DNA from: Candidatus Jordarchaeales archaeon
GTDB lineage: Archaea; Asgardarchaeota; Jordiarchaeia; Jordiarchaeales; Freyrarchaeaceae
DNA: 64,000 nt
Direction: 5' to 3'
NCBI GenBank assembly: GCA_038889235.1
Contig: JAWAHN010000003.1
Coordinates: 177,703-241,702, forward strand
Shown here: positions 1-64,000 of the stretch, piece by piece
Position numbering within the stretch: position 1 is the stretch's first letter
Layout: every line of letters starts with the position of its first letter
Notes under the pieces: generated by a model
The model's input: only the letters and a program-made list of their open reading frames with translations
Databases searched by the model: none
Told to the model about the DNA's origin: nothing
Translations under genes and position numbers: made by a program

Positions 1-38
1 AAGTTGTTTTAGTTACTATAAGTATCCTGTTTCGATGA

Positions 39-194
39 CGGCGAGATAGCCATCAGGAGCGGGAGGAGAAGTCTATCCCTCGAGGCGTCCCTGTGGTGCC
101 CGTCGATGTAGCCCCAAATGACCCTGCAACAAGTGAGCAGGAGATAAGGGAGAAGCCCGTGGCGACAATACCCATGGTATTCAAAAATACCTAA
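39..194 (+). pseudogene. Protein-like ORF remnant, unidentified
   Basis: An open stretch of about 51 codons has no usable start: a TGA lies just upstream at 36-38. It reads like the C-terminal end of a protein (for example RGVPVVPVDVAPNDP, then EKPVATIPMVF) and stops at TAA 192-194. Its proline-rich character recalls the tails of IS605-type OrfB/TnpB proteins, and a TnpB pseudogene lies just downstream, but I cannot prove the relationship. It could equally be the 3' end of another lost gene. A protein search of this fragment would settle it. Confidence 0.3.
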
Positions 195-528
195 ACAAAC
201 CCAAATAAACAACACGAGCAACCACACACAGCATCAGCATACCTCACAACACTCAAGTACATTCAAAACAGAAAAAAAAACATGTACAACTCCAGAGCAT
301 ACAAACAGCCTAAATGAATAAAAAAGAAAACAGCCCAACTCCCACGGAAGCCCAACTCCCAACTCCAAACACCCGGAAACCTCCAACCCACCTCACGCCA
401 ACAAACCCCCAACAATACACCCAACTAACTCGCGAAGAAAACAAAAAGCCAGCAGACCCCACCTGTCACTCCTAACTAAACAATAGGCTGTCGAAAATTA
501 ATATTTATTTTCTAAACTAGTTTAATTT
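195..528. other. A/C-rich, G-poor intergenic stretch
   Basis: About 330 bases without a gene. The + strand is strikingly poor in G and rich in A and C, with runs such as AAAAAAAAA near 271 and repeated CCAACTCC motifs around 340-370. The last 40 bases turn AT-rich just before the TnpB pseudogene, where a promoter could lie. I see no RNA gene or clear inverted repeat. Confidence 0.5.
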
Positions 529-1606
529 GTGGAAGTCGTTCAATCTGTGAAGTTCAAATATGAATCCAATGATGTTGTAAAGAAGCTTCTTGAGGACTTT
601 AGAGGAATGGTGAACTTATGCTCAGATATAGCTATCAAGAACAAAGCTACTTCTCTGGCGAAAATTCACAGTCTAGCCTATCAGGAGCTTAAGAAAAGGT
701 TCGATTACCATTCTCAATACTATATCTCTGCTATAAGAGTAGCTCAATCAATACTGAAGTCGTGGAAAAAGAGGGGAAAAGAGCCAACTTTAAGGAAGCC
801 AGTAATAAGGTTTAGCCCATTACTGACAAAACTTGAGGGTGAGAGACTTAGGATAGCTTTGAGGCCGAGAGAGTTCATCTATATAAACCTTGTTGTTGGA
901 GATTACCAACGCAAGTTTCTAGGCAAACCTCATGGAATGATAACTATGACTGAAGACTACATCATAATTCCCTTTAAGACTGAGGTTGAAGAACTGGATT
1001 GTGATAAAGCAGTAGCCCTCGACATCAATGAGACAAATATCACAGCCGTCACCTCCGATGGAAAGATTCATGTTTTTGATACAAAAGAAGTGAAAAGGCT
1101 GCATGATTGCTACTTTGAGATAAGGAGGGAAATCCAAAGCAAGTATAAGGGAAACGCTAAGAAAAGAGCCTTAATAAAGTATCGTGGAAGGGAGAAGAGG
1201 CGGTCAGGGATTTCCTACATAAGCTGACAAGAAAAATCGTTGATATTTTCAAGGGGTACACCATCATAATGGAGGACTTGAGGAACCTGAGGGGATCCAT
1301 TGATTATGAAAGAAAGCTCAACAGAAGACTGCATTCATGGAACTTCAGGCAAACTCAATTCTTCATAGACTACAAGGCTAAGCTCAATTGATCCAAGGTC
1401 ATCTACATGAACCCAAGAGGGACAAGCAAGAATTGTTCAGTATATGGGGGAACAATATCCCCGAAAGACAGGACTTGCCCCAAATGCGGAATAAATAGGC
1501 ATGTAAACGCCTGTTTAAACATGCTCAAGATGTGGGGAGCGCAGGGTCCCCCGACACGCCTCTCGATGACATGAGAGAGGAAGTCAAATTTTTCGACACC
1601 CTGTAA
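529..1606 (+). pseudogene. tnpB: Decayed IS200/IS605-family TnpB (OrfB)
   Basis: The N-terminal two thirds of a TnpB RNA-guided nuclease is readable from a GTG at 529. The RuvC-I Asp is present (ALDINETNIT) and the RuvC-II Glu is present (IIMEDL). The gene is broken by a frameshift near 1200, an in-frame TGA at 1389-1391, and a second frameshift near 1547. The tail then reads PLDDMREEVKFFDTL and stops at 1604-1606. The zinc ribbon has lost a Cys (NCSVYGG where a CxxC is usual) and the RuvC-III Asp of the usual RDVNA segment is His (RHVNAC). No TnpA transposase or recognisable element ends are nearby. It is therefore a dead copy. The family call is firm; the exact number of lesions depends on sequence accuracy. 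Confidence 0.85.
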
Positions 1607-1749
1607 ACAACAAAAACACACAGGAAACGCAAAAGCCCAACGAAGAACGCACCCGCAACAACAAACAATGAACACTTTTACTATAAAAAATAAAAGGAGG
1701 AACACAAAAAACAACAGAACTAAGAAGCCTTAAAAAGGAGGGGGAACCA

Positions 1750-3205
1750 ACGAGAAAAACAGTAACACTACTACTCTCACTCCTACTGCTCCTAGCACCA
1801 CTCACAGCAACACTCACCCCAACACCAACAACACCAATAATACCAACACAATCACAACAAGCACCCAAACAATTTGCACCGCTCGAAGGTGTCACCTTCT
1901 ATCTTCACCCATCCTACAACGAAACAGGCATCCACGCATATACAACACAGAATGCTACATCATACCTCGGCATCAACTGTACCGGCATCCAAAACCTTAC
2001 GCAAGCCGTAGTCAGAGTAGAAACAAGACCGTTCGAAGCAAATATCGAGGTACAGCTTAATGTCGCAAATGAAACATACTGCAATGATACTATTAATACG
2101 ATCATCAGCCAGCTAAACGTGACTCTCCAGAGAATCGGGATAACCATAAAGGAAGAAACTTCTCGTAATATAAGCCCTACGGGCACCTTTGGAATCTGCA
2201 CCCTTAAACTAGATGGAAATCCACACAGTCTAAGTCAACTGGTTCCTGAAAATACGTTTGCACGCAAAATAGTAGAGACGAAAATAGTAGAGACGTACGA
2301 TGACGCTGAAATTGAGATAACAGACACGCATAAACCGGGTCAGGTACCGGGTGTATTCGGTCTCTGTGATGTTCTTGTTGACGTAAGTGGGGTCATCATG
2401 AGGACGGACACGTACAACTACAACTTCTCGGTGAGAAAAGCTCTAGGCATCACTGAACAGCAAATCGTTGTGAACGTAACACCAACAATAATCACCATAT
2501 GCTATCCCGGAAACTTAACTGATTGTTATCCTGGAACCAATACCACCTCAGTTGAGGTGATAATAGAAAATTCTAGCGTCTCATGGAGGATAAATGCGAG
2601 TGTTACGTTTGATGACATTTTTGTTGCTTTCACTTATGTGCCGAGTTACATGGAGGGGTATATGGAGTGGAACTTGACTGCTGGGGAACACCGCCTGCGT
2701 TTCGATACCGGCTTGATGAATATTACTGTCTGTTAATGTGAGTGGTCGGGTGAGGCTTAGTGTTTGTTCTATGCTTGAGAATCCTGGTGGTGGGTTGCCT
2801 TCTGGCTTGGGCTTCTTGGGGAGGTTCATCGAAATCACGCTTGATGATGAAAGTGCTCTGGTTAGCTTGACGCTTGTCTTTAGTTACAGTGATGATGAGG
2901 TTGCGAGGGCTGGGCTGGATGAGTCCACTTTGGCTGTCTACTACTGGGATGAGTCGAGTGGGAGTTGGGTTAGGATTGAGGGTAGTGTGGTTGACACTGT
3001 GGCTAACACGGTTACTGTCACTGTTGACCATATTACTTACTTTGCGATAGTAGGGAGCACGGGGAGAGAAGAGGCTTCATGGTTGCCGTTTGTAGTGTTT
3101 TTGGCTCGTCCGGCGAGTACCGCTTTAGTCGTAGCTGGTGTTGGGGTTGTAGTCCTGCTAGTGTCTATGGTTGCCGCTTTGATCCTTCGGAGAAGGAGAA
3201 CGTAA
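1750..3205 (+). pseudogene. Broken secreted, membrane-anchored surface protein
   Basis: The reading frame begins with a basic residue pair and a leucine-rich hydrophobic signal peptide, then a Thr/Pro/Gln-rich linker and a beta-rich, Asn-rich body with many N-glycosylation sequons. After a one-base frameshift at about 2727-2736 it resumes with a domain ending in DESTLAVYYWDESSGSW and VDHITYFAIVG. A C-terminal transmembrane helix and an RRRR stop-transfer sequence follow. This layout (signal peptide, Ig-like body, small C-terminal domain, membrane anchor) is typical of archaeal cell-surface proteins. No ATG, GTG or TTG is available in frame upstream; an ACG at 1750 follows a strong AAGGAGGGGG site. 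The 5' half is A/C-rich and the 3' half G/T-rich on the same strand. It is either a pseudogene or is affected by sequence error or recombination. The specific function is unknown. Confidence 0.7.
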
Positions 3206-3207
3206 AC

Positions 3208-3263
3208 TCCTCTTTTTCTTTTTCATTGCTTGTTCTTCCGTTTCTTTTCTGTAATTTTTTCAA
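3208..3263 (+). terminator. T-rich terminator after the surface-protein gene
   Basis: Several T runs (CTCTTTTTCTTTTTC, TTTCTTTTC, AATTTTTTC) follow the stop at 3203-3205 directly. Archaeal RNA polymerase terminates at such T tracts without needing a hairpin. This is inferred from sequence only. Confidence 0.5.
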
Positions 3264-3679
3264 TTTAGAGGGGGTTTCCGTAGGTTAAATTGTGTTGTTC
3301 GTTGGTGTGTGAGGGTGTTGGATGGGTGGGGATGGCTGAGAGGTTGTTGAGGGAGGTTGAAGAAGCGCTTGGTTAAAGGGGCTGTGAGCTTTATCGCTTA
3401 GCGAGTTTGTTGGTGATTTGTGATAATTGGTTTTGCCCTGGTCGAAAACGTTGAGGTAGAGTGCAGCGTGGGGTTACACTTTGTGATGGAGTGTGGAGGG
3501 GTGCTTTCCTTTGACCGGTTTTCTCGTCGAAAAGTTGTGTTCTTCGAAAGGTTATACTTGAAGGCGCTCGACGGAAAGGAAGCCCCGGGAGAAGGGTGCT
3601 ATGTTGCTAAGCACGCTGTAAGGTGACCGGCGTAGGGTCGTCTTGGTATGCGGAGTTTACGTTTTGATTTTCTGCGTGG
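3264..3679. other. G/T-rich gap with a possible gene-start relic
   Basis: No supported gene. The + strand is rich in G and T. A short reading frame at 3332-3376 (14 codons, reads MAERLLREVEEALG) looks like the beginning of a helical protein but ends at once, so it may be the stump of a deleted gene. A longer open stretch at 3420-3626 lacks protein-like character that I can recognise. Confidence 0.35.
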
Positions 3680-4270
3680 TTAGCTTAGGTCGATGACGAG
3701 GCAGGGGACTAGGCTTTTCTGTGCGGGGCTTTGTATGTCCACTTTGAGTAGGAGGGGGTCTACGTATGCGACGAGCACTCTTCCCTCCGAGTCCGGCTTG
3801 ACTCGCCAGAACCTCTTTAAATCGTTCTCAGCCAGCGCCCTCCTCCCATCGATGTCGCCTCTTTCGGCGAGCTCTATGGATTTCAAGTAGAAGTCGGTTA
3901 TCGCGTAGTTTACAAGCCTCAAGTTGAACTTCAACTCTTTGTCCCCAAGCTTCTCCCTTGTTTTGAGACTGGCGACCACCGCTCCGCCGTAGTCTCTGAG
4001 GCTTTCCTCTTTCAAGACTATTAGGGGGCAGACAAACCTCGAAGCCTGTAGGAGCGAGTCTAGGGGAGGGTCGTCGACCACCCTCGGTAGGGTTAGAAGC
4101 CTACCCCACTTCACGTCAACTTTCAACGTGTCGGATACCCCGAGCTCCCTGTACTTGAACTTTCTCTTAAGCCACTTAAGCTCGGTGTCGACAGACACCT
4201 CTCTCGAAAAGTAGAGGATGCCCCTAAGGTTCTTAACCAGGTAGAGGTGTAGGGGGTCAGGGTCGCTCAT
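3680..4270 (-). CDS. Conserved-looking hypothetical protein, 196 aa
   Basis: I do not recognise this protein. It is a soluble, mixed alpha/beta sequence with no signal peptide or membrane segment. The middle has charged helices (around residues 115-150) and the C-terminus is strand-rich (LVAYVDPLLLKVDI, then LVPCLVIDLS). The ATG at 4270 sits about 30 bases downstream of a CCTTAAAATA TATA-like element at 4301-4310 on the minus strand, so the start is plausible and the leader short. Codon use looks like that of neighbouring genes. It stands alone, with decayed sequence on both sides. Confidence 0.65.
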   Translation of the reverse strand: MSDPDPLHLYLVKNLRGILYFSREVSVDTELKWLKRKFKYRELGVSDTLKVDVKWGRLLTLPRVVDDPPLDSLLQASRFVCPLIVLKEESLRDYGGAVVASLKTREKLGDKELKFNLRLVNYAITDFYLKSIELAERGDIDGRRALAENDLKRFWRVKPDSEGRVLVAYVDPLLLKVDIQSPAQKSLVPCLVIDLS

Positions 4271-4756
4271 TAGAATGCACCAAGAGCCTTCCTACACTCA
4301 TATTTTAAGGACTGCGGAGGGGTTATGAAAATTATTTTGGCTGTAGGCCGAGCTACCAGCCACGCGACACCTGCACGTAAGGTGGCCGGGAGCCCGAAAA
4401 GGGGAACGCTAGAGACGATAGGTCGTGTAATGAGTGCCGTACTATTTCTAGCGGAAACCTAATTTTCCTCGTTCACAACGCTCTTAAGCACGAGCAAAAA
4501 GGCCTTCTTCAAAGAACATGGTTCCGAGTTTAAAAGTGCAGGGGGTAGCGGGGTTGTTGGAGGAGGTATGAGACCGGGGGAAAGCTGGCGGCCTCGGCGG
4601 GCTTAAAGTATGGTGGCTGTGGGGAAACCGATATATGCCTGGAAATGAGGGCTCTGCATGCGGCGAAGGTAATTAGGAGGCCCGCGGAATAAAGGGATGC
4701 TCAGATGAGGGCAGCTCGTAGCGTGTGTCCGGAGTCGTTCCTGGAGTGCCTCTGCA
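4271..4756. other. Intergenic stretch with a promoter-led 12-codon ORF
   Basis: No full gene is visible. A TATA-like GAGTTTAAAAG near 4530 and a strong GGAGGAGGT site precede an ATG at 4568, but the frame closes after 12 codons (4568-4606). That pattern fits the surviving 5' end of a deleted gene, or a very small peptide. The segment around 4340-4440 is GC-rich with some self-complementarity (GGCTGTAGGCCGAGCTACCA), but I could not fold it into a known RNA. Confidence 0.35.
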
Positions 4757-4758
4757 GA

Positions 4759-4770
4759 AAACGTTTAAAT
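4759..4770 (+). promoter_or_regulatory. BRE/TATA promoter of the MNT-like gene
   Basis: GCAGAAAACGTTTAAAT gives a purine-rich BRE followed by a TTTAAAT TATA box. Transcription should start about 25 bases downstream, near 4790. That supports the ATG at 4810 (behind GGGGGG) and argues against starts further upstream. Confidence 0.55.
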
Positions 4771-4809
4771 TTTCGCAGAGTCAAATTTCCCTTTGGGGGG
4801 ATAAAGGTT

Positions 4810-5178
4810 ATGGGAATAGCAATTATGGATGAGAACGATGAGGAGAGAATTCTTCAGACTATAAGCGAAGCCCTCTTGAAGTTCGACAAAGTAGACCTAG
4901 GCTACATTTTCGGATCCCTGCTCGAAGAGCTCAACATCGCCGTTGTAACCTCGGAAAAACTCCAACCATTTGAAGCTAGGAAGTTCATTAACAAGCTTGC
5001 AAGATTTATAAGAAAGGTTTTGGGGTACGACTGCAAGATTAACGTTAAAATCCTCCAGCTGTCACCGGTAAGCGTCCAGTACGAGATAATCAGGAGGGGG
5101 AGACTGATCTTCTGCCGAAACCACATTAGACGAGTGATGTATGAAGCTGAAGTAATATCGAAGTGCACCAACTTTTGA
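4810..5178 (+). CDS. MNT-like nucleotidyltransferase lacking catalytic Asp residues
   Basis: The 122-aa protein matches the minimal nucleotidyltransferase fold. Strand-helix (VDLGYIFGS) is followed by a strand (LNIAVV), a helix with basic residues, and the family-typical end (VSVQYEIIRRGRLIFCRN, then a helix RVMYEAEV). In active MNT antitoxins the segment is GSxxxGxxxxxSDIDIAVV. Here the loop is about six residues short and reads GSLLEELNIAVV, so both metal-binding Asp residues are gone. No HEPN partner is adjacent. It may be a pseudo-enzyme with a binding role, or a remnant of a toxin-antitoxin module that still has an open frame. The start follows a GGGGGG site and a good promoter. Fold assignment is fairly secure; function is not. 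Confidence 0.6.
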   Translation: MGIAIMDENDEERILQTISEALLKFDKVDLGYIFGSLLEELNIAVVTSEKLQPFEARKFINKLARFIRKVLGYDCKINVKILQLSPVSVQYEIIRRGRLIFCRNHIRRVMYEAEVISKCTNF

Positions 5179-5460
5179 TTCAAGAAGGCAACGCACGGCA
5201 CACCTTAACTTTTAAGGCTAGTTAAGCCGGGACCACCGGCGGAGAAGTCTGAAAACACGCTGCCCCCAGACGCACTCTACTTCTCTTAAGCCCCCGAGAA
5301 GAGTGGCTGAAACTGCTTCTCACAACCAACTCATCAAGCTTAATCCATCCTCCAACTCTCAGCTCTTAGCTACTCTTCCCCCGTTCAACCGTGAAAATAC
5401 CAAAGCCTTTGAAGCCTGCTAGCTCTCCGACTGGTGGTTTCGGCGCGCGGCTCTTCTTTC

Positions 5461-5476
5461 AAAAGGCTTTTAAGCC
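5461..5476 (+). promoter_or_regulatory. Promoter of the esterase gene
   Basis: AAAAGGCTTTTAAGCC contains a TATA-like CTTTTAAG about 45 bases before the ATG at 5518. It implies a short leader carrying the GGAGGGGGAG ribosome site. Confidence 0.5.
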
Positions 5477-5517
5477 TTTTCTTAGCCTTTTATGCGTGCT
5501 ACTGGAGGGGGAGTTGG

Positions 5518-6585
5518 ATGCCTGTTCTAGACCGGTCGAAGATTAGGGCTGACGTGCTCAAGCTCGTAGACGACTACATGAAAGCACAGATGAACGCCAT
5601 AATGGAGTTTCTCGCAAAGGAGGGTAAAGGCGTAGACTTCCCAGCGCTCTGGGGCAAAGTGATGGCGGGCAACGAACGCTTCTTCAGAAGGGAGATGAGC
5701 GTCGAAGAGCTTTACAGCTGGCTGACCAAGGAGGAAATGCTCTTCCTCGCAAGAATGATGAGGTATGCACTCGAGCGCGTGGCGGCCTTAGAACAGCAAA
5801 AGAGACCCCTTCCAAGCGGCATCACCATAAGCCGTGTCGACGCCGGCGGAGTTCCGGCAGAGTGGCAGGTGCCCCCCGGAGCCTCAAAGGACAAAGTAAT
5901 CTTGTATTTCCACGGGGGAGGGATGGTCATAGGATCCCCTAGAACGCATAGACCGTTGACTGTTAGGCTTGGAGAAGAGGCGAAGGCGAGAGTGTTAAGC
6001 GTGGACTACAGGCTGGCACCAGAATACTCCTACCCCTCTCAGCTGGAGGACTGCGTCAAAGCGTACAAGTGGCTCCTCTCCACGGGTGTGAAGCCAAAGA
6101 ACATAATTGTTGCAGGTGACTCTGCCGGAGGAAACCTGGCACTAACAACACTATTGAAGGTCAGAGACGAAGGAGTGGAGCTGCCGGCTGGAGCAGTCTG
6201 CCTATCTCCGGTAACAGACTGGACGGCTACAGATGAAACATACTTCAAGAACGCGAAAACAGACCCAATCCTAGCAGACGTAGGTGTCTTCTGGTGGGGG
6301 GCGGCCTACCTCGCAGGGGCGAACCCAGCTGACCCACTAATCTCGCCGCTGTTCGCCGACCTAAGGGGACTACCACCGATACTTATCCAGGCGAGCACAA
6401 GCGAGATGCTCTTCGGCGGCTGCAAACGCTTCGTCGAAAAGGCCAGAGCTGCTGGGGTGGATGCAACTTTGCAAGCGTGGGACGATATGCCGCACGTGTG
6501 GCAACTATTCGGAATGTACATTCTCCCAGAAGCAGAGGAAGCAATAGCGAAAATAGGCGAGTTCACCCGGAAACTACTCTGGTAA
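5518..6585 (+). CDS. Alpha/beta-hydrolase esterase, hormone-sensitive lipase family
   Basis: 355 aa, the usual size for family IV (HSL-like) carboxylesterases, which hydrolyse short-chain esters in the cytoplasm. The oxyanion-hole motif HGGG is at residue 132 and the nucleophile Ser is at 202 in GDSAGG. The catalytic His is at 326 (DDMPHVWQLF). The acid of the triad is usually the Asp of a GSDExL-type segment; here that segment reads STSEML, leaving Glu296 as the nearest acid. The N-terminal helical cap (residues 1-80) is normal for the family. I chose ATG 5518 because it follows GGAGGGGGAG and lies at the right distance from the TATA box; the frame is open for 28 codons upstream, but those overlap the promoter. 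It is monocistronic, and the natural substrate is unknown. Confidence 0.92.
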   Translation: MPVLDRSKIRADVLKLVDDYMKAQMNAIMEFLAKEGKGVDFPALWGKVMAGNERFFRREMSVEELYSWLTKEEMLFLARMMRYALERVAALEQQKRPLPSGITISRVDAGGVPAEWQVPPGASKDKVILYFHGGGMVIGSPRTHRPLTVRLGEEAKARVLSVDYRLAPEYSYPSQLEDCVKAYKWLLSTGVKPKNIIVAGDSAGGNLALTTLLKVRDEGVELPAGAVCLSPVTDWTATDETYFKNAKTDPILADVGVFWWGAAYLAGANPADPLISPLFADLRGLPPILIQASTSEMLFGGCKRFVEKARAAGVDATLQAWDDMPHVWQLFGMYILPEAEEAIAKIGEFTRKLLW

Positions 6586-7344
6586 CCTGAAAACTGGAGA
6601 AAGGCCTTCTGGCCGGAGAAGGTTAACAGCCCGCTTCGTCAGAGAAACAATGTCTCCAATGGCGGATTCGAGTTTCGTCCGAACAGTCTTCATGACGCCT
6701 TTTCTTTTTCGCTTCTTCCGCAACTTTCCCTCTTACACGACACCCCCTTCTTCCCTTAACATGCATCCGAGATAGAGTCGCCCTTACAGCCTAACTGTTG
6801 AGGTTGCTTGAGCCTTGTTACGACAAGGACCCTTCACCCCTAGTTTAAAGATTTTTTCTCCTCAGCGAACCCGAAGCTGAACGAACGTTTAGCTCAGCTC
6901 TTTAAGAGGAAAGCCGATCAGCTGAGTACGCCAACTGGAATCAGGGGAACGATTCACATGTTAATAGTCCTCCAAAGTCATCCCTATCAACAGCTTGCTT
7001 CAAGAAGCGACCACGACGACGACGCACGGGTTGAAGCCACTGCACGTCAAAGCCCTTTTCAACAATGTTAAAACGTCCTTGCGAATTCTTCATTTAAGCC
7101 TGATCCGCTCCAGCCAGCTAATTGAAAGCCTAGAAACTGGGCGCTTCAGCACCTCACTTCCGTTAAACAACACTGCGGAAACATGACTCTAGCCTCACAA
7201 GCCTGCACGTTGAACGGCATAATTCTGAAGGGGGCGTGGCAGCAAACTAAGAAAGACTTGTAAACAAGACAGGGTTTGTCTCAGTCCTAGCAGATAGCGC
7301 TGGGTCCTCTCTAAAAACTCGAAGTTAAAAGTCGATGTTAAAAG
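6586..7344. other. 760-bp gap without a supported gene
   Basis: No gene or known RNA is recognisable. T-rich tracts at 6699-6730 (CTTTTCTTTTTCGC) may terminate the esterase transcript. The rest has no long protein-like frame; a 63-codon open stretch at 6995-7186 has unnatural composition and is discounted. Stop codons are scattered in all frames, as expected for decayed sequence. Confidence 0.4.
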
Positions 7345-7361
7345 AAAGGCTTTTAAAGACG
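7345..7361 (+). promoter_or_regulatory. Promoter of the CO dehydrogenase gene
   Basis: AAAGGCTTTTAAAGAC has a BRE-like purine run and a TTTTAAA TATA box about 55 bases before the TTG start. The leader then carries AAGGGGGG at 7396-7402. Confidence 0.5.
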
Positions 7362-7411
7362 AAGAACCCCTTGTGGTCAGTTGCTTAACTTTTTAAGGGG
7401 GGTATGCGCGT

Positions 7412-9313
7412 TTGGAAAAGAGTAGAGTGTCGTACCATAGTTCTGTTGTCGAAATGTATGAGAAGCTGAAAAGTGACGGCGTGACGAACATCTGGGACCG
7501 CTACGTTGCCCAAGGTTTTGGCGGTGACCCCGACAGGAGGTGCCCGTTCTGCCAGGCGGGTGTAAGGTGTGACTTGTGTTCTAACGGCCCCTGCCGTGCT
7601 GACGCTGAGAAAGGTAAGCGCGGCGTCTGTGGGATAACCGCTGACGGTATGGCGATGAGGATGATGTTGCTGAGGAACATTATGGGGGCTTCAACGTACC
7701 AGTTCCATGCCAGCCAGACTATTAGGACACTGAGAGCTACCGCCGAGGGAAAGACACCCTTCACCATAAGGGAAGAGGGGAAGCTGAGGTGGTTCGCCAA
7801 CAGGCTTGGGTTAGAGTCCGACGGGGACCTCGTTGAGATTACTTTGAGCGTTTGCGATTTCATAGAGAAGGACTACGCGCGAAAGTTTTATGAACCAAGT
7901 AGGATAGTTGAGGCGCTAGCCCCGGAGGAGAGGAAGAAGGTTTGGCGTGAGCTTGGCATATTCCCCGGCGGCATATATGAAGAAATAGTATTGGCCGCTA
8001 GCTCCTGCCTGACGAACGTCGACGGCTACTACGTGAGCCTAGCCCTCAAGGCCATGCGTCTATCCATAGCCGTGGCTTACCAGAGCCAGCTTGTGCTTGA
8101 ATACTGCCAGGATATACTTTTCGGCGTCCCTAATCCTCACAAGGTGCGAGTGAACCTAGGCGTCCTAGACCCGGACTACGTCAACGTCTTAGTTAACGGC
8201 CACGAGCCTTTCCTAGGTTTCGCCTTAGTCCAACTCGCGAGAAGGGAAGAGTGGCAGAGGAAGGCTAGGGAGAGTGGGGCGAAGGGGCTTAGAGTGATAG
8301 CAAACATAGAGACGGGGCAGGAAATGATACAAAGATGGGAAGTGGACGACGTCTTCTATGGCTTCACAGGAAACTGGATAATGCAAGAGGCTGTACTGGC
8401 CAGCGGTTGCGTCGACCTCTTCGCCTGCGACATGAACTGCTCTATGCCCATAGATCCCATATACGCTGAAAGATACTCTTTCAGGCTCGTACCTGTAAGC
8501 GAGCTGGTCGCCTTCGAAAGTGTAAAAGACAGGGTGAACTATGAACCCGAGAAAATGGAGGAGCAAGCTGCGAAACTGCTACAATGGGCCATCGAGAACT
8601 TCAAAGAGAGGAGGATGAAGGTTAAACCAGTCACCGGGCTACCCGTCGGCGAAGCAATCACAGGCTTTTCCACTGAAAGCATACTCGACACACTCGGAGG
8701 AAGCCTGACACCACTAGTGGAAGCGATAAAGGCAGGCGACATAAGAGGGATTGCAGGGCTTGTCTCGTGCACAACACTCAGAGATCACGGCCAGGACGTG
8801 CACACCGTAGCCGTAGCAAGGGAGCTCATAAAAAGGGACGTTTTGATTCTAGCGATGGGATGCGGCAATGCAGCCCTCCAAGTTGCAGGTTTGTGCCGCC
8901 CCGAGGCAGTTGAGTACGCTGGCCTAGGGCTCAGGAAGGTGTGCAAGTCGCTCGGAGTACCGCCAGTACTAAGCTATGGAACCTGCACGGACACCGGGCG
9001 CCTAGCAGACCTACTGGCGTTCTTATCAGACGAGTTTGGAGTTCCAATACCTGACCTACCAGTCGCGGCGGTAGCTCCAGAGTACATGGAGCAAAAGGCA
9101 ACGATAGATGCTGTATTCGCGCTCGCCCTAGGACTTTACACGTACGTCAACCCTGTGCCGCCGATAACCGGCGCACCAAACCTAGTGAAGCTGCTGACGG
9201 AAGAGTGCAGAAAGATAACTGGGGGCGTGTTAAACCTTGAGAAGGACCCCGTGAAAGCCGCAGACGCCATCCTAGCGCACATAGAGGAGAAAAGGAGGAA
9301 GCTCGGAATATGA
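7412..9313 (+). CDS. cooS: Stand-alone CooS-type carbon monoxide dehydrogenase variant
   Basis: 633 aa, full length for the Ni,Fe CO dehydrogenase catalytic subunit, which interconverts CO and CO2 with ferredoxin-level electrons. The TTG start lies 9 bases behind AAGGGGGG. B-cluster Cys residues are at 53, 56, 61 and 73. C-cluster ligands are recognisable: His264 (GHEP), Cys343 (DMNC), Cys453 (VSC), Cys484 (AMGC) and Cys525 (GTC). The position that is Cys295 in the Carboxydothermus enzyme (GICCTGNE) is Glu300 here (NIETGQE). The D-cluster, usually C-x7-C, is also different: Cys44 and Cys47 form C-x2-C, and the second normal Cys is Arg52. No CooF ferredoxin, CooC nickel ATPase or acetyl-CoA synthase subunit is nearby. 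Membership of the CooS/hybrid-cluster superfamily is certain; CO chemistry is not proven. It faces trpA with only 34 bases between stops. Confidence 0.87.
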   Translation: MEKSRVSYHSSVVEMYEKLKSDGVTNIWDRYVAQGFGGDPDRRCPFCQAGVRCDLCSNGPCRADAEKGKRGVCGITADGMAMRMMLLRNIMGASTYQFHASQTIRTLRATAEGKTPFTIREEGKLRWFANRLGLESDGDLVEITLSVCDFIEKDYARKFYEPSRIVEALAPEERKKVWRELGIFPGGIYEEIVLAASSCLTNVDGYYVSLALKAMRLSIAVAYQSQLVLEYCQDILFGVPNPHKVRVNLGVLDPDYVNVLVNGHEPFLGFALVQLARREEWQRKARESGAKGLRVIANIETGQEMIQRWEVDDVFYGFTGNWIMQEAVLASGCVDLFACDMNCSMPIDPIYAERYSFRLVPVSELVAFESVKDRVNYEPEKMEEQAAKLLQWAIENFKERRMKVKPVTGLPVGEAITGFSTESILDTLGGSLTPLVEAIKAGDIRGIAGLVSCTTLRDHGQDVHTVAVARELIKRDVLILAMGCGNAALQVAGLCRPEAVEYAGLGLRKVCKSLGVPPVLSYGTCTDTGRLADLLAFLSDEFGVPIPDLPVAAVAPEYMEQKATIDAVFALALGLYTYVNPVPPITGAPNLVKLLTEECRKITGGVLNLEKDPVKAADAILAHIEEKRRKLGI

Positions 9314-9347
9314 AGAGGGCTGCAGTGGACGGTGAACCCCAAGTATG

Positions 9348-10166
9348 CTACTTGCCCTTTCTGTGTGTCGCCTCTTTCAGTTGCCGGGTGTAGCTTCTAA
9401 GGGACTCGATCATTTTCTCCTCGTCGCCCACATTCTCCTCTATTATTCTCACCAGGCGGCTTCCAACTATGGCGGCGTCAGCTCCGAGCTCGAGGACGCG
9501 GCTCACATGTTCAGGCTTCGACACGCCGAAGCCCACCGCTAGGGGGATGCGGCCCCGCGTGAAGTGGAGCGCCCTCCTGATCGTTTCAACCGTTATTTCC
9601 TGGATTTTCTCCCTTGCCCCAGTGACCCCGAAAACGGATACGAGGTAAAGGAACCCGGATGTGTAATCTACGATCTTCTTCAGCCTCTCGGTTGAAGTTG
9701 AAGGGGCTGCGAGGAATATGGTGTCGACTTCGTATGCTTCAGCGTACTCCTTGTACTCGCCTGCCTCCTCGACGGGTAGGTCCGGCACGACCACCCCGTC
9801 TACCCCTCTAGCGCTCGCCTCCTCGAAGAAGCTCTTAAGACCCATCTTGAATATTGGGTTGTAGTAGCTCAGGATAACTATCGGGGTGCGCGTCTCCTGC
9901 TTTATTTTCTCAACCATTTCGAGAACCATCCTCGGCCTAGTTCCCGCTCTGAGCGCCCTAACAGTTGCCGCCTGTATCGTTGGCCCGTCAGCTATAGGGT
10001 CTGAGAAGGGGATGCCAAGCTCCACTATGTCAGCTCCGCCTTCAACCAGTGCTCTGACCACTTCGGGCGTTGCCTGTGGTGAGGGGTCTCCGGCGGTCAC
10101 GTAAGCTATGAGGGCCCCCTCCCCCCGCTTTTCGAGCTCGGAAAACTTCCTCGCTATCTCCCTCAT
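9348..10166 (-). CDS. trpA: Tryptophan synthase alpha chain
   Basis: 272-aa TIM barrel that cleaves indole-3-glycerol phosphate to indole and glyceraldehyde 3-phosphate, passing indole to TrpB. The catalytic Glu is in [10 protein letters not shown] and the catalytic Asp in the following SDPIADGP. The phosphate-binding segment near the C-terminus ([10 protein letters not shown], then AAIVGSRLV) is intact. It is the last gene of the trp operon and overlaps the trpB stop by four bases (ATGA type), so translation is probably coupled. Length and motifs are normal. Confidence 0.97.
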
Positions 10167-11359
10167 ACTTCCACCCCAAGGTACCTCGCAACTACTTCGA
10201 CGTCCTTGTCCCCCCTACCCGAGAGCGTGACGACCACTATTTCATCTTTGCTCATCTCGCTGGCAAGCCTCATGGCAAACGCTAGGGCATGCGCGGGCTC
10301 AAGCGCCGGCAGAATGCCTTCAGTCCTCGAAAGCTCAAGGAATGCCTTCACAGCCTCATCGTCTGTGACGGCGACGTACCGGGCTCTTCCAATTGACTTG
10401 AGGAAAGCGTGCTCCGGTCCGACTCCCGGGTAGTCGAGGCCCGCTGATATGCTGTGCGTGGTTTTTATCTGTCCGTCCTCGTCTTGCAACACGTAGGTGA
10501 GCATCCCGTGAAACACTCCTTCTTCGCCGCCGCACAGTGAGGCCGCATGCATTCCCGTCTCTAGGCCGCGCCCCGCCGCCTCAACACCGTAAAGCTCGAC
10601 TTCCTCGTCGTCCAGGAAGGGGTAGAAGGTTCCTATGGCGTTGCTCCCCCCTCCAACGCACGCAACAAGCGCGTCTGGAAGCCTGCCTTCCTTCCTGAGG
10701 ATTTGCTCCCTCAGTTCTCGCCCTATAACGCTCTGAAACTCCCTAACTATTAAGGGGTACGGGTGTGGGCCGACCACCGAGCCTATGAGGTAGTAAGTGT
10801 TTTCGAGGTTGGTCACCCAGTCCCTTAAGGCCTCGTTTATGGCGTCTTTCAGCGTCCTCGACCCCGACTCAACCCTGTGAACCTCGGCTCCGAGGAGGCG
10901 CATCCTGAAGACGTTAAGCCTCTGCCTCTCCATGTCCTCCGCTCCCATGTATATTTCGGCTTTCAACCCTAGGACCGCGCAAGCCATCGCAGTAGCCACA
11001 CCGTGCTGCCCCGCACCCGTTTCAGCGATCACTCTGCACTTCCCCATCCTCTTAGCTAGCAAGGCTTGACCCAGCGTGTTGTTTATCTTGTGTGCTCCGC
11101 CGTGAGCTAGGTCCTCCCTCTTCAAGTATATTTTCGCGCCCCCGACGGCCTTAGTGAGGTTCTCAGCGTAGTAGAGGGGGGTTGGGCGTCCAGCGTACTC
11201 GGACAAGTAGTAGTTTAGCTCCCTCTGGAAGGAGGGGTCCGCCCTGCACTCCATGAACGCTCTCTCAAGCTCCTCTAAGGCCGCCATGAGGGTCTCTGGT
11301 ACGAACTGCCCGCCATATTTTCCAAACTTTCCACGCACAGGGTACTCGCTCAGCTTCAT
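10163..11359 (-). CDS. trpB: Tryptophan synthase beta chain (TrpB1 type)
   Basis: 398 aa. PLP enzyme that joins indole and serine to give tryptophan. The PLP lysine is in HKINN, the catalytic Glu in AETGAGQHG, and the PLP phosphate loop is GGGSNA. The presence of the TrpA-contacting region and the short N-terminus mark it as TrpB1, the form that pairs with TrpA, rather than the stand-alone TrpB2 common in archaea. It overlaps trpF by four bases upstream and trpA by four downstream. Nothing unusual is seen. Confidence 0.97.
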
Positions 11360-11991
11360 ACTCCAGCCTCCATCACGCTTCTAACAAACTCGAAAACCTT
11401 CAACCTATCCTTCACGCCCGGCTTAGCTTCAACCCCACTCGATACGTCGACTGCGAAAGGCCTGACAACTCTTATCGCTTCTTTAACGTTTCCGGCATTG
11501 AGCCCGCCGGCGAGTATCAGCGGCTTAGGGTGGACTAGGTCCCTTATCTTTCTACTAATAGACCAGTCGTGTGTCCTCCCAGTCCCACCCATCTCCCCCG
11601 GTGTGTCCACCAGTATGGCGTCGCAGTAAGAGGCCACTTCCAAGGCTAGCTCCGGCGAGGACTGAGTTGCTTGGACTGCAGCTATGAGCTTCACGCCCGC
11701 GACGGCGTCCCTCAGCTCCCCGTTAACCCGCAGTCCGTGAACTTGCACAGCGTCCGGGTTAACCAAGTCGACTATCTTCTTCAAGTGGTCTACGCTTCTA
11801 GGCACTGTGACCGCAACTGTCTCGACGAAGACTGGCGTGGCCCTCACCAGACTCCTTGCCTCGCTCGGCGCCAGACTCCTAGGGGAGGAGGGGACATCGA
11901 CCACGAAGCCTACGGCGTCTACCCCTGCCTCTACAACCATGTGGAGGTCCTCGACGGATTTCACACCGCAGATCTTCACCCTAGTCCTCAT
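11356..11991 (-). CDS. trpF: Phosphoribosylanthranilate isomerase
   Basis: 211-aa TIM barrel catalysing the Amadori rearrangement of phosphoribosylanthranilate. The general-base Cys is in VKICGV near the N-terminus and the general-acid Asp is in AILVDT. The GGTGRTHDW and AGGLNAGNV phosphate-binding segments are present. The gene overlaps trpC and trpB by four bases each, which indicates tight co-translation within the operon. Length is normal for the family. Confidence 0.95.
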
Positions 11992-12764
11992 AAGGCTTCC
12001 ACCAGCTCCCTAACCTTATCCCTAACACTTGCAGCGGTCATTATTGATGTTCCAACGAGGAACGCTCTAGCGCCGCACGAGTAGAGAAACCTCACGTCTT
12101 CCGGGCTGCGTATCCCGCTTTCGCTAACTATAATCCGGCTCCCCGTGTATCCCGACAACACCTTTCTGGTAACGTCCAAGTCCACTTTCAGCGTCCTCAA
12201 ATCCCTGTTGTTGACGCCAATCATGTCAGCATCATAGCCGAGCGCTGATATAAACTCGTTCTTAGAGTGGACTTCCAGTAGCACCTCCAGCCCCCTGCTG
12301 TGCGCGTACTCTATCATGTCCTCCAGCTTCTCATCACAATACCCTCTCTCGAAAACAGGGTATATCAGTAGCACAGTATTAGCTCCAGCCTTGAAAGCGG
12401 CGTCGATCTGAACGGGGCTCACAACAATGTCCTTCATTAATACAGGAACCTTAACAGCCCGCCTTACCTCCACCAACGCGCTCACTGAGCCGTGGAAGTG
12501 CTTTGGCTCCGTCAGCACGGATATCCCAACAGCGCCGCCTTCTTCCATCTCCCTTGCGAGCTCAGCTGGCCTTCGACCTTTGTCCAAGACCCCCTGGGAG
12601 GGGGAGGCTGGTTTCACCTCCGATATTATCGCTGCCTTAGTGCAGGAGAGTATTGCCTCCTCGAGGCTGAGCCTTTCAGCTGGGACGCACCTAACCTCGT
12701 CGTAGAACCCCTCTTCCACGGTTTTCCTGGCATCCCTTGCGAGTACGTCTAGGAAGTCACCCAT
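11988..12764 (-). CDS. trpC: Indole-3-glycerol phosphate synthase
   Basis: 258-aa TIM barrel that closes the indole ring with loss of CO2 and water. The catalytic Lys is in ISEVKPASPSQG, a second Lys in VLMKDIVV, and the Glu/Asn set in LLEVHS and IGVNNRDL. I place the start at ATG 12764, which overlaps the trpD stop (ATGGGTGA) and gives the usual N-terminus. A longer frame from 12815 would add 17 residues inside trpD with no family support. It is single-function, not fused to TrpF as in enteric bacteria. Confidence 0.95.
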   Translation of the reverse strand: MGDFLDVLARDARKTVEEGFYDEVRCVPAERLSLEEAILSCTKAAIISEVKPASPSQGVLDKGRRPAELAREMEEGGAVGISVLTEPKHFHGSVSALVEVRRAVKVPVLMKDIVVSPVQIDAAFKAGANTVLLIYPVFERGYCDEKLEDMIEYAHSRGLEVLLEVHSKNEFISALGYDADMIGVNNRDLRTLKVDLDVTRKVLSGYTGSRIIVSESGIRSPEDVRFLYSCGARAFLVGTSIMTAASVRDKVRELVEAL

Positions 12765-13815
12765 GTCTCCGCTCCAGCTCCTCGAGTTTTGAAACGTCTC
12801 CACCGGAGAAGGCAACCATTTCTTTCAGCTTCTTGTAGGCTGCCCCGCTCCTAAGAGACTCCTCGGCGAGCTCGACTCCGTGAGATAGACTGTCAGCTTT
12901 TCCTCCCACTAGTATGCCTGCAGCGGCGTTCATGAGCACCATGTTCCTCCTGGGATCCCTCTTAGGCAGAAGGTCGTTGAGTATCTTGAAGGTTAGCTCG
13001 GCGCTCCCGTCCGGGTCGAGCCCGGCCACCTCTTCGGGTCTCGCTGCTTCGAAGCCGAAGTCTTTGGGGGTAACGTTGAAAGTCGAAATCTCTCCGTCCC
13101 TCAACCATGCTACCATCGTTTCTCCAGTCACTGATATCTCGTCGATTCCGTCCAGCCCGTGTACTACCATCGCTTCAACGCAGCCAAGCCCTTTTAGCAC
13201 CTCGGCCATGGGTAAAACCCACTCCCTGCCGAAGACCCCGAGGACCTGGGCGTTTGCCCCAGCAGGGTTAGTTAGAGGCCCTAGAATGTTGAACACTGTT
13301 CTTATTCCTATTTCCCTCCTTGGCCCTGCAACGTGTTTCATCGCTGGGTGGAAGTTCGGGGCGAACATGAAGCCTATCCCTACGTGCTCCACCATTCTCT
13401 CCACTTTCTCCGGCTCGACGTTGAGGTTAAATCCTAGCTTTTCAAGCACGTCAGCGCTCCCGCTCTTACCCGTGACCGACCGGTTCCCGTGCTTAGCGAC
13501 GGGAATACCGGCCCCAGCGACTATGAATGCTGACGCCGTGCTCACGTTGAATGTTTTAATGCGGTCTCCTCCTGTTCCACAAGTGTCGACGAGCCGGCCG
13601 CTCACCTTGGGATTTATCCTCCGGCAGAACTCACGCATGACCGAGGCGAACGCGGTGATCTCCTCAACAGTTTCCCTTTTCATCCTCAGCGCTGTTAGGA
13701 AGGCTCCTATCTGTGCTCCCGTCGCCTCGCCCGACATTATCTTCTTCATGGCGTCACGCGCTTCTTCGCGCGTTAGGCTTACGCCCTCAACAAGCTTCTG
13801 AATGTACTCCTTCAC
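12757..13815 (-). CDS. trpD: Anthranilate phosphoribosyltransferase
   Basis: 352 aa. Transfers phosphoribose from PRPP to anthranilate. Diagnostic motifs are GTGGDRIKTFNVST (PRPP/pyrophosphate loop) and KHGNRSVTGKSGSADVLE (anthranilate site). The GTG start at 13815 is preceded by AAGGAGGT located in the last codons of trpG, and the trpG stop lies three bases upstream. The 3' end overlaps trpC by eight bases. It is not fused to trpG. No unusual residues were noticed. Confidence 0.96.
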   Translation of the reverse strand: MKEYIQKLVEGVSLTREEARDAMKKIMSGEATGAQIGAFLTALRMKRETVEEITAFASVMREFCRRINPKVSGRLVDTCGTGGDRIKTFNVSTASAFIVAGAGIPVAKHGNRSVTGKSGSADVLEKLGFNLNVEPEKVERMVEHVGIGFMFAPNFHPAMKHVAGPRREIGIRTVFNILGPLTNPAGANAQVLGVFGREWVLPMAEVLKGLGCVEAMVVHGLDGIDEISVTGETMVAWLRDGEISTFNVTPKDFGFEAARPEEVAGLDPDGSAELTFKILNDLLPKRDPRRNMVLMNAAAGILVGGKADSLSHGVELAEESLRSGAAYKKLKEMVAFSGGDVSKLEELERRHG

Positions 13816-13818
13816 ATT

Positions 13819-14403
13819 CTAACCTCCTTCAAGGAAGTTCTTTATGATAAGCTTCCCGCAGGAAGTGAGTATGGACTCGGGGTGGAATTGGACCCCCTCA
13901 ATCGGGTACTCGACGTGCCTCACCCCCATAATCTCCCCGTCGTCAAGAGACTCCGCTGTGACCTTCAGGCAGCCCGGTATGCTCGACTTGTCTCCTACGA
14001 GCGAGTGGTACCTTGTAGCCTCAAAGGGGTTGTCGACCCCCCTGAAGACCCCTCTGCCGTCGTGTTTAACCATGCTAGTCTTACCGTGCATCAACCTCTT
14101 CGCCCGGACTATCCTCCCGCCGAAAACATGTATTATCCCCTGGTGTCCGAGACATACACCAAGTATGGGAGTATAGGGTCCAATGTGCCGTATTATCTCT
14201 GAGCAGACACCGAAGTACCTCGGGTTCTCAGGCGTCCCTGGCCCAGGCGAGAGAATCACCCTGTCTGGGCGGAGCTTGAGGACGCGCTTCAACGTCAACT
14301 GGTCATTTCTGAACACGAGCGGTTTTCCTCCAAGCTCGCCCACGTACTGAACGAGGTTGTAGACGAACGAGTCGTAGTTGTCGACAACCAAAACCTTCAG
14401 CAA
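13819..14403 (-). CDS. trpG: Anthranilate synthase glutamine amidotransferase subunit
   Basis: 194-aa class I glutaminase that feeds ammonia to TrpE. The nucleophile Cys lies in GVCLGHQG, and the His and Glu of the triad in GVQFHPES. The N-terminal VVDNYDSFVYNLVQY is characteristic. The TTG start at 14403 lies three bases after the trpE stop. The position next to trpE supports assignment to tryptophan rather than folate (PabA) synthesis. Confidence 0.96.
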   Translation of the reverse strand: MLKVLVVDNYDSFVYNLVQYVGELGGKPLVFRNDQLTLKRVLKLRPDRVILSPGPGTPENPRYFGVCSEIIRHIGPYTPILGVCLGHQGIIHVFGGRIVRAKRLMHGKTSMVKHDGRGVFRGVDNPFEATRYHSLVGDKSSIPGCLKVTAESLDDGEIMGVRHVEYPIEGVQFHPESILTSCGKLIIKNFLEGG

Positions 14404-14406
14404 TTT

Positions 14407-15723
14407 TCACGCCTCCGCGAGCTCCAGGGCTTTTAGCAGAGCCTTAGCCTTATGCTCGGTTTCAAGCCACTCCCTTTCGGGGATGGAGTCTGCAACTATT
14501 CCGGCTCCAGCCTGTATGAAGCAGCGCTCACCATCAGCTACAAGAGTCCTTATCGTTATCGCGAAGTCAGAGTTACCGTTAAACGAGAAGTACCCCACCC
14601 CCCCAGCGTAGGGCCCCCTCCTCGACGGCTCACACTCCTCTATTATCTCCATCGCCCTAACTTTTGGAGCCCCCGAGACGGTTCCAGCTGGGAAGACCGC
14701 CCTTAGAACATCGTAGCAGTCGCAGCCGTCCCTCAGCTCACCCACCACCCTTGAAACGATGTGCTGCACGTGGCTGTACTTGTGTATCACCATGAACTCG
14801 GGCACGTGTACGCTTCCAAACTTCGCAACACGGCCAACGTCGTTCCTCGCGAGGTCGACGAGCATAACGTGTTCAGCCCTCTCCTTGGGGTCAGCGAGAA
14901 GACCCCTCGCAAGCTCCTCGTCCTCAGCCTCGGTAGCCCCCCTAGGCCTGGTTCCGGCTATCGGGAATGTTTCGATAACCCCACCCTCAACCCTCACAAG
15001 CATCTCGGGGCTCGATCCTATTATCCTCCGGGAGCCCATCTTGAGGAAGTACATGTAAGGAGAGGGGTTTATCTTTCTAAGCTCCAGGTAGAAGCGGGCT
15101 AGGTCCCCTCTAACCTTGAAGTCGTACCTCCTGGAAAGAACTACCTGAAATATGTCGCCCGACGCTATGTACTCCTTCGCCCGCAAAACCCTCTCCTCAT
15201 ACTCCTCCTTGCTCAGGTTGGCCTTCGGAAAAGTGAATGACAGGTGCTCTCCCCCATCCCACTCATCGTCTGCAAGTTCAAGCAGTTCGTCAGACCTATC
15301 CTCGCCCCTATAAACGTAGATGGCCTCGTTTCTCTCATGGTCGAAAACCAGCACGTCGTCATATATGCCGAACTCTATGTCTGGGAACTTGGGCTCGTCC
15401 TCAGCTATGCGGGGCAGCTTCTCCCAGTATCTCACAGCGTCATAGGAAATGTATCCTACAGCTCCCCCGGAAAACCTGAGGTCTGAACAGCCTGGCTCTC
15501 TTCCAACAATCCTCCTCAGCGTTTCGAGAGGATCCTTAACCTTGAAACTGGCTTCCTCCCCGCAGCTTAAGTCTTGGAGGAGGGCTTCGCCGTCCTTCAC
15601 CGTGTAAAGCTGCCTAGGGTTGAAGCCTATGAAGGAGAAGCGTGCTATTCTTTTGGGGCCCTCAACGGACTCGAGCAGGTAAGCGTACTCGCATTTTTCT
15701 TGTAATGAAAGGAAAACTTGCAC
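14407..15723 (-). CDS. trpE: Anthranilate synthase component I
   Basis: 438 aa as written from GTG 15723. It makes anthranilate from chorismate using ammonia from TrpG. The tryptophan feedback site LLES is near the N-terminus, and the C-terminal chorismate-binding domain is complete ([14 protein letters not shown] and [15 protein letters not shown]). The frame stays open upstream of the GTG and reads [12 protein letters not shown], which resembles the beginning of other TrpE proteins, yet no ATG, GTG or TTG occurs there before a TGA. The true start may therefore be non-standard (for instance the CTG after AAGAGGAGG) or the protein may be slightly short. It is the first gene of the operon, controlled by the TRP-box promoter upstream. 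Confidence 0.95.
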
Positions 15724-15766
15724 AGGGGGTTTTGATACTGGGAGACGTTTGCAGTGCAGCCTCCTC

Positions 15767-15826
15767 TTAACTAGAGGTGCTGCTAGGCGCGTGAAGCCTC
15801 TCTGTAAGCCAAACGCGACCCCTCAC
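15767..15826 (-). CDS. Possible trp leader peptide, 19 codons
   Basis: Within the roughly 130-base leader of the trp operon, a GTG at 15826 is preceded by GGAGG with a seven-base spacing. The frame runs 19 codons, contains one Trp codon (TGG at 15811-15809), and ends in TAA at 15769-15767. That stop sits directly against the AAGAGGAGG ribosome site used for trpE. The arrangement would couple leader translation to trpE translation. It may be chance: the peptide has a single Trp and I cannot show conservation. Confidence 0.35.
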   Translation of the reverse strand: MRGRVWLTERLHAPSSTSS

Positions 15827-15875
15827 ATTCGAGCCTCCGTTCAGGCGCAAGCTGAAAAACTAGTCATCAATGAAC

Positions 15876-15906
15876 TATTTAAATCTTTTTTGTACAAAAA
15901 TGTACA
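15876..15906 (-). promoter_or_regulatory. trp operon promoter with two TGTACA (TRP-box) operators
   Basis: Read on the minus strand: TGTACA (15906-15901), four T, TGTACA (15896-15891), then AAAAAG and the TATA box ATTTAAAT. The two boxes are ten bases apart centre to centre, one helical turn, and abut the BRE. In Methanothermobacter the repressor TrpY binds TRP boxes with consensus TGTACA at the trp promoter when tryptophan is present. The match in sequence, doublet spacing and position is good evidence for the same type of control here. No trpY gene is in this window. Confidence 0.7.
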
Positions 15907-16058
15907 TTAAATCATTTTTCTAGACAGCAGGCAGCATGCGGAAGAAAGTAGATGCAACATGCAAAATTAGGGGGAAGCTTTGGCTGGGAAGGTTTGAGAG
16001 TGTTAAAAAGAAGGCGACGGGCGGTTAAAGTTAAAAATGGTTTCGATTAGTCAGCCGT

Positions 16059-16421
16059 CTACTTTAGTGCTGTTGCAACTATCTGTGCGAATGGGTCCAT
16101 TTCGTGTGCGTCTCCCATTATGATGAGCTTCCAGGTTTTCCTGACTTCTTTTTCGGGTATGGCTCCTGTGAGTATGCCTTTCAGCGTTTCTTCGTCCGAC
16201 CTGTATATGAGGTCTGGGCTCGGGTATTCGCCTTCCTTAAACCTTGCTCCCTTCTTCGTGAAGACTATGTGGTACGCTTTCTGCACTCCTTTAAGGTCGC
16301 CTACCTCGAACTCTATTATCTTCCCGTAGTACTTGTCACCTATCCACTCCCTCACAAGGTCTAGGGCTTTCTCGTTAATTTTACGGGTGAGCTCTTCAAG
16401 GAAGGCTTTGAGGTCGCTCAT
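16059..16421 (-). CDS. SCP2 sterol-carrier domain protein
   Basis: 120 aa, about one SCP2 domain. The pattern of an amphipathic N-terminal helix, five-stranded sheet (IEFEVGDL, AYHIVFTKKG) and the late DLIYRSDEETLKGILTGAIPE helix is typical. Such domains bind lipids or other hydrophobic molecules in the cytoplasm. It is the last gene of a four-gene operon beginning with a nitroreductase-family protein and overlaps its upstream neighbour by four bases. The ligand is unknown. Confidence 0.8.
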   Translation of the reverse strand: MSDLKAFLEELTRKINEKALDLVREWIGDKYYGKIIEFEVGDLKGVQKAYHIVFTKKGARFKEGEYPSPDLIYRSDEETLKGILTGAIPEKEVRKTWKLIIMGDAHEMDPFAQIVATALK

Positions 16422-16708
16422 CTTCCTTCCTCCACCTTTTTAACCCATTCTTCAGCGGCTTTCCTCACGGCGTCCTCAACGTGGCTGGCCGATATGTCCC
16501 CGTATACCTTCTCAACGGCGTCGAGGAACCTCTTGTAAAACGGGTACTCCCACCTGACAATGATCCTGCCCTTCTTGTTTTCCACAAGAGAGATGCCGAG
16601 GAACTTCGACTCCTCTCTGAAGTACTCGTACTCGACGTCTTCAAGCTCCAGGACGGGGTACCTTATGAACTCGGATCCCGGAGCATACCCCTTATACTTC
16701 TTCTCCAA
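16418..16708 (-). CDS. Small hypothetical protein, 96 aa
   Basis: I do not recognise the family. The sequence is soluble and charged, with strands in the first two thirds (PVLELEDVEYEYF, GRIIVRWEYPFYKR) and a helical C-terminus (AVRKAAEEWVKKVEEG). The TTG start at 16708 lies behind GGGGGTG and three bases after the preceding stop. It overlaps the SCP2 gene by ATGA. Its fixed position between a DNA-binding-like protein and SCP2 suggests a shared process with the nitroreductase, but nothing more specific. Confidence 0.7.
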   Translation of the reverse strand: MEKKYKGYAPGSEFIRYPVLELEDVEYEYFREESKFLGISLVENKKGRIIVRWEYPFYKRFLDAVEKVYGDISASHVEDAVRKAAEEWVKKVEEGR

Positions 16709-16711
16709 AGA

Positions 16712-16966
16712 TTACACCCCCTGCTTTTTCAGAGCTTTCAATTCCTCCTGGGTTAGTATTACTTGCCCCGTTATATACGGCCACTGGATTAGTATTATCT
16801 TCCTGTTACCCGGGGCTGAGCCGTAGAAGAGGTATCCGCCTCTGTTCCTAGTGTACTCTGAGAGGATGAGCTTGCAGACTGCTTCCAGTGGTAAATCGCA
16901 CCACTCAGCCTGTTTCTTCAGCTTTTCCACGACGTCTTGATCTAAATCCACTTTGACCTCAACCAT
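16712..16966 (-). CDS. Small protein with ribbon-helix-helix-like N-terminus
   Basis: 84 aa. The first 45 residues (VEVKVDLDQDVVEKL followed by a second helix ending KLILSEY) resemble a ribbon-helix-helix DNA-binding fold, in which the first strand contacts DNA. The C-terminal half (KIILIQWPYIT, then a short helix) is not part of that fold and may bind an effector or the next protein. The gene starts with ATG immediately after the nitroreductase stop. It could be the local regulator. This is pattern reading, not a proven homology. Confidence 0.6.
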   Translation of the reverse strand: MVEVKVDLDQDVVEKLKKQAEWCDLPLEAVCKLILSEYTRNRGGYLFYGSAPGNRKIILIQWPYITGQVILTQEELKALKKQGV

Positions 16967-16967
16967 T

Positions 16968-17705
16968 TTACTCTTCCTCCCTGAAGGCTTTCCTTATGTA
17001 CGGGTTGCCCCATCTCTCCTTGTAGAAGAGCCCTTCAAGTGTTAGGCGTGACGGACCTATCATGCGCTCCTCTGCCCTCACTCCGATGCTGAGCGTTGCG
17101 ACGACCTCCCATGACCTCGGGATCCCGAGCCTGTCAGCTAGGAGCTCTCTTCTCCTCGGATCCATTATCGGGAAAGCCTGGTAGCCTGCACCGTACCCTA
17201 GGGCTGTCGCCATAAGCCACATTTTCATGAGGGCCATTCCGACGCATATCGAGCCGAAGAAGCTGAGAGGGTAGAGTACCGGTGAGTCGTGGAACGACTC
17301 AGAGGCGCAGGCGACGATTACCACGTCGGCGTACCTTGGGTACTCGAAGAGGCTACCATCCCTCATCTCGGTGAACGTCCAAGGCCTCCTGTCGGGAGGA
17401 ACGTACCATATTCTCCCCTGGGTGAGCTCGGCTGGAAACGTTCCGAAAGTTTCCTTTGCAGCTTCAACGGCTAGGTCGGCTATCAGGTCCTTTGTCTCCT
17501 GGTCGTCTCTCACTATGACGAAGCGGTACATTTGCATGTTCTCGGGTGAAGGCGTGTACCTTGCAGCGTCAAGGATTTTCTCCAAATCCTCGTCCGGTAT
17601 TCTCTCCCCGGTATACCTCCTAATCGAGCGCCTCAGCCTTATCGCGTCCTGCACGGTTACGGGGACGTTCTTGCTGGGCTTCCCGTACTTCCACTCCTTC
17701 TTCAT
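16968..17705 (-). CDS. Nitroreductase-family flavoprotein
   Basis: 245 aa. The FMN-binding start RLRRSIRRYTGERIPDEDLEKIL and the AARYTPSPENMQ segment are diagnostic of the nitroreductase fold, as is the later GYGAGYQAFPI loop. These FMN enzymes reduce nitro groups, quinones, halogenated or other electrophilic compounds with NAD(P)H. Two ATGs are close together (17711 and 17705). I choose 17705 because it has proper spacing from GGGAGG. A TATA box (GTTTTTAAGTTC) lies at 17766-17751 on the minus strand. First gene of an operon with a small DNA-binding-like protein, a 96-aa protein and SCP2. Confidence 0.88.
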   Translation of the reverse strand: MKKEWKYGKPSKNVPVTVQDAIRLRRSIRRYTGERIPDEDLEKILDAARYTPSPENMQMYRFVIVRDDQETKDLIADLAVEAAKETFGTFPAELTQGRIWYVPPDRRPWTFTEMRDGSLFEYPRYADVVIVACASESFHDSPVLYPLSFFGSICVGMALMKMWLMATALGYGAGYQAFPIMDPRRRELLADRLGIPRSWEVVATLSIGVRAEERMIGPSRLTLEGLFYKERWGNPYIRKAFREEE

Positions 17706-17750
17706 AGGCATTCCTCCCTAACACGGATGTCAAAACTTCATCAAGTAAAT

Positions 17751-17766
17751 GAACTTAAAAACTTGA
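17751..17766 (-). promoter_or_regulatory. Promoter of the nitroreductase operon
   Basis: On the minus strand TCAAGTTTTTAAGTTC provides a TATA-like TTTTTAAG about 50 bases before the start, followed by the TTAGGGAGG ribosome site. Confidence 0.45.
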
Positions 17767-17877
17767 CTGAAAAAGCCTCTTCAAAGCTGCAAGCAGAGAG
17801 ACCGTAGGCGCCGCCTCACGGCAACCTTAATGTAGCAGACTGACTTCTGTAATCGAGAGCCTTAGGAGGCGCTTGCT

Positions 17878-18078
17878 TTGAGTGGCAGAGTCAGAGTGGA
17901 TGCTGGGCGGTGTGCGGGCACTAGGAGGTGTGGTGTCTGCCTACTAGTTTGCCCCGCCGGGTGTTTCGCCGTCGACGAGAGAAGTAAGAAGGTCGTGGTT
18001 GTCAACGAAGACGCCTGCATGGAGTGCTACGCGTGCAAGGTGCAGTGTAGGCACAACGCGATCGAGCTGGGCTTCTAG
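17878..18078 (+). CDS. Small ferredoxin-like Fe-S protein
   Basis: 66 aa with two Cys clusters, CAGTRRCGVCLLVCPAG and CMECYACKVQC, consistent with two [4Fe-4S] clusters. In the first motif the spacing is C-x5-C-x2-C-x3-C, longer than the standard C-x2-C-x2-C-x3-C, so that cluster may be unusual. The TTG start follows TTAGGAGGC. It is convergent with the downstream P-loop gene; both use the same CTAG tetranucleotide for their stop codons. Likely an electron carrier, and the adjacent divergent nitroreductase is a possible partner. Confidence 0.8.
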   Translation: MSGRVRVDAGRCAGTRRCGVCLLVCPAGCFAVDERSKKVVVVNEDACMECYACKVQCRHNAIELGF

Positions 18079-18977
18079 AGAAACTTCAATGCTTCTTCGA
18101 CATTGTTAACTAGGTTGCTTAGCTTTGAAGCTAGCTTGCCGCTGTCCGACACCTCCCTAGAAGTGAGAGCAGGGATCCTTACCACTCTTTCAGGCTTCAG
18201 GAGGTCAACGATGTTTCTAGCCTCGAGGTTCCTCGGATCCCTTGACGGTGCGGCGGCTGCTTCGACCGCTCTCTTGAAACGCTCACCGTCATATATGAAC
18301 ACTACTCCCGGAGCGACGCCAAGAGCCAGGTTGAAGCTCAGCTCCGGGTCTGGGCAGACCGCGTCGTTGAACCCCTCGACGACCACGACGTCACTCCTCC
18401 GGCACACAGCATTGTAGCAGCTTATTATCGCTGCGTGCGCATGCTGGACATAAACTCTATTCCACTCCTCAAGGCTTTCGACCACGACCACCCGGCTAGC
18501 TTTTCTTCTAAGCTCTTCGATGTAATCCCAGTCTTTGAAGATCAGGCAGTCCTTTCCAAGGTTTACCCCGTTCAGGCAAAGGGTAACCTTAAGCGAGCCG
18601 TCGAAAAACGTGTAGCGTTCAGCAACCAAGCTGAGAAAGGGGTCAGCGAAGTGGAGCTCGACAAGCCGCAAGTTGAGGGTTAGCCTATCAGGGGGGCTGA
18701 AAAGTGCGTCGACGGGATTGAGGACCTCGAGGGGGAGCATGTTGCACTCGCACGCTTCAGCGAGGCGGAGCACATCCCAAGAGTAGAGGCGTCCCTCCTC
18801 GCGGCACTTAGCGTAGACTTCGTGGTGGTACCAGTAGCTGTGCCCGGACCTAGGCTTGAAAACCCCAACCTTCCACCCTTTAAGATGCAGCCCCCTAGCT
18901 ATAGCCATGCACACAGTAGTCTTCCCGGAGGATTCAGGTAGAAGACCGAAAACGAAGACAGATAGCAACTCGCCCAC
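18075..18977 (-). CDS. P-loop ATPase of the BioD/CobB/MobB-like group
   Basis: 300 aa. The Walker A loop GLLPESSGKTT at the very N-terminus, followed by ARGLHLKGWKVGVFKP, matches the SIMIBI class seen in dethiobiotin synthetase, cobyrinate synthase and MobB-like proteins. A Walker B-like segment appears later (DVVVVEGFNDAV), with VVEGF as in those families. The middle carries several Cys (around CECNMLP and ISCYNAVCRRSD). No biotin or cobalamin genes are nearby, so the substrate is unknown. It may act as a metal or cofactor-handling NTPase. Confidence 0.75.
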   Translation of the reverse strand: MGELLSVFVFGLLPESSGKTTVCMAIARGLHLKGWKVGVFKPRSGHSYWYHHEVYAKCREEGRLYSWDVLRLAEACECNMLPLEVLNPVDALFSPPDRLTLNLRLVELHFADPFLSLVAERYTFFDGSLKVTLCLNGVNLGKDCLIFKDWDYIEELRRKASRVVVVESLEEWNRVYVQHAHAAIISCYNAVCRRSDVVVVEGFNDAVCPDPELSFNLALGVAPGVVFIYDGERFKRAVEAAAAPSRDPRNLEARNIVDLLKPERVVRIPALTSREVSDSGKLASKLSNLVNNVEEALKFL

Positions 18978-19084
18978 CGCCCATCAACAAGAGAAAAATA
19001 AGAGGAAACTCTTTTCTTCCAGCAGCTTCCCCGGCTAGCAGACTGGCGCGACACGCCTCTCTACTAAAAAATTCTTCAGGACGC

Positions 19085-20260
19085 CTATATTGTTTTCCTG
19101 TTAAACAATTTTGCCGCAAGGTATAGCAAGGCGGCTGCTGGGCAGACTAGGTAGGCGAAAGAAAGCAGGGGGTTATAGGGGAGACCTTGTAAGAACTTGA
19201 GTAGCGTAAACACTATAAATGCTTGGGGTAGCAGTTCGCCTCCCTGGACGAGGAGACTAACCGGAAAACTTATGAAAGCTTCCATCAGGATCCGGCTGGG
19301 GTCAAACGACGTAATATTCCAGACCCCACTAGCCAAACCACTGAAAAAGTGGATCAGCGTTAGGAGATGGCCAAATGGAAGGAAGTAGATTGTTAACATT
19401 CCTCCTCTAATATGGAGGATGAAAATCAACTGGTTGAGAAGTATTTGTTGAATATAGGTCGTTGGCATACCCGGAGACCCAAGGAGAAGCGTGACCAAGG
19501 ATATTGCGCTTGCCCCTATACTTTCGAGCGGCGAGGGTCCTATAGTGTACTGAAGTATAAACGTGCAGCTGAAGAGTAAGAAGAAGGGTACAAAAAGCGT
19601 CATACGGGGAAAGTAAATGTTAATTAATGCTATTATTGCTTGAGCGAAAAGCAGGAAGAAAAAGAGGGGCAGTATTATAACGTGTAGGGGGGTTAACCAG
19701 TCAATTAACGAGCTAAAAGGGGTCAGTAAAGCCGAATTGTAAATATACAGTCTTAGGATGTATACTAGAAGGGTGGCTAGGAGCGAATATAGAAGTGCAC
19801 TTACTATACTTCTGAAGACGAGAAGCTTACCCCTATCAGCTCTCACAAACAGGTAAACCTCTTCGCTCTTTATTCTGCTAGTGCGCGTCAAAGCAAAGAT
19901 TACAACAACTGACATGAGCACGGTAAGTATAAACTGGAAGCTGAACGATATGCTTACAATGTCACCTTTAAGGAGGAGCAGAAATGCAACATACCCTCTT
20001 AGTGGGTCTGGAAAAGCCCCAAGCACTTTGTAAGCTAACTCCAACTGAGTTGAGTAGTACCTCACATGGAGGGGGAAATATTGCCCTGCGATGAGTTCTT
20101 GAAACAGTTGGCTGATTCTTTGAAGGAGCTGTGAGGTATTGGTCGCTATCATGAATAATGGAGTGAAAATTAATATGAGTATGATGTTTACTGGTAGGGC
20201 TTTAACGAATCTTTTTAGCTCGTATCTGGTCATTGCTTTGAGTCTTATTTGCCAGGTCAA
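19085..20260 (-). CDS. ABC-2 type transporter permease
   Basis: 391 aa with about six to eight hydrophobic segments separated by short basic loops, starting with a cytoplasmic RYELKRFVKALP stretch. This is the usual layout of ABC-2 exporter permeases. The start TTG at 20260 overlaps the stop of the ATP-binding gene by four bases (TTGA), so the two form one exporter. The cargo cannot be inferred from the sequence; such pairs export drugs, polysaccharides or serve in membrane maintenance. Confidence 0.85.
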   Translation of the reverse strand: MTWQIRLKAMTRYELKRFVKALPVNIILILIFTPLFMIATNTSQLLQRISQLFQELIAGQYFPLHVRYYSTQLELAYKVLGAFPDPLRGYVAFLLLLKGDIVSISFSFQFILTVLMSVVVIFALTRTSRIKSEEVYLFVRADRGKLLVFRSIVSALLYSLLATLLVYILRLYIYNSALLTPFSSLIDWLTPLHVIILPLFFFLLFAQAIIALINIYFPRMTLFVPFFLLFSCTFILQYTIGPSPLESIGASAISLVTLLLGSPGMPTTYIQQILLNQLIFILHIRGGMLTIYFLPFGHLLTLIHFFSGLASGVWNITSFDPSRILMEAFISFPVSLLVQGGELLPQAFIVFTLLKFLQGLPYNPLLSFAYLVCPAAALLYLAAKLFNRKTI

Positions 20261-21183
20261 GCTTGGTCGCCCTCGACTAGTTTTAGGAAGATGTCTTCGA
20301 GTTCTCTTCCAAGTTCCTTTAGCTCGTAGACGAATATGTTGGCCTCGTTGTAGGCTTCCACTAGGTTGGTCCAGAGTTTTTTCGGGTCCGTTGTTGATGC
20401 CTCCACTCCCAGCTCGGTGACTTTTGCATCTATGCCTGCCTCTTTGAGAAGGCTTGCAAGTTTTTCGTTGTTGTCGCTGCTGATGACGTATGAGTGTTTC
20501 TCCACTTTGACTATGTTCTTCAGCTCGGTGATCTTCGTCTGGACTATGAGGCGACCCTTGTTTATTATTGCGACGTGGTCTGCCACTTTTTCAACCTCGT
20601 GGAGAATGTGACTGTTGAGGAAAATAGTGCGTTCCTTGCTGAGGTTGCGGATGAGTTCAAGTATTTCTGCTCTGCCTATTGGGTCTAGGTTAGCGGTGGG
20701 CTCATCTAAGAAGACGACTTCGGGGTCGCCCATGAGAGCGTTCGCTAGAAGCCACCTTTTGAACATGCCCATGCTAAACTTGGAGACTTTCTTGTTCCTC
20801 ACATCCCAGAGGCCGACGAGCTCGAGCAACTCTTCAGCCTGCTTCTTCAGACTTCTCATGTCCCGCGCGCTGTTGAAGCTTGCTAGCGTGACAAGGTAGC
20901 TGAGCGCCTTCTCCTTCGGCTTAGGGAAGTACTCTGGCAGGAAGCCGACCACGTTCCTAACGTTCTCCATGTCGCGTTTGATGTCCCACCCCATAATCGT
21001 GGCGGTCCCCTCTGTTGGGGGAGTTAAGCCGACCAGCATCTTAACAGTAGTTGTTTTGCCAGCACCGTTCGGGCCCAAAAAGCCGAAAACACACTTCTCG
21101 GGAACTTTAATGTTGAGCCTATCAACAGCAACAAGCTTCGAGTAAACCTTCGTTAAATCGAAGGTTTCAACAGCAATTGACAA
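20257..21183 (-). CDS. ABC transporter ATP-binding protein
   Basis: 308 aa. Walker A (GPNGAGKTT), Q-loop, the signature reading SKFSMGMFKR in place of LSGGQ, Walker B (VVFLDEPT) and the H-loop (NSHILHEVE) are all visible. The degenerate signature, with Ser retained, is common in the CcmA/NatA exporter group. The C-terminal 90 residues form the accessory domain usual in that group. I place the start at TTG 21183, directly behind GGAGGGGGGTTT, in preference to 21231. Partner of the overlapping permease. Confidence 0.92.
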   Translation of the reverse strand: MSIAVETFDLTKVYSKLVAVDRLNIKVPEKCVFGFLGPNGAGKTTTVKMLVGLTPPTEGTATIMGWDIKRDMENVRNVVGFLPEYFPKPKEKALSYLVTLASFNSARDMRSLKKQAEELLELVGLWDVRNKKVSKFSMGMFKRWLLANALMGDPEVVFLDEPTANLDPIGRAEILELIRNLSKERTIFLNSHILHEVEKVADHVAIINKGRLIVQTKITELKNIVKVEKHSYVISSDNNEKLASLLKEAGIDAKVTELGVEASTTDPKKLWTNLVEAYNEANIFVYELKELGRELEDIFLKLVEGDQA

Positions 21184-21276
21184 TAAAACCCCCCTCCACC
21201 TAGGGGCTACATTGCCACCAAAATAACACAATTAGTCTAATAGGTTTTGACGGATTATTTATCTTTTTTGGTTTTG

Positions 21277-21984
21277 TCATATGTCGCGAAGGTTCTTTAT
21301 TTTTGGAAATTTTTTCACGGTAACTCCTGGCTCAACGAGGTATGGTGTGAATTCTCCGACGTCTGTGAATTTTAGCAGTGGGGACATGTAGTCCCGTTCT
21401 TTGTTCATGAGGGTTCCGGTGGCTAGGGGGTGCATTGATGGTAATACTACCAGCTCTTTTTCAGCGTAGTCCCCCATGAGGAAGGCTTTGTACCTGAACT
21501 TTGTCCCGAACTCGTCCCTTAATAGTACTGAGGGGTGCTCGTGCCCTATTACTATTCTCTCAGCGGTTTGTGATGGGAGGCGGTGGCCGTGAAGGAAAAG
21601 GTAATCGCCTATTTTGACTTCGAGCTCCAACGGCAGCTCGTACTTCTTCATTAGGGTTACTATGAAGTTGTCGTGGTTTCCTCGGACAAATGCCAGCTTC
21701 ACTTTCTCCTTTAGAAGGGTTTCTATGAGGTCTCTGACTTCAACCCACTCTTGCAGGCTTGCTTCTCCGAACTCGTGCTTAAAGTCCCCGTTGATAACCA
21801 GAATGTCAGGGGAGTGGACGTTTATCATTTCGAGGATCATTTCCTTTATTTTTGGGTACTGGCTGGCTATGAAGAGCCCCTCTTCCCTCAACACCTCCTC
21901 GTACCCTAGGTGTAGGTCAGCTACGACGAGCACGCCTACCTCTTCTATCAGGAGGCCCAAGTTTTCTAGGGGTTTTCCCCACAA
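21277..21984 (-). CDS. Metallophosphoesterase, PdeM-like, paired with Lhr
   Basis: 235 aa. Calcineurin-like dinuclear metal motifs occur in order: DLHLG, NGDFKH, GNHD, HGH and GHEHP. This set fits the small phosphoesterase that accompanies Lhr helicases and DNA-repair ligases in many prokaryotes. Its start lies inside the last codons of the Lhr gene (19-base overlap), so the two are co-expressed. A role in processing DNA or RNA ends with Lhr is a reasonable inference from this linkage. Confidence 0.87.
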   Translation of the reverse strand: MWGKPLENLGLLIEEVGVLVVADLHLGYEEVLREEGLFIASQYPKIKEMILEMINVHSPDILVINGDFKHEFGEASLQEWVEVRDLIETLLKEKVKLAFVRGNHDNFIVTLMKKYELPLELEVKIGDYLFLHGHRLPSQTAERIVIGHEHPSVLLRDEFGTKFRYKAFLMGDYAEKELVVLPSMHPLATGTLMNKERDYMSPLLKFTDVGEFTPYLVEPGVTVKKFPKIKNLRDI

Positions 21985-24506
21985 GAGGATGCCTCCACTA
22001 CTTTCTGGTAGAGGTATTCCAGTAGCTTGAGCCTGTCCTCCATCAATATGACGTCTGACAACCCTGAGAGGTATACTCCGTGGGCTAGGGGGCTTGGGAC
22101 AGGGGTTTTCACGTGGACTATCTCCAGTTCTCCTCGCTCTATTGACTTTAACACCTCGATGGCGTTTTTGATGTCCATGACGTCTTCCATGATCTCCCTC
22201 TCGGTCTCTTTAAGTATGGGGAACCCGTCGATCTCGGATACCGCCCTCAGGAGGGCTTCCGCGTTCCTTATCTGTCTCTTCGCCCCTATTTCGTAACCCT
22301 TGTAGTTTCTGAGGACCATGAAGCTTCTCGTTGCGACGTGGCGGAACCTTCTCTTGAACATCTCGGTGTTTCTTATGGCCTTGGACAGTATCTCCCTTAG
22401 GTTGGATGAGGAAACCTTGCTCACGAGGAGGCGCGCGTCAACCCTTCTTCGCGGAATAGTGAGCATGAAGCCGTGGTCGGTGACTGAGACCCCGACGTTG
22501 ACCCCGAGCTCCTTGCTCACAACCCAGGCATATGCTCTTGACAGAGCGTCGTTGACCCTCCTGCCGAAGAGGAACAGGAAGAGGAGGTTTTGCCGCCCGT
22601 CTTCGTCCTCGAACTCCTCTACTAGCAGGCTTCTTCCGTTAACCTCCACCCCAAGTTTCCCGAGGAAATCCTTTTCAAGCTTCAAGATGTCTAGGATTGC
22701 GTCGGCCGCCCACCTACTAACTCTGTACTCCTTCTCCAGCGTCTCCCTGTCTATTTCTCCTTTGAAAACGCGCTCTATGAATCGCCTAATCTCGCATGCC
22801 AGGTCGAAGCTTAGTGGTAGCATTTCGCTGAACCATGAGGGTATTGTCGGCTTCTTCCCCTTGGCGTCCTTCACGTAAGCGTTGAGCCCGCTTGCCTTCA
22901 CAAACTCGTACACTCTTCCTCCTAGCACAAATATGTCCCCTGGTTCAAGCCTTTCAAGAAACTCTTCTTCGATGTTTCCAACGTACCTCTTCCCGGGGAG
23001 CGAGTAAACTTTTATTGCCACCTCGTCGGGTATCGTTCCGATGTTGAGCATGTAGATCACCTTCGCGTACTTCCCTCTTCTGCCGAAAACCCTGTCGTGC
23101 TCGTCGTACCAAATCTTACCGTAAACCTTGTACGGCTCGAGACCATATCCGCCTGACAGGTATCTGAGGACGCTCTCGAAGTCCTCCCACGAGAGACTCC
23201 TGAAACTATAGGATCTTCTCACAAGGTTGAAGGCCTCCTCAGCGCTCCACTTCTTTTCAAGGGCCATGCCAACAAGGTGCTGGGCGAGCACGTCGAGCGC
23301 GTTCTGTGGATGAGAAGTTCTGTCTAGGATGCCGTCGTAGGCGCACTTGACCATTACAGCGCACTCTAACAGGTCGTCGTGGCTCATGCAGAGAAGTATC
23401 CCCTTAGAGACATCTCTAATCCTGTGGCCCGCTCTCCCTATCCTTTGGAGACATCTCGTGATGCTTTTTGGAGATCCTATCTGGACAACGCAGTCAATGT
23501 AACCTATGTCTATCCCCAGCTCGAGGCTTGTCGAGCTGACTACGACCTTCAGCTCTCCATTTTTCAGCCTCTCCTCAACGCTCAGCCTGATGTCCCTTGA
23601 AAGACTGCCGTGATGCGTCCCGATTAAGTCAACGTCAACGCTGTCCTGAAGGTGGAAGGCGACCTTCTCTGCTCCGGAGCGAGTGTTCGTGAAAACCAGC
23701 GTCGTCCGGTGCTCGTCTATTATCTCGCTTAGCCTCCTATACATTTCCCTGTTAAGGCTTTCAGCGTCAATGTGTATGAGGTCTTGGGTGGGAACCTCAA
23801 CTCTGATGTCCTTCTCCTTGGCGTACGCCGCGTTAACGACGACGCAGCTCCTACCCTCCCCGACGAGGAAGCGCGCAACCTCATCCAGCGGCCATATTGT
23901 AGCTGAGAGGCCTATTCTTTGGAACGAGGTTTGGTAGTTCAGCCTCTCTAGGCTCAACGAGAGGTGGGCGCCTCTCTTGCTTTCGAAAAGAGCGTGAATT
24001 TCGTCGACTATAACCCAGCGCGGCTCCAGTTTGTTCCTGAACCTTGAGGCGTTCAGTATTATAGCCAGGGTTTCAGGGGTTGTTATCAGTATGTGTGGCG
24101 GCTTCTTGAGCATCTTTTGCCTTTCATTCGAGGATGTGTCTCCAGTTCTCACAGAAACTCTCACGAAGTCAAGACCCATCTCTTCGAGGGGGACGAGCAG
24201 GTTGCGCTTGATGTCGTTGTTAAGCGCCCTAAGCGGGCTAACATAGATGGCGTAGACCTTGTCTTCGAGTACTCCGTTCCACTCCATGAAGGCAAGCTCA
24301 CTTATTATGGTAAGGAAGGCTGCGAGAGTCTTGCCTGTCCCAGTTGGACTAGTGATGAGAACATTCTCACCCTTATGGATTAACGGGATTGCCATGGACT
24401 GTGGAGGGGTGGGTTCAAAGCGGGAGTACCACCTAGCAACCTTCGGGTGTAGGAGGGATAGAATCTCATCCTTGGAGTAAACTCGGTCAGCGTAACGCAC
24501 ACTCAT
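21966..24506 (-). CDS. lhr: Lhr-family superfamily 2 helicase
   Basis: 846 aa, the length of the archaeal Lhr core. Walker A TSPTGTGKT is near residue 55, DEIH near 168, motif III as SATIWP, and the second RecA domain has TSSLELGIDIG and QRIGRAGHR. The C-terminal winged-helix and Lhr-specific domains fill the rest. Lhr helicases unwind DNA and RNA:DNA hybrids and are linked to recombination and repair. The gene overlaps the downstream phosphoesterase. The frame has no lesions, and there is no helicase-independent C-terminal extension of the bacterial type. Confidence 0.94.
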   Translation of the reverse strand: MSVRYADRVYSKDEILSLLHPKVARWYSRFEPTPPQSMAIPLIHKGENVLITSPTGTGKTLAAFLTIISELAFMEWNGVLEDKVYAIYVSPLRALNNDIKRNLLVPLEEMGLDFVRVSVRTGDTSSNERQKMLKKPPHILITTPETLAIILNASRFRNKLEPRWVIVDEIHALFESKRGAHLSLSLERLNYQTSFQRIGLSATIWPLDEVARFLVGEGRSCVVVNAAYAKEKDIRVEVPTQDLIHIDAESLNREMYRRLSEIIDEHRTTLVFTNTRSGAEKVAFHLQDSVDVDLIGTHHGSLSRDIRLSVEERLKNGELKVVVSSTSLELGIDIGYIDCVVQIGSPKSITRCLQRIGRAGHRIRDVSKGILLCMSHDDLLECAVMVKCAYDGILDRTSHPQNALDVLAQHLVGMALEKKWSAEEAFNLVRRSYSFRSLSWEDFESVLRYLSGGYGLEPYKVYGKIWYDEHDRVFGRRGKYAKVIYMLNIGTIPDEVAIKVYSLPGKRYVGNIEEEFLERLEPGDIFVLGGRVYEFVKASGLNAYVKDAKGKKPTIPSWFSEMLPLSFDLACEIRRFIERVFKGEIDRETLEKEYRVSRWAADAILDILKLEKDFLGKLGVEVNGRSLLVEEFEDEDGRQNLLFLFLFGRRVNDALSRAYAWVVSKELGVNVGVSVTDHGFMLTIPRRRVDARLLVSKVSSSNLREILSKAIRNTEMFKRRFRHVATRSFMVLRNYKGYEIGAKRQIRNAEALLRAVSEIDGFPILKETEREIMEDVMDIKNAIEVLKSIERGELEIVHVKTPVPSPLAHGVYLSGLSDVILMEDRLKLLEYLYQKVVEASSCGENP

Positions 24507-24615
24507 ATGGAACGGTTAAGTGGGAAGCCCTATAAGAGTTTCTAAGACGGCGGAGGTATTAAGTGGCCAATTTTTCGGCAAAATCCACGTTACCTTTCAA
24601 AATTATTGGTTACTG

Positions 24616-24719
24616 GTGTCCCTCCTGAGAACCAGAACATACTATAACGGTAAACTCTACGTTCCGACAAGGGTTAGGAGACGCTTGGGTTAGAGGATGG
24701 GGACAATTTTGAGATATAG
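24616..24719 (+). pseudogene. Frameshifted AbrB/VapB-type antitoxin-like fragment
   Basis: The frame from GTG 24616 reads TRTYYNGKLYVPTRVRRRLG and then stops. One base out of phase it continues LGLEDGDNFEI and stops at 24717-24719. Together these match the SpoVT/AbrB swapped-hairpin pattern (NGxxxxPxxxRxxLGLxDGD). It is therefore a short DNA-binding antitoxin-like gene broken by a single-base change. No toxin partner is seen next to it. Confidence 0.5.
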
Positions 24720-25120
24720 CCCTTAAACCTAAACCCGTAATTCTCCCATACTCTTTCGTCGAGAAGCCGGCAGTATAAGTCTGAGATACAGGTGATGTGT
24801 TGGCTTAATCGGTATATGTGTTGACAGTACTGCAACACCATAGCATCCACGACACTCTAACTCGAGGAGAGCAGTATAGTTGCTGGGTTGAGTGGTGTGA
24901 ATGGAAGCACCCCCTCAGGGAGTAAAGACACCTACTAGGTGACCTAGGAGACCAAAAAGGGAACTTATAGTTAACTTTGCTAAAGCGGCACTATCTCTAT
25001 GGTGGACTCTAAGCTGCAGACGGGATCGGATGATACCCTTCTAGCTGTAGGCGTATGGAGCTCCCGTGCCGGCTGGGCGCTGTACCATGGAATAGTGGAA
25101 GCAGAGATGACTCATTAGGT
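24720..25120. other. Gap without a recognisable gene
   Basis: No gene or known RNA can be supported. Short open stretches exist (for instance codons before 25120 read SSRAGWALYHG), but none has a start, motif or length that I trust. It most likely contains decayed sequence continuous with the broken AbrB-like gene. Confidence 0.35.
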
Positions 25121-25465
25121 CTAGAACTCCGGTTCTACGATGACCGCCGTACCGTAGGCCAATATCTCGGCGGCCCCGGCCATTACAGCTGACGTAGAAA
25201 ACCTCATAGCTATAATTGCATTGGCTCCCATGCTCTTGGCCTTCTCGATCATCCTCCTCAAAGCTTCATCCCTTGATCGAGCTAAGAGATCCGTGTACTC
25301 TTTAATCTCGCCGCCAACCAAGTTCCTTAATCCTGCCACTATATCGCGGCCCAAGTGCCTAGCCCTCACGGTACTTCCGCTTACAACTCCTAAAACCTTT
25401 CTTATTTTGTAGCCGGGCACGTACTCCGTCGTGGTAACTATGATGTCGCTGACCACTAACACCAC
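25121..25465 (-). CDS. YbjQ/UPF0145 family protein
   Basis: 114 aa, the full length of this small family. The strand pattern IIVTTTEYVPGYKI, the segment GVVSGSTVRARHLGRDI, and the C-terminal GANAIIAMRFSTS with AYGTAVIV are characteristic. Family members form pentameric rings; heavy-metal binding has been suggested but their role remains unclear. It is monocistronic with decayed DNA on both sides. Start at ATG 25465; alternative GTG codons lie within a few residues. Confidence 0.88.
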   Translation of the reverse strand: MVLVVSDIIVTTTEYVPGYKIRKVLGVVSGSTVRARHLGRDIVAGLRNLVGGEIKEYTDLLARSRDEALRRMIEKAKSMGANAIIAMRFSTSAVMAGAAEILAYGTAVIVEPEF

Positions 25466-26083
25466 CGCGACTTATAGTGGCGAAATTAACATTTATAAAT
25501 TACTGGAGGAAGCAATGCTAAAGCTAATATCTGGAAGGTCTTCTGCGTGGGCGCGAAGCGCCTTTTAGTCTGCATTGTGCTGGAGGATGCAAGTACTACT
25601 TGAAAAGATGACGCCTTGCTGTATGGGTGACGAGGCGACTCGAAGAACCTCGATGCCGTAACCGTAGTTAGGGCTTTAGTGGGTAGGGTTCATTGAGGCT
25701 TACGTAAGCCTCTAAAATGTGGCCAAGTTCTACTTCGCCGCCACCAGCAGGAGGATGTAAAAAACTCTCAAATCAAAACTTACGGCTGAAATCTGCACGC
25801 CTTCCTCAGGTCGGCTACAAAATGTAAGCTGCAACCAACAGTAGACGGCCATAAAGAGCGTTGTGCTCAGGTTGGGAAAACAGGCTTAGAGAGGGAAGTT
25901 CTTCGACGCGCTACTGGCGTGCACTGCAAGGGGGAGTGTACTGGGAACGTTGAGGACTTTAAGCTTTTTCATAAGAGCTGAGAACTCCCCCGGGTGTCAC
26001 TGGGAGATGGTTGGCAGTTGACCCAGCCACTCGCAGAAACCGAGACGTTAGGGTGGCTGTCGAAGCCTGGCTGTCGCCCTGTT
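25466..26083. other. 620-bp gap without a supported gene
   Basis: No gene can be supported on either strand. Small inverted repeats occur, for example GAGGCTTACGTAAGCCTC at 25695-25712, which is a perfect 18-base palindrome. Close to the end, CCCTGTTTCACAGGG at 26079-26093 spans the stop codon of the HerA gene and could act as a weak terminator. The rest appears decayed. Confidence 0.4.
25695..25712. repeat. Perfect 18-base palindrome
   Basis: GAGGCTTACGTAAGCCTC reads the same on both strands without a spacer. It lies in a gap far from any start codon, so no regulatory role is evident. It could be a protein-binding site or the trace of a lost element. Confidence 0.5.
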
Positions 26084-27913
26084 TCACAGGGTGCTCATGA
26101 ACTTGTCAAGCTGCTGCTCTGTGTCCTCTGACTTTATGAATATTGGCACGTTGGTCATCCCGGTAGCTATGTAGCTTGACAGGAGCCATTCTCCAGGCCT
26201 AAACTCAAGCGTTCTTTCAAGGATTTCCCGGTCTATCATGAACGTGTTACTGATAAGCCCTCTATCGTAGGGTCTGGGAAGGGTTCCTATGAAGTACGTG
26301 TGGAGCTGTTGTAAAGCTGAAGTGTTGAGGTGGGCTATGCGCTGCGTTACAAGGCAGCCTCCGAGCCCGTACTTCCTCCCCTGCCTCAGGAGTCTTTCAA
26401 CCTCTTCCGAGCAGGCCTTCTCTATCCCTCTCGCCTTGTCAGGGGCTGGGGCGAATTCCTGCGCCTCATCCCAGACGAAGAGAATGTAAGGCTTAACGCT
26501 GAACTCTCTCTTCCTCCTGGATAAAGCATTCCTGATCGTGTTAATTGTCAGCTGCTTGATCGTCTCAGGGTCTCCTATTGAGAGGCATATGAGTCTGAGG
26601 TCACTGTCGAAGAGTTTCTCCACTATGGTTTTCGGGGCTATGCCTCCTGCAACTTCCTCCTCAACCTTCCTCTCCTTTATCTTTGAGTATATTGTTTTGA
26701 GCGAGGAGAGCCAGCCGTAAAGGTTGCTCCTCTCGTAGACCCCGTATGTAACCTTGAAGTATTCCACGTGTTCGTCTAAATGCCTCACGTACTCCTCGTC
26801 GACCTCGTCCTCCTCCACGAACCCCCTAGAAGTCATGTAGCTATCCGTGAACATCCTTATCTCAGCTATGGCATTCAAGTAGTTCGGCTTGTCGGCGTTT
26901 GAGCTCGCTAGGCTTTCCAGGGTTTGCAGGATATCTGCGAAGGTCGGTGTTTCCACGCTGCGCCTCACGAGGTGTGTGACCCGCCCCAACGAAAGTATTT
27001 TTCCAAGCCCCTTGAGGACGCGTGGGTCGTTTTCGTACTTTTTCGGCTTAACTATTGAGAGGTTGAACTCTTGGGGGGAGTCGACTTCACGCTCCAATAC
27101 CACGAGCGACGGGATTGAGGGGTCTGCCAGGAGGTCCATTAGGAGGAACGGGTACTCGCATGAAATGTCGAAGATCACTATCTTGGTGTCCCGCGTGTGT
27201 CGCAGTATCTTCCTTATTAGGGTTGCGAGGAGGTTGCTTTTTCCGCCGCCGGTGAAAGCGAATATCCCGAAGTGATACCTGACAAGCGACTCGAAGTCAA
27301 CATATATTGGAATCTCCTCGCCGGCGGACTCAAACATTTTCAGGCTGCCTATGTGCCCTCCCTCTCCTTGGATCTTGTCGATCACCCCTCGGTTGTACAT
27401 GTTCTTTATCATCTCCCTGTTGAGGATGTAAACCTGTTCGCCTACCACCGGGTATGAGAAACCTCTAACGTACTCCGCTGACTCCCCTGAAACGACTAGG
27501 TCATAGTTTACGGGTATTGCTGAAATGTGTATGGCCATGGTTGCCTTGTCCTTTGTCTCCCAGTCTTGAACCGTTTGCTCTATGACCTCGAACTGCATGG
27601 GGAAGTATTGGTGCTCCTTAACGCCTAGGAGGCCGAAGTGCTCCGGCCAGAAGCGGGAGAGCTCCATGAGCGTGTAGCGCTCCACTCCTCCCCCACTTTT
27701 AAAGTTCTTCACGGCGAGGAGCATTCCGACGTCTAGAAGCCTCAGCAGCTCCCTGTCGTACTCGACGAGCACGGTGCAAGTGTACGGGGCGGAGGTGCCA
27801 AGCCGCTCGTCTGATGCGGCTTTAGTAGGCTCAACCTTGCTTAACCTTGCCCTAAAACGCCCGTCGAAATCCGTGAAAAAGAGGCTTTTCCTGTCGTCCA
27901 GCCTATTCAACAC
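26084..27913 (-). CDS. herA: HerA-family hexameric translocase/helicase
   Basis: 609 aa. The N-terminal 200 residues form a beta-barrel-like HAS domain. The FtsK/HerA ATPase follows with Walker A FAFTGGGKSN at about 219-226, Walker B ILFVWDEAQEFAP, and an arginine-finger region near VERLLRQGRKYGLG. Sensor residues in LVTQR are also present. HerA forms hexamers that pump DNA and works with the NurA nuclease in end resection. The upstream gene on the same strand encodes a NurA-like protein, 155 bases away. The protein is longer than the roughly 500-aa HerA of the Mre11-Rad50 operon, and neither Mre11 nor Rad50 is nearby. It may belong to a separate, possibly defence-related, HerA/NurA set. Confidence 0.88.
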   Translation of the reverse strand: MLNRLDDRKSLFFTDFDGRFRARLSKVEPTKAASDERLGTSAPYTCTVLVEYDRELLRLLDVGMLLAVKNFKSGGGVERYTLMELSRFWPEHFGLLGVKEHQYFPMQFEVIEQTVQDWETKDKATMAIHISAIPVNYDLVVSGESAEYVRGFSYPVVGEQVYILNREMIKNMYNRGVIDKIQGEGGHIGSLKMFESAGEEIPIYVDFESLVRYHFGIFAFTGGGKSNLLATLIRKILRHTRDTKIVIFDISCEYPFLLMDLLADPSIPSLVVLEREVDSPQEFNLSIVKPKKYENDPRVLKGLGKILSLGRVTHLVRRSVETPTFADILQTLESLASSNADKPNYLNAIAEIRMFTDSYMTSRGFVEEDEVDEEYVRHLDEHVEYFKVTYGVYERSNLYGWLSSLKTIYSKIKERKVEEEVAGGIAPKTIVEKLFDSDLRLICLSIGDPETIKQLTINTIRNALSRRKREFSVKPYILFVWDEAQEFAPAPDKARGIEKACSEEVERLLRQGRKYGLGGCLVTQRIAHLNTSALQQLHTYFIGTLPRPYDRGLISNTFMIDREILERTLEFRPGEWLLSSYIATGMTNVPIFIKSEDTEQQLDKFMSTL

Positions 27914-28068
27914 TCACACCCAACTAGAACTTGAAAGGAGAGAGATAAAAACTTAAAGTAGATTCTCTTAGGAAACGTGAGCCCACCGCTCGTGTTATGC
28001 GCGTTAAGCTGCACAGGTTTCTCGGGCGCCAAGTGTGATAAACGGCGGTCGTCAACCGCCTAGACACG

Positions 28069-29955
28069 TTATTTCGTCCTCCTAGCCTGCTCAAACTCTG
28101 CCCTCTTCTCCCTGAAAGTGGACATGTAGAACATGAACCTTCTAACATCCTTGTTATTGGCAACCCAGTTTTTCATGGAGTCTATTACGCGCTTGAAGAG
28201 GCCGTAGTGCCACTTGGCCACTTTGTCCGCTATGAAAAGCGGCTTGTTGTGGCCGAAAGCCTCCGGAATGGACATGGTGCTCATTGAGGCTAGTACGCAG
28301 AGGAGCATGTTTTGAATGAGGTTTTCTACGTGTCTATCCCTGTACACTATGACTTCCAGCGGCTCCTCGTACCCGCTGTAAACGTTGACTAGTGGCAGTG
28401 TAGTCTCGCCTTTCAGGTCGAACTCCGGGTAGGCCAGCCTGTCTATTAGGAGGACGTTGCTCCTCAGGAGGGGGTCGTGTTTGCCCTCAGCGAGCTGAAC
28501 GTAGGACCTTAGGAATAGGCGTTCTATGGCTGTCTTGTTCCTCCTGGCTCCGAGGACGAAACCTGCCCCCCTGTTTCTGTCGGGGATTATCGTCGGGAAG
28601 ACTGAGTCGTACTCTATGAGGGACCACGGGGGGCGGACATCCTCCCAGAACGCCACCGAGAAAGATTGGAGGAGCATGCGGTCCGTGTTTGGAAGCGCTG
28701 AGAGGACCTCTTGCGGCGGTACCTCCTTGAACACCCGAACGTTTCCACAAATTGGGATCACGTGGTTCTTGAAGTCTCTGGCGTAAGTGTCCTTGCTTAT
28801 CCCTACCAGGAGCTTCCTGTTCCTCCAGCATTCCTCCATCACCATGTGCTGGGCGAAGAGAGTGAGGAAGGCTAGGTCTAGCGTTGTCAATATGCGCCGC
28901 TCGCCGCCAACGTTAATCCACATTTTGTTCTCGTCCACGGTTCCAGCGTCTTCAATGAAGAGTCGCTCCCCGATAAATTCCACGACCTTCCTAACTCTGC
29001 TCCACGAGTCCCTGTATCTCTCAGCCAGGTGGTACCTACCTTTCTTCTCGACGAGCACGCCCTTCGCGGTGAGAGTTTTAAGGTGGCGTTTAACCCTCTC
29101 CTTCCTCCCCCCCTTAACGCCGAGCATTTCACATATCTGGTTTGGTGTTAGGGGTGTTTCAGAGCGCTCGAGGAGGAATACTATGCTCGACTTCAAGTAG
29201 TCCCCCCTAGGTGGAGGGAGGTTGAGCCCCGTGTTGACGACGCGGTGCCTTGCAAGCATAAGGTCTTCTTCGTCGATCGGGGTTCCGTCGACTTCAAAGC
29301 CGAGTATGGCGCACATCTTCCAGAGCCTTCTCCTAGAAGTGTCATACATGATGGAAGAGTGGGTGTTAGAGAGGGAGCGGTCCATGAGAATTATCTTCGT
29401 GTCGGGGTTCTTGTTGGAGGCAAAGAAGTATGCTAGGTAGAACTCAGCAAAGGTCATAATCCAGTTGGCTATGCGCGAGTTGTTTACGACGTCCTCATCC
29501 GCTAGGGGTCTCGAGAGACCGCCCTCCTCTGTGAAAAACGTTTGGTCGACCTCGACGACCTGGTTCAGGAAGAGGGGGACACAGCTTGAGACACCGCAAC
29601 CTTCGCGCATTATATGGTCATCGTAGCTCACGCTTGGAGGCTTGTCGTCGTGGAATTCCACGGTTCCAGTTGAGGCGTAAGCTCCACCGAAGAAGAGGAC
29701 CATGTCGAAGAAGATCTGGGAGTACTCTGTTCCATCTATTGCGGCGAAGCGAACTTTGTCAGACCCAAAGAAGGCGCATGCAGTTTCACGCGCCCGCGCA
29801 AAATCCAGCTTAGAGCAGATGAGGTTTGAGAGGAGGGCGTAGAGCTCGGATGCCACACTAAGCCTTTCAGAGTACTCCTCGACTTGACTAAGGATACCTG
29901 ACTTCAAAATCCTGCTAACCCTGCCAAGCTGCTCGCTCAGAAAAGACGCACACAA
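28069..29955 (-). CDS. NurA-like nuclease with internal winged-helix segment
   Basis: 628 aa from TTG 29955. An RNase H-like NurA pattern is split in two. The first part has the metal-binding Asp in FAAIDGTEY (near residue 74) and a second Asp in IILMDRSLS (near 192). The later part has LLVGISKDTYARDF, the strand-rich core and a C-terminal helix. Between them, about residues 255-315 read as a winged helix (TPLTPNQICEMLGVKGGRKERVKRHLKTL is split here: helix, turn, recognition helix, then a wing VLVEKKGRYHL). Ordinary NurA is about 340 aa. A GTG at 29988 abuts the TATA box CTTTTAAAAG and is unlikely to be the start; TTG 29955 follows GGCGGTGG. It is adjacent to the HerA gene. The NurA assignment rests on motif order and context. 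Confidence 0.68.
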   Translation of the reverse strand: MCASFLSEQLGRVSRILKSGILSQVEEYSERLSVASELYALLSNLICSKLDFARARETACAFFGSDKVRFAAIDGTEYSQIFFDMVLFFGGAYASTGTVEFHDDKPPSVSYDDHIMREGCGVSSCVPLFLNQVVEVDQTFFTEEGGLSRPLADEDVVNNSRIANWIMTFAEFYLAYFFASNKNPDTKIILMDRSLSNTHSSIMYDTSRRRLWKMCAILGFEVDGTPIDEEDLMLARHRVVNTGLNLPPPRGDYLKSSIVFLLERSETPLTPNQICEMLGVKGGRKERVKRHLKTLTAKGVLVEKKGRYHLAERYRDSWSRVRKVVEFIGERLFIEDAGTVDENKMWINVGGERRILTTLDLAFLTLFAQHMVMEECWRNRKLLVGISKDTYARDFKNHVIPICGNVRVFKEVPPQEVLSALPNTDRMLLQSFSVAFWEDVRPPWSLIEYDSVFPTIIPDRNRGAGFVLGARRNKTAIERLFLRSYVQLAEGKHDPLLRSNVLLIDRLAYPEFDLKGETTLPLVNVYSGYEEPLEVIVYRDRHVENLIQNMLLCVLASMSTMSIPEAFGHNKPLFIADKVAKWHYGLFKRVIDSMKNWVANNKDVRRFMFYMSTFREKRAEFEQARRTK

Positions 29956-29987
29956 TAAAACCACCGCCAGGTGAGGGAGGCACTTCA

Positions 29988-29998
29988 CTTTTAAAAGT
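29988..29998 (-). promoter_or_regulatory. Promoter of the NurA-HerA pair
   Basis: The minus strand reads TTACTTTTAAAAGTG, with a palindromic TATA-like CTTTTAAAAG. It would start transcription near 29965, just before the GGCGGTGG ribosome site. Confidence 0.45.
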
Positions 29999-30403
29999 AA
30001 GAGGATGATGCAATTTAAAGCCCTCGCACAAAAATCCGATATGCTTCCAGAAAAAAGATTGAAGATACACGCCTTTAATGTTCGGCACGAAGCTTCCAGC
30101 AGAAAAGCGCCCTAGGACACCCACTTGCTTAAATCAACTCCTTTTTTACGCACGCTTGCAACGAGAGGAGGCCTTCACATTCAACAACCACCTAGCAGGA
30201 TCCTCCTTTCGACAGCCCACTACACCGCCTTCTTAAAATTAAGGATGCAGGTGCTCAGCCTAACGCATACAAGAAAGACTTTGCCCCCCTCCAGCGCACG
30301 GAAACCTCTCACTTGGTTTCCCTTCCTCCGGCAAAAGCCGACGATCCCTGAAAGGGTTTCACCCTTTTGAAGTTAGGTGTAAAGCATGGATGAAAAAAGG
30401 AAG
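29999..30403. other. Gap with a hairpin near its end
   Basis: No gene is supported. AAAGGG-TTTCA-CCCTTT at 30351-30367 forms a six-pair stem and lies about 40 bases beyond the stop of the Fe-S gene at 30404, where it may help end that transcript. The remainder is C-rich on the + strand with no recognisable RNA. Confidence 0.4.
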
Positions 30404-31234
30404 TTAGTTTATCTGGTAGTGTTCGTGTCTCCAGAAGGAGAGGAGCCTTGAAGTCTGAGCCTTCTTGAGCTTTTCAGGCCTCTTGACCATCACAGTAGCA
30501 TTGTTCGGGCAGTTTAGGGCGCACGCCCCGCAGCCGTAGCACGCCAACTGGTCAACCTCGATTTTTCCGTCCCTTAGACGTCTCGCGTCGAACTGGCAGA
30601 TTTTAATGCACTCCCCGCACCCCTCGCACTTCTCCTTGTCGACGTAGGCAAGGTAGTCTCCGGGGTCGAAGACGTGTACTCCAGCTATCCTCTGGGCTAG
30701 TATCGGTATGCATGAGTGCCTGCAGCAGTTGCATATGACGAAGGAGGTAAATGAACCCCCAGCAATGCAGAAGGCGTAGATCATCGGAACCAGACCCTGC
30801 TTGTTGAAGTTCCTTATGAGCTCCTTAGCCTTTTCCTTGTCAATCAGCTCGTAGTCCTCCTTGAAGAAGCCTTTGTATATTGCGGCGCCTGTCTTTATTG
30901 TGATGTCGCTCTTCATGGAGCAGTCACAAGCCCTTGTTCCAAGCCTACACCTGCAGCTTCCAACAGCAATCAGCAAGTTGCTATCTATACTATCTAAGTA
31001 GCTTGCGAGCTCCTCGCCCGTCATAACCTTTCCATGCTGGCCTAAGCCTAGCATCAACGCCACGTTGAGGTACACTAGGGGGGAAAACAGCAGTCTGCCT
31101 ATCCTGCTCCTGTAGGGTCCACGCAGGATGAAGTAGTTTAACTTCACATAGGGTATCTCGAAGCGAGCGTAGACCATGAGCGCCATTTTCCTTAGAAGGC
31201 TCCTCTCGTCGGGCTTAAAGTGAAATAGACCCAA
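30404..31234 (-). CDS. Fe-S protein with CxCR/CNCC domain and two [4Fe-4S] motifs
   Basis: 276 aa. After an N-terminal basic/hydrophobic region (about 1-90) comes a Cys-rich domain: GSCRCRLGTRACDCSM, then FVICNCCRHSC. The C-terminus is a standard 2x[4Fe-4S] ferredoxin domain (CEGCGECIKICQ and CYGCGACALNCP). The same CxCR...CNCCxxC signature occurs in the winged-helix protein at 52241-53347, so they share a domain. A hydrophobic stretch, SPLVYLNVALMLGLG, could associate with the membrane. Probably an electron-transfer or redox-sensing protein; no enzyme partner is adjacent. Confidence 0.8.
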   Translation of the reverse strand: MGLFHFKPDERSLLRKMALMVYARFEIPYVKLNYFILRGPYRSRIGRLLFSPLVYLNVALMLGLGQHGKVMTGEELASYLDSIDSNLLIAVGSCRCRLGTRACDCSMKSDITIKTGAAIYKGFFKEDYELIDKEKAKELIRNFNKQGLVPMIYAFCIAGGSFTSFVICNCCRHSCIPILAQRIAGVHVFDPGDYLAYVDKEKCEGCGECIKICQFDARRLRDGKIEVDQLACYGCGACALNCPNNATVMVKRPEKLKKAQTSRLLSFWRHEHYQIN

Positions 31235-31744
31235 AACATCGCCTCCATCTATTCAGAAGACAGGCTTTCAACGAACCTTCTCTCCGTTCGGAACAATTAA
31301 ACCTACAAACGTCAGGATTAAAAGGTTTTCACATTCAACAAGCAACAGGTTCACAGGCTTCGGAGCAGGGTTGACAGCCGCCTTAAGAGAGAAATGAGAG
31401 CGACTGGCTCGCACGATAATTCAAGACGCCTTCCGCATGTTTTGTAACGGGCCCGTAGAAAGAGACATCATTCTGATGGTTCTCCAGATAAACCGCTGGC
31501 AGAACAAGAATAGACAGATGTACGAGAAAGATAGCACTAATGTTAGGATCAACATGACACTATCCTCTTGGAAGTTCTGGTAAAACGAGAGGTATATGAG
31601 CAAAAGCAGCCAAAACCTTAATAAATGAGGTTTATGCCTTTGGGATAGAGTGATAAATAATTAATCTGTAAGAGATGGCTTGTGGAGTGGTTGAGGGAAG
31701 TTTAGTTATGGGGGGTTGAGTATACGTCTGCTAAAGAGATAGAT
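31235..31744. other. AT-rich gap upstream of membrane-protein genes
   Basis: No supported gene. A frame at 31421-31603 on the minus strand is hydrophobic but lacks a convincing start and ribosome site. TATA-like AT-rich sequence at 31645-31665 (AGTGATAAATAATTAATC) probably serves the small membrane-protein genes that follow. Confidence 0.35.
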
Positions 31745-32047
31745 TTGGAGGCTAGTACTTCAATAATCATGATAGCTTCTAAGTATATTATCGCGAGTGT
31801 TATCACGGTTGCTGTTGGGTCGGTGAGCATTGTTTATGGAGTTCTCACCTACATCGTTTATGGCACTTATGCTTCCAGTGTAGCGATGTTTATGGGGTTC
31901 TTCATTGGCCTGGCGCTGATTCTAATAGGGGTGTTCTTGACGTTTTGGGGCTTATATTGGATGCGAAGCGAAGGGAGAAGGCTGAGAGAGAAACTCGGAA
32001 GGGAACCTCAAAAAGCAAAGGAGGAGAAGAAGGTTGAAGGAAAGTAA
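31745..32047 (+). CDS. Small two-helix membrane protein
   Basis: 100 aa with two strong transmembrane helices (IASVITVAVGSVSIVYGV and FMGFFIGLALILIGVFLTF) and a highly charged cytoplasmic tail rich in Lys, Arg and Glu. No known domain. The frame starts at TTG 31745; an ATG at residue 9 is an alternative. The next gene encodes a related protein and overlaps by 14 bases, so they are a tandem duplication in one operon. Confidence 0.65.
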   Translation: MEASTSIIMIASKYIIASVITVAVGSVSIVYGVLTYIVYGTYASSVAMFMGFFIGLALILIGVFLTFWGLYWMRSEGRRLREKLGREPQKAKEEKKVEGK

Positions 32048-32444
32048 AGAAGGAGGAAAGAGCACTATTCAGAGAAAGACGAGGCACCCTACACCCAGAT
32101 GGGAGGACATCACGGAGCAAGTCTATAGCAGGATCAACTGGTATGCCACGCGCTTCATAATTTTCTCCGTTGTCGGCATGGTGGTTGGGGTTATAGGCAT
32201 AGTTTATGGAGTATTAGCCTACTATTTTCTCGTGAATCCACTCACGACAATCAACCCTGTCACGGTCGCCATTTATTACGAGATAAATCCCGCAATGCTC
32301 TTCACTCTAAAAACGTCAGGGCTTCAAGAAATCTCAGTGTTTCTAGGCGTTTTCATAGGCATCGGCTCCATAGTTGCCTCCCTTGTATTGCTGGCGTGGG
32401 GAATATTCTGGAGAAGGAAGGTGGACGCGCGCAGCATATTCTAA
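32034..32444 (+). CDS. Two-helix membrane protein, paralogue of the previous gene
   Basis: 136 aa with a basic N-terminus and two transmembrane helices. Helix one (VVGMVVGVIGIVYGVLAY) repeats the IVYGVL motif of the upstream protein. The second (VFLGVFIGIGSIVAS) ends in LLAWGIFWRRK, matching its LTFWGLYWMR. The extracytoplasmic loop is longer here. The overlap with the upstream gene suggests that the two proteins are made together, perhaps as a hetero-oligomer. Function unknown. Confidence 0.65.
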   Translation: MKESKEGGKSTIQRKTRHPTPRWEDITEQVYSRINWYATRFIIFSVVGMVVGVIGIVYGVLAYYFLVNPLTTINPVTVAIYYEINPAMLFTLKTSGLQEISVFLGVFIGIGSIVASLVLLAWGIFWRRKVDARSIF

Positions 32445-32714
32445 AGATCCAACGCGACCGGCATCTAGTAACTAAGCTTGAGTACTCCTACAGGTAATCT
32501 ATTCTCACGGTGAAGTATACGGAGAGCGAATTGAGCTGATTGCATGCAATGTAGTTGCTGGAATCATGCCTTAGGGAACACTGCGTAGCAGAGACTTCAC
32601 CGTACTGATTTGATGAACGGGAGTTGGTTTCATATAACTAAGTTTTTAAGTGTGTGAGAATTGGGTTTGGAACTGTCGCCGAGTGAGTTTGTTCAAAATT
32701 GATGACTGAAAGAT
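32445..32714. other. Intergenic region
   Basis: About 270 bases with no gene. A TATA-like AGTTTTTAAGTG lies at 32641-32652 and could serve the small ORF at 32715. Confidence 0.35.
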
Positions 32715-33018
32715 ATGAGGAGGGTTAGGGTGCCAAGAAGGAAAACAGCTAAGAGAGCTAGGGCAGCGAGAAGGGCGAGGAGACATATTCTTCTTGGAGC
32801 ATTCCTACTGATCGTTCCCCATTCGTTCCAAACATATACTTCGCCTTTACGAGTAGAGGTGACTTCCCTCGCTTAGCGGCAGAATAGACTTCTGGTTGAC
32901 CAGCTCGATTGTTGGGGTCATAGTTCTGATAATAGGAGTCATTGTTCTCGTAGGATACCTCGTATCCGACCGGGATGCTTCACTAGTTCTCGTTGTACTC
33001 GGAGGAGTAATAGGATAA
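32715..33018 (+). pseudogene. Frameshifted small membrane protein
   Basis: From ATG 32715 a 53-codon frame has a very basic start (VPRRKTAKRARAARRARRH) and one hydrophobic segment, ending at TAG 32874-32876. In another phase from 32863 the sequence continues with two hydrophobic helices (SIVGVIVLIIGVIVLVGYL and SLVLVVLGGVIG), ending at 33016-33018. Together they look like one small membrane protein similar in layout to the two upstream genes, broken by a frameshift. Two separate tiny genes are possible. Confidence 0.35.
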
Positions 33019-33440
33019 TAGGATTAGCTTGAGTATCTTATGACTTTTATCGATGCTACCGGGATTGCCCTTCAGGCCAGCAGCGGCGTTCCCAGATGGG
33101 CTCTTAGCCATATTTGGAGTACTAGTGAGATAGTCTTTCCATTTCTTTTTCTCTTTAAGAGAAATTTCCAACCTTAGTGTTGAAAGCAGACAGCAACTGC
33201 AAGTAAAATTGGCGCCTCTTACAGATTGCACTTCACTGCATAGTTTTCCATGTAGTCTATTAATAAGTATATTATTTTAATAAGATTTATTAGGTTCAAT
33301 TTTTCAGTACTATTACCAAGAAGGGAGCGCCCGCCTTTGAGCGCCCTCAAGTAGCTGGTGGGGGAACAAATGCTAATAATTTTTCCTCGCCAGCTTCAAG
33401 CTTAACAAATGTGAATGAGTCCCTCCTGAGGAGGGCTGCT
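33019..33440. other. Intergenic region
   Basis: No gene is supported. The segment around 33325-33352 has a direct repeat of GAGCGCCC. An AT-rich block at 33250-33300 precedes it. Confidence 0.35.
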
Positions 33441-33488
33441 TTAAGGCGGTTGCTTCCGCCACGAGAAAGAGAGAAAAATGGAGAAGGG

Positions 33489-33893
33489 ATGGCTTTGAAG
33501 GTTGTAGTACAGTCCTGCTGCGGACCAGAGAAAGTGTACGGACTAGTTGCAAGGATGGCTGCACGGCTTCTGGCGGAGCAACTCAGGCCCGACAAAGTGC
33601 TTTTCGTTTGCCTCCCCAGGTTGGCGCATGGAGACGAAGAAACTAAGAAACTGGTTGAGGAAAACCCCTGCATAACCATCGATGGATGTGTAAACAGGTG
33701 CGCTAAAAACATCGTCGAACAGGCTGGAGGAAAACCTATGGTGAGCATAACCGTCGTCGACGTGCTTAAAGAGAACAGACATCTAATGCCTAGGGCTCAG
33801 CAGCTTATGAAGCTAGACGAAAAAGGAGTGAAACTCGCCGAAAAAGTGGCAGAAAGGCTAGCTGTCGAAGTAGACTACTTGCTGGGGGAGTAG
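33489..33893 (+). CDS. DGC-domain putative zinc-binding protein (copy 1)
   Basis: 134 aa. The family motif is IDGCVNRC, preceded by an N-terminal CC pair (VVQSCCGPEKVYGL) and a conserved helix with ARMAARLLAE. DGC proteins are small Cys-rich proteins thought to bind zinc or another metal; their biochemical role is not established. ATG 33489 is chosen because a TATA-like CTTTAAGG at about 33441 leaves a short leader and GAGAAGGG precedes it; the frame is open upstream to 33411. It is followed two bases later by a paralogue. Confidence 0.8.
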   Translation: MALKVVVQSCCGPEKVYGLVARMAARLLAEQLRPDKVLFVCLPRLAHGDEETKKLVEENPCITIDGCVNRCAKNIVEQAGGKPMVSITVVDVLKENRHLMPRAQQLMKLDEKGVKLAEKVAERLAVEVDYLLGE

Positions 33894-33895
33894 CT

Positions 33896-34330
33896 ATGAG
33901 CTGGGAAGCGGTAATAGCTAAAGGTGTAGGAGTCCTCCCCTGTGTCGGGGATATCCCCGAAGGCGAAGTGACCCGGATAGCGGCGAGGATCGCAGCGGAC
34001 GATCTGTGTAAGGGAAAGGCGACTGTCCTCTCGCTTCCATTGATCCTCTGCGGTAACAAAGAGGAGACGGCTTTTATCGAAAGCTCACCCGTAATAGTTG
34101 TCGACGGCTGTGAAAGAAAGTGTGGTCAATGTGCCATTAAGAAACTCGGATACTTGGCTGATGAAACGCTGGTCGTTACGGACATCGCTAAAAGCGAGAA
34201 GATAGAGCATCTAACACCGGAAATGATAGATGAACTTTCATACAAAGTGGCAGTAAGAATAGCCGAGAAGATCAACAAGATTCTAAGGAAGATAGCCGAA
34301 GACAGGAAAATAAGGCCCATGGAGTTGTAA
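33896..34330 (+). CDS. DGC-domain putative zinc-binding protein (copy 2)
   Basis: 144 aa, paralogue of the gene just upstream. It carries VDGCERKCGQC, an N-terminal LPCVGDIPEGEVTRIAARIAAD and a lone Cys in PLILCGNKEE. The C-terminus is a long charged helix. The ATG is two bases after the upstream stop and behind GGGGGAG, so the two are co-translated and may form a heterodimer. Downstream lie two KaiC-like ATPases, but those have their own promoter. Confidence 0.8.
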   Translation: MSWEAVIAKGVGVLPCVGDIPEGEVTRIAARIAADDLCKGKATVLSLPLILCGNKEETAFIESSPVIVVDGCERKCGQCAIKKLGYLADETLVVTDIAKSEKIEHLTPEMIDELSYKVAVRIAEKINKILRKIAEDRKIRPMEL

Positions 34331-34504
34331 CGCTAACCTAACCCTTCACCAAAGTAATCTAACATTAGTGAAACCCGACTGGCATCCCTTCATCTCACTT
34401 TTTATCGCTTTTAACGTTCCCTAAAACTTGGGACAGCTCGGGTTCCTGCTTCTTCTAGAAAAATTAAAGTAAAATGAAGAAAGATTGTGAAAAAAGTGAT
34501 CTTT

Positions 34505-34520
34505 ACTCGAAAACTTTTTA
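34505..34520 (+). promoter_or_regulatory. Promoter of the first KaiC-like gene
   Basis: ACTCGAAAACTTTTTATC holds a purine-rich BRE and a TTTTTAT TATA-like box. Transcription would begin near 34535, at the base of the hairpin described next. Confidence 0.4.
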
Positions 34521-34533
34521 TCTATCTTTTCTG

Positions 34534-34555
34534 AAGCCTCCTCCCTAGGAGGCTT
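34534..34555 (+). promoter_or_regulatory. Nine-pair hairpin in the KaiC-like gene leader
   Basis: AAGCCTCCT-CCCT-AGGAGGCTT forms a perfect nine-pair stem with a four-base loop. It sits just downstream of the predicted transcription start and about 20 bases before the start codon. AGGAGGCTT is nearly repeated as GGGAGGCTTTT at the real ribosome site (34565-34575). The left arm could therefore pair with either copy and switch ribosome access. Confidence 0.45.
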
Positions 34556-34574
34556 TCTAGGGGAAGGGAGGCTT

Positions 34575-35981
34575 TTGTCTTCTGATATGGTTTCCCTTCC
34601 AGAAGAGATTGTTGAAGCTCTTAGCCGTAGAGGGGGGTTCAGCCTTCTAGTTAAGGGTGATCCAGGATCCGGGAAAACTATTTTCGCGTTAAGTGTTTGC
34701 AATGCTTTCAGCAAATCCTATGAATGCTTCTACGTGACTTCAAGGTCCACGGCTGACGAAATCAAAAGGTATTACCCAATAGTGGAGAAGTTTTTTGACG
34801 AGAGGAGAGTTATAGATGCGACGGAAAGTAAAGCTGAAGTCAAGCTTGAAACCGCCATTTCGCTGAGAATGTATGACAAACCCTCGTTTCTTCAAAGACT
34901 TTACTCCATAATTCACTCCACAATTGGAGCCGAAAAGAGAGCACCACTAGTAGTCGTAGACAGTTTGGAAGCATTAAAGGAGAGCATGAAGCTTGCTAGG
35001 GACGACTCAAGCCTCGAGGACGCATTAATAGACATAGCTAGAGAAACTGAGGGGAAAATTCTTTTCGTTTCGGAGAGCGCGGAGAAATCGTTCTTAGATT
35101 ACTTGGTCGACGGGATTGTAACTCTCAGAAAGGAGGAAGATAACGGTCACTTGTTAAGGTTTATCAAAATAGAGAAGCTGCGCGGCATCAAAGTAGTGCG
35201 GCCTACCTATTTGTTCACTCTTGAGGGAGGAATATTCAACGCTACACGCTTTGAAGCATTCTCTATGACGCAAAAAATCATTCAAAGCAACGAAAAATTT
35301 GAACTAATATACCGTGAGCCAACCATTAAAGGGCGTGTTTCGACAGGAATAAGGCAACTCGATGAGCTAATTGGAGGATACATTAAAGGAAGCCTCAACC
35401 TCATAGAAGTAGCAAAAGGGGTTGGAGAATTTTACGACTACTTTTACCTGCCAACAGTGATAAACCACGTTATCAGTGGAGGAAAAGTGGTTATAATTCC
35501 TCCAGGAGGGCTCTCCGCGTCTTTCATAAGGCACGTCTTAACGAGGATTCTACCTGAAGCCAGCGTTAGGAACAACATCACCATAGTAAAGTACATGTAC
35601 GGGGAAGAGAGCGATACGACTATGCTTAAAGGAAAGAACCTTCTTGAGGACGCCGAATTCTTCTTTAGACAGCTCGGGGAAGAAGGGCTTATCGTGTTTG
35701 GAATGGACACGCTTCAACACGTATACGGACTAGACGAGCTAAAGAGATCCCTTGGACGACTGGTAGCCAGGATTAAGCACGACAAAATAGTTGCAGTTGG
35801 AATAGTTAAGTACGGGCAAGAGATCATAGACCTGCTTAACCACCTAGCCGATACACACCTAATGGTCAAGAATGTTAACGGAAACATAATTGCCTACGGC
35901 ATCATACCGTGCACACCAGCCTTATACCCCCACCTTGCAAAAGGAAGAATCTTGGAGGTAAATCTAACAGCCATAATATGA
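34575..35981 (+). CDS. Two-domain KaiC-like ATPase with a dead second P-loop
   Basis: 468 aa with two RecA/KaiC-like domains. Domain one has Walker A GDPGSGKT at residue 28 and a Walker B-like LVVVDSLEAL. Domain two starts with the KaiC hallmark VSTGIRQLDELIGGYIKGS but the P-loop position reads EVAKGVGEFYDYF, without GKT, so it should not bind ATP in the normal way. Its Walker B site reads LIVFGMDTL. Such proteins act in signalling or regulation in archaea; targets are mostly unknown. TTG 34575 follows GGGAGG; ATG 34587 is an alternative. The next gene is a related protein with both P-loops intact. Confidence 0.8.
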   Translation: MSSDMVSLPEEIVEALSRRGGFSLLVKGDPGSGKTIFALSVCNAFSKSYECFYVTSRSTADEIKRYYPIVEKFFDERRVIDATESKAEVKLETAISLRMYDKPSFLQRLYSIIHSTIGAEKRAPLVVVDSLEALKESMKLARDDSSLEDALIDIARETEGKILFVSESAEKSFLDYLVDGIVTLRKEEDNGHLLRFIKIEKLRGIKVVRPTYLFTLEGGIFNATRFEAFSMTQKIIQSNEKFELIYREPTIKGRVSTGIRQLDELIGGYIKGSLNLIEVAKGVGEFYDYFYLPTVINHVISGGKVVIIPPGGLSASFIRHVLTRILPEASVRNNITIVKYMYGEESDTTMLKGKNLLEDAEFFFRQLGEEGLIVFGMDTLQHVYGLDELKRSLGRLVARIKHDKIVAVGIVKYGQEIIDLLNHLADTHLMVKNVNGNIIAYGIIPCTPALYPHLAKGRILEVNLTAII

Positions 35982-36103
35982 AAATTTCGCAACCAAGAGC
36001 GACTTGCAATCGAAACAACAGTTCAAGTGCACGTCTCCCCCAGCAACATGAAATTAAAGCTGCTGAAAGACTATCATGCAAAAGTGCACCACGTTGACGC
36101 TTC

Positions 36104-36130
36104 AAAGGAGGAGCACAACCTCCTTTTTCT
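36104..36130 (+). terminator. Hairpin plus T-run terminator
   Basis: AAAGGAGG-AGCACAA-CCTCCTTT is an eight-pair stem with a seven-base loop, followed by TTCTTT. The form is that of a bacterial intrinsic terminator, and it would end the first KaiC-like transcript about 120 bases after its stop. Confidence 0.5.
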
Positions 36131-36158
36131 TTCCCTCAATTCTTTATTCTCTATTAAC

Positions 36159-36173
36159 TTTTTTAATATAAAG
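36159..36173 (+). promoter_or_regulatory. Promoter of the second KaiC-like gene
   Basis: TTTTTTAATATAAAG is a strong AT-rich TATA element. Its spacing would place transcription initiation at or very near the GTG at 36194, so the mRNA may be leaderless; no ribosome site is visible before that GTG. Confidence 0.5.
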
Positions 36174-36193
36174 TATAAGGTATATATATTGAA

Positions 36194-37609
36194 GTGCATC
36201 TGAAGTTATTTGTAGTTGAAACGGCTGTTGGGTGGAAGGGGCTCTTGAAGTCTGGTATCAGGGGTCTGGACGATGTGGCGGGTGGTTTTCCGGATAGGGG
36301 GATTGTGGTTATTGCTGGTGGCCCGGGGATAGGTAAGACTGTGATGGCTGCTCAGTTCGTCTATAATGGTGCGGTCATGTTTGGCGATAGGGGGGTTTAC
36401 GTTAGCTTTTCTGAGTCTAAGGAGGAGTTTTACGGTAACATGCTTGCCTTTGGCATGGATTTCGACGAATTGGAGAGGAAGGGGTTGTTTCGCTTTCTCA
36501 GCCTTATGATCTTGGGTGGAAAAAACTCGTTTACGCGGTGTATGGATGAAGTATTTGAGTCTATTGCTGCTATTAAGGCTAAGCGTGTGGTTTTAGATTC
36601 GATAAACGCTGTAACATTCGCGATGAGCGACGAAGAGGCTAGGCGCTTCGCCAATGTTTTGAGGACGCTTATGAAGAACATGGACGCTGTCTGCTTTCTG
36701 GTGTACGAGACTTCGAGTGAAGTTAAGAGCGAGGAGCTTGGGCCCATAGCTTTCGCAGCCGACATGGTTTTACTTTTGAGGTGGAAGGAGGAGGAAGGTG
36801 TGAAGGTGAGGGAGCTCGAGCTATTGAAGACTAGAGGGGCCCCGGTGGAGAAGGCGTCCTACGAGTTTGACGTTGACAGGGAGCATGGTGGAGTATGGGT
36901 GATCGCGCTGCCGAAAAGCATACCCGACGTGGGAAGTGAAGTGGTGTCTACTGGTTTAAACTGGTTTGACAGCGCTGTAGGTGGAGGGTTAAGGCGGGGG
37001 AGCCTCACGCTGATTAAAGGTGAGACAGGGTCAGGCAAAACTTGTCTCAGCGCTCAGATAGCTATCGGTATAGCTAGTGCTGGGAAACGGTGTGTCTACG
37101 TTTCAACTGAGGACGGAGAGAGCGTGGCGAGGATCATTAAGGGATTCAACCCCGACGCGGAGCTGGAGGACGAACGGCTGAATGTGGTGAGCATTGTTCC
37201 AGAGGAGTATGGGGTTCAGAGGATATACAGTTTCTTCGACAATATAGTGCGCAAGAGGAGGCCCGACTTGCTCGTAATAGACAGTTTGACGCCGTTCAAG
37301 CACAGCCTCCCACAGGCGAGACTTTACAAGTTTCTAAGGTTCCTCCAACTTCTGGCAAGGGTTAACGGCTTGATCGTGATAGCTACACTCACCCTCTCAT
37401 TAATAGAGGAGGCCCTTGAAACAGATATTCTAGGACTCTTCGACAACATGCTGATACTGAGAAACATGCCAACGGACGGGGCGCCTCACAGGCTACTGTT
37501 CATAGTTAAGGTGAGGGGGAGCGATCACAGGAAGACACCTATTCGGCTTGAAGTGACAAGCAAGGGGGTAACGTGCGTAAGCGAGGAAAGCCTCATGCCA
37601 GCAATTTAA
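36194..37609 (+). CDS. Two-domain KaiC-family ATPase
   Basis: 471 aa. Both RecA-like domains have intact P-loops: GGPGIGKT at residue 42 and GETGSGKT at residue 276. Each is preceded by the KaiC hallmark (GIRGLDDVAGGFPDRG and GLNWFDSAVGGGLRRGS). Walker B segments are RVVLDSINAV and LLVIDSLTPF. KaiC-like ATPases in archaea act as signal-transduction switches, some controlled by phosphorylation. The upstream paralogue lacks the second P-loop, so the two could assemble into mixed rings with unequal ATPase activity. A clock role is not implied, as no KaiA or KaiB is present. Confidence 0.9.
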   Translation: MHLKLFVVETAVGWKGLLKSGIRGLDDVAGGFPDRGIVVIAGGPGIGKTVMAAQFVYNGAVMFGDRGVYVSFSESKEEFYGNMLAFGMDFDELERKGLFRFLSLMILGGKNSFTRCMDEVFESIAAIKAKRVVLDSINAVTFAMSDEEARRFANVLRTLMKNMDAVCFLVYETSSEVKSEELGPIAFAADMVLLLRWKEEEGVKVRELELLKTRGAPVEKASYEFDVDREHGGVWVIALPKSIPDVGSEVVSTGLNWFDSAVGGGLRRGSLTLIKGETGSGKTCLSAQIAIGIASAGKRCVYVSTEDGESVARIIKGFNPDAELEDERLNVVSIVPEEYGVQRIYSFFDNIVRKRRPDLLVIDSLTPFKHSLPQARLYKFLRFLQLLARVNGLIVIATLTLSLIEEALETDILGLFDNMLILRNMPTDGAPHRLLFIVKVRGSDHRKTPIRLEVTSKGVTCVSEESLMPAI

Positions 37610-37690
37610 GTCTGTGAGTCCTCGTAGGCGAGGAAAGAGTTTTATTAGTTCGAAGATAGCAAGAGTTCTTTTAACGGGGAGTGTTTAGCC

Positions 37691-38917
37691 TTGAGGGCTA
37701 TCGTAGTTGAGTTTAGCCTTCTGAAAGCCGCCCTGACTCTCGTGGGGGCGAAGCTGAGCAAAAGTGCCTATTATGGTCCCCTATCCATAGTTTCCTTCCG
37801 CGACGACTATCCTGAACCGGAGCTGCGAGGGCCTGAATGGGTTAAGGTCAAGAGCGTCTTGTCTGGGATCTGTGGCTCCGATATGCGGCTGATAACGCTC
37901 GCGGAGAGCATGTACCTCTACCCTCTCACATCCTTCCCGCTAGTTCTAGGCCACGAGGTCGTCGGAGTGGTGGAAGAGGTTGGAGAGAAGGTTAGGGGAG
38001 TGGTGGAGGGGGATAGAGTCGTACTGGACGACATTTTGTCGTGTAGGGTTAGAGGGATAGAGGAGCTCTGCCCGTCGTGCCGTGAAGGTAGGTACTCCAT
38101 ATGTTACAACTTCGATAGGGGCAACCTTTCCCCGGGGATGTTTACGGGGTTCTGCCGGGACACCGGCGGCGCCTGGAGCGACTACTTTGTAGCCCACGAG
38201 TTTCAGCTGTTCAAGGTTCCAGAGGGCGTCAGCAACGAAGCGGCAGTATTCACTGAACCGTTTGCCGTATCGCTCCACGCAGCTCTCAAGGCTTTTCCGA
38301 GGGACGACGAGACGGTTGCGGTTGTCGGGTGCGGTGTGATGGGAGTAGGCGTCATAGCGGCGTTGAGAGCCCTAGGCTTCAAGGGAGAGATTATAGGAAT
38401 AGACCTCTACAAGTTTCAGGGAGATATGGCTAAGAGGTTTGGCGCAACGCGGACGATCGTCGCCGAGGAAGGTGGGAGGGTTGTAGAGGACTTGGCTGAG
38501 CTAACCGGCGGCAGGGTCTACTACCCTCCCAGGGAGAAGCCGATGTTTGTGGGTGGTGGCGTGGACATTGTATTCGAGTGTGTTGGGCAGCCTGGAACAG
38601 TGGACGACTCTCTCAGGATAGCGAAGCCTGGTGGAACAGTAGTCCTCGTCGGAACAGCTGGGAAGCTCAACGTGGACTGGGCACCAGTCTTCTCAAAGGA
38701 GATTGTAGTTAAGGGGGTTTTAGGATCGGGGGAGGAGAAGGTTGACGGTAAGAGGAGAGCTTTCGACCTAGCACTCGAGTTCTTCTCTAAGGGTAAAGTC
38801 GACCTTTCCCCGCTACTGACACACAAGTTCCCAATAGAGAAGTGGAAGGAGGCGTTGAAAGTAAACCTCAACAAGAGAAAGTACAAGGCGATAAAGGTGG
38901 CATTCACCTTCCAGTAA
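37691..38917 (+). CDS. Zinc-dependent MDR-family alcohol/sugar dehydrogenase
   Basis: 408 aa. Catalytic zinc ligands are in GICGSD and GHEVVG with Glu in FTEPFA. The structural-zinc loop is C-x8-C-x2-C-x7-C (CRVRGIEELCPSCREGRYSIC), a longer first spacing than the usual C-x2-C. The NAD(P) site is VVGCGVMGVGVIAAL. The long lobe insertion (YNFDRGNLSPGMFTGFCRDTGG) resembles threonine or glucose dehydrogenase relatives rather than simple alcohol dehydrogenases. Substrate is unknown. TTG 37691 is used, behind GGGGAGTG. A TATA-like sequence upstream (GAGTTTTATTAG near 37638) suggests its own promoter. Confidence 0.88.
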   Translation: MRAIVVEFSLLKAALTLVGAKLSKSAYYGPLSIVSFRDDYPEPELRGPEWVKVKSVLSGICGSDMRLITLAESMYLYPLTSFPLVLGHEVVGVVEEVGEKVRGVVEGDRVVLDDILSCRVRGIEELCPSCREGRYSICYNFDRGNLSPGMFTGFCRDTGGAWSDYFVAHEFQLFKVPEGVSNEAAVFTEPFAVSLHAALKAFPRDDETVAVVGCGVMGVGVIAALRALGFKGEIIGIDLYKFQGDMAKRFGATRTIVAEEGGRVVEDLAELTGGRVYYPPREKPMFVGGGVDIVFECVGQPGTVDDSLRIAKPGGTVVLVGTAGKLNVDWAPVFSKEIVVKGVLGSGEEKVDGKRRAFDLALEFFSKGKVDLSPLLTHKFPIEKWKEALKVNLNKRKYKAIKVAFTFQ

Positions 38918-38990
38918 GCATGTAGAAGTAGCCGGGGGCACAAAGACCTCTCTTTTCACTTCATCGTGTCCTCTGGTTTTTCTTGAGCTC

Positions 38991-39008
38991 AAAAATGTAT
39001 TTAAGAGC
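38991..39008 (+). promoter_or_regulatory. Promoter of the ferredoxin-AOR operon
   Basis: CAAAAATGTATTTAAGAG supplies a BRE (CAAAAAT) and TATA box (GTATTTAAG). Transcription would start near 39030, followed by the AAAAGGAGGGGG ribosome site before TTG 39063. Confidence 0.55.
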
Positions 39009-39062
39009 AGTTTGCCACTTCTCTAGGAGACTTTCGAAAGTGATGGAAAAGGAGGGGGTTTA

Positions 39063-39467
39063 TTGGTAAGGCGGCTTTCAGTGGTTGACCCCGAGCGGTG
39101 CGTCGGCTGCCAGATGTGCATGTTCGCATGTACGCGCAGGTTTAGCCTAGGAGGGTTCGGTAGGAGTACGATACTAGTTAAGTCTGTTGGCGGGGTAGAG
39201 CGAGGGTTTGTTGTCGTTGTTTGTAGAGCTTGCGACGAGCCTGCTCCGTGCGTTCGCGTATGCCCTACAGACGCACTGGTCTCTAGAGAGGGGAAGGGAG
39301 TTAAGCTTGTTAGGGATAAGTGCATTGGCTGCGGGAAGTGCGTTGAAGCCTGCCCGATAGGGGCTGTTTTCTGGGATGAGGAGAGTGGGAAGCCAGCTAT
39401 ATGCGTCTACTGCGGGTACTGCGCCGATTACTGTGAGTATGGAGTGATAAAGCTTGAGGAGGTGTAA
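39063..39467 (+). CDS. Polyferredoxin partner of aldehyde ferredoxin oxidoreductase
   Basis: 134 aa with four Cys clusters in order: CVGCQMCMFAC, CRACDEPAPCVRVCP, CIGCGKCVEACP and CVYCGYCADYC. This layout is that of HycB/DmsB-like electron-transfer subunits with up to four [4Fe-4S] clusters. Its ORF is separated from the AOR gene by two bases, so it is almost certainly the dedicated electron acceptor. TTG start behind AAAAGGAGGGGG. Confidence 0.9.
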   Translation: MVRRLSVVDPERCVGCQMCMFACTRRFSLGGFGRSTILVKSVGGVERGFVVVVCRACDEPAPCVRVCPTDALVSREGKGVKLVRDKCIGCGKCVEACPIGAVFWDEESGKPAICVYCGYCADYCEYGVIKLEEV

Positions 39468-39469
39468 GC

Positions 39470-41233
39470 ATGCCGCACAGCGCTTTACCCTCAAAGGTTC
39501 TCTACATAGACCTAACTAGGAGGCGCTTCTGGGTTGAGGACAGAGGCGATCTTTTCGAGGAATACCTTGGAGGGGCTGGGGTAGCAGCACAGCTGCTTAA
39601 GGAGGAGTGCCCTAAAGGGACAGACCCGTTCAGCCCCGACAACCCGATAATATTCGCAGTCGGGCCGCTCACCTGTCTTTTCCCTATGGCGTCTAAAACA
39701 GTCGCAATGTTCAAGTCACCCTTAACAGGAGAGCTTGGGGAGAGCCATGCCGGTGGCAGGAGCGCCATAGCCATAAGGTCGGCTGGCTACGGGGCAATAG
39801 TTATCAAGGGAGCAAGCGACATGCCCATCTATGTTGCAGTGCACGGGAGCAAGGTGTACTTCAGGGATGCTGCAGCGTATTGGGGGATGGAGAGCGCGCT
39901 GACCGTTGGCAGGGTGATAAGGGAGAACGAGCCGGGGAGTGGTGTGAGGTCGATAATGAGGATAGGAAGGGCTGGAGAGAAACTGGTGAGGTACGCCATG
40001 GTCATGACGGAGACATTCAGGCACTTCGGACGCCTAGGCTTGGGTGCGGTTTTCGGAAGCAAGAAGCTGAAGGCACTTGTGGTCTCAGGCAAGAACACCG
40101 TGGAAGTTCCGAACAAGAAGCTCTTCAGGGATGTTTACGACGAGCTCTTCAAGCTCATGGTCGAGTCAGACCTCCTCAAAAAGTACCACGAGATAGGCAC
40201 GCCCATAAACGTGCTCACGCTTAACGCCCTTAAGGGTCTACCGACACGGAACCTTAAGAGCGGCGAGTTTGAAGGAGCAGAAGCTATATCAGGCGAGAAG
40301 CTAGCAGAGGACTTTTTGGGAAGGAGGGTTGCGTGCGCCCACTGCCCGGTCGCGTGCATACACTTAGCAGCCCTAAGGGAACCCTACGAGGAGGAACCAT
40401 ACTTCTACAAGACAACATGGGTGTCATACGACTACGAGCTGACATACGCTCTCGGATCCATGCTCGGCATATCAGACACCGTCGGCTTCCTCAAACTGGT
40501 CGACACCGTGGAGAAGTACGGTTTAGACGCCATGAGCACCGGGGTTTGCCTAGCGTGGGCGACTGAAGCATACGAAAGGAAGCTGATCTCCAAGGAAGAC
40601 CTTAACGGGCTGGAGCCCAAGTGGGGGGACCACGAAACTTACATAAAGATGACCAAGTTGATCGTGACCCAGCCCAACGACTTCTACAAGAGCCTCGCCA
40701 TGGGAGTTGAGGCTGCAGCAACTAAGTACGGGGGGCTGGACTTCGCTCTATCCTTCGGAGGAAACGAGATGCCGGGCTACCACACTGGGCCAGCAGCGCA
40801 CGTAGGCTACCTGACAGGAGCCAGGCACAGCCACCTGGACTCGGCGGGCTACAGCCTAGACGAGAAAACCATTGGAGCGACGCCGAGCCCGGAGAAAATA
40901 GCGGATGAACTTTTCAAGGAGGAGGCATGGCGCCAAGTTCTTTCAAGCCTTGTAGTCTGCTTCTTCGCCCGCAGAGTTTACACGCCGGAAAACACGTCTA
41001 AAGCACTGCGCGCAGCAGGGGTCGAGAGAAGCGTGGAAGAGCTTACCTCGCTGGGAACTAAAATACTAGCAGAGAAGTACGAATTTAAGTTCAGGGAAGG
41101 CTTCAACCCAGAAAACCTCAGGGTGCCCAAGAGGATCTTTGAAACCCCAACCCCGCACGGGAAAATAAGCGAGGAAACAGTGAGGAAAGCAGTACAGTTA
41201 TACGTTGAAAAAGTCAAATCCGTTAAGAAATAG
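39470..41233 (+). CDS. Aldehyde ferredoxin oxidoreductase family enzyme
   Basis: 587 aa. The [4Fe-4S] ligands Cys289, Cys292, Cys296 (CAHCPVAC) and Cys497 (VVCFF) align well with those of the Pyrococcus AOR. The pterin-binding segments GAVFGSKKLKALVV and AGGRSAIAIRSAGYGAI are present. These enzymes use a tungsten (rarely molybdenum) bis-pterin to oxidise aldehydes to acids. The C-terminal ligand region reads GARHSHLDSAGYSLDE, which differs from biochemically typical AOR and suggests one of the less-studied subfamilies, so the substrate is open. The two-base spacing to the polyferredoxin supports a complex. Confidence 0.93.
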   Translation: MPHSALPSKVLYIDLTRRRFWVEDRGDLFEEYLGGAGVAAQLLKEECPKGTDPFSPDNPIIFAVGPLTCLFPMASKTVAMFKSPLTGELGESHAGGRSAIAIRSAGYGAIVIKGASDMPIYVAVHGSKVYFRDAAAYWGMESALTVGRVIRENEPGSGVRSIMRIGRAGEKLVRYAMVMTETFRHFGRLGLGAVFGSKKLKALVVSGKNTVEVPNKKLFRDVYDELFKLMVESDLLKKYHEIGTPINVLTLNALKGLPTRNLKSGEFEGAEAISGEKLAEDFLGRRVACAHCPVACIHLAALREPYEEEPYFYKTTWVSYDYELTYALGSMLGISDTVGFLKLVDTVEKYGLDAMSTGVCLAWATEAYERKLISKEDLNGLEPKWGDHETYIKMTKLIVTQPNDFYKSLAMGVEAAATKYGGLDFALSFGGNEMPGYHTGPAAHVGYLTGARHSHLDSAGYSLDEKTIGATPSPEKIADELFKEEAWRQVLSSLVVCFFARRVYTPENTSKALRAAGVERSVEELTSLGTKILAEKYEFKFREGFNPENLRVPKRIFETPTPHGKISEETVRKAVQLYVEKVKSVKK

Positions 41234-41290
41234 CGTCACATGGTTCAAAGACATGTTGGTAAAGCGGCCGGGAAAATTTAAAGCCAAAAC

Positions 41291-42235
41291 TCACTTTTTC
41301 TGCTTTTTCAGTTTCAGCTCAAACAGTTTATCCGCTAGGAGTGCTATGTACTCGGAGTTCTCAAGCTTTCTCACCCACTCTCGCGGTATTCCCTCCTCTC
41401 CATGGTATGCCCCACTTATCGCTCCAGTCATCGCCCCGATAGTGTCAGTGTCTCCCCCAAGGCTCACAGCGTAGAGCACAGCCTTCCTGAAGCTACCAGT
41501 GTTGGCTGCAAAGCAGTACACTGCCGTCGGAACAGATCTGAAAGCCTCAATGCCGTTACCTAACACAGATACAACTTCCCTCTTATCAGCAGCCCTCTCA
41601 AGAAGGCGAACCGCGTTTCTTAACGCCTCCCTGTAAACCTCCTCCCGCGTGAACGCCTCCAACGTCTCTAGGAAATCTCTAGGGTCGAGGCTTGGAGGTT
41701 TAGCTTTAACGGCAAGAGAAACAGCGTAAGCCTGAACAACCGCGCCCTCGATTCCCAAGGGGTGGGCGTGCGTTATGAGGCTTGACTTCTCAGCGATAAC
41801 TCTCAACTCCTCCGGGTCGTCAAAGTACAGCAGGCCGACTGGCGCCACTCTCATCGCCGCACCGTTACCAAACGATCCCTCACCGCCAAACAGCCTCCTG
41901 CCGGCAACATCCCACCGCTCCCCCCGCTCAATCATCCTGAAAACCATAGGAGGACCCGCACCGTAACCCCTAACAAGACGGTCGAGCTCTGGGTCATAGT
42001 TTTTCACGAAAGTCTTAGCCATATGCTCACCATCGAAGCCTCCAACTTCAATCAGCGACTCGGCAACTCCAATCATCATCTCGGTGTCATCCGTGTATCT
42101 TCCATCGAAATACGGCTCCTCCTCCACCAACAATGGAGGGCCACCCTCGAGGGGACGCCCCACAGCGTCCCCGACACCGGTACCAAGCATACCCCCTCTA
42201 AACTTAGAACGAAGCAAGCCCACATCCAATCTCAA
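41291..42235 (-). CDS. ADP-ribosylglycohydrolase (DraG/ARH family)
   Basis: 314 aa, full length. Magnesium-binding acidic motifs are at both ends: GRYTDDTEMM near residue 45 and GGDTDTIGAMTGAISGAYHG near residue 260. A further acidic/His segment (THAHPLGIEGA) lies in the middle. The enzyme removes ADP-ribose from proteins or other acceptors. No ADP-ribosyltransferase is adjacent, so the substrate is unknown. It ends convergently with AOR. ATG start at 42235. Confidence 0.93.
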   Translation of the reverse strand: MRLDVGLLRSKFRGGMLGTGVGDAVGRPLEGGPPLLVEEEPYFDGRYTDDTEMMIGVAESLIEVGGFDGEHMAKTFVKNYDPELDRLVRGYGAGPPMVFRMIERGERWDVAGRRLFGGEGSFGNGAAMRVAPVGLLYFDDPEELRVIAEKSSLITHAHPLGIEGAVVQAYAVSLAVKAKPPSLDPRDFLETLEAFTREEVYREALRNAVRLLERAADKREVVSVLGNGIEAFRSVPTAVYCFAANTGSFRKAVLYAVSLGGDTDTIGAMTGAISGAYHGEEGIPREWVRKLENSEYIALLADKLFELKLKKQKK

Positions 42236-42433
42236 ACACCGGAAAATAACCCTCCCCCCACTACCTAATTAACCTTCTCTTTTAAATAGGGCAAGGAAGC
42301 ATACGAATCCGAATTGTATCAAAAGTTGTAAAAGTAACGAATAATATTAAGACTTGAAAGAAAAAGCGAAAAATATATATTGTTAGAAAAACGCCATATT
42401 GTCTAAAACTTGTAAAGAACAGGTGGTGTCTGA

Positions 42434-43036
42434 GTGGGGCGGTGGAGGTATAAGCTACTCGGCGTTCTAATGCTCGCTCTGGTGTCCTGTATAGTGGTTT
42501 CAAGTTCTCCGGTTGCCGCTGTAAGCAGCGGTTACACTGGTGACGGCAACAACCTCAACTTGAGTCTCCTGCAGAAGGGCGACATAATAGCAGTCTCGGG
42601 AGTAGTAATGGGTGGACTTCTAGACGTGGTAGTACCGGGACACTTTACTCACGTCGCCATGTACATCGGGAACGGGATGATGATTGAGGCATGGAAGGAT
42701 GGTGTGCGGGTGATCAGTGTTACCGAGGTTTTGAAGGCTAACGATGCTGCAATAGTTAGGGTTAGGACTTCGGACAGCATTAAGCAAGCTGCAGTAAACT
42801 GGGCGCTGACGAAAGTGGGCTACCCATACGACTACATTTGGCTGACGTACGTTGGAGGCAAGCAAGTTTACGGTAACAGCTACTACTGCAGTGAGCTGTG
42901 CTGGGCAGCCTACTTGGCTGTCGGTGGACCAGACATAGACCAGAACCCCGGCTGGTCATGGAAATACGGTTACAATGTTGCGCCACAAGAGATAGTCGAC
43001 GATGGAGACACCTATATAGTGGCATACTCTGCTTAG
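42434..43036 (+). CDS. Secreted permuted papain-like amidase (YiiX/NlpC-P60 superfamily)
   Basis: 200 aa. An N-terminal signal peptide (WRYKLLGVLMLALVSCIVV, cut near ALA-like PVAAVSS) is followed by the catalytic His in FTHVAMYIGNG. The catalytic Cys comes later, in YYCSELCWAAY, so the His-before-Cys order is permuted relative to classical NlpC/P60. Family members hydrolyse peptide or lipid amide/ester bonds. Archaea lack murein, so a different extracellular substrate is likely. The gene is monocistronic; the start GTG 42434 gives the complete signal peptide. The upstream region is AT-rich (ATATATATTG near 42373). Confidence 0.82.
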   Translation: MGRWRYKLLGVLMLALVSCIVVSSSPVAAVSSGYTGDGNNLNLSLLQKGDIIAVSGVVMGGLLDVVVPGHFTHVAMYIGNGMMIEAWKDGVRVISVTEVLKANDAAIVRVRTSDSIKQAAVNWALTKVGYPYDYIWLTYVGGKQVYGNSYYCSELCWAAYLAVGGPDIDQNPGWSWKYGYNVAPQEIVDDGDTYIVAYSA

Positions 43037-43039
43037 GTT

Positions 43040-43075
43040 CTGCTACACTTTCTATTTTCTTCTTTTTTAGTTGAT
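43040..43075 (+). terminator. T-rich terminator after the secreted amidase
   Basis: CACTTTCTATTTTCTTCTTTTTTAG follows the stop at 43034-43036 and provides consecutive T tracts typical of archaeal termination. Confidence 0.5.
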
Positions 43076-43300
43076 TTTAAGGAAAAAGAGGGTTGATTTG
43101 TCTAGAAGGCTTGGCGAAAATTATTAGGGAGGCTTTTTGGTTCCACGTGGAGAGTGAAATTTATTGGTGAATCGTGGATTGGGCGGGGTTGGAGGTGGCT
43201 TGGCTCGGATTTGCTGACTTTTAAGAGTTGGAAGTGTGTTGCCGGTTTGGGGTGGCCGGCCGTGATTCACGTGTTTGAAACGTTTCTAGCGGGAGTGGTT
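43076..43300. other. G/T-rich intergenic segment
   Basis: No gene is supported. The + strand is rich in G and T and poor in C. It lies between the terminator of the amidase gene and the end of the helicase gene on the other strand. Confidence 0.35.
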
Positions 43301-45859
43301 TTACACTATGCTTTTCTCCCTGATGTACTCTTCTGTTATGGTTGTTTCTTCTCCTTTGATTATTTTTCTAAGTGAGCTTATTGCTCCCGGTTTTGAGAGG
43401 GGTTGGTTGTTTGAGCCGCACTGCCATGAGTGTGTGCAACGTGGGCAGCCGCTCTCGCTCTCGCACCCGCATTCTTCAAGTATGTTTAACGCCCTCTTGA
43501 AAGCTTCTTCCAGTCGATTGTAAAGTAGTAGGGATATTCCGTTTCCTCCCGGGCAGGCGTCGTACGCGAATATTACACCTGATGTTCCCATAGAGATGCC
43601 GCCCACTTCGCCACTGCCTCCCCCGGTGAGCATGTTGCTGCTCTCCAGCACAACGTGTTCCACGGCGTGGAAGCTTCCAGCTAGGAACAGGTCGACATCT
43701 TTCTCTGACATTTCCCCTTCAAGGTCGGGTTGCGGCGCCCTGAAAACTATTCCCAACGTGTCGAAGGAGTATTCTATGGGTTCAGCCAGCGGCTCCATTG
43801 TCACGATTTCGTCGCTCAGTATTTCCCTCACCACGTATTGATCGACGACCTGGGTTACGTTAAGCTTGCAGTAGAGGGCTTCGACGCCGAACACCTTTTT
43901 CCGCTCCATGGTTTCCAGTATTTCTGGCTGTGAGTGGAAGAGGGCTTGAGTCCTGTAAGGGTAGTCGTCTGGGAGGGGTTCAACTTCAGCAATTCCGACG
44001 CCCCCCTTGAACTTGAAGGACTTTGAAAGGTAGTTTCGCCCACCATGCATGTAGACGGCGTTCGGGAAAAGCTCTCTAGCAGCGAAGGGCATCTCCCTCT
44101 CCCCTATCCTCCTCTTTCCCTCGTATATCTCGACGACCTCCCCGATCCCCCTTATGTTGTACCTAGCAGTCTTTTTGCGCGCTTCACGGGTGGCGTAAAG
44201 CAAGCCGCCGCGCTCAACGAGTAAGCCCTCCCTCTTCAGCTTCTCTATCACTGGCTGGAACTCCTGAAACTCTCCGGGGCTCAGCGGCTTATCCATGGCT
44301 GCGAAGAGTATCTGGTACTCTGCGACCACGGGGTTTCCCGGCTCCACGTAGGCTGGGTCTACGTCTGAAAAGTAGGTTTCCGGGTGGTTCTTGTAGTATG
44401 TACTCATGGGATCCTCGTCCCTCAGCGCGACCACGCAGATGCTCTCTTGCCCCTTCCTGCCCGCGCGTCCAATCCTCTGAAGGAAGCGGGTGTACCCGGT
44501 GATCATGGAAACAACGGCGTCCAAGTCGCCTATATCTATGCCGAGCTCAAGTGTCGGCGTAGCGATAATGCACTTAGCTTCGCCCTGCTTAAACTTCTTC
44601 TCAACCTCCCTCCGGTGCTCCTCTGGTAGCCCGCCCCTGTGTATTAGCACGTTGAGACCTCTCCGCCTCGCTATCCTGAATATTGTTTCAGCGTCCTTGT
44701 GCGTGTTAGCGAAGACCAAGGTTTTCAGCCCAGCTCCAATGCACTTTGCCAGCGCGTCCACTATCATAGTCCTGAAAGAGCGACCAGTTGGGTATAGCAT
44801 TACGAGGTGCATTCGTCCCCTCTTCCCCTCACTGCACTTGACCACTTCCACATTCCCGTCGACGAGTCGGGCCCAGAATTCTTCCGGGTTGCTTATCGTC
44901 GCCGATGCACCTATGACTTGAAAGCCGCCGAAAATTCTCTTCATCCTCCGCAGTATGAAGTGAACGTTTGCCCCGAAAGCGCCAACATACTGGTGCACTT
45001 CGTCGAGAACGACGAACTTCGCAGTTGATATTATGCGGGCGAACTCGTCCCTCCTCTTAAGGTGGTAGTCTATCATGTCGAAATTCGTTATCAAGACGTC
45101 GGGCGGGTTTCCGTAGATCTTCCTCCTCTCATGCTGCGGCGTGTCCCCGTCGAGGACGGCGACAGTTATGCCCGCGTGTCTACCTAGAGCTTGAAGCTTC
45201 GCTAGTTGATCTCTGTTGAGGGCCTTAGTCGGGTATATGAAGAGAGCTGAGACCCCCCGCCTCTGGACTCTAAGCCCGCCGAACACTGCCCTTGACTGGA
45301 GTATCATGTGAAAGATGGGGAGCGCGAACGCCTCAGTTTTCCCCGTCGCGGTGGGAGCTACGATCAAAACGTTTTTTCCTTCGAGGATCCTGCTAATCGC
45401 CTCCTCTTGGAACTTGTAGAGCCTCTCTATCCCTGCTTTTCTGAGCGCGTGGACGAGTGGGGGTGCGAGCCCGCTGCTCTCTACGCTGACACCCTTGGAC
45501 GGCTCGACAGCCTTCCATAAGTCGTATTTCACGACGTAGTCCTGTCCTAGGAGGAGGTCCCTAACTACGGGGGGAACCTCGTTGAACGTCAACCCAGCTC
45601 TCCTAAGCTCCTCTTCAATCGACCAGAGGGGGCGAATCAGACCCAGCTCCTCTAACCTCGCTTTTCCTAGCTCTTCCACAACCCCCCTTTCTAAGGCTTC
45701 TTGCAGCTCGATGAACGCCTTAACCCTGCTATCGGCTTCACTGGACGTTACGAAGCGTAGTCCACAGGACGTGCAGTAAACAAGGTAGCCTCCGGAGTCC
45801 AGTTCGCGGAACATTAGGTCCTCGCCGCATCTAGGACAGGGATACAAGGAGCCCACCAA
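43301..45859 (-). CDS. MrfA/YprA-like DEXH helicase with DUF1998 domain
   Basis: 852 aa. An N-terminal zinc ribbon (CPRCGEDLMF, then YCTSCGLRF) precedes the SF2 helicase core with Walker A APTATGKTEA, DEVH, SATI and QRIGRAGRKGQ. The C-terminal four-Cys domain (GCPRCTHSWQCG with upstream C-x3-C) is the DUF1998 signature. Relatives include bacterial MrfA (mitomycin C repair) and eukaryotic Hrq1, which act on DNA crosslinks. The extra N-terminal zinc ribbon is notable. It is divergent from reverse gyrase with about 190 bases between them. No MrfB-type exonuclease is nearby. Confidence 0.88.
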   Translation of the reverse strand: MVGSLYPCPRCGEDLMFRELDSGGYLVYCTSCGLRFVTSSEADSRVKAFIELQEALERGVVEELGKARLEELGLIRPLWSIEEELRRAGLTFNEVPPVVRDLLLGQDYVVKYDLWKAVEPSKGVSVESSGLAPPLVHALRKAGIERLYKFQEEAISRILEGKNVLIVAPTATGKTEAFALPIFHMILQSRAVFGGLRVQRRGVSALFIYPTKALNRDQLAKLQALGRHAGITVAVLDGDTPQHERRKIYGNPPDVLITNFDMIDYHLKRRDEFARIISTAKFVVLDEVHQYVGAFGANVHFILRRMKRIFGGFQVIGASATISNPEEFWARLVDGNVEVVKCSEGKRGRMHLVMLYPTGRSFRTMIVDALAKCIGAGLKTLVFANTHKDAETIFRIARRRGLNVLIHRGGLPEEHRREVEKKFKQGEAKCIIATPTLELGIDIGDLDAVVSMITGYTRFLQRIGRAGRKGQESICVVALRDEDPMSTYYKNHPETYFSDVDPAYVEPGNPVVAEYQILFAAMDKPLSPGEFQEFQPVIEKLKREGLLVERGGLLYATREARKKTARYNIRGIGEVVEIYEGKRRIGEREMPFAARELFPNAVYMHGGRNYLSKSFKFKGGVGIAEVEPLPDDYPYRTQALFHSQPEILETMERKKVFGVEALYCKLNVTQVVDQYVVREILSDEIVTMEPLAEPIEYSFDTLGIVFRAPQPDLEGEMSEKDVDLFLAGSFHAVEHVVLESSNMLTGGGSGEVGGISMGTSGVIFAYDACPGGNGISLLLYNRLEEAFKRALNILEECGCESESGCPRCTHSWQCGSNNQPLSKPGAISSLRKIIKGEETTITEEYIREKSIV

Positions 45860-45975
45860 TTGAATGAAGGCGGACGAAAACTAAAAATTCTTTCCAGAAA
45901 GCAACCGGGGGCCGGCAGTCCCGCTGAGCTGCTTTCACCTTTCAGCTTCAGAAGAGTTTAAGAAACTTGTGCAGT

Positions 45976-45992
45976 GGTTTTTTAAGCAGCGA
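45976..45992 (+). promoter_or_regulatory. Promoter of reverse gyrase
   Basis: GTGGTTTTTTAAGCAGC provides a TATA-like TTTTTTAAG about 60 bases before ATG 46047 and about 35 bases before the alternative TTG 46020. Confidence 0.45.
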
Positions 45993-46046
45993 GATGTTAA
46001 TTGATGATTAAAGGAGCGTTTGCGAGAAGCACATCTGGGTGGTCTA

Positions 46047-49000
46047 ATGGCTGACGGGGTGTTTGCCGGGCTTTGTCCTTCGTGTGGAGGGGATTTAACG
46101 CTCGACGAGGTTGAGTTAATGACGTGCAAGAATACGGGTGCCCGACTATGCATGTTCGACATAGACCAGGAGTTCAAAGAGTTCCTCGAGTTCTTCAGGG
46201 TTGCTGTCGGCGCCAATCCCCGCGCTTTTCAAAGGCTGTGGGCTAGACGTATTTTGAGGGGGGAGAGCTTCGCCGCTGTAGCTCCAACCGGAACCGGTAA
46301 GACCTCCTTCGGCGCGGCTATGGCCCTATTCTTAGCGGGAAGGGGGCTTAAATCGTATTTGATAGTTCCAACCACGCTTCTCGTGAGACAGGTTGTAGAA
46401 ACTCTTAACGAGTTTATGGAGAGAACGGGCGTTAAGGTGGACTTGATATGGTACCACTCCGGGTTGAGGGGGGAGGAGAAGGAGAGGTTCTTCAGGTCAC
46501 TCTCAGAAGGGGGCTTCCAGATACTTGTGACCACATCCCAATTTCTTTCAGCCCACTTTAGTAAACTCAAGGGGAACGTGTTCAACTTTCTTTTCGTCGA
46601 CGACGTCGACTCCGTCCTTAAGGCTTCGAGGAACGTTGAACGCCTCCTCACGCTCCTAGGCTTCGAGGTGGTTAACGGCAGATGGATGGGTGAGCCCGCC
46701 GGAGTCTTAATGGTTTCAACGGCGACCGCGAAAACTGGTGGTAAAGTTGTGCTTTTCAAGAAGTTGCTAGACTTCGACGTAGGTAGCTCGAGCTTCGAGG
46801 TAAGGAACATAGAGGACGTGTACTTTGGCAGGAAGAGCCTGGATAACTTATTGAGTACTGTGAAGTTGATGGGCGGAGGAGGGATAGTCTACTGTTCATC
46901 TTCTGAGGAGGCAGAGCACGTCATGGAGTTCCTAAACGCTAACGGCATCAGGGCTGGTTTCGTCGGAGTTAGGAGCAAAAAAGACTTCGACGAGTTCTGC
47001 CGCGGCGAGCTCGACGTGCTGGTTGGGGCAGCGTACTACTACGGGCTCCTGGTTAGGGGCTTAAATCTCCCGGAGAGGGTTAGGTACACGGTGTTCTACG
47101 GGGCCCCCTTCTTCCGCGTCAGACTAGTAGACTTAGACTCTGCTTCGACGAGGTTACTTAGAGTTCTTGCCGGAATATTCAAGGACGATGAACGGTTGAA
47201 GCCTTACATTGCAAACGTGGAGAAGTACGCGGAGAAAGTGCGCACCATACTCAAGGAAAACTTTCCAGAGATGAAGCCGAGCGTTGACGACGTCGTGGTT
47301 AGGGAGAACGAAATCCTCCTTCCGGACGTGAGGACGTACATTCAGGGGTCTGGGAGAGCTTCCCGCCTCCACGCCGGGGGGATAACGAAGGGTGTATCCA
47401 TACTGCTCGAGGATGAAAAGCTCGCCGGCGCCTTCATCAAGAGGGCAAGCTACTACGATATCGAGTTCAAGGGGAAGGATGAGGTCGACTTTGAAAGGTT
47501 GAAGGAGGAAGTTGACCGCTCGAGGAGAGAAGTAAGAGTGTCTGAAGTAGAGCTGGTGAGACCCGCCCTCTTCATAGTTGAGAGCCCGACTAAGGCGAGA
47601 CAAATAGCACGGTTCTTCGGGCAGCCGAGCATGAAGGTTTTCAGGGACAAGAACGGCGAAGTGGTTCTTATCGCCTACGAAGTAGCCACCGGGAAGTACG
47701 TAATGACCGTGACCGCCTCCCTGGGGCACATAGTCGACCTGGTTAGGGATAGAGGGTTTTTCGGCGTGCTCGTCGAGGAAAATCACAGGTATATCCCAGT
47801 TTACGGTGCAATCAAGAGGTGCAGGGGTTGCGGTTACCAGTACGTTGGGGAAGGCGTCTGTCCAAGGTGCGAGGGAAGGGACGTCGGAGCCCCTATTGAC
47901 TCTAAGTCGAGGATAGAGGTCCTCAGGAGGCTTGCAAAGGATGTTGAGCTAGTCATAGTGGGCACAGACCCCGACGCTGAAGGAGAGAAAATAGCATGGG
48001 ACCTAAAGGTCCTCCTCAAGCCGTGCGCGAGGGAAATTAAGAGAGCTGAGTTCCACGAGGTCACGAAGAAAGCGGTGATTCAAGCACTAAACCAGCTTAG
48101 GGATGTGGATGAGAAGCTTGTGGAGGCTCAGATAGTCAGGAGAGTGGAGGACAGGTGGGATGGCTTCTCCCTCAGCAGAAAACTGTGGGATCGTTTCAGG
48201 GACTACAATCTTTCTGCTGGAAGAGTACAGTCGCCAGTCCTAGGCTGGATAATAAAGAGGGCTGAGGAAAGCAGGAAGAAGAGGCCTGTAACCATTGTGG
48301 ACGAGCTATCACTGGTCATAGACGGGCTGGCGAGCAGAGAACCCATGCTCGAGATAAAGCTCTTGGAGAGGAGGGTTGAAAAACAGACTCCACCGCCGCC
48401 ATACACAACCGACATGCTTCTTAGGGACGCGAACGCCATTCTAAAAATCCCAGTTGACAGGACCATGCAACTCGCGCAGGACCTCTTCGAGAACGGCTTG
48501 ATAACTTACCACAGGACTGATAGCACTAGGGTGAGTGAGAGGGGGCTTGCCGTCGCGAAAGAGTACCTAAAGGAGGAGTTCACGCCGAGAACGTGGGAGG
48601 CTGAAGGAGCACATGAGGCGATAAGGCCGACTAGGCCGCTTGACAGAGTGAGCCTCGTGCGGCTCATCGAGGAAGGAGTCATAGGGCTGTCCATGGAGCT
48701 CACCCCAAGCCACCTCGCACTGTACGACCTCATATTCAGGCGGTTCATGGCTTCGCAGTGCCCACCTGTCAAAGTGGTCAAGGATGTTTACAGGGTTGTC
48801 GCCGACGGTGTTGAAACCACAGAGGTCAGAGTGATCGAAGCCGAGGGTAAAGCATACCAGCTCTACAAATACATGCTACCCCCGATCAAGCCCCCGCTGC
48901 CTGAAGGCATGCGGAAGGTTAAAGCGAGAGTGCTACGCCTGCCAAAAGAACCATTGTACACGCAGTCAGATGTCATCAGGCTAATGAAAGAGAAAGGGAT

Positions 49001-49307
49001 AGGTAGACCGTCAACGTACGCCACCATAATCCAAAAGCTCCTCATAAGGGAGTACGTTAGAGAGGTTAAGAAGGGGAAGCTTATACCCACGGAAAGGGGT
49101 GTGGAAGTGTATAACTACCTCAACCAGCACTACGGGAAGTTCATTTCGGAGGAGCGGACGAGGCAGCTTGAGGAGAAGATGAGCATGATAGAAAAAGGTC
49201 TGCTCAACTACCAGGAGGCGCTGGACGAGATATACCACGAAGTGAGGAGCCAGATACTCCCGGTAGGAGAGGAAGCACGAATACCAACATCTACCTCGCC
49301 AGAGTAG
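46047..49307 (+). CDS. rgy: Reverse gyrase
   Basis: 1086 aa. The N-terminal zinc finger (CPSCGGDL with a second Cys pair 13 and 20 residues on) is followed by an SF2 helicase module with Walker A APTGTGKTS near residue 79. The type IA topoisomerase half starts near 506 (FIVESPTKARQIARF). It contains a second zinc finger (CRGCGYQYVGEGVCPRC near 592), the TOPRIM acids GTDPDAEGEK, and the active Tyr821 in LITYHRTDSTRVS. The enzyme introduces positive supercoils and is found in hyperthermophiles. I prefer ATG 46047; TTG 46020 behind AAAGGAG is also possible and adds nine residues. Its length is slightly below the common 1100-1250 range. Confidence 0.96.
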   Translation: MADGVFAGLCPSCGGDLTLDEVELMTCKNTGARLCMFDIDQEFKEFLEFFRVAVGANPRAFQRLWARRILRGESFAAVAPTGTGKTSFGAAMALFLAGRGLKSYLIVPTTLLVRQVVETLNEFMERTGVKVDLIWYHSGLRGEEKERFFRSLSEGGFQILVTTSQFLSAHFSKLKGNVFNFLFVDDVDSVLKASRNVERLLTLLGFEVVNGRWMGEPAGVLMVSTATAKTGGKVVLFKKLLDFDVGSSSFEVRNIEDVYFGRKSLDNLLSTVKLMGGGGIVYCSSSEEAEHVMEFLNANGIRAGFVGVRSKKDFDEFCRGELDVLVGAAYYYGLLVRGLNLPERVRYTVFYGAPFFRVRLVDLDSASTRLLRVLAGIFKDDERLKPYIANVEKYAEKVRTILKENFPEMKPSVDDVVVRENEILLPDVRTYIQGSGRASRLHAGGITKGVSILLEDEKLAGAFIKRASYYDIEFKGKDEVDFERLKEEVDRSRREVRVSEVELVRPALFIVESPTKARQIARFFGQPSMKVFRDKNGEVVLIAYEVATGKYVMTVTASLGHIVDLVRDRGFFGVLVEENHRYIPVYGAIKRCRGCGYQYVGEGVCPRCEGRDVGAPIDSKSRIEVLRRLAKDVELVIVGTDPDAEGEKIAWDLKVLLKPCAREIKRAEFHEVTKKAVIQALNQLRDVDEKLVEAQIVRRVEDRWDGFSLSRKLWDRFRDYNLSAGRVQSPVLGWIIKRAEESRKKRPVTIVDELSLVIDGLASREPMLEIKLLERRVEKQTPPPPYTTDMLLRDANAILKIPVDRTMQLAQDLFENGLITYHRTDSTRVSERGLAVAKEYLKEEFTPRTWEAEGAHEAIRPTRPLDRVSLVRLIEEGVIGLSMELTPSHLALYDLIFRRFMASQCPPVKVVKDVYRVVADGVETTEVRVIEAEGKAYQLYKYMLPPIKPPLPEGMRKVKARVLRLPKEPLYTQSDVIRLMKEKGIGRPSTYATIIQKLLIREYVREVKKGKLIPTERGVEVYNYLNQHYGKFISEERTRQLEEKMSMIEKGLLNYQEALDEIYHEVRSQILPVGEEARIPTSTSPE

Positions 49308-49327
49308 CGAGGCAACTGTTTAGAATT

Positions 49328-50638
49328 TCACGGGGCGAGGATACGGCAGCTCCTTAGTCTCAGGTGCGGTCCCCCTTCACCCACGTTGAAACCTTTCTCT
49401 ATGTCTGGCCTAACCCTGAAATCTCTTCCTATAGCGTCGACGCTCGCTAGGAGGTGGGGCAACAACCCGGCAACCCTCACTCCCGCCACCGACCTAACTT
49501 CTTCTCCCTTCTCAACGAGGTAGGCGACTTCCGGCGTGAGAAAGAAGACGCCACTGGATGGAGCCACCCGGCTCTCAGAGAAAGCCCTAACGTAGATCCC
49601 TTCCTTCGTCTCTTCAACTATCTCCCTAGGCTTCCAGTCAAGTGGTTCAAAGTAAATGTTGCTCATCATGGGTCTAGGTTTGTGGTCTACACCACGCGCG
49701 TTTCCAGCCTCGCTCCCACTTGGAGCTGAGAGACGCGTATGGAGGAGGCGCACAACCCCCTTTGCGAGCAGAGTTTTCCTCCTAGCTGCAACTCCTTCGT
49801 CGTCCCATCGGAATGAGCCGTAGCCGTGTTCAAGGGAGGGGTCGTCGACCAACATTAAGCCGTCCGGGAGACTGACTGACTTAAATGGCTCTCCAGTACA
49901 TATGTCTCCTTCAAGCATATGGGCGGCCTCGTGGGCCAGTCCGCCTACGGCTTCACAGTCGAGTATAACGGTCTGCTTCCTCCACCTGAATGTGGGGGGG
50001 AGAGGTTTTGCGTCAGCTGAGTCCAGAGCCCTTGTGACAAAGTCCTCCATGAGACTCCTCCACTCAGCCACCGTCTCCAGCCCGCCTCTCCCCCCAACGC
50101 ATAGGCTCGAGAACCCTTCCCTTAAACCCCTCACAACGAGGTATGCTACCAGGTCTGTTAGTGGGGTAACCTCTCTAACCCTAGCCCCCTCCGAGGTGAT
50201 CAAGGTGCTGTCGGTGATTGTGAAAGACGCCACGACCTCAAGTCTGAACTTCCTGTTTCCGAGAAGGTCGTAAACCATGCCGCTCAGCTCTGATACTAAT
50301 TCTTTCACGCGTTCTGGCTCGAACTCCTCTTGGACACTCCACTTCTTCTCGCCAACCTCCACTTCAACCTCCGCTAGCTTGAAATCTCCCTCAGCCATCA
50401 TAGCCTGCCTCAAAGCTCTTTCACCTATTTCCCTCCCGTCCACGGCGCTGTTCAGGTCCAGACAGGCGACACCATAACCTCTAGCTATACACCTACAGAC
50501 GATCCTGCTGATCTTCGACTCGGAATACTCTGCGGAGTCACCCCTGAAAGCGACACGGGTACACCGCTCTTCCAAAACCCTGACATCGGCGTACCTTGCA
50601 GCTGAAAGAGCTTTGAGAGCTTCTTCAGCAACCCCCAT
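49328..50638 (-). CDS. TldD/PmbA-family metalloprotease with HExxH signature
   Basis: 436 aa. The family order is present: an N-terminal segment with FRGDSAEYSESK, the zinc site GGLAHEAAHMLEGD, and the C-terminal SGSEAGNARGVDHKPRPMMSN and GVFFLTPEVAYLVEKGE. In TldD the zinc motif is HExxxH (for example HEAVGHGLEGD). Here one residue is missing, so the site reads HEAAH, an HExxH. TldD normally pairs with inactive TldE/PmbA to degrade unfolded peptides; no partner gene is adjacent. The base sequence at 49905-49930 supports the shorter motif directly. Confidence 0.88.
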   Translation of the reverse strand: MGVAEEALKALSAARYADVRVLEERCTRVAFRGDSAEYSESKISRIVCRCIARGYGVACLDLNSAVDGREIGERALRQAMMAEGDFKLAEVEVEVGEKKWSVQEEFEPERVKELVSELSGMVYDLLGNRKFRLEVVASFTITDSTLITSEGARVREVTPLTDLVAYLVVRGLREGFSSLCVGGRGGLETVAEWRSLMEDFVTRALDSADAKPLPPTFRWRKQTVILDCEAVGGLAHEAAHMLEGDICTGEPFKSVSLPDGLMLVDDPSLEHGYGSFRWDDEGVAARRKTLLAKGVVRLLHTRLSAPSGSEAGNARGVDHKPRPMMSNIYFEPLDWKPREIVEETKEGIYVRAFSESRVAPSSGVFFLTPEVAYLVEKGEEVRSVAGVRVAGLLPHLLASVDAIGRDFRVRPDIEKGFNVGEGGPHLRLRSCRILAP

Positions 50639-50750
50639 GCGGGCGCAAACCCCTGAAAACTAAAGGTGTAAGGATGTCTTAAAAGCGTCGCCTGCGAAAG
50701 AAAAAATCTTTTTAGAAGCATCGAACCGGTAGTTTGGTGGAGGGACTTCT

Positions 50751-51281
50751 TTGAGCAACGGGAAGGAGGCTTTAAAGAAGCTTATTCTTGAAAAAGGCGT
50801 CGTCAGAGGGAGACCGATTTTCATCTCAAGCACTAGGATGAGCACCTTTTACTTTAACCTGAGACCCATACTCTTCAGCTACGAGGGAAGCCGGCTGGTC
50901 GCCGCAGTACTCCTTCCAATGATTAAGGAGCTAGAAGTCGACTGCATCGGGGGAGTGGAGGACAGCTCTGTCCCAATAGTTATGGCTCTATGCGTCCTCA
51001 ACGGTTACAACGGCTTCTACGTGAGAGAGAAAGCCAAAAAGTACGGTCTCCAGGAGCAGATAGAAGGAAACCTTGGCAAGAAAGCCGTCCTAGTCGACGA
51101 CGTCGCCACAAGCGGGCTCACACTTCTAAACGTTGCACGGATAGTAAGAGCGAGGGGTTGCGAGGTAAAACACGCCGTCGTGATAGTCGACATGTTGGAG
51201 GGCGCCAAGGAAAAGCTCGCCTCTGAGGGAATAAGTCTCAGGTCGGTTTTCACAAGGGAAGACTTCAAAGAAATCAAGTAG
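50751..51281 (+). CDS. pyrE: Orotate phosphoribosyltransferase
   Basis: 176 aa, normal for archaeal PyrE. The PRPP-binding motif is VLVDDVATSG, and the orotate/catalytic-loop segment is GFYVREKAKKYGLQEQIEG. It converts orotate and PRPP to OMP in pyrimidine synthesis. TTG start behind GGTGGAGGG. No other pyr gene is adjacent. A TATA-like AAAATCTTTTTAG precedes the gene near 50703. Confidence 0.93.
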   Translation: MSNGKEALKKLILEKGVVRGRPIFISSTRMSTFYFNLRPILFSYEGSRLVAAVLLPMIKELEVDCIGGVEDSSVPIVMALCVLNGYNGFYVREKAKKYGLQEQIEGNLGKKAVLVDDVATSGLTLLNVARIVRARGCEVKHAVVIVDMLEGAKEKLASEGISLRSVFTREDFKEIK

Positions 51282-51357
51282 AGCCAGATGGGTGTGCTGA
51301 AACCCTGGAAGGGCGATCTTTCACAGCCAGCACCTGCACTAGTACAATGAAAAGAGG

Positions 51358-52113
51358 TTACGTGGAGGAGAGGACGGGTTGCCTCTGTCCGGCAAGCTCG
51401 CGGAGAAGCCTCAGTACAGCCAGCCCGCTCCTCGTAAGCACATACCTCCCCCTAGGTTTTTCTTGTACTACGAAGCCCGCTTCAACAAGCTTGCTGAGGT
51501 GAAACTGCAAGTGGCCCCCCCTCATGCTTGTTGCCCGCTCAAGGTCTGCGAAACTTCTTCCTCCCCTTGAGAGAACTTTGAGAATCCTTATCCGCATAGG
51601 ACTCGACAACGGGGGTAGTAGTTCTGCAATCTTGTCCTCCTCAACCTCGTCGAAGCCGCCAGGCTCCCCGAAGAGAAACTTCACGTTACTTACAGGCCGC
51701 CTCGATCGCTTGATGAGCTCCTCAACCGCCTTGAAAACCCTAGCAGCGTTTTTCAGGCACTTCTCATCTGGGCAGTCCTTAACGTGTTTCTCCAAAGCTT
51801 CAAGGTGCCTCTTGACTTCCACAAGCGCGTCCTCCACCCCCCTATCTGCAACCACTTGGAGCACTTTAAACGCGGCTTTCTCCACCCTTCTAACGCAGAA
51901 GTCCCTTAGACTGCAAGTAGAGACCCCAGCCTTGAAAGCGCTCAAACCCTCATTTACCTCCAGAGATATCTGAGATAACAGCTCCCTCTCAGCCGCCCTC
52001 GCGCCAACCACTTCAAGCATAGCGGTAAGTTGGAGGAGGAGGTCGTGAATGGATCTAACATTCCTCAGTAATTCATCTAGCTTTATGTTGAGCCCGTTGA
52101 GGAGAGACTCCAT
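51358..52113 (-). CDS. Winged-helix transcriptional regulator with Cys-pair sensor domain
   Basis: 251 aa. The C-terminal 80 residues are an ArsR-like winged helix (SSPMRIRILKVLSRGGRSFADLERA, here split by its turn, then HLQFHLSKLVEAGFV and a wing KPRGRYVLT). The N-terminal two thirds are helical. It contains CSLRDFC and CPDEKC pairs, which could bind a metal or a cluster, or form disulfides. ATG 52113 follows GGAGGTG; the frame is open further upstream, but that region contains the divergent promoters. It is divergent from a winged-helix/Fe-S protein and probably regulates it and itself. Confidence 0.8.
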   Translation of the reverse strand: MESLLNGLNIKLDELLRNVRSIHDLLLQLTAMLEVVGARAAERELLSQISLEVNEGLSAFKAGVSTCSLRDFCVRRVEKAAFKVLQVVADRGVEDALVEVKRHLEALEKHVKDCPDEKCLKNAARVFKAVEELIKRSRRPVSNVKFLFGEPGGFDEVEEDKIAELLPPLSSPMRIRILKVLSRGGRSFADLERATSMRGGHLQFHLSKLVEAGFVVQEKPRGRYVLTRSGLAVLRLLRELAGQRQPVLSST

Positions 52114-52157
52114 GCAGTGCACCTCCCCGGGTGTATGGCTAACGATAGGACACTGTA

Positions 52158-52195
52158 CTATATAAAAGTGTAGTAAAAAGGATACTCTTATATAG
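52158..52195. promoter_or_regulatory. Symmetric divergent promoter and likely operator
   Basis: CTATATAAAAGT (52158-52169) and ACTCTTATATAG (52184-52195) form an inverted repeat with one mismatch and a 14-base centre. Each arm is a TATA box: the left serves the gene starting at 52241, the right serves the regulator starting at 52113. One dimeric repressor at the centre could silence both. Confidence 0.55.
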
Positions 52196-52240
52196 AAGTG
52201 GGCGCTGTGCTTCGTGTAGTGCTTCCGACGGGTGAGGTGC

Positions 52241-53347
52241 ATGCACCACTCGCACCACTTGGAGGTTTATGAGAAGCTGAGGGAGAAGCTCAACAAGGCT
52301 CCTATAGGAATGCCTAAAACTGTTAGCGGGGTGGAAAGAGAGATTCTCAGCGTCCTTTTCGACGAGGAGGAGGCACGGATCGCTGTTCACATGCCCTTCA
52401 TACCTTTCACTGTTGAGCAGCTGGCGGAGAGGACGGGGAAGAGTGTTGAGTATTTGGAGAAGCTGCTGAACGAGATGGCGAGGAAGGGGACTGTTTGGAA
52501 GGGTGAGAGAGACGGAAAGGTCCACTACAGGCTTTTCCCCGTTATAGTTGGGCTCTCGGAGATGCCCTTCCTTCCAGGTCCTGGCAACGACCCGCGTCAA
52601 GAGAAGCTTGCCCCACTCTATGCGAGGTATTGGAGAGAGGGATTTCTAGACGAGATTGGAGATAGGAAGTATGCTGTGATGAGGGCGCTTCCCGAGAGGA
52701 GCGTGGTTAAAGAGGCTGAAATACTTCCGTACGATGATGCCGTGAAGCTTGTTAGGGAGCGTGACTTCCACGCGGTCGGCTATTGCCCTTGCAGGATAGT
52801 TGCAAGGCTTAACGGGGAGGGGTGTAGGCGCTCCCTGGAGAACTGCCTCCACTTCGGGTCCCTAGCTAGGTACATGGTGGAGCACGGGTATGCAAGGAGG
52901 ATAACGGCGGACGAGGCTATCGAAATTCTGAGGAGAGCGAACAGGGAGGGGCTGGTGCACACCACGGAGAGGAGTAAGGGGCCTATAAGCACAATTTGTA
53001 ACTGTTGCAGTGACTGCTGCGTGTTTTTCAGGGCAATCCACGAGGCGAAGCATCCAAACACTATAGCGCACTCGAGCTACGTTGCAAGCGTTGACCCGTC
53101 TAAGTGCATTGCCTGCGGTATTTGCGCGCTCCGCTGCCCTATGAAGGCTGTGAAAGTTAAGGTTAACAGGAAGCCTGCGAGCGTGAACGTGAAGAAATGC
53201 CTTGGATGCGGCGTGTGCGTGCCTACCTGCCCGGTTGAAGCCATAGAGCTTGTTGGAAGAGAAGAGCTCCCAGACGTACCCGACCATAAGACGTACCTGC
53301 TACAGCTACTCGAAGACAGGGGGAAAGACTTCTCATCTCTCCTCTGA
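52241..53347 (+). CDS. Winged-helix protein fused to CxCR/CNCC and ferredoxin domains
   Basis: 368 aa from ATG 52241 (behind GGGTGAGG; a GTG at 52232 is an alternative). Residues about 35-115 form a winged helix (FTVEQLAERTGKSVEYLEKLLNEM, here abbreviated at its turn, then a wing GKVHYRLFPV). The middle domain has YCPCRIVA, CRRSLENCLHFG and ICNCCSDCC. The C-terminus has two [4Fe-4S] motifs (CIACGICALRCP and CLGCGVCVPTCP). The middle-plus-ferredoxin part resembles the protein at 30404-31234. A DNA-binding domain joined to redox clusters suggests a redox-responsive regulator, or an oxidoreductase subunit in which the winged helix is structural. Confidence 0.82.
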   Translation: MHHSHHLEVYEKLREKLNKAPIGMPKTVSGVEREILSVLFDEEEARIAVHMPFIPFTVEQLAERTGKSVEYLEKLLNEMARKGTVWKGERDGKVHYRLFPVIVGLSEMPFLPGPGNDPRQEKLAPLYARYWREGFLDEIGDRKYAVMRALPERSVVKEAEILPYDDAVKLVRERDFHAVGYCPCRIVARLNGEGCRRSLENCLHFGSLARYMVEHGYARRITADEAIEILRRANREGLVHTTERSKGPISTICNCCSDCCVFFRAIHEAKHPNTIAHSSYVASVDPSKCIACGICALRCPMKAVKVKVNRKPASVNVKKCLGCGVCVPTCPVEAIELVGREELPDVPDHKTYLLQLLEDRGKDFSSLL

Positions 53348-53380
53348 GAGGCGACGACCAGTGAGAGAAAAAGCCTTACC

Positions 53381-53421
53381 GGTTTTTCTTTTTACAGTTT
53401 CACCAAGTTTTTTTATTTTTC
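53381..53421 (+). terminator. T-rich terminator
   Basis: GGTTTTTCTTTTTACAG and AAGTTTTTTTATTTTTCAG follow the Fe-S gene by about 35-70 bases and lie between convergent genes. Confidence 0.5.
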
Positions 53422-53470
53422 AGCTCCCCAGTTTGCCCCGAACGGTTGAAAGGAGTTCTTCGTCCCCGTT

Positions 53471-56400
53471 TCACTTTATGGACGCCAGGTTCCCTATGAG
53501 AACCCATGGGAGCTCTTCCGGAGACTTTATGACTTTTAGTATGCTTGCAGCTGAGCACATTTCCTTGAGATGTCTGGGTTCTCTGCCCATAGTTATGTAG
53601 ACGACCCTTATACCCTTGCTCTCCGCTTCCTCTATTGCCACTTTCACGTCTGGTATAGCGTTCTCCTCTTGCTCGTAGCCTTCTGGTTCCCCGTCCGAGA
53701 ACACGAACATTATCTTTGTTTTAGCCTCGCGTTTAAGGAGCTCCTCGTAAGAGTACCTTATCGGTGCCCCCATTCTCGTTAGCCCCCCACTTCTCACGGC
53801 TCCAACCCTTTCCTGGATGGTGGCTGTCCACGGCTCATCAAAGTCCTTTGCTATGTATATCCTAGCCTTTCTGCCCTCCGTGTTGAACGCGTATATCGCG
53901 AACTTGTCTCCTAAAGCGTTGCACGCGTCGCCGAAAAGTATCGCTGAGATCTTCAGGCTGTTTATTATCCTGCTCGTCGACCCACTTGCGTCTATTAAGA
54001 GGACTGCGGCGACGTCCCTCGAGTCCCTGTGAATTTTGTCGAATATCCTCTTCTCTCTGCGGTCACAGTGCGCGTCCACTATGCCGTCCATGTTGAGCTC
54101 GCTTCCATCCAGGACGCGCCTCTCCACCTTGAACTTTCTTGGAACTATCTTTTCGAGCTCGTTAATCAACTGCTGCCTCACGTAAGAGTACTCGTACAGG
54201 GACGGGATCGGGGCGCCCTTCTGGATTCGTATCTCATCCACGTTTATCCAAAGTGAGTACGTCTTAAACTGCTCATCCCACTCTGGAACCTTCCTCATGC
54301 TGTGGGCTTCCTCAGCTTCCTCGATGGTCGTCTTGCACACCCTGGCTGTCAGCTGCTCAGCGTATTTCTCTTTCAGCTCTTGGAGCTTGTCTGTGCTAAA
54401 CTCCTCGGATGGGATCACCGACTCCTGGTTCTCAGAAGACTCCATGTCGCTTTCAGCCTGCTCGCTTTCAGGCGGCTCGGGAATGTAGTCCTTTAGCAGC
54501 TCTACGAGTTTGAGAGAGGTTTCAACGGAGTCTAGTACTGTTCCACCCTTAACCCGCTCCGCTTCTTTCACCGCCTGCTCAATGAGCTCACTGTACTTTT
54601 CCAATTCAATCTTTTCAAGCTCTATGTAGGCTTTCGCCCTTTGAACGGACCACCCTTTCTTCTCGAGCAAATCCTGCTTCAGCAACTCTTCTAGGTGTTC
54701 GCCTTTAGTCTTGCCGTGAACTATCTTTTCCAGCACTAATTCTAGGAGTGGTGACGGGCTGCTCTGTATGGTCCTCTTCCTAAGGTTGAAGAGGTTAACC
54801 GTCCTGACAAGTGGTTCTAGCTCGCTAAACTCCCTGATCAGGTGGTCTTCGCACCTGGCGTCTTCAAGCGCCGTGAATATCACCGTGGCAAGCCACGAGT
54901 GACCAGTTTTCTTGAATTCCTCGTAAAGCTTTGAGAGTGGGATCGCGAAGCTCCCATACCTTATGTGGCTTACAGCGTGGAGTGCTCCGTAAAGGTAGAG
55001 GAGCATGTTTCTTTCCTTGTCGGGGAACTCGTTTATCACCGATGGTAGGTATATGTGCTTTCCGTCGCTTCTAGGCCCGTCCTTGCTTGGAACTATTGGT
55101 ATAGAGCCGCATAGCGGCGTCAACCACGCCATGAGATCGCCTTTCACGTCGTTAAGGTGCAAGCCGCCCTTGAGCCAGCCCACTGGGTTGGCGAATATAG
55201 CGAGAAGCTCACTTTTGTCTAGGTCCGTGATTCTCTTTTCAAGCATCGATATGTAGAGTGACAGTAGGTCTGGCTCGTCGAACTGCTGCACGGAGGCGAG
55301 GAAGGCTTCGCCTAACCCTATCCCTTCAAGCAATTGGAATATTCCAGCAGCCTTCAAAACTTGTTTTACACTTTTTATCGGGGCCTGAAGAAGGAAGTCC
55401 ATGAGGGGCGGTCTCTTCTCTATTATTGACATTACGCTTTTCAGGTGTGTTATCCCTTCTCTCTTGTACTTGTCAATGAACTTCTTTATGGTCTGGTAGC
55501 CCATGCTGCTGAGGTTGCCGAGCCGCCCTATTAGTGAAACTATCTCCTTGCTTGTGACTTCATCTATCTCCTTGTTTGAAAGGATCTCTTCCAGTCTCTT
55601 CCTTACGCTGAAACGCTTATCGTCGCTCAGGACCTTTACTTCATATGTTATGGAGAGTATGTCGCTGCTTGTAATCTTCTTCAGCTTCGGGTTGGATATT
55701 ATCTCGAGGATGGTGTTGTAGCCTGTGTCGTTGAGGTACTTGAGCTCCCATATGAGCTCTGCTAGGTCGTCTGGCTCCACTTGGACTATCTTCGGGTTTA
55801 GTATGACGTTTCTTATACGCTCCCTGAAGTCTAGGGGCTTAACGATGCGGTGCCTCCTCAGCCTGCTGGCTAAGGCGAGCAGGTGTTTCCCCTCTATCTT
55901 TGAGAGCACGTTGCTTTCAAGTATCTCTAGCAGTATCTCGTAGCCCTCATCTGTGAGCTCTTCGAACTTGTCGACGAACTCTAGCAGGTTGTTCTCGTTT
56001 CCTATTTCGACCTTGGGGTTACTCAGTATTCTGATGAGGATAGAGTAGTACTTGTCGCCGAGGCGGGAGAGCTGGCTTATGAGCTTGAGCAGCAACCCAC
56101 CTTCGAGCGAAGCGACCTTGGAAGCTGAAAGCACCTCTTTAAGCCTGTGCATGACCAAGTTGAAGGTCTCATTGCTCATGTCTCTTATCTCCGCTATTAT
56201 CCAAGCAAGGTTGTTTCCACCTATCTCGGTCACGTGGTTTGACGAGAAAACTTCTAGAAGTCTCTTGTACCTGTCCTCCCCCAACAGTTTTAGCCCCCTT
56301 ATTAGCGAGGGAATGCTGTTCCCCTCGACTTTGTTGACGCTGTCTAGCAATAGCAGTTCGCTCAACCTCTTCTCCAGGACTTTGATCTCGCTGTCATCGA

Positions 56401-56944
56401 GCTGCGCGACTTCCGACACTAGGAGGGGGATACAATAACTGCTGATCTGGGTGAACTTACTCCTCGAGAGGAGGAACTTCAGGAAATCTTTGTGTTGCTC
56501 TGAGAGCTTGCCGCACTCCCTGAAAGTGCTAGGGAGGTCGCGTCCATCTATTGAGCTAACGGCAAGCTCGCCCAGCATCTGTCTTAGGAAGAACTCCACT
56601 GAGACGCTTTTCTCGCCGAGCCTCTCCACCTCGTAGAGCAACCTTATAATGTTTCGTTCACCAACGCTGCCTACCTTGGGGTTCTCAATTATTCTAGCGA
56701 TAATGTTTCGTTGAACCCTGGTGAGGTTCTTAAGCTTGTGGGCGAACTCCACAAGCACCTCTAACGAGGTGAACTTGACTTTCCCGCCTTCAATTATTCT
56801 CCTTACATCTTCCACTATTTCCGACCCAAAGGACTGAAGTAAAATATCCAGAGCTCTATCTATGTCAAATCCGGAAGAAGTGTTCTCAAACTCTCTTCTC
56901 AAGCTCCTAAACCTCTCAAACGTGGCATAAACCTCCTTCAACAC
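53471..56944 (-). CDS. Giant NorD/CbbO-like VWA protein with helical repeats
   Basis: 1157 aa. Residues about 30-520 consist of roughly ten imperfect helical repeats of 35-40 aa, recognisable by units such as YSILIRILSNPKVE and YNTILEIISNPKLKKI. A NorD/CbbO-type middle follows (HIYLPSVINEF, then YLYGALHAVSHIRYGSF), with an acidic linker near 840-870. The C-terminal VWA domain has the MIDAS set DASGSTS (Asp985), Thr in GGLTRMG and SDGEPE. NorD/CbbO proteins work with NorQ/CbbQ AAA+ ATPases to activate or load metal enzymes such as NO reductase or Rubisco. The partner ATPase is the next gene upstream. No such client is in this window. GTG 56944 is the only early start; no ribosome site precedes it. 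Confidence 0.85.
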   Translation of the reverse strand: MLKEVYATFERFRSLRREFENTSSGFDIDRALDILLQSFGSEIVEDVRRIIEGGKVKFTSLEVLVEFAHKLKNLTRVQRNIIARIIENPKVGSVGERNIIRLLYEVERLGEKSVSVEFFLRQMLGELAVSSIDGRDLPSTFRECGKLSEQHKDFLKFLLSRSKFTQISSYCIPLLVSEVAQLDDSEIKVLEKRLSELLLLDSVNKVEGNSIPSLIRGLKLLGEDRYKRLLEVFSSNHVTEIGGNNLAWIIAEIRDMSNETFNLVMHRLKEVLSASKVASLEGGLLLKLISQLSRLGDKYYSILIRILSNPKVEIGNENNLLEFVDKFEELTDEGYEILLEILESNVLSKIEGKHLLALASRLRRHRIVKPLDFRERIRNVILNPKIVQVEPDDLAELIWELKYLNDTGYNTILEIISNPKLKKITSSDILSITYEVKVLSDDKRFSVRKRLEEILSNKEIDEVTSKEIVSLIGRLGNLSSMGYQTIKKFIDKYKREGITHLKSVMSIIEKRPPLMDFLLQAPIKSVKQVLKAAGIFQLLEGIGLGEAFLASVQQFDEPDLLSLYISMLEKRITDLDKSELLAIFANPVGWLKGGLHLNDVKGDLMAWLTPLCGSIPIVPSKDGPRSDGKHIYLPSVINEFPDKERNMLLYLYGALHAVSHIRYGSFAIPLSKLYEEFKKTGHSWLATVIFTALEDARCEDHLIREFSELEPLVRTVNLFNLRKRTIQSSPSPLLELVLEKIVHGKTKGEHLEELLKQDLLEKKGWSVQRAKAYIELEKIELEKYSELIEQAVKEAERVKGGTVLDSVETSLKLVELLKDYIPEPPESEQAESDMESSENQESVIPSEEFSTDKLQELKEKYAEQLTARVCKTTIEEAEEAHSMRKVPEWDEQFKTYSLWINVDEIRIQKGAPIPSLYEYSYVRQQLINELEKIVPRKFKVERRVLDGSELNMDGIVDAHCDRREKRIFDKIHRDSRDVAAVLLIDASGSTSRIINSLKISAILFGDACNALGDKFAIYAFNTEGRKARIYIAKDFDEPWTATIQERVGAVRSGGLTRMGAPIRYSYEELLKREAKTKIMFVFSDGEPEGYEQEENAIPDVKVAIEEAESKGIRVVYITMGREPRHLKEMCSAASILKVIKSPEELPWVLIGNLASIK

Positions 56945-57148
56945 TTAAATGTAGTAGAGGGCGTTGCGAGGAGAAGTAGAACACAGTCGCCGGTAGAGTA
57001 TTAAAGCCAAGAGAATGGTGGTTCAGGGGTAAGGCTTGTTTCCGGGCGGCCTTCGATGGGCGCCCCACAGTTCCACGTCCCATAAACCAGAGGAGGGTGC
57101 TCGGTATAAATACATTTTGGTAAGAATGCCTCATGTGCCCGCGGCGAC
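56945..57148. other. Intergenic region with a promoter
   Basis: About 200 bases between the AAA+ gene and the VWA gene. On the minus strand AATGTATTTATACCG (near 57118-57104) is a TATA-like element. It would give the VWA gene its own transcript with a leader of about 130 bases. Confidence 0.4.
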
Positions 57149-58321
57149 TTATATCCCTTCAAGGGTTTCTAGGGGGATCTTCCTAAGGCCGACGTAGTAC
57201 GCCACAGCTTCAACTATCTTTCTAACCTCGGTCGCCTGTGAGGGTTTAAGGTTCGCGCTGAGGTTGTCGGCAACGCGCTCAACGCTCTCGTTCAAGGCGT
57301 CTCTTTCACCGAACAACTTGTAGGTTTCAAGGTACGCGTCGATCGCCTTGTGGAGTATTCTCTGCGTTGGACACCTTATCTGCCCAGGGGCTAGCTTCTG
57401 GTGTAGGAACGAGGAAATGAGGTCTGCAAGCTCCACGTTTTGAAGCTGTATGGTTCCATACTCGTATACTTGTCTGAGCTTGTCGACGAGGTCGGCTATC
57501 TTCCTCATGTTGGAGATGTGCTCCTCGAGCCCAGCTTCCTCCATGAGCTTGTCACTGTACTCCTTAGGCACATTCTGAACAGCGACGTACGAAAAGCTCG
57601 GCTCTTCGTCAACCTTCTTCTCCTTGAAGTCGCGCCAGCACCCTGAGTCCCACACCATTGGGATAAACTCTTTCTCACCCAGCCATATTCCACGGTACTG
57701 CACTGGGCCGTTCAGTTTCGACGCCTCCATCGCCATCTCCTCAAACTTCTCCTGTTTCACCTTCCTCGTCTCGACGAGGGAGATCAAAAGTTGAACTTCA
57801 ACCTCGTGGTACTTGAACTTGAGAGTGTTAAACCTGTCGAGCGCTGGCTCAGGCATCTGCGAGCCTACTCTCCCGATCTCCGTCGGGTTATAAGATACGA
57901 TTATCATGTAGTCAGTTCCACCGATTTCCTCGCCGTTTGGAAGCAAGCCACGCCTCCTAGTGTCAAGCCAGGGGAAAAGCGTTGGCCATATTTCAGCCCT
58001 TAAGGCTATAGCCTCGTCGATGTAGAATATTCCCCCCTCTTCTATGACCTTCATATGCCTACTTTTCTCGAAAACCGTTTCCGAGCCGCCATCCTTACTT
58101 CTCAGCTCTCTTCTTCCGAGAATGTCGGCCTCCAGCGTGTCACCACTAGCCATGAGTATGGACAGGGGCTTGTTAAGTTTCTCTGCTAAGAACTCCACAA
58201 ACCTGGTCTTACCAGTCCCGGGAAGCCCTTCAAGCGCAAGGTGACCCCTAGCGTAGTAAGTTTGGAGCGCACGTATAACCTCGTCCATCTTGCCATCTAA
58301 GCTTGAAACGTAAAATACCAT
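57149..58321 (-). CDS. MoxR-type AAA+ ATPase, NorQ/CbbQ-like
   Basis: 390 aa. Walker A GLPGTGKT at residues 32-39, Walker B GGIFYIDEAI, and the sensor segment IVSYNPTEIGRVG, with LDRFNTLKFKY, are all typical of the MoxR/NorQ/CbbQ clade. The C-terminal lid extends about 120 residues beyond bacterial CbbQ. Together with the VWA protein it should form an ATP-driven activase that remodels a client enzyme. A TATA box (GATTTAAAAC on the minus strand near 58425) gives it its own promoter. The client is unknown. Confidence 0.9.
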   Translation of the reverse strand: MVFYVSSLDGKMDEVIRALQTYYARGHLALEGLPGTGKTRFVEFLAEKLNKPLSILMASGDTLEADILGRRELRSKDGGSETVFEKSRHMKVIEEGGIFYIDEAIALRAEIWPTLFPWLDTRRRGLLPNGEEIGGTDYMIIVSYNPTEIGRVGSQMPEPALDRFNTLKFKYHEVEVQLLISLVETRKVKQEKFEEMAMEASKLNGPVQYRGIWLGEKEFIPMVWDSGCWRDFKEKKVDEEPSFSYVAVQNVPKEYSDKLMEEAGLEEHISNMRKIADLVDKLRQVYEYGTIQLQNVELADLISSFLHQKLAPGQIRCPTQRILHKAIDAYLETYKLFGERDALNESVERVADNLSANLKPSQATEVRKIVEAVAYYVGLRKIPLETLEGI

Positions 58322-58499
58322 TCAACCACCTGCCGTGAGCGCCCAGGAGAAGAAACCACAGGCAGCATTCTTATTCTACCAACCAGCCGGTACTTGAAAG
58401 AACATTTATCATCAAACAGTTTTAAATCTTCTTACAAAACCCAAGATAAAAAAGTGTAGACCCCCTTAAAAAACGTAATGGAAGATAGTTTTTGAAGTT
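58322..58499 (-). promoter_or_regulatory. Promoter region of the AAA+ gene
   Basis: On the minus strand AAGAAGATTTAAAACTG near 58432-58416 is a good BRE/TATA pair, separating the AAA+ gene from the V4R pair. A T-rich end for the V4R transcript lies at 58480-58460 on the minus strand (ACGTTTTTTAAG). Confidence 0.4.
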
Positions 58500-59057
58500 T
58501 TACGGTGCCGGGAGGGAGCGCTTCAGCACGAACTCACAGTACTCGTCGCCCTTAGCTTTGCACTTAACTTCCTCCGATGTGAAGAGCGGCTTCCCGTCTT
58601 TTTCAGCGAAGTAGTTTAGAATCCCCTCAGCTACGTACCCCGAGCTGCACGTGGCTGATGGTTGCACCCCCCTCATCTTAAAATATGCCCCCGTTTCCTC
58701 TCCGTAAAGCGAGCTGTAAACCCTGAAAACCACTTGTGATTCGCCGAACTCGATAAGCTCGTTTCTCCCAAACCCCATGAGGTACTCTAAGGATAAGTAG
58801 TACTCTAGAACGCCCTTTGCTCCGAGGGCCTCCATCTTCTCAGCAAGTTTCCTACCATAGTTGACTAGCGCACGCCTCCTCACTGGCTCCAGCATCTTGC
58901 TATAGCGCTCTACGAGGGCGCCCATGAGAGAGACGGAGAAGAGCACCCCGGGGGCAAACACAAACCTACGCCCTTTAAACGACAAAGCCCCACTTTCGTC
59001 TATTTCGATGCCGTCAATGAAGCTTTTTATATCCTTAGGCAGCTCCTCAGCCATCAC
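58500..59057 (-). CDS. V4R-domain protein (copy 1)
   Basis: 185 aa. The C-terminal V4R (4-vinyl reductase) domain is clear: CSSGYVAEGILNYF, KPLFTSEEVKCKAKGDEYCEFVL. The Cys pair (EVKC...DEYC) is the typical zinc/ligand site. The N-terminal region (SGALSFKGRRFVFAPG) matches that of the next protein. V4R domains bind small hydrophobic molecules in sensors such as XylR/DmpR and in bacteriochlorophyll enzymes. Its ATG overlaps the upstream paralogue's stop by four bases. Confidence 0.85.
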   Translation of the reverse strand: MMAEELPKDIKSFIDGIEIDESGALSFKGRRFVFAPGVLFSVSLMGALVERYSKMLEPVRRRALVNYGRKLAEKMEALGAKGVLEYYLSLEYLMGFGRNELIEFGESQVVFRVYSSLYGEETGAYFKMRGVQPSATCSSGYVAEGILNYFAEKDGKPLFTSEEVKCKAKGDEYCEFVLKRSLPAP

Positions 59058-59653
59058 TCCTCACCCTCCACCACGAACTCACAGTAATCGTCTCCTCTGG
59101 CAAGACACTTAGGCTCTTTAAAGGTAAGTTTAATGGACCCGCGGCCCTGCTTCTCTAGGACAGCCTTCACAACCCCAACCCAGTTCGCACCCCAGCCGCA
59201 CTCGTAGAAGGGGAAGCGTGCAGTGAGATCCTTCACGTTCCTCCTAAGCCACTCCGCAATAAGTTGATTGTACATTCGAACAACCACCTCCGGCTTACTA
59301 AAATCCTTTCTCACCACCTCTGAAACCCCCCACCCTCTCACAGCGCTGTACTCCGCATACGCCTCCAAAACTTTCTCCGGAGGAATGCCTTGAGACATAA
59401 GTTGGTTTGCCACAGTATAGCCCGTAATTTCCAGGGAAGGGTACATTAGCATTTTCATCGAGGAGCCTAAGACGTCCATTATTCCCTCGAAAGACAACAT
59501 GAAAAGTTCCTGATCCATGAATACGTAGCGAACGCCACCATACTTTATTCGCCCCTCACTGTCAAACTCTATCTTGCTCTTAAGAGATCTCAGAGCATTC
59601 CTCAGGGATTCTAAGGAAACCTTTTCACCAACATTTCTCTCCAAACAAACCAC
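59054..59653 (-). CDS. V4R-domain protein (copy 2)
   Basis: 199 aa, paralogue of the downstream gene. N-terminus RIKYGGVRYVFMDQELF aligns with the FKGRRFVFAPGVLF of copy 1. The V4R end reads FYECGWGANWVGVVKAVL, then EPKCLARGDDYCEFVVE. The two overlap by ATGA, so they are co-translated and could heterodimerise. Start at GTG 59653; TTG 59644 after GGGTGG is an alternative. TATA ATTTTAAATAAA on the minus strand lies near 59685-59674. They sit next to the NorQ/NorD-like pair but have a separate promoter. Confidence 0.83.
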   Translation of the reverse strand: MVCLERNVGEKVSLESLRNALRSLKSKIEFDSEGRIKYGGVRYVFMDQELFMLSFEGIMDVLGSSMKMLMYPSLEITGYTVANQLMSQGIPPEKVLEAYAEYSAVRGWGVSEVVRKDFSKPEVVVRMYNQLIAEWLRRNVKDLTARFPFYECGWGANWVGVVKAVLEKQGRGSIKLTFKEPKCLARGDDYCEFVVEGEE

Positions 59654-59778
59654 CCATTAAAATATTCTCACATTTTATTTAAAATACAAGACAGTTTACT
59701 TAATATATTTTGTGATCTTCTTTATATCTTGCAGGCTTGGTTACGCCATTCTCAAAGTGGTTGCTCCGCGGTGGGAGC

Positions 59779-60402
59779 ATGTTTCTCGATAGGAGGCATG
59801 CTGGCAGGCTGCTGGGGGAGGCGGTTGCCGAAAAGGTTGGAAGAGTAGACTACGTCCTAGCGATACCTAATGGTGGAGTTGCGGTGGGCTACGAGGTTGC
59901 CAAGAGGCTGGGTGCGAGGCTAGGAGTGGTTGTCGTCAGGAAGATTCCGATCCCGTGGAACACTGAGGCTGGTTTCGGGGCCGTCGACCCCGACGGGGAG
60001 GTCGTGTTGAACGCGCCCTTACTTAGCAGGCTGGGGTTGAGGAGAGAGGAAGTTGAGGAGCTTGTGAAGTGGGTTAAAAAAGGAATCGATGAGAGGGTGC
60101 GCAAGTACGGTGGCATTCCGAACGTTGAAGGGAAGAGTGTTGTGGTCGTGGACGATGGGATAGCGTCGGGGGTCACAATGATAGCTGCATGTCTCTATGT
60201 TAGGAGGAGGAGAGCTGGCAGCGTTGTGGCGGCTGCGCCTGTAGCTCCACTACACTCGTTTGAGCTTGTTAAGAGCTACGCGGACCAGATAGTGGTTCTC
60301 GAGGTCGTCGACACCCTAACCTTCGCTGTGGCGGACTACTATGAGAACTGGTATGATGTTCCAGACGAGGAGGTTGTCCAGTACTTAGAGGGGGGGTGTT
60401 AG
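59779..60402 (+). CDS. Phosphoribosyltransferase-family protein
   Basis: 207 aa. The type I PRTase signature is VVVVDDGIASGVTM, with the AIPNGGVAVGYEVAK and VVRKIPIPWNTEAGFGAV segments seen in a bacterial and archaeal group of unknown substrate. Members are often annotated simply as phosphoribosyltransferase. ATG 59779 gives the natural FLDRRHAGRLLGEAV start; the frame is open for 14 codons upstream. It could salvage a base or nucleoside; no neighbour helps. Confidence 0.85.
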   Translation: MFLDRRHAGRLLGEAVAEKVGRVDYVLAIPNGGVAVGYEVAKRLGARLGVVVVRKIPIPWNTEAGFGAVDPDGEVVLNAPLLSRLGLRREEVEELVKWVKKGIDERVRKYGGIPNVEGKSVVVVDDGIASGVTMIAACLYVRRRRAGSVVAAAPVAPLHSFELVKSYADQIVVLEVVDTLTFAVADYYENWYDVPDEEVVQYLEGGC

Positions 60403-60487
60403 GGTTCAATGGGTGTTCGTTTTCGCGCTAAGGGTTATAGCTTAGCTTTAAAAGTTTCGTGAAGGCAGTTATGTTTGAGGCGTCTTC

Positions 60488-60870
60488 ATGGTTAAGAAAG
60501 GCGAGGTTGAAAGGCTTAAGGAAAGGGCTATGGAAGTGCTGGAAGTCGCCGAGAAGGCTCTGGAAGCTGGAAAGCACGGTATCGCCGTTTTTTGGCAAAT
60601 ATCTCCTTGCAGCTCTACTTGAAAGCCACACTGTTAGAAAAAGTGGGAAGCTACCCGGGGACGCATAGTCTCAGAGAGCTTTTAGGGTATTTAGCCGCTC
60701 ATACTGGCAAGGACGAGTTAAAGGAGTTTGTGAGAGTTAACAGAGCGAGGCTGTCAGCAGTCGAAGGCGTATACATGACTTCAGGGTATGGTTCAAAGGT
60801 TTTCTACGCCGAGGACGCCGTTAAGCTTGTCGAAGAAGCGATAGAGGTTGTTGATGCATGTTTGAAGTAG
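60488..60870 (+). pseudogene. HEPN-domain protein interrupted by a -1 frameshift at TTTTTTG
   Basis: From ATG 60488 the frame reads KKGEVERLKERAMEVLEVAEKA (given here only in part: KKGEVERLKERAM) and leads to HGIAVF. It then meets a run of six T at 60588-60593. One base back in phase, the frame continues LANISLQLYLKATLLEKVG and SLRELLGYLA to the stop at 60868-60870. The joined protein is a standard COG2250-type HEPN domain of about 127 aa. The lesion is at GTTTTTTGG, a homopolymer that could reflect a base-calling error, a real deletion, or programmed -1 slippage. No RX4-6H toxin motif is visible. It overlaps the MNT frame by 13 bases. Confidence 0.65.
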
Positions 60871-61200
60871 CCCGAAGAAGAGCCCAGATGGTTAAAGAGT
60901 GGAGGAAGTGGGCTGAGGGAATATGCAGAACTGTGAAGGAAATACTCCCCGAGGCTGAGGCTTACGTTATAGGTAGCGTCGCTAGAGGAGACGCTGTGGC
61001 CGCAAGCGATGTCGACCTTCTTATTGTTCTACTAGAAGTGCCTGAAAGAGCGCCTGGAAAGAGCCGAGATAGTGGTCGAGATAGAAGACAGATTCGGCCT
61101 CCCATGGGATGGACATCCATTCGAGTTCCATCTAGCCACAAAGGAGAAGGCAAAAGTCTGGCTTGAAAGAAGCAGGAAAAGCATAAAACTGACAGCGTAA
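60858..61200 (+). pseudogene. MNT nucleotidyltransferase with a frameshift
   Basis: From ATG 60858 the frame gives the MNT core AYVIGSVARGDAVAASDVDLLIV with both Asp present (quoted in part: GSVARGD and SDVDLLIV). After VPERA the phase changes near 61045. The continuation LERAEIVVEIEDRFG and PFEFHLATKEKAKVW ends at TAA 61198-61200 and is typical of the family's C-terminus. Pairing with the HEPN gene just upstream makes this a toxin-antitoxin-type module in which both genes carry frameshifts. Confidence 0.65.
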
Positions 61201-61892
61201 GAGGAGGAAACGCGTTAACATGGAAACTTGAATACATCAGCATGCTTCAAAACCCGTTCTATGCAAGTTGAATAAACAATGACGTGAAAACTCCTTTAAA
61301 TAAAAGTCATTACGCTGAGCTGGAAATTCCTCTCTACACTTACGCATCCCTTGCACGCTAATTGATGAAGTGACGCACCCTCCTCCCGGAGTTGGCGGAG
61401 CTTGCTCTTTAAATGGTAGCGTTAGCGTCTTCTGGCTGGATATTTGTAGTCGACGAACTCACAGTGAACGGTTGAGGCAAAAACTGTTGTGGCGCCAGTG
61501 ACGGGGTCGCCATCTACGTCCCTTTAAGCTTGCAATTAACTTTTGACGCACCATAGGTGGCGCTTACAGCTACTGGGAGACAACATTCTCTCCAAGACCC
61601 TTCAGAAAATCGTTTGGTGCGAGGAGTACGCTAAAGCTGAAGCCAAAGCCGGATAAGACCCGGTAGAGAATCCATGAAATAAAGGAGAACACAATGTAAA
61701 CCATTCCGGGAAACCTTCCTAACCATGCTCAACCTCAAATCCCACCAATAAAACTTCCTTATTTGTAAAAATTTTAGTTGTGTTAATGGTGGAACTATCG
61801 CTGCCACCAGCAGGGCGCTTAAATTAAATTGTGTTGTTCCAGACGTTGACCCTTGATGATGTTAGTGGTTTTGTGTCGCTTTAGTTTTTCAT
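61201..61892. other. 690-bp gap between facing HEPN/MNT modules
   Basis: No intact gene. A 31-codon relic on the minus strand at 61422-61523 is protein-like (GATTVFASTVHCEFVDYKYP) but has no start. T- and A-rich tracts at 61740-61790 may terminate transcripts. No known RNA was recognised. Confidence 0.4.
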
Positions 61893-62249
61893 TTAGTTAG
61901 GTGGGTTTTGCTGGTCTACTGGGAGATATTTTTTGATGAATTTTTTGTAGTGCTCCCATTGTTCTGGTTTTAGCATGTGGATTTCGAAGACGTCTCCTAT
62001 ACTTTTTCTCACCTCAACCTTGAACCTTAGATCTTTTTCTTTTTCAAGGTTTTCTGTTACGACCGCTATGTCTATGTCTGAAAGGGTTGGGTGGTAGTTT
62101 CCTTCGACAGCTGACCCAAAAACGTATACTTCCGCCTGGCCGAAAAATTTGAGGGCGGCTTCCTTTATTTTTCTGGCATACTCTAAATAGTTCTCGAAGT
62201 ACTTTCTTTTCTCTTCTTTTTCTTTTACAAGGTATTTTACGATATCCAT
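61893..62249 (-). CDS. MNT-type nucleotidyltransferase (HEPN partner)
   Basis: 118 aa. The catalytic motif is complete: VYVFGSAVEG, then SDIDIAVV with both Asp. A third acidic position is in FEIHMLKPEQW. MNT proteins of this type neutralise HEPN partners, in studied cases by adding AMP to a Tyr. The gene overlaps the upstream HEPN gene by 13 bases, the normal order for such modules. Confidence 0.87.
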   Translation of the reverse strand: MDIVKYLVKEKEEKRKYFENYLEYARKIKEAALKFFGQAEVYVFGSAVEGNYHPTLSDIDIAVVTENLEKEKDLRFKVEVRKSIGDVFEIHMLKPEQWEHYKKFIKKYLPVDQQNPPN

Positions 62250-62617
62250 TCTCTGAACTTCTCCTTGAACTTTTTCAGAGTGTTAAGCATTGCTTCGACT
62301 TCTCTTTTCGAGTAGTCTCTTGGAAAGTATCTAGAGAGGATGTATGCGTCTTCTATATCTCTAAGAATTATCTCGTTGTCTTCGAAGAATGCTTGAAAGT
62401 CGTTGTTTAAATTTGCCAGCTCTGAGAATAGCTTGGAGAGCTTATTTGTCCTCGGGAAGTACCCAAGTTCCTTCGCTAAAATGTACTTCAAGTAGAGTTG
62501 AAGGGACTGCTCAATATGAAAGGCGGACAGGTCGTACACGCCCTTATTGAAGAGCTCCACTGCTTCCTCTTCGAACTTCCTTGCCCTCTCGAGGAAAACC
62601 AAGATCTCTTCTCTCAT
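62237..62617 (-). CDS. HEPN-domain protein (MNT partner)
   Basis: 126 aa from ATG 62617. The helical pattern with YDLSAFHIEQSLQLYLKYIL, then IEDAYILSRYFPRDY, identifies a COG2250-type HEPN. The RX4-6H RNase motif of HepT toxins is not visible (the position reads SRYFPRDY), so RNase activity is uncertain. A longer frame reaches 62683, but the TATA-like GAGTATAAATG near 62697-62687 on the minus strand would leave those codons untranscribed. It is a probable toxin-antitoxin or nucleic-acid-sensing module with the overlapping MNT gene. Confidence 0.85.
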   Translation of the reverse strand: MREEILVFLERARKFEEEAVELFNKGVYDLSAFHIEQSLQLYLKYILAKELGYFPRTNKLSKLFSELANLNNDFQAFFEDNEIILRDIEDAYILSRYFPRDYSKREVEAMLNTLKKFKEKFREWIS

Positions 62618-63658
62618 GAAGAAGAATTCCCTCCAAAAAAGGTAAGAAGCCCAGAATATCCCATGAAAGTAGGGATTTTTCATTTATACTCGTTTTGTAG
62701 TACGAGGTACTGGGAAACAGGTGGTAGACGGACCGCGATGCGCAACCCACCTTTAGCCGAGATCTCAGGACCCACCTCGCAGGGAAGGCAGTTGGGAGGA
62801 ATGAGGCAGCTTAATGACAGACGGCAAGTTATACGCATCACTCTGTACTAGTAAGGGGCCGTTAGCAGAAATTTATTTTTTGTCAAATGTTTAGCTTGCA
62901 AGGTTGTTCGTTGCACTCTTAACGCATACCCCCACGCTTAAGCGTCTTGAATGATCACAGGTTGCCCTTCTCACAGAGGACATTCATTAACGTACCGTCG
63001 AAACAACTTATGTCTAGACCCCTCCACACCCCCTTTAACTCAGTTTCTCGACACTTGCTGAGGCACCCTTTGGGCTTTAAGTTTCATCTCTTTGCCTGCT
63101 ATTCTTATTGGTGGTTTTTCTTTTTTCGGGTTGTCCTTTGAAGATTATTATGTCGCTTATTGTTGGTAGTTTTCTGGCTATTGTGTCTAGTGTGTTTAGT
63201 ATGGTGTCTGCGGCCTTCTTCGGCATCTTGCCGAGCAGCTTCCCCCAATGTGGAAAGCTCCAGAAGAGGGATAACAAGTCGTAGTGGCCTGCTTTTCAAA
63301 GAAGTTCGTTTTTGCCAGCTACTGTTCAGTCCTTATAAATGTGGCGGCGACACATGTAGCGACGTCTTCGCCCTCGTTTCCATAAGTTTTCGCCCACGTG
63401 ACCCCGGAGAGTTTTTCTGTCTTTGAACTACTAGTTGTGGAGGCGTAATTATTATTGCTGTACCACTACCATGGGTAGCATAAACGCTAGCACAACCGTT
63501 ACGGTAGAAACCGTCGCCGAGTATTCTTCTATGTTTAACCTTAAGGTTTCATCCCTTATTGAATTATTGTGCTACTGGACGGTTGTGCAGTGGTCGTTGC
63601 ATTTTGACGCAAGTTTTATTTTTAACCATGGCTGGGAGTAAGTGGTGTGGTGGTTGTA
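62618..63658. other. 1-kb gap with only a weak small ORF
   Basis: No gene can be fully supported. A minus-strand frame at 63077-63277 has a protein-like C-terminal half (PKKAADTILNTLDTIARKLP, SDIIIFKGQ) ending in a very polar tail, and could be a small gene or the end of a lost one. An open stretch at 62720-62851 on the + strand is also fragmentary. T-rich sequence at 63105-63125 lies between. Confidence 0.35.
63611..63626 (+). promoter_or_regulatory. Promoter of the DUF998-like gene
   Basis: AAGTTTTATTTTTAAC is an AT-rich TATA-like element about 35-45 bases before ATG 63659. Confidence 0.4.
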
Positions 63659-64000
63659 ATGAGTGAGGCTGTGGAGAAACGCTGGCTTCTTATTTGCGGT
63701 GGCAGCATAGTTGCTTCGGCGCTCACCGGACTTCTGACGCTAGTCCTCGCAGTGGCCCTCTACACTTCTTCTCCCATAATGCCTGTATATCCGAAGTTCC
63801 TCCCTGTGGGTCTGACTTTTCCATGCATCAACGTCGGCTATAGTCCAACCTGGCAGTACATCAGCGAACTTGGAATGGGGCCTACAGCGCCCATATTCAA
63901 CACCGGGATGATCGCCGCGGGCTTGCTGGCTTTGCCAGCGTTCGTCGTCGCCCGTAAGGTGATAGGAAGCTCGCTCACGGCCACCCTAGGAATCCTGTTC
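63659..64000 (+). CDS. DUF998-like multi-spanning membrane protein (cut by window end)
   Basis: 114 codons are visible and the frame runs off the window. The first transmembrane helix (LLICGGSIVASALTGLLTLV) is followed by an outside loop containing YSPTWQYISELGMGPTAPIF. A second helix begins at FNTGMIAAGLLALPAFVV, with a third starting at the edge. The YISELG...PxxxFNxGxxxxG pattern is characteristic of DUF998 membrane proteins, whose role is unknown. ATG 63659 is the first start after the promoter. Confidence 0.7.
   Translation, partial: MSEAVEKRWLLICGGSIVASALTGLLTLVLAVALYTSSPIMPVYPKFLPVGLTFPCINVGYSPTWQYISELGMGPTAPIFNTGMIAAGLLALPAFVVARKVIGSSLTATLGILF

Follow-up and report, generated by a model that had tools for sequence, protein, structure and literature searches.

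A 64,000-nt stretch of archaeal DNA (the window) encodes a new archaeal representative of an established protein family, the CooS-V-type CO dehydrogenase (CODH)-like proteins of structural group D-1. Very probably, this protein carries an Fe/S/O hybrid cluster on a CODH scaffold and functions most likely as a reductase or redox-stress enzyme rather than as a CO dehydrogenase. The original prediction, that the active site may hold a mixed S/O-ligated cluster and not perform classical CO oxidation, agrees with measurements on CooS-V, in which the same Cys is exchanged for Glu (PMC9311411). The observation is confirmed and the chemical inference supported, but both had previously been published, and for the window protein the inference would hold by homology.

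Gene, fold and cluster ligands

The protein is encoded whole in an intact ORF with a TTG start codon. It matched the NCBIfam profile for the anaerobic CODH catalytic subunit (TIGR01702) from end to end with 755 bits, passing the cut-off of 478, and the Pfam Prismane profile (Prismane/CODH family) with 481 bits. By comparison, it scored 41.1 bits against the hybrid-cluster protein (HCP) family TIGR01703, below the curated cut-off of 360.8. Relatives are encoded in 415 stretches, the best 80 of which are 71–87% identical and nearly all full-length, which rules out a chance reading frame; family-wide conservation of the residues likewise rules out a sequencing error. Active-site and cluster residues were assigned by aligning the window protein with CooS-V, Thermococcus CODH (6t7j) and D. 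vulgaris CODH, and the residue features below derive from this alignment:

7395–7402, + strand: AAGGGGGG, ribosome-binding-like stretch 9 nt 5' of the TTG start, read from the sequence
7412–9313, + strand: CooS-V-type (structural group D-1) CODH-like gene, 633 aa, based on ORF, profile match, alignment and model
7541–7552, + strand: D-cluster pair Cys44-x2-Cys47 (type III)
7568–7630, + strand: B-cluster Cys53, Cys56, Cys61 and Cys73
7697–7699, + strand: Tyr96, at the position of the acid-base His of Ni-CODH
8201–8203, + strand: His264, cluster ligand
8309–8311, + strand: Glu300, at the Cys295 position (CooS-V Glu295)
8435–8440, + strand: Asn342 and Cys343 (CooS-V Asn337 and Cys338)
8768–8770, + strand: Cys453 (CooS-V Cys449)
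8861–8863, + strand: Cys484 (CooS-V Cys480)
8984–8986, + strand: Cys525 (CooS-V Cys521, persulfide carrier)
9089–9097, + strand: Glu560-Gln-Lys562, second cluster Glu (CooS-V Glu556, HCP Glu494) and conserved Lys

The best sequence match in the PDB was CooS-V of Carboxydothermus hydrogenoformans (7b7q; 702 bits, 52% identity), compared to 413 bits for the best true CODH. An AlphaFold2 model built from a 20-sequence alignment had a mean pLDDT of 78 and a pTM of 0.83, with residues 28–62, a region that holds the D-cluster Cys as well as some of the B-cluster, poorly modeled. When this model was searched with Foldseek, the top-ranked structures were 7b9a and 7b7q (TM 0.92), both of them CooS-V structures (PDB 7b7q, 7b7t, 7b95, 7b97 and 7b9a; PMC9311411).

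All five C-cluster ligands named in the original prediction (His264, Cys343, Cys453, Cys484 and Cys525) align with C-cluster ligands, and Glu300 does occupy the Cys295 position, which is Cys in the Thermococcus and D. vulgaris CODHs and Glu in CooS-V. The segment NIETGQE of the window protein aligns column for column with SIESGQE of CooS-V with no gap at Glu300, and the gapless alignment with CooS-V and canonical CODHs excludes a different Cys at this position. The second cluster Glu, Glu560, had been missed. For the D-cluster, the predicted C-x2-C pair (Cys44/Cys47) and Arg52, at the site of a Cys in the type II D-cluster of 6t7j, were both found, but the motif is no private rearrangement of this protein: C44-PF-C47-QAGVR-C53 fits the C-x2-C-x5-C pattern of the described type III D-cluster (PMC6344411), which CooS-V and D. 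vulgaris CODH have as well.

Structural group D-1 of clade D was defined by Inoue 2019 on the basis of the Glu, a type III D-cluster, Tyr and Lys, and its ligands were noted as HCP-like (PMC6344411). The window protein has all of the D-1 sequence features tested, including Glu at 295, His and four other Cys (H-E-C-C-C-C), Tyr, Lys, the type III D-cluster and the second Glu, and differs from the group in none of them. The canonical Ni,Fe-CODH signature of a Cys295 ligand and acid-base His93 is absent from the window protein, which has Glu300 and Tyr96 instead. We note that the Figure 4 legend of PMC6344411 labels CooSV as D-2, while its text and accession list say D-1.

Compared to CooS-V, the window protein has the same fold and the same ligands for the hybrid cluster, both Glu among them. 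Also shared are the C-x2-C D-cluster, the Tyr that replaces the acid-base His and a gene context without C1 genes. The window protein differs in being archaeal and only 52% identical, in belonging to a large sub-clade, most collected members of which are 71–87% identical to it, in its B-cluster spacing (x11 instead of x12) and in its D-cluster loop (CPFCQAGVRC versus CNYCELGVSC). With the canonical Ni,Fe-CODHs (CODH-II and the CooS proteins of D. vulgaris and Thermococcus, the latter two 36–37% identical) it shares the scaffold and B-cluster but has Glu for Cys295, Tyr for the acid-base His, Asn for Gln at 342 and Glu for Ser at 560. HCP has equivalent active-site residues and distant sequence similarity; in both sequence and fold, however, the window protein lies much nearer to CODHs, and it retains the D-cluster Cys pair.

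The Glu substitution, which the original prediction had implied to be rare, in fact defines a large and widespread family. Among 94 CODH-like proteins from fetched loci (some of which are second copies of one genome), Cys47, Arg52, Tyr96, Glu300, Asn342 and Glu560 were found in 93, the sole exception being a canonical paralogue (L108). Members were found in archaea (Jordarchaeia, other Asgard lineages, Bathyarchaeota, Hadarchaeum, Archaeoglobus, Methanosarcinales, Methanofastidiosum and Thermoplasmata) and bacteria (Chloroflexi, WOR-3, Deltaproteobacteria and Actinomycetota). The host is a Jordarchaeia-related archaeon that groups with Ca. Jordarchaeum and a Jordarchaeia MAG (L003 and L004; 84–87% identity). 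In a FastTree phylogeny built without the Cys-type clade D sequences (D-2 to D-4), 87 Glu tips including CooS-V grouped apart from 10 Cys tips, with a long branch (1.3), and the node joining CooS-V to the other Glu tips had low support (0.48).

Gene neighborhoods of relatives and a possible link to HCP

According to a 2026 survey, 64% of clade D genes have no operon neighbours, and the survey saw no clear pattern (PMC13056359). Over 84 non-duplicate loci, we found a same-strand protein of ~270 residues with an N-terminal 8Fe ferredoxin domain (FrdX-like) at 19, in 13 cases immediately adjacent, and these ferredoxin neighbours were spread over many archaeal and bacterial phyla. Less frequent were an Rrf2 regulator (7/84) or an FMN_red flavoprotein (7/84) near the D-1 gene and a cupin directly downstream of it (6/84).

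In three related bacterial genomes (L142, L143 and L144), a member of the same ferredoxin family (36–39% identity) directly follows a true HCP gene, and other members lie away from both HCP and CooS genes. Likewise, a small cupin is found directly downstream of HCP in Methanosarcinales (L145, L146, L148 and L149), with 26% identity over 76 residues to a D-1 cupin in a single comparison. The electron-transfer protein FrdX and hcp are regulated together in Desulfovibrio, where NO also induces a cupin gene located beside hcp (PMC5701242). Judging from this context, the neighbouring ferredoxin may be FrdX itself. Because D-1 and HCP genes in other genomes have a ferredoxin family and a similar cupin in common, their neighborhoods support an HCP-like reductase or NO-stress role and offer a testable hint at the substrate of CooS-V-type proteins. 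The 8Fe ferredoxin-like proteins (for example, L015:6965-7825, L040:2396-3268 and those of L142-L144) have a C-terminal part with no Pfam match; examples of the small cupins are those beside D-1 CooS genes (L015:10067-10414 and L007:10015-10368) and beside HCP (L145:1085-1423).

HCP was absent from all nine genomes with a D-1 gene and linked ferredoxin compared to 8 of the 17 without the linkage (one-sided Fisher P = 0.008, with genomes that are not independent). We tentatively suggest that the D-1 family might replace HCP in the NO or nitrosative-stress defense of anaerobes without HCP and receive electrons from the same FrdX-like ferredoxin, a reading that we hold to be possible though somewhat short of probable. 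If true, the gene in the window would belong to this family but lack the linkage, in an archaeon that has no HCP.

Proposed activity and competing explanations

In CooS-V, Glu295 replaces Cys295, Glu556 is the second Glu ligand and Glu295 ligates a Ni-free [4Fe-3S-nO] hybrid cluster, which switches from [4Fe-3S] to [4Fe-2S-S*-2O-2H2O] and back, while the D-cluster is a bridging [2Fe-2S] (Jeoung 2022; PMC9311411). The enzyme performs neither CO oxidation nor CO2 reduction, turns over hydroxylamine at a very low rate (k_cat 0.13 s-1) and does not reduce NO above background (PMC9311411). This mixed-cluster chemistry is established for CooS-V only, with which the window protein is placed by homology, and we infer both that the archaeal protein behaves in the same way and which class of substrate it acts on.

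By homology, the window protein would form a homodimer with a bridging [2Fe-2S] cluster held by Cys44 and Cys47 of each subunit. Electrons would flow via this D-cluster and two [4Fe-4S] B-clusters to a 4Fe cluster with His264, Glu300, Cys343, Cys453, Cys484, Cys525 and Glu560 as predicted ligands. In the reduced [4Fe-3S] state, the cluster would be accessible to a small substrate; upon oxidation, a sulfide would shift to Cys525 as a persulfide and the channel would close. Such a protein would most likely be a low-potential reductase that draws electrons from ferredoxin and acts on a small oxidant of the N-O type (hydroxylamine, NO or a related compound) or, alternatively, a redox-stress enzyme, and not a CO dehydrogenase.

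The 2026 survey suggests another role for clade D: such proteins would be sensors of redox state or of a gas, or regulators, with no catalysis of note, and the cluster rearrangement would signal the redox state (PMC13056359). The very slow turnover of CooS-V with hydroxylamine (PMC9311411), the co-occurrence of clade D with active CODHs, sometimes near regulators (PMC13056359), and the Rrf2 regulator beside a minority of relatives are all consistent with this role. We nonetheless regard it as possible but less likely: the electron-transfer clusters, together with the linked ferredoxin in many relatives, argue for electron flow, the channel opens in the reduced state only, which argues for a reductase (PMC9311411), and there is no known output partner.

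A working but modified Ni,Fe-CODH, in which Glu300 ligates the exo Fe in place of Cys295 and CO is still oxidized, is very improbable, given that CooS-V has the same residues with neither Ni nor CO activity (PMC9311411), that C295E in CODH-II abolishes Ni and CO oxidation and confers NH2OH reductase activity (as cited in PMC6344411), that the acid-base His is replaced by Tyr, that CO does not induce the cooS gene of A. fulgidus (PMC4543118), which has been reported to belong to clade D (PMC13056359), and that CooC was not recognised among the neighbours examined. In its favor are the TIGR01702 score above cut-off, the retention of the catalytic Lys and of all C-cluster ligands but one of the six, and observations from M. 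acetivorans: genetics cited by Inoue 2019 as hinting that D-1 takes part in CO oxidation (PMC6344411) and a review according to which CooS1F and CooS2 help remove CO (PMC4652020), both of which also count against the reductase reading. For Jordarchaeia and many other anaerobes, a 'CO dehydrogenase' annotation of a protein with this Glu should not be taken as evidence of CO metabolism.

Window locus and host genome

Upstream of the CooS gene are genes for a nucleotidyltransferase (4705–5178) and an HSL-type esterase (5434–6585), and downstream are convergent trp genes. We rejected the esterase as a functional partner because 826 bp separate it from the CooS gene and it turns up again in just six loci, all of the Jordarchaeia/Freyarchaeia type, and the arrangement is probably order-level synteny. 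As predicted, ACS, CooC and CooF were not recognised among the neighbours examined (the esterase, nucleotidyltransferase, trp genes, a nitroreductase and some unassigned ORFs), a check that covered the genes around CooS rather than the whole window gene by gene; nor was a HypA/HypB or COG1063 neighbour recognised at this locus. Ferredoxin, Rrf2 and cupin partners are likewise absent from the window locus, and the inference from neighborhoods is therefore drawn from the relatives.

Elsewhere in the host genome, a search for the linked-type ferredoxin returned generic ferredoxin-level matches (best E 9e-12). In a search for HCP, nothing exceeded the family cut-off in this genome or in any of the 59 genomes covered. 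CdhA (an 801-residue frame) and CdhC are encoded at separate places on contig 2. Within the window, a 232-aa ORF at 529–1227 has no Pfam match and presumably resembles a shortened TnpB-type protein. Finally, a nitroreductase-family protein with weak BluB similarity, below cut-off, is encoded at 16968–17711 beside three small ORFs.
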